DNA of 6,579 bases, taken from contig CAADGV010000035.1 in the NCBI GenBank assembly GCA_900696645.1, forward strand, positions 1 to 6,579, given 5' to 3'. Source of the DNA: an uncultured Chlorobiota bacterium. GTDB lineage: Bacteria > Bacteroidota > Ignavibacteria > UBA10030 > UBA6906. Shown piece by piece: positions 1 through 6,579 of the stretch (position 1 is the stretch's first letter; each line of letters begins with the position of its first letter). The notes beneath the pieces were generated by a model, which saw only the letters and a list, made by a program, of their open reading frames with translations, was not told the origin of the DNA and ran no database searches. A program made the position numbers and the translations under genes.

Positions 1-2014
1 CCACCTGCGGAAATACATCATCCATCGGCGCGTCACCACTGAAACCCGATACGGCGAGCGTAGCGTCATCAATATCAATAACCGTGAGTGCGCCCTGATG
101 CCGTGAAGCCCTTACCCCGTATCTTGGGGCTATCGCCGTTCTCTCTTTGACAACGGCGTGACCCAATGCGGAAACGATACTCGGAAGGGCTGAAGTCTGA
201 AGGGTCGTTATCGAAAACGTCCGACCGGGGATTTCCCCGCCCGGTGTCCATAACGGCGGTATGGTAATCGTATTGGTTTGCCAATTCCCCTGCTTTGAAC
301 TCAAGTCCCAATCAATTTTGATTACATTGTCCCAAGAGAAAGACGCTCCGACGGCGGCAAGTGTTACCGCCCCGCCATCACTATTATTCAGTTGGTCAAA
401 ATGAATAGTCTTTACCAATCTCACATCAGCGTCAAAGAATGTTCTGCCTGATGTATTCCCGCCCGATGCCGTTGCATCGTACTCAAGGTCGGTTATCAAC
501 TGAGCATACACCGCAAGACCCGTAATATGCTGGTTCATCTTTCCCGGTGAGATGTAGAAATCAAACTGAATCTTCGGGGAATAACTCGCATTGTCTGTCT
601 TGACAAAGAACTCTGTTATCGGATCGCCGAGCTGGTAGCTGTCATACACGGGAACAATATAGCCCCGTATGTAGTGAATCTTCCCTGTGTCGCGATAGTA
701 AAGCGCACCCTCGTTTGTAAGTGTCGCCCGTATTGTCAGCCAATGTGAGAGATTATCGAGGTTGCCCGTAGAAGCATCGCTCCCGTCGTTCGTCACATAT
801 ACATATTCCGAAGTCCCGGCTTCCGGTTCCTCTATCGTCCCAATCTTCCCGAAGAATGTAGAATGAACGGGTTCTTCCATGTACCATCCCGCAGGGAATG
901 TTGCAATGGGTGTGTCCGCCGCGCTGAAGAACCGTTCGCGCTCAGCACAATTCTGAATCCGCAATGGTGTCTGCCCCTGATAGATTCCGTTCGCGTCTTT
1001 CTTCCGAAGATAGAAGTTCATCTTGCGCTGTGCTTCTACTTCAGTTGTGTCGGTCAGAAAATCCGAACCAAGAACAAGCCCAGCCCCGTAATTCCCGACT
1101 GTGTAACGGTTCAGGAGTGCACGCGACCTGAACAAATACACCACGTCATCAACCTGCCAATACTTGAGGTTGTCGGTATGCGTTACCCCTGCAAGGGTGA
1201 AGCGAACCGTAGTCGTGTTGTCCACCGTGTCGTTTATCAGATACGCCCGACCAGTCCATCTCTCTACCGTTCCTCCGCTTGTGTAACTGCCGCCGAAGGT
1301 TGAACCATCAAGGTCGAATGCGTTGTCGTTTATTCTGGTAACAACAAAGAACCCGTCAGCTCCCGTAGCACCCTGTATGCCGGTGATATACACAGCCTTC
1401 CCTGTGGTCAGCCCATGTCCGGTGATGGTGATTCGCACCAACCCGCTACCGTTATCTGCGACATTTTCAACCGCCTTCGAGTACGTGTGTGCCGTGTAAT
1501 TCAGTATGACCCACCCGTTGCATTCATCGTTGGCAAGTGCGACCGTATCGGTAAGGTTCTCTGTCAGACTATCCGAAAGCACATCAACGAATGTAGCCCC
1601 AAGTTGGAATACCGTCCCCCTGATTACCCTTGTCAAATCCTCCCAATCGGGGGTTGCATTGTCCCCGTTGTTGGCATCTACGTAGAATCGCGCCATCTTC
1701 GGGTCGTTGTTGTCCACTCCGGCAATGATGTTGTGCGTGTAGCCCGTTACGGGATCAAAGAGTTTCCGCACGGGGCCGCGCAACGTCACCGATTGGTCTA
1801 ATTCTTCGGGGATGGGAGACAGAGGGTATTTATCCGACGGGTAAATCATCTGCGTCCCGTAGTCGCGCTCCATTACCATTCCCTGCTTGGCTACGCGCAA
1901 TCCGCGTGAAGCAAGGGCGTAGTTCTCACTTTGATTCTGAGCGTCGGCGTTCGTAACGACTTCTTTGATGTCGTTGACGATGATTTGCTTGTATCCTTTG
2001 GGTTTACCGTACAT
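1..2014 (-). CDS. Large phage structural (tail/virion) protein, C-terminus beyond the left edge
   Basis: An uninterrupted minus-strand frame starts at the ATG at 2012-2014 and stays open to base 1, giving 671 residues with no stop. I read the translation directly. Residues about 194-236 hold a motif (GHGLTTGKAVYITGIQG, then NAFDL) that matches the small beta domain resembling the E1 enzyme FCCH domain, which is frequent in phage tail and structural proteins. The rest is rich in Asn, Asp, Thr and Gly with many aromatic beta-strand-like segments and no membrane span, as expected of a virion protein. Residues about 30-55 (ASRGLRVAKQGMVMERDYG) faintly recall the start of podovirus tail-stabilisation proteins, but this is only an impression. 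The start overlaps the preceding gene by 11 bases. A GGGAG lies rather far upstream (2028-2032), so the exact start is less certain than the frame. Its precise virion position is unknown. Confidence 0.85.
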   Translation of the reverse strand, partial: MYGKPKGYKQIIVNDIKEVVTNADAQNQSENYALASRGLRVAKQGMVMERDYGTQMIYPSDKYPLSPIPEELDQSVTLRGPVRKLFDPVTGYTHNIIAGVDNNDPKMARFYVDANNGDNATPDWEDLTRVIRGTVFQLGATFVDVLSDSLTENLTDTVALANDECNGWVILNYTAHTYSKAVENVADNGSGLVRITITGHGLTTGKAVYITGIQGATGADGFFVVTRINDNAFDLDGSTFGGSYTSGGTVERWTGRAYLINDTVDNTTTVRFTLAGVTHTDNLKYWQVDDVVYLFRSRALLNRYTVGNYGAGLVLGSDFLTDTTEVEAQRKMNFYLRKKDANGIYQGQTPLRIQNCAERERFFSAADTPIATFPAGWYMEEPVHSTFFGKIGTIEEPEAGTSEYVYVTNDGSDASTGNLDNLSHWLTIRATLTNEGALYYRDTGKIHYIRGYIVPVYDSYQLGDPITEFFVKTDNASYSPKIQFDFYISPGKMNQHITGLAVYAQLITDLEYDATASGGNTSGRTFFDADVRLVKTIHFDQLNNSDGGAVTLAAVGASFSWDNVIKIDWDLSSKQGNWQTNTITIPPLWTPGGEIPGRTFSITTLQTSALPSIVSALGHAVVKERTAIAPRYGVRASRHQGALTVIDIDDATLAVSGFSGDAPMDDVFPQV

Positions 2015-2201
2015 CTTTGAATACACTCTCCCAGACTTCTTCTGTGCGCGCTTGTCGGTTGAATTTTTCGGGGATCATCTTCACAATGTCAACGTGATTG
2101 ACCGTTGTTGTCGAGCGTCGTCCCGTCAGTACCGTGTGATGCGGCTTCTTGCCGCGAAGCGAAGATTCAAGAACTATCCCTTGCTTTGTAAGGAGAATCA
2201 T
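2004..2201 (-). CDS. Hypothetical 65-aa phage protein
   Basis: This is a short soluble basic protein with no recognised domain. It has a Lys/Arg/His-rich stretch (about residues 17-30), a Thr-rich patch and a charged helical C-terminus (TEEVWESVFKDVR). Two ATGs compete. The one at 2205-2207 forms an ATGA overlap with the endolysin stop, but its AGGA (2209-2212) lies only 1 base upstream. The one at 2199-2201 has the same AGGA at 7 bases, so I prefer it. The stop at 2004 lies inside the following large structural gene. Its position between the endolysin and that gene does not reveal a role. Confidence 0.7.
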   Translation of the reverse strand: MILLTKQGIVLESSLRGKKPHHTVLTGRRSTTTVNHVDIVKMIPEKFNRQARTEEVWESVFKDVR

Positions 2202-2203
2202 GG

Positions 2204-2635
2204 TCATATCCTGCTAAGTTGCGAGTGCATACCATCAAGTCTACGCCTCCAATCCCCGCCCCAATCAAAGCCCGCTTCTTTGATGCAGGCAATCATCTTT
2301 TGTGAAAGCGTCGGCTCTTGTCCGAGTCCGTTCCATGCGGCGTTCATATCGAAAGCAATTCCCCAACTGTGTAGAGAGGGGGCAAACGTGAATCCTCGTT
2401 GCTTCCTCACATTGAAACACCCGTCCCATGTTCTAATCTCATGCCCGATACCTTCACGGTGTACTGCCATGAGAAAAGTTGTGAACGGCTGAACCATGTC
2501 TTTGTTCATGTAAATTCTCTTTGGGATTGCCCCAAGTTGTAATTGTTCGGGTACATGGTAGAGGGTCATCCACTTGCGTTCAAACTGCTCGTCGGGTTCG
2601 CCATATTTTCGGTATGCGTCTTTATGGGTTGTCAT
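2204..2635 (-). CDS. Endolysin, M15 family zinc peptidase (VanY/Ply500-like)
   Basis: This 143-residue protein is predicted to cleave peptide cross-bridges or stem peptides of host peptidoglycan at the end of infection. The M15 zinc signature is visible: SLHSWGIAFDMN supplies H89 and D96 in the classic H-x6-D spacing, and DGMHSQL supplies D134 and H137 in the D-x-x-H arrangement that holds the third zinc ligand and the catalytic acid in this family. The usual Phe after the second His is a Ser here. The protein is nearly all catalytic domain, with no signal peptide and no evident cell-wall-binding domain, so a holin would have to release it. The start is well supported by GGAGG at 2643-2647, 7 bases upstream. 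Its ATG overlaps the preceding 58-aa gene as ATGA. The lysis-gene neighbourhood supports an endolysin over a D-Ala-D-Ala resistance enzyme. Confidence 0.9.
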   Translation of the reverse strand: MTTHKDAYRKYGEPDEQFERKWMTLYHVPEQLQLGAIPKRIYMNKDMVQPFTTFLMAVHREGIGHEIRTWDGCFNVRKQRGFTFAPSLHSWGIAFDMNAAWNGLGQEPTLSQKMIACIKEAGFDWGGDWRRRLDGMHSQLSRI

Positions 2636-2808
2636 TCATCAACCTCCGCAAGTGCTTCAATCCGTTTTTCGTTCTCTTCGTTTCTCTTCTCAAGAAGCGT
2701 TTTCGCCCGTTCGAGGCGGTGGATTGCCAGCCAAACCGCCTCGCTATTCGGGTGAAGACCTGCCTTGACCTTCAGGTCTTCAATCATCTTGTCAATTTCA
2801 GAGAACAT
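2632..2808 (-). CDS. Small 58-aa coiled-coil protein
   Basis: This short gene was found by reading the gap between its neighbours. It encodes 58 residues starting MFSEIDKMIEDLKVKAGL. The second half is a very charged, Ala/Glu/Lys/Arg-rich helix (RLERAKTLLEKRNEENEKR) likely to form a coiled coil. There is no membrane span or signal peptide. It ends in an ATGA overlap with the endolysin start, so translation of the two is probably coupled. A GGGGAG lies about 10 bases upstream, within a small inverted repeat (2812-2826). I do not recognise a family. It could be a scaffold or regulatory partner in the lysis module, but that is only a guess from position. Confidence 0.75.
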   Translation of the reverse strand: MFSEIDKMIEDLKVKAGLHPNSEAVWLAIHRLERAKTLLEKRNEENEKRIEALAEVDE

Positions 2809-2811
2809 GAC

Positions 2812-2826
2812 GCGGGTTCTCCCCGC
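2812..2826 (-). promoter_or_regulatory. Small hairpin covering the ribosome-binding site of the 58-aa gene
   Basis: The transcript-strand sequence GCGGGGAGAACCCGC is a perfect 5-bp GC stem with a 5-base loop. It lies between the stop of the 117-aa gene (2832) and the ATG at 2808. The GGGGAG Shine-Dalgarno candidate is partly in the stem and partly in the loop, so folding could lower translation of the 58-aa gene and, through coupling, of the endolysin. No U-run follows, so it is not a terminator. A short palindrome can arise by chance. Confidence 0.35.
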
Positions 2827-2831
2827 AAGAA

Positions 2832-3185
2832 CTACGACTTCTGCGCTTTTCCAATCAACGCCGCAAGATGCACGAAGTTCAGCAATCCCTTGACACCAGC
2901 CTGCAAATGAGCCTCGGTCACAGTGCCGTCCTCCGGCAACTCAACGAGAGCCTTGAACTCGGCGGCAATTTCCCCGATCTCTTCCTCGGTGTCGAATTGC
3001 TCAAGCGTGATTGAACTGGCGTTCTCAACCGCCCTGATGATCTGAGTTGGGAGTTGGATGAGTTTCCCCATGTTCCGAATCCCATCCTGCCAATCCAACT
3101 TCCCGTCAGCGAGCGCATCGCCCGAAATGTTGATTACGGAAGCTCCCGCTTCCAGAATCTCTTGTAAATCGCTTCCTACCGGCAT
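2832..3185 (-). CDS. Hypothetical acidic 117-aa phage protein
   Basis: This soluble, acidic, mostly helical protein of 117 residues has no signal peptide or clear membrane span. Visible segments are an Ile/Gly-rich N-terminal part (EAGASVINISGDALADGKLD), a central helix, an acidic stretch (QFDTEEEIGEIAAEF) and a mildly hydrophobic C-terminal helix (GLLNFVHLAALIGKAQKS). I do not recognise a family. The frame is open further upstream, but the start at 3185 is chosen because AAAGGAG lies 7 bases before it and because a longer form would overlap the holin-like gene by about 150 bases. With this start it sits 4 bases after that gene. Phage lysis regions often hold small proteins of this kind, but no function can be read from the sequence. 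Confidence 0.8.
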   Translation of the reverse strand: MPVGSDLQEILEAGASVINISGDALADGKLDWQDGIRNMGKLIQLPTQIIRAVENASSITLEQFDTEEEIGEIAAEFKALVELPEDGTVTEAHLQAGVKGLLNFVHLAALIGKAQKS

Positions 3186-3189
3186 AGTT

Positions 3190-3441
3190 TTACTCCTTTG
3201 GTTTGTTCGGCTGCGTTTCATGGGACGCAGCATTCCCATTCTCAAACTTCTTTTGCAATACTTTTGAACCCTGACCGATTGTGCCAAGCGTCGCAACAAG
3301 AAGGATGGTGTCGCCATCCAATTTCCCCGATGCAACCGCATAAATGGAAATGCCTATCGCACCCACCGAGTAGATGAAGGCACTCAACCGCGTGTTGCTC
3401 AGTTGACCGTCAGTTTCCTCGAAAAATTGGGAAAGTCTCAT
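3190..3441 (-). CDS. Putative holin-like membrane protein (83 aa)
   Basis: The protein begins MRLSQFFEETDGQLSNTRLS, followed by a hydrophobic helix at about residues 21-38 (AFIYSVGAIGISIYAVA), a short Gly/Asp turn and a second, weaker hydrophobic segment at about 44-57 (DTILLVATLGTIGQ). A charged Lys/Glu/Asn/Pro-rich tail follows. A small size, two hairpin-like membrane segments, a charged C-terminus and proximity to an endolysin are typical of phage holins, which permeabilise the inner membrane to release the endolysin. Its ATG overlaps the stop of the coiled-coil gene upstream as ATGA, and the next gene starts 4 bases after its stop. The assignment rests on architecture and context, not on a recognised family motif, and another small membrane protein nearby (5370-5540) is an alternative holin. 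Confidence 0.7.
   Translation of the reverse strand: MRLSQFFEETDGQLSNTRLSAFIYSVGAIGISIYAVASGKLDGDTILLVATLGTIGQGSKVLQKKFENGNAASHETQPNKPKE
3193..3199 (-). promoter_or_regulatory. Strong ribosome-binding site deciding the start at 3185
   Basis: On the minus strand AAAGGAG lies 7 bases before the ATG at 3183-3185, at the end of the upstream 83-aa gene. It fixes the 117-aa start and argues against the longer in-frame extension to 3341. Confidence 0.75.
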
Positions 3442-3689
3442 CGCACCCGCCCGTCTCTGTTGTTCACCGCCGCTTTGATTTCTTCAAGCGAACGCATGAT
3501 GTTTTGATATTTCTCGTCTGTCACGGCCTGCGATTTCTCTATTGTGACAATTCGGGTTTCATGCTTCTCTATCTTCTCACCCTGCTTATCCACCTCTCTC
3601 GTTATCGAAGAAAGCGAAGCGTAGGCCGCTCCCGTTAGGAAGATGATGGTTAGTACAAACTTCCAGTTGTCTCTCATGAATTGTTGCAT
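3438..3689 (-). CDS. Membrane-anchored coiled-coil protein (i-spanin/XhlA-like candidate, 83 aa)
   Basis: The 83 residues form one N-terminal membrane helix (about 10-27, KFVLTIIFLTGAAYASL) followed by a long charged heptad-like helix (about 28-75, with SITREVDKQGEKIEKHETR and MRSLEEIKAAV) and a basic end. This is the layout of inner-membrane spanin subunits and of XhlA-type lysis accessory proteins, which hold a coiled coil next to the membrane during lysis. No sequence motif tells these apart. A G-rich AAGGGGGG lies just upstream of the ATG at 3689; a second ATG four codons in is possible. The stop overlaps the start of the holin-like gene as ATGA, which fits co-production of lysis partners. 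Confidence 0.7.
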   Translation of the reverse strand: MQQFMRDNWKFVLTIIFLTGAAYASLSSITREVDKQGEKIEKHETRIVTIEKSQAVTDEKYQNIMRSLEEIKAAVNNRDGRVR

Positions 3690-3715
3690 TTGCGCCCCCC
3701 TTTTCGAGCATCAGA

Positions 3716-4402
3716 CTAATTGATCTTCCATTCAAAGTTTATCCCGTAGTTGTCTTTCAGAAGCGTGTGAAATCCCGCGTTGGGTATTATCCTGACACCC
3801 GACACGTTGAACGGAATCATTACACTCATTCCGCCGTTGATTGCCTTGATGTCCTTGAATCGTGTGTGCAATGCCCCGCCGAGAACAATCCCCTCCCAGA
3901 ACGGCGTTTGCGCCACAGTAATAACTACCGTGTCTCTCGGAAGTGCCTTCAATTCAAATGCACGCGGGTTGTACTCTACAATCGTCATATCGTCCAACGG
4001 ATAGTGAATCCCGTAGGCGTTGATGCCGAACCTGAAGTATTCGTTCTCGAAATCAAATCCTACCGTATCATAGAACAGTTTTTCAAATGCAAGTTTCTCG
4101 ATGAATTTCTTGAGTTCTTCTTTCTCCAACTGCATTGCATTTATCACTACTTCCGTTGCATTTGTCGTCGGGCGCGGGGTCACGGGAACGATGTTTTTCA
4201 CTCTCTCCGCTTCACGGCGCACATCCTCAAGAAGATGTTCAGCCATGCGCCCCCTCCACCTGTTCTCTACCACACTCAGACTGTCCAAGTAACGAATCTC
4301 TGCTTCGCTATATCCAAGCGACTTGACGTGTCCGTACAGAAAATATGCACCGATTGCAAGAGCGACCGCAAGCCCAAACCATAACCATGTTGTCAGTTTC
4401 AT
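3716..4402 (-). CDS. Membrane-anchored protein with helical stalk and beta-rich C-terminal domain (228 aa)
   Basis: This is not a family I recognise. Residues 5-24 are a clear membrane helix (WLWFGLAVALAIGAYFLYG) just after MKLTT, acting as an uncleaved anchor. Residues about 32-72 form a charged helix, 73-80 a Pro/Thr hinge (VPVTPRPTT), and 84-112 a second charged helix. From about 114 to the end the sequence turns beta-rich, with alternating aromatic and glycine residues (GIVLGGALHTRFKDI, GINFEWKIN). The body should lie in the periplasm. GGAG at 4410-4413, 7 bases upstream, supports the start, which overlaps the preceding 39-aa gene as ATGA. The anchor-stalk-globular layout beside lysis genes would suit an unusual spanin-like protein or an envelope-associated factor. 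This is inference only. Confidence 0.8.
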   Translation of the reverse strand: MKLTTWLWFGLAVALAIGAYFLYGHVKSLGYSEAEIRYLDSLSVVENRWRGRMAEHLLEDVRREAERVKNIVPVTPRPTTNATEVVINAMQLEKEELKKFIEKLAFEKLFYDTVGFDFENEYFRFGINAYGIHYPLDDMTIVEYNPRAFELKALPRDTVVITVAQTPFWEGIVLGGALHTRFKDIKAINGGMSVMIPFNVSGVRIIPNAGFHTLLKDNYGINFEWKIN

Positions 4403-4518
4403 TTCACTGCTCCGGGACGCGGGGGGTCGGGAATGTTCATGACACCGCTTGCAAGAGCACAGTCAATAAGAAAGTTGACCGCAAAAACGATAGCAAGGAG
4501 TACAAGCAACCGTTTCAT
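4399..4518 (-). CDS. 39-aa exported peptide with proline-rich tail (possible o-spanin-like)
   Basis: This very small gene was found by reading the gap between two longer ones. The product starts MKRLLVLLAIVFAVNFLID, a textbook n-region plus hydrophobic core. C20 and an ALA motif (residues 21-23) follow, then a short tail, SGVMNIPDPPRPGAVK. Signal peptidase I could cleave after ALA. Alternatively C20 could be lipidated, but LID-C is a poor lipobox because Asp precedes the Cys. Rz1-type outer-membrane spanins are likewise tiny, exported and proline-rich, which is why I raise the possibility. GGAGG at 4524-4528 lies 5 bases before the ATG. Both ends are ATGA overlaps: with the 134-aa gene upstream and the 228-aa gene downstream. 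The strong ribosome-binding site and the double coupling make the gene credible despite its length. Confidence 0.65.
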   Translation of the reverse strand: MKRLLVLLAIVFAVNFLIDCALASGVMNIPDPPRPGAVK

Positions 4519-4919
4519 AGAATCCTCCAAAGGATAAAGTACACAACGCACACGATACCAACCGCAACATCAGCACGAACACCCCACCACTCGTACCCAC
4601 CCTCTTGTTTATGCCACAGTTTATCAATGGCGATGTGCGCGACGTAGCCTACAAATGCCAGGAACGCAATGTTGGTGTTGATGTTGTATGCCGACAAAAT
4701 CAGTATCAGAACGGGGAACGCCATCATCCACCAACTGAAATTGTGCATGAAGTCGTACACCTTCCCCCACTTGCCGAGCTTGTTGTCGAGCCAGTAGGCA
4801 ACCGTCGGAACAACGTCATTCACGGCTGCTCCGCTTGCGCCAATCGCACATTCAGCGGGAGTCATGCCGAGGGCTTGACCGACGATAAATGTTGTTGCGT
4901 AGTGATTTGCGATGAACAT
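4515..4919 (-). CDS. Multi-span membrane protein, YdjM/DUF457 hydrolase-like
   Basis: This 134-residue protein has hydrophobic spans at about 64-80, 82-98 and 116-132, and a semi-hydrophobic N-terminus. Its polar residues follow the pattern of the YdjM/DUF457 family of small membrane proteins annotated as metal-dependent hydrolases: an early His (H6, IANHYATTFIVGQALG), an Asp after a small-residue helix (D35, GASGAAVNDVVP), a His in a loop before a membrane helix (H59, YDFMHNFSWW), and an H-x3-D within a helix (H95, D99, GYVAHIAIDKLWH), with H103 nearby. The substrate in that family is not well settled. GAGG lies 8 bases upstream of the start, which shares one base with the preceding stop (TAATG). 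It may modify envelope lipid or act in lysis, but this is inferred from position. Confidence 0.7.
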   Translation of the reverse strand: MFIANHYATTFIVGQALGMTPAECAIGASGAAVNDVVPTVAYWLDNKLGKWGKVYDFMHNFSWWMMAFPVLILILSAYNINTNIAFLAFVGYVAHIAIDKLWHKQEGGYEWWGVRADVAVGIVCVVYFILWRIL

Positions 4920-5368
4920 TATTTCTGCCTCGTTACAAGTTCAAGTTCACGTTTCAATACTGATTGGTGAAACCATTCGTCGTCGAACCGCAGAAATACC
5001 AGGTACGCACCCGCGTACAAGGCGAACAAAATCAATGTTGCCCACCACGCCCCGACGATGATTGGATAGAACACCCAATGAAAACTCCATTGCCACATAT
5101 CGAACACCGCTACCCAAGCCACTTCCTTCTCCCTGTACATCTGTTCAAACTCACGCACAACGGCGAGAAGTGATACAACAGATGCAGATATGTACCAAAT
5201 ATGTCCGATTTTGTATATGTTAGTCTCGAACCCATCCACGGCTGAGGCTATGAGTATTGAAAGCCCGACAAGAACTATCCCCGCAAACATGTGAATCAGG
5301 TGGTTCTCCAATCTCGGTGCTTTCGTCACGGTGGGCATTGTCGCCCACTTTTCTGTTATCCAACTCAC
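4919..5368 (-). CDS. Multi-span membrane protein, unknown function (149 aa)
   Basis: The protein is strongly hydrophobic, with segments at about 25-44 (IHMFAGIVLVGLSILIASAV), 54-72 (IGHIWYISASVVSLLAVV), 84-104 and 105-126 (VGAWWATLILFALYAGAYL). The third segment is very rich in Trp and Phe. The C-terminal tail is charged (FDDEWFHQSVLKRELELVTRQK). I do not recognise a family. The start is a GTG at 5366-5368, one base after the stop of the 56-aa gene. An ATG ten codons in (5336-5338) is the alternative, and neither has a strong Shine-Dalgarno. The stop shares a base with the next ATG (TAATG), so it is probably coupled to the YdjM-like gene and may work with it. It is rather large for a classical holin. 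Confidence 0.75.
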   Translation of the reverse strand: MSWITEKWATMPTVTKAPRLENHLIHMFAGIVLVGLSILIASAVDGFETNIYKIGHIWYISASVVSLLAVVREFEQMYREKEVAWVAVFDMWQWSFHWVFYPIIVGAWWATLILFALYAGAYLVFLRFDDEWFHQSVLKRELELVTRQK

Positions 5369-5369
5369 G

Positions 5370-5540
5370 CTACGCCCTTAATCTTTTCTTTTTGATTACT
5401 TGAATGACGAACAGCACCACGAGAACTATCACGTCAAGCACAAGCCCGATCCAAAACGTGCTCGGTTGACCCGTGCCTTTAGCCCAAAACCAAAAGGCAA
5501 GGGTGATTACGATTATCAATATCAGTCCGGCTATCCACAT
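5370..5540 (-). CDS. Small two-span membrane protein (56 aa), alternative holin candidate
   Basis: This gene was found by direct reading between 5542 and 5370. It encodes 56 residues with two hydrophobic helices, about 2-19 (WIAGLILIIVITLAFWFW) and 29-48 (FWIGLVLDVIVLVVLFVIQV), joined by a short turn (AKGTGQPST) and ending in a basic tail (KKKRLRA). Size, two spans and a basic C-terminus resemble class II holins, but many small phage membrane proteins look alike. The start has no clear Shine-Dalgarno. It lies one base after a TAA at 5542-5544 that ends the shifted frame of the gene upstream, so it may be translated by coupling. The stop is followed after one base by the GTG of the 149-aa protein. 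Confidence 0.7.
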   Translation of the reverse strand: MWIAGLILIIVITLAFWFWAKGTGQPSTFWIGLVLDVIVLVVLFVIQVIKKKRLRA

Positions 5541-5541
5541 A

Positions 5542-6403
5542 TTACTCGCTGCACCCTAATGGATGTTCTGGTATGTTGGGATAAATCCTTAACTCAAACC
5601 ATGTTGCGTAGAGTTGCATTATTCCGTCGGCAAGCTCCGGTGTACTGTTGTATGTTAATATCAACGCCTCCCCATACCGCGTTTCTCGTGTTGCTGTTGT
5701 TCCACCATCGCCCCCCCATCGCCATCAGATAATATGAACATTTGTTTTCGGTATCGTCAAACAAAAGACGATATCCCCCCACACCCGTTCTCACCCACCT
5801 CGCATTGGTAAGCGTATTTACAAGTATATTCGGTATCGGAGCCGCAAGGTCTGTGAGTTCACTCCCCTCAGTCCAAACGGTTGGTGTTGTGCCCGTCGCA
5901 TAAAATTCTACGTCGAGTTCGTTGCTCGATGCTCCCACGTTGGTGAAGTCGTCCGAGTTTACTGCCGTAATCGTGAATGCCGCATCCGTGTTGCCAGCAT
6001 CAATCGTAATCACATCGTCAACGGTGTAGCCCTCCCCAGCATCAACTATCTCTACAACGGTCACAATGCCGTCAACGGCGGTAACTGAAACGGTAAGTCC
6101 CGTTCCGGTTCCGCCCGTGGTATTTACAGGACTTGCGGTTGTGTAGCCCGTCCCGCCATCGGTCAAGTTGATTGTTGCTGTTACTCCACCCACGTAGTCC
6201 GTAATCTTGTAAAGCGCGCCGATGGTTAGCTCTCCACTCGTCTGTGTGGAAGTCCCATCACCAGACTGGTATAACTGCGCTACATACTGTTTGTACGGGA
6301 CTCCGCCGCCTGATGAAGTAAAACCTATCTGTCCGAACGCCGCCGATGCGAGAAGCATCAACACGCCAGCACTTTTCAGTACCTTGGTTGTGAATCGTTT
6401 CAT
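5542..6403 (-). CDS. Exported glycine-rich virion-type repeat protein, frame broken at a G7 run
   Basis: The start at 6403 has AAAGGAG 9 bases upstream and encodes a signal peptide (KRFTTKVLK, hydrophobic core, SAAFG then Q25). Residues about 80-145 hold two glycine-rich beta units (DGGTGYTTA with TGGTGTGLT; DAGEGYTVDDVITI), a repeat common in phage tail and baseplate proteins. SDDFTNVGASSN and YATGTTPTVWTEGSEL (about 150-182) form another recurrent phage virion module. Read straight, the frame stops at 5594 (269 aa) after an unconvincing basic tail (CRRNNATLRNMV). Past the seven G at 5711-5717, the frame reached by +1 or -2 reads DGGTTATRETRYGEALILTY and on to PNIPEHPLGCSE, ending at 5542 one base before the next gene. 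I therefore take 5542 as the intended end (about 286 aa). A Sec signal on virion-like domains is unusual. Confidence 0.75.
5711..5717 (-). other. Seven-G run at the frame change
   Basis: On the coding strand ATG GGG GGG CGA TGG is the point where the incoming frame (ending CSYYLMAMGG) and the more protein-like outgoing frame (GDGGTTATRE) meet. Losing one G, a +1 slip or a -2 slip would each join them. The outgoing frame has a stop (TGA) just upstream of the run, so it cannot be an independent gene reaching further up. Confidence 0.7.
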
Positions 6404-6502
6404 CTTGATTTTCTCCTTTGTTTTGAATAACCATTCCCCGCCGAAAATACCTATCGTCAGCGGTAACACAATTATCAACGCCATAAAGCCTGTCAGAGTC
6501 AT
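6404..6502 (-). other. In-frame membrane segment: N-terminal extension or small gene lacking its own stop
   Basis: From an ATG at 6500-6502, which overlaps the previous stop as ATGA, 33 codons read MTLTGFMALIIVLPLTIGIF and then a charged tail KTKEKIK, running without a stop into the next ATG at 6403. The piece looks like a complete one-span membrane peptide with a basic end. It could be a real N-terminal extension (a 302-aa product if read straight), an alternative start, or a separate tiny gene whose stop was lost. In the +1 frame the tail would read KQRRKSR and stop at an ATGA with the 6403 start, so a second small indel is possible. Confidence 0.4.
6413..6419 (-). promoter_or_regulatory. 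Ribosome-binding site for the exported repeat protein
   Basis: AAAGGAG on the minus strand lies 9 bases before the ATG at 6401-6403. It favours the signal-peptide start over the in-frame ATG at 6502, whose support is the ATGA overlap with the gene upstream. Confidence 0.65.
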
Positions 6503-6579
6503 AGCACAATGAATAACGTGGCTACTGTAATTCCAATACCCATTTGCATCTTGAGCGTTCTTGCTCTCGTCGGGCTTTC
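6499..6579 (-). CDS. 3' end of an unidentified upstream gene
   Basis: An open minus-strand frame enters from the right edge and ends at a TGA at 6499-6501. The visible 26 residues are ESPTRARTLKMQM then GIGITVATLFIVL, meaning a charged stretch followed by a hydrophobic C-terminal end that may be a membrane helix. The stop overlaps the ATG at 6502 as ATGA, the same junction used across this operon, which is the main reason to accept it as coding. It is too short to identify. Confidence 0.5.
   Translation of the reverse strand, partial: ESPTRARTLKMQMGIGITVATLFIVL

Follow-up and report, generated by a model that had tools for sequence, protein, structure and literature searches.

In phage Mu, the tail assembly chaperone gp41 involves a programmed -2 frameshift (Xu et al. 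2004, as cited in PMC2628397), and shifts of the Mu type sit between the major tail gene and the tape-measure gene (PMC2628397). In Helicobacter canadensis, phase variation of C-termini is known at poly-G tracts of 10 or longer, whose length varies among reads (PMC2823697). The known phage proteins closest to the one described here are single-frame fibre and structural proteins of Flavobacterium and Olleya phages, for example the tail fiber protein of Olleya phage Harreka_1 (A0A8E4ZEP4), a protein of Flavobacterium phage lotta8-1 (A0A6B9LKI1) and the 'DUF285 domain-containing protein' of the elemo phages. All have the same C-terminal domain as our protein, a likeness found by fold search or, at the sequence level, via a family member. 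In the Flavobacterium elemo phages, the family gene also lies beside a gene for an M15 peptidase or D-Ala-D-Ala carboxypeptidase, as it does in the operon studied here.

The present locus resembles each of these systems in part. Like Mu gp41, it has CGA directly after a run of G and changes frame in the same way, but it is another kind of gene in another location, and its run has seven Gs against five in Mu. As in the H. canadensis genes, the G run lies late in the gene and a change in its length swaps the C-terminus; however, the H. canadensis tracts are longer and vary in reads, whereas the seven Gs here are read from an assembly alone. Unlike the Flavobacterium and Olleya fibre proteins, the protein is split between two frames, and it adds a repeat insert and a 12-residue extension past the family ending.

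The DNA analysed (hereafter, the window) is an entire contig (C35) of 6,579 bases in a 46-contig, 4.2-Mb genome assembly. Its main genes are all on the minus strand and tightly packed: neighbours overlap or are separated by no more than 26 bases, the gap after the fibre-tip gene apart (Table 1). The fibre-tip gene is the first complete gene of this row; its ATG (6403-6401) is preceded by AAAGGAG, and its N-terminus resembles a signal peptide. In its initial frame (frame A), the gene ends at TGA 5596-5594; from there to the next ATG at 5540 there are 53 bases (5593-5541), more than in any other gap of the row. The frame reached by a +1 or -2 change (frame B) is open from 5721 and stops one base short of that next gene. 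Both frames cross the run of seven Gs, with GGGGGGCGA at 5716-5708. The coordinates given in the original prediction, its 53-base gap, the close fit of the shifted frame against the next gene and the equivalence of a -2 and a +1 slip all hold on recheck. For the small gene at 4399-4518, an internal ATG was picked as the start. Immediately upstream of the fibre-tip gene, positions 6403-6502 of the minus strand encode a hydrophobic peptide (MTLTGFMALIIVLPLTIGIFGGEWLF...) whose start at 6502 forms an ATGA overlap and which reads through into the fibre-tip gene in the same frame with no intervening stop; this peptide may represent either an extended N-terminus of the fibre-tip gene or a small membrane protein whose own stop is missing.

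Table 1. Features of the window around the frame break and in the neighbouring operon.
Feature	Position	Strand	Evidence or remarks
Fibre-tip family gene	5542..6403	-	Frame A encodes the head (6403-5597), frame B the homologous tail (5721-5545); ribosome-binding site, start, homology of both halves
G7 run, top-scoring frame-change site	5711..5717	-	Profile 35.4 bits, highest among all points 5722-5596
Frame A continuation past the run: 37-residue non-homologous tail and TGA	5594..5710	-	No better than shuffles on the family profile; low model confidence
Frame B tail, conserved ending FELRIYP and TAA (5544-5542)	5542..5721	-	Profile score reached by 0/5000 and 0/3000 shuffles; two strands at pLDDT ~80
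Family motif Y-K-x-Y-x-A-x-L-x-Q-S-G	6261..6295	-	Pattern matches >120 viral contigs
Next operon gene, small membrane protein	5370..5540	-	Start one base past the frame B stop
M15 peptidase endolysin	2204..2635	-	Pfam PF13539; synteny in L068, L123, L245 and L258

No useful match came from direct searches with the whole protein or with each of the two tails, because exact peptide seeds fail at the distance that separates the window sequence from its relatives; weak matches within the bacterial class were rejected as chance, and the neighbouring genes, used as queries in the same way, found no related phages. Relatives were recovered from viral contigs using YKQYVAQLYQSG, a stretch close to the mature N-terminus, which was made into a degenerate DNA pattern and matched at least 120 stretches. 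No further copy turned up when 391 genomes of the class were searched by pattern. The open reading frames so identified have a common domain: YKxYxALLTQ[ST]G, ENTLG, W...G.Y and F..KT, followed by a hypervariable stretch and then IEIRVYN and a stop. The window protein has the N-terminal motif, the ENTLG/W..G.Y block and a DFTNVG module found in a subset of the family, and its frame A head scores 23.0 bits. It also has the family ending E-[IL]-R-[IV]-Y, not in the frame of the head but only in frame B. Neither Pfam nor PHROGs recognized the family members tested.

Among 201 viral loci fetched, 182 carry complete copies in a single frame. The others are copies cut by contig ends, chance matches, one copy that ends early in unrelated sequence (L060) and one split copy (L109, reverse strand). 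In L109, the only other split copy, the frame changes at a T5 stretch, a T-rich site elsewhere in the domain: the protein reads NKTIVFLI followed by a stop, and the remainder continues in another frame through to FEIRIYS. For alignment we used a composite query in which the repeat region was omitted and the tail was set in frame B, and kept the best 80 of 165 loci, many of which also carry the DFTNVG module. The nearest relatives align to query residues 11-170 and thus cross the junction in a single frame, as homologues had been proposed to be compared; 34 invariant columns are common to the window protein and five relatives. Relatives of the window's M15 endolysin occur in 11 of 161 family loci, adjoining the family gene in several, and with this endolysin or carboxypeptidase neighbourhood the window gene fits a phage fibre/lysis cluster. 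The C-terminal beta-rich domain of the window protein is a member of an unnamed family, which phages of Bacteroidota and other hosts carry at tail-fibre tips and within lysis clusters, and an orphan phage gene is now tied to a large fibre-tip-like family that Pfam and PHROGs miss in the members tested. Within this family, L132/L210, L188 and L198 are nearly identical over their first 60 residues, wholly different in their C-terminal halves and alike again in an IEIRVYN-type ending, as expected for exchanged receptor-binding tips.

Since the composite query contained the frame B tail, the independent test of the tail is a profile from which the window was left out. With an initial 60 sequences, the profile could not locate the shift; one made from 100 family C-termini, our main profile, performed somewhat better. 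On the latter, the frame A protein scores 25.2 bits versus 35.4 bits when the frame is changed at the G run, the best point tested and the site originally predicted. It should be noted that the profile places the change without sharpness, the next-best point (5617) scoring 34.9 bits and other points 28-35. The frame B tail alone scores 9.9 bits, a value that none of the shuffled sequences reaches, whereas the score of the frame A tail is equalled or exceeded by 544/3000 shuffles (413/5000 with a smaller profile); the proposal that the homologous protein end lies in the shifted frame is thereby borne out. Codon statistics favour a frame change weakly, with 3.7 bits for no shift, 8.7 bits for a shift at the run and 12.5 bits for a shift at 5653, the site they prefer.

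We also modelled both versions of the protein with AlphaFold using the same 51 homologues. The model with the frame B tail reaches a pLDDT of 69.7 and a pTM of 0.60, with strands at residues 245-251 and 267-274, against 60.2 and 0.47 for the frame A tail. A fold search with the frame B model retrieves segments of structural and tail fibre proteins of phages over ~90 columns at 2.3-4 Å, and nearly all of these fibre matches are gone with the frame A model; no good match to the model was found among solved structures. The homologues in the alignment share the frame B ending, which explains part of this contrast, so that the structures are supporting rather than independent evidence. Taken together, the profile, codon usage, AlphaFold and fold search show that frame B holds the true end of the domain. 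Both halves of the gene are homologous to the family, and the frame is broken between them; that the break lies inside the G run is what we infer from the profile optimum.

Given that about 180 relatives read in one frame, a one-letter change or a sequencing slip is the likeliest cause of the break in the window, which appears to be accidental rather than programmed. We consider it probable that the G tract has undergone a change in length outside any programme, either a real slippage mutation or an assembly homopolymer miscall. According to this model, the product would be an exported or virion-attached phage protein whose relatives read a C-terminal beta-rich domain in one frame; the G run, in the middle of that domain, would stand +1 (or -2) out of phase with the remainder, and ordinary translation would therefore drop the last strands and append an unrelated tail. 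The tract change itself may have arisen by spontaneous slippage in the phage or as a miscall in the assembly. To weigh the latter, we took G/C runs of seven or more from ~830 kb of this genome and judged those with clearly coding flanks on both sides. All 24 runs of seven keep the frame, as do three of four runs of eight; the frame change at the fourth, a G8 run in the host genome (L328), was rejected as an ordinary overlap of two genes. The assembly is therefore not generally wrong at seven Gs, and this counts against a homopolymer miscall as the rule at this length, though coverage may have been lower on the small phage contig. No site nearly identical to that of the window was found in the viral contigs or phages searched, and the lack of a close relative to reveal the ancestral tract length would count somewhat against a tract indel. 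In the assembled sequence the frame change is real, and the form of its intact relatives is now known; if the true tract has a length other than seven, a small annotation correction follows.

Apart from such an accidental length change, the gene could be read with no shift at all, the end of frame A being the true C-terminus or frame B a separate small gene. Frame A codon scores do stay positive for ~20 codons past the run, and in frame B a TTG follows shortly after GGGGAGG. However, frame B alone contains the family ending, which is part of one domain with the frame A head, the model with the frame A tail is poor, and a homologue with a tail like that of frame A, CRRNNATLRNMV, was looked for without success, the relatives ending in IEIRVYN; we regard a reading without any shift as extremely improbable. 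A switch in the phage population, in which slippage of the G run toggles the fibre tip between complete and truncated forms, is less remote, albeit still doubtful. The run lies within a hypervariable, receptor-binding-like domain, C-terminal poly-G tracts have a precedent in H. canadensis (PMC2823697), and a C8 run breaks a DNA methyltransferase gene in the same genome. On the other hand, seven Gs are short compared with these precedent tracts and with the ~9-10 or more expected of a poly-G phase-variable gene, this genome has many runs of seven, which keep the frame inside genes, and no relative has a G run at that place. If the run does vary in the phage population, it would act as a switch in host binding.

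The original prediction had also raised a programmed +1 or -2 ribosomal frameshift at GGGGGGCGA, like that of the Mu tail assembly genes. CGA directly follows the G run, the relative frame matches the -2 shift of Mu, and Mu gp41 holds a similar CGG GGG CGA at its end. This string has a run of five Gs (NC_000929), so that the Mu string named in the original prediction, though present in the window, is not exactly that of Mu. Furthermore, the nonamer occurs in 17/200 shuffles of the window and is weak evidence by itself, CGA makes up 12% of host Arg codons and so is not a rare codon there, and no stable stimulatory RNA structure was found downstream of the run (z -0.8). The gene is not a tail-assembly chaperone: it lies in a lysis/fibre cluster, with small membrane and lysis genes and no tape-measure gene downstream. 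In contrast to chaperones of the Mu/lambda type, its relatives have no second frame; with 182 one-frame copies and one other copy split at a different site, the two-frame layout is not a family trait. A programmed shift of the Mu type is thus not supported and is very unlikely, as is a lineage-specific +1/-2 shift at G7-CGA that, in a gene other than the tail chaperones where such shifts are known, would yield two fibre-tip forms at a constant ratio.

A second frame break at a G/C run was observed elsewhere in the assembly, on contig C29 (G000:C29, L038; ~10776-10783, minus strand). There, the DPPY motif of an N6/N4 DNA methyltransferase contains a run of eight Cs, and it is precisely at this run that the frame changes; the downstream piece matches PF01555 with an E-value of 1.8e-34. 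DNA methyltransferases are a classic phase-variable class, and this C8 break is possibly phase-variable or possibly a miscall.
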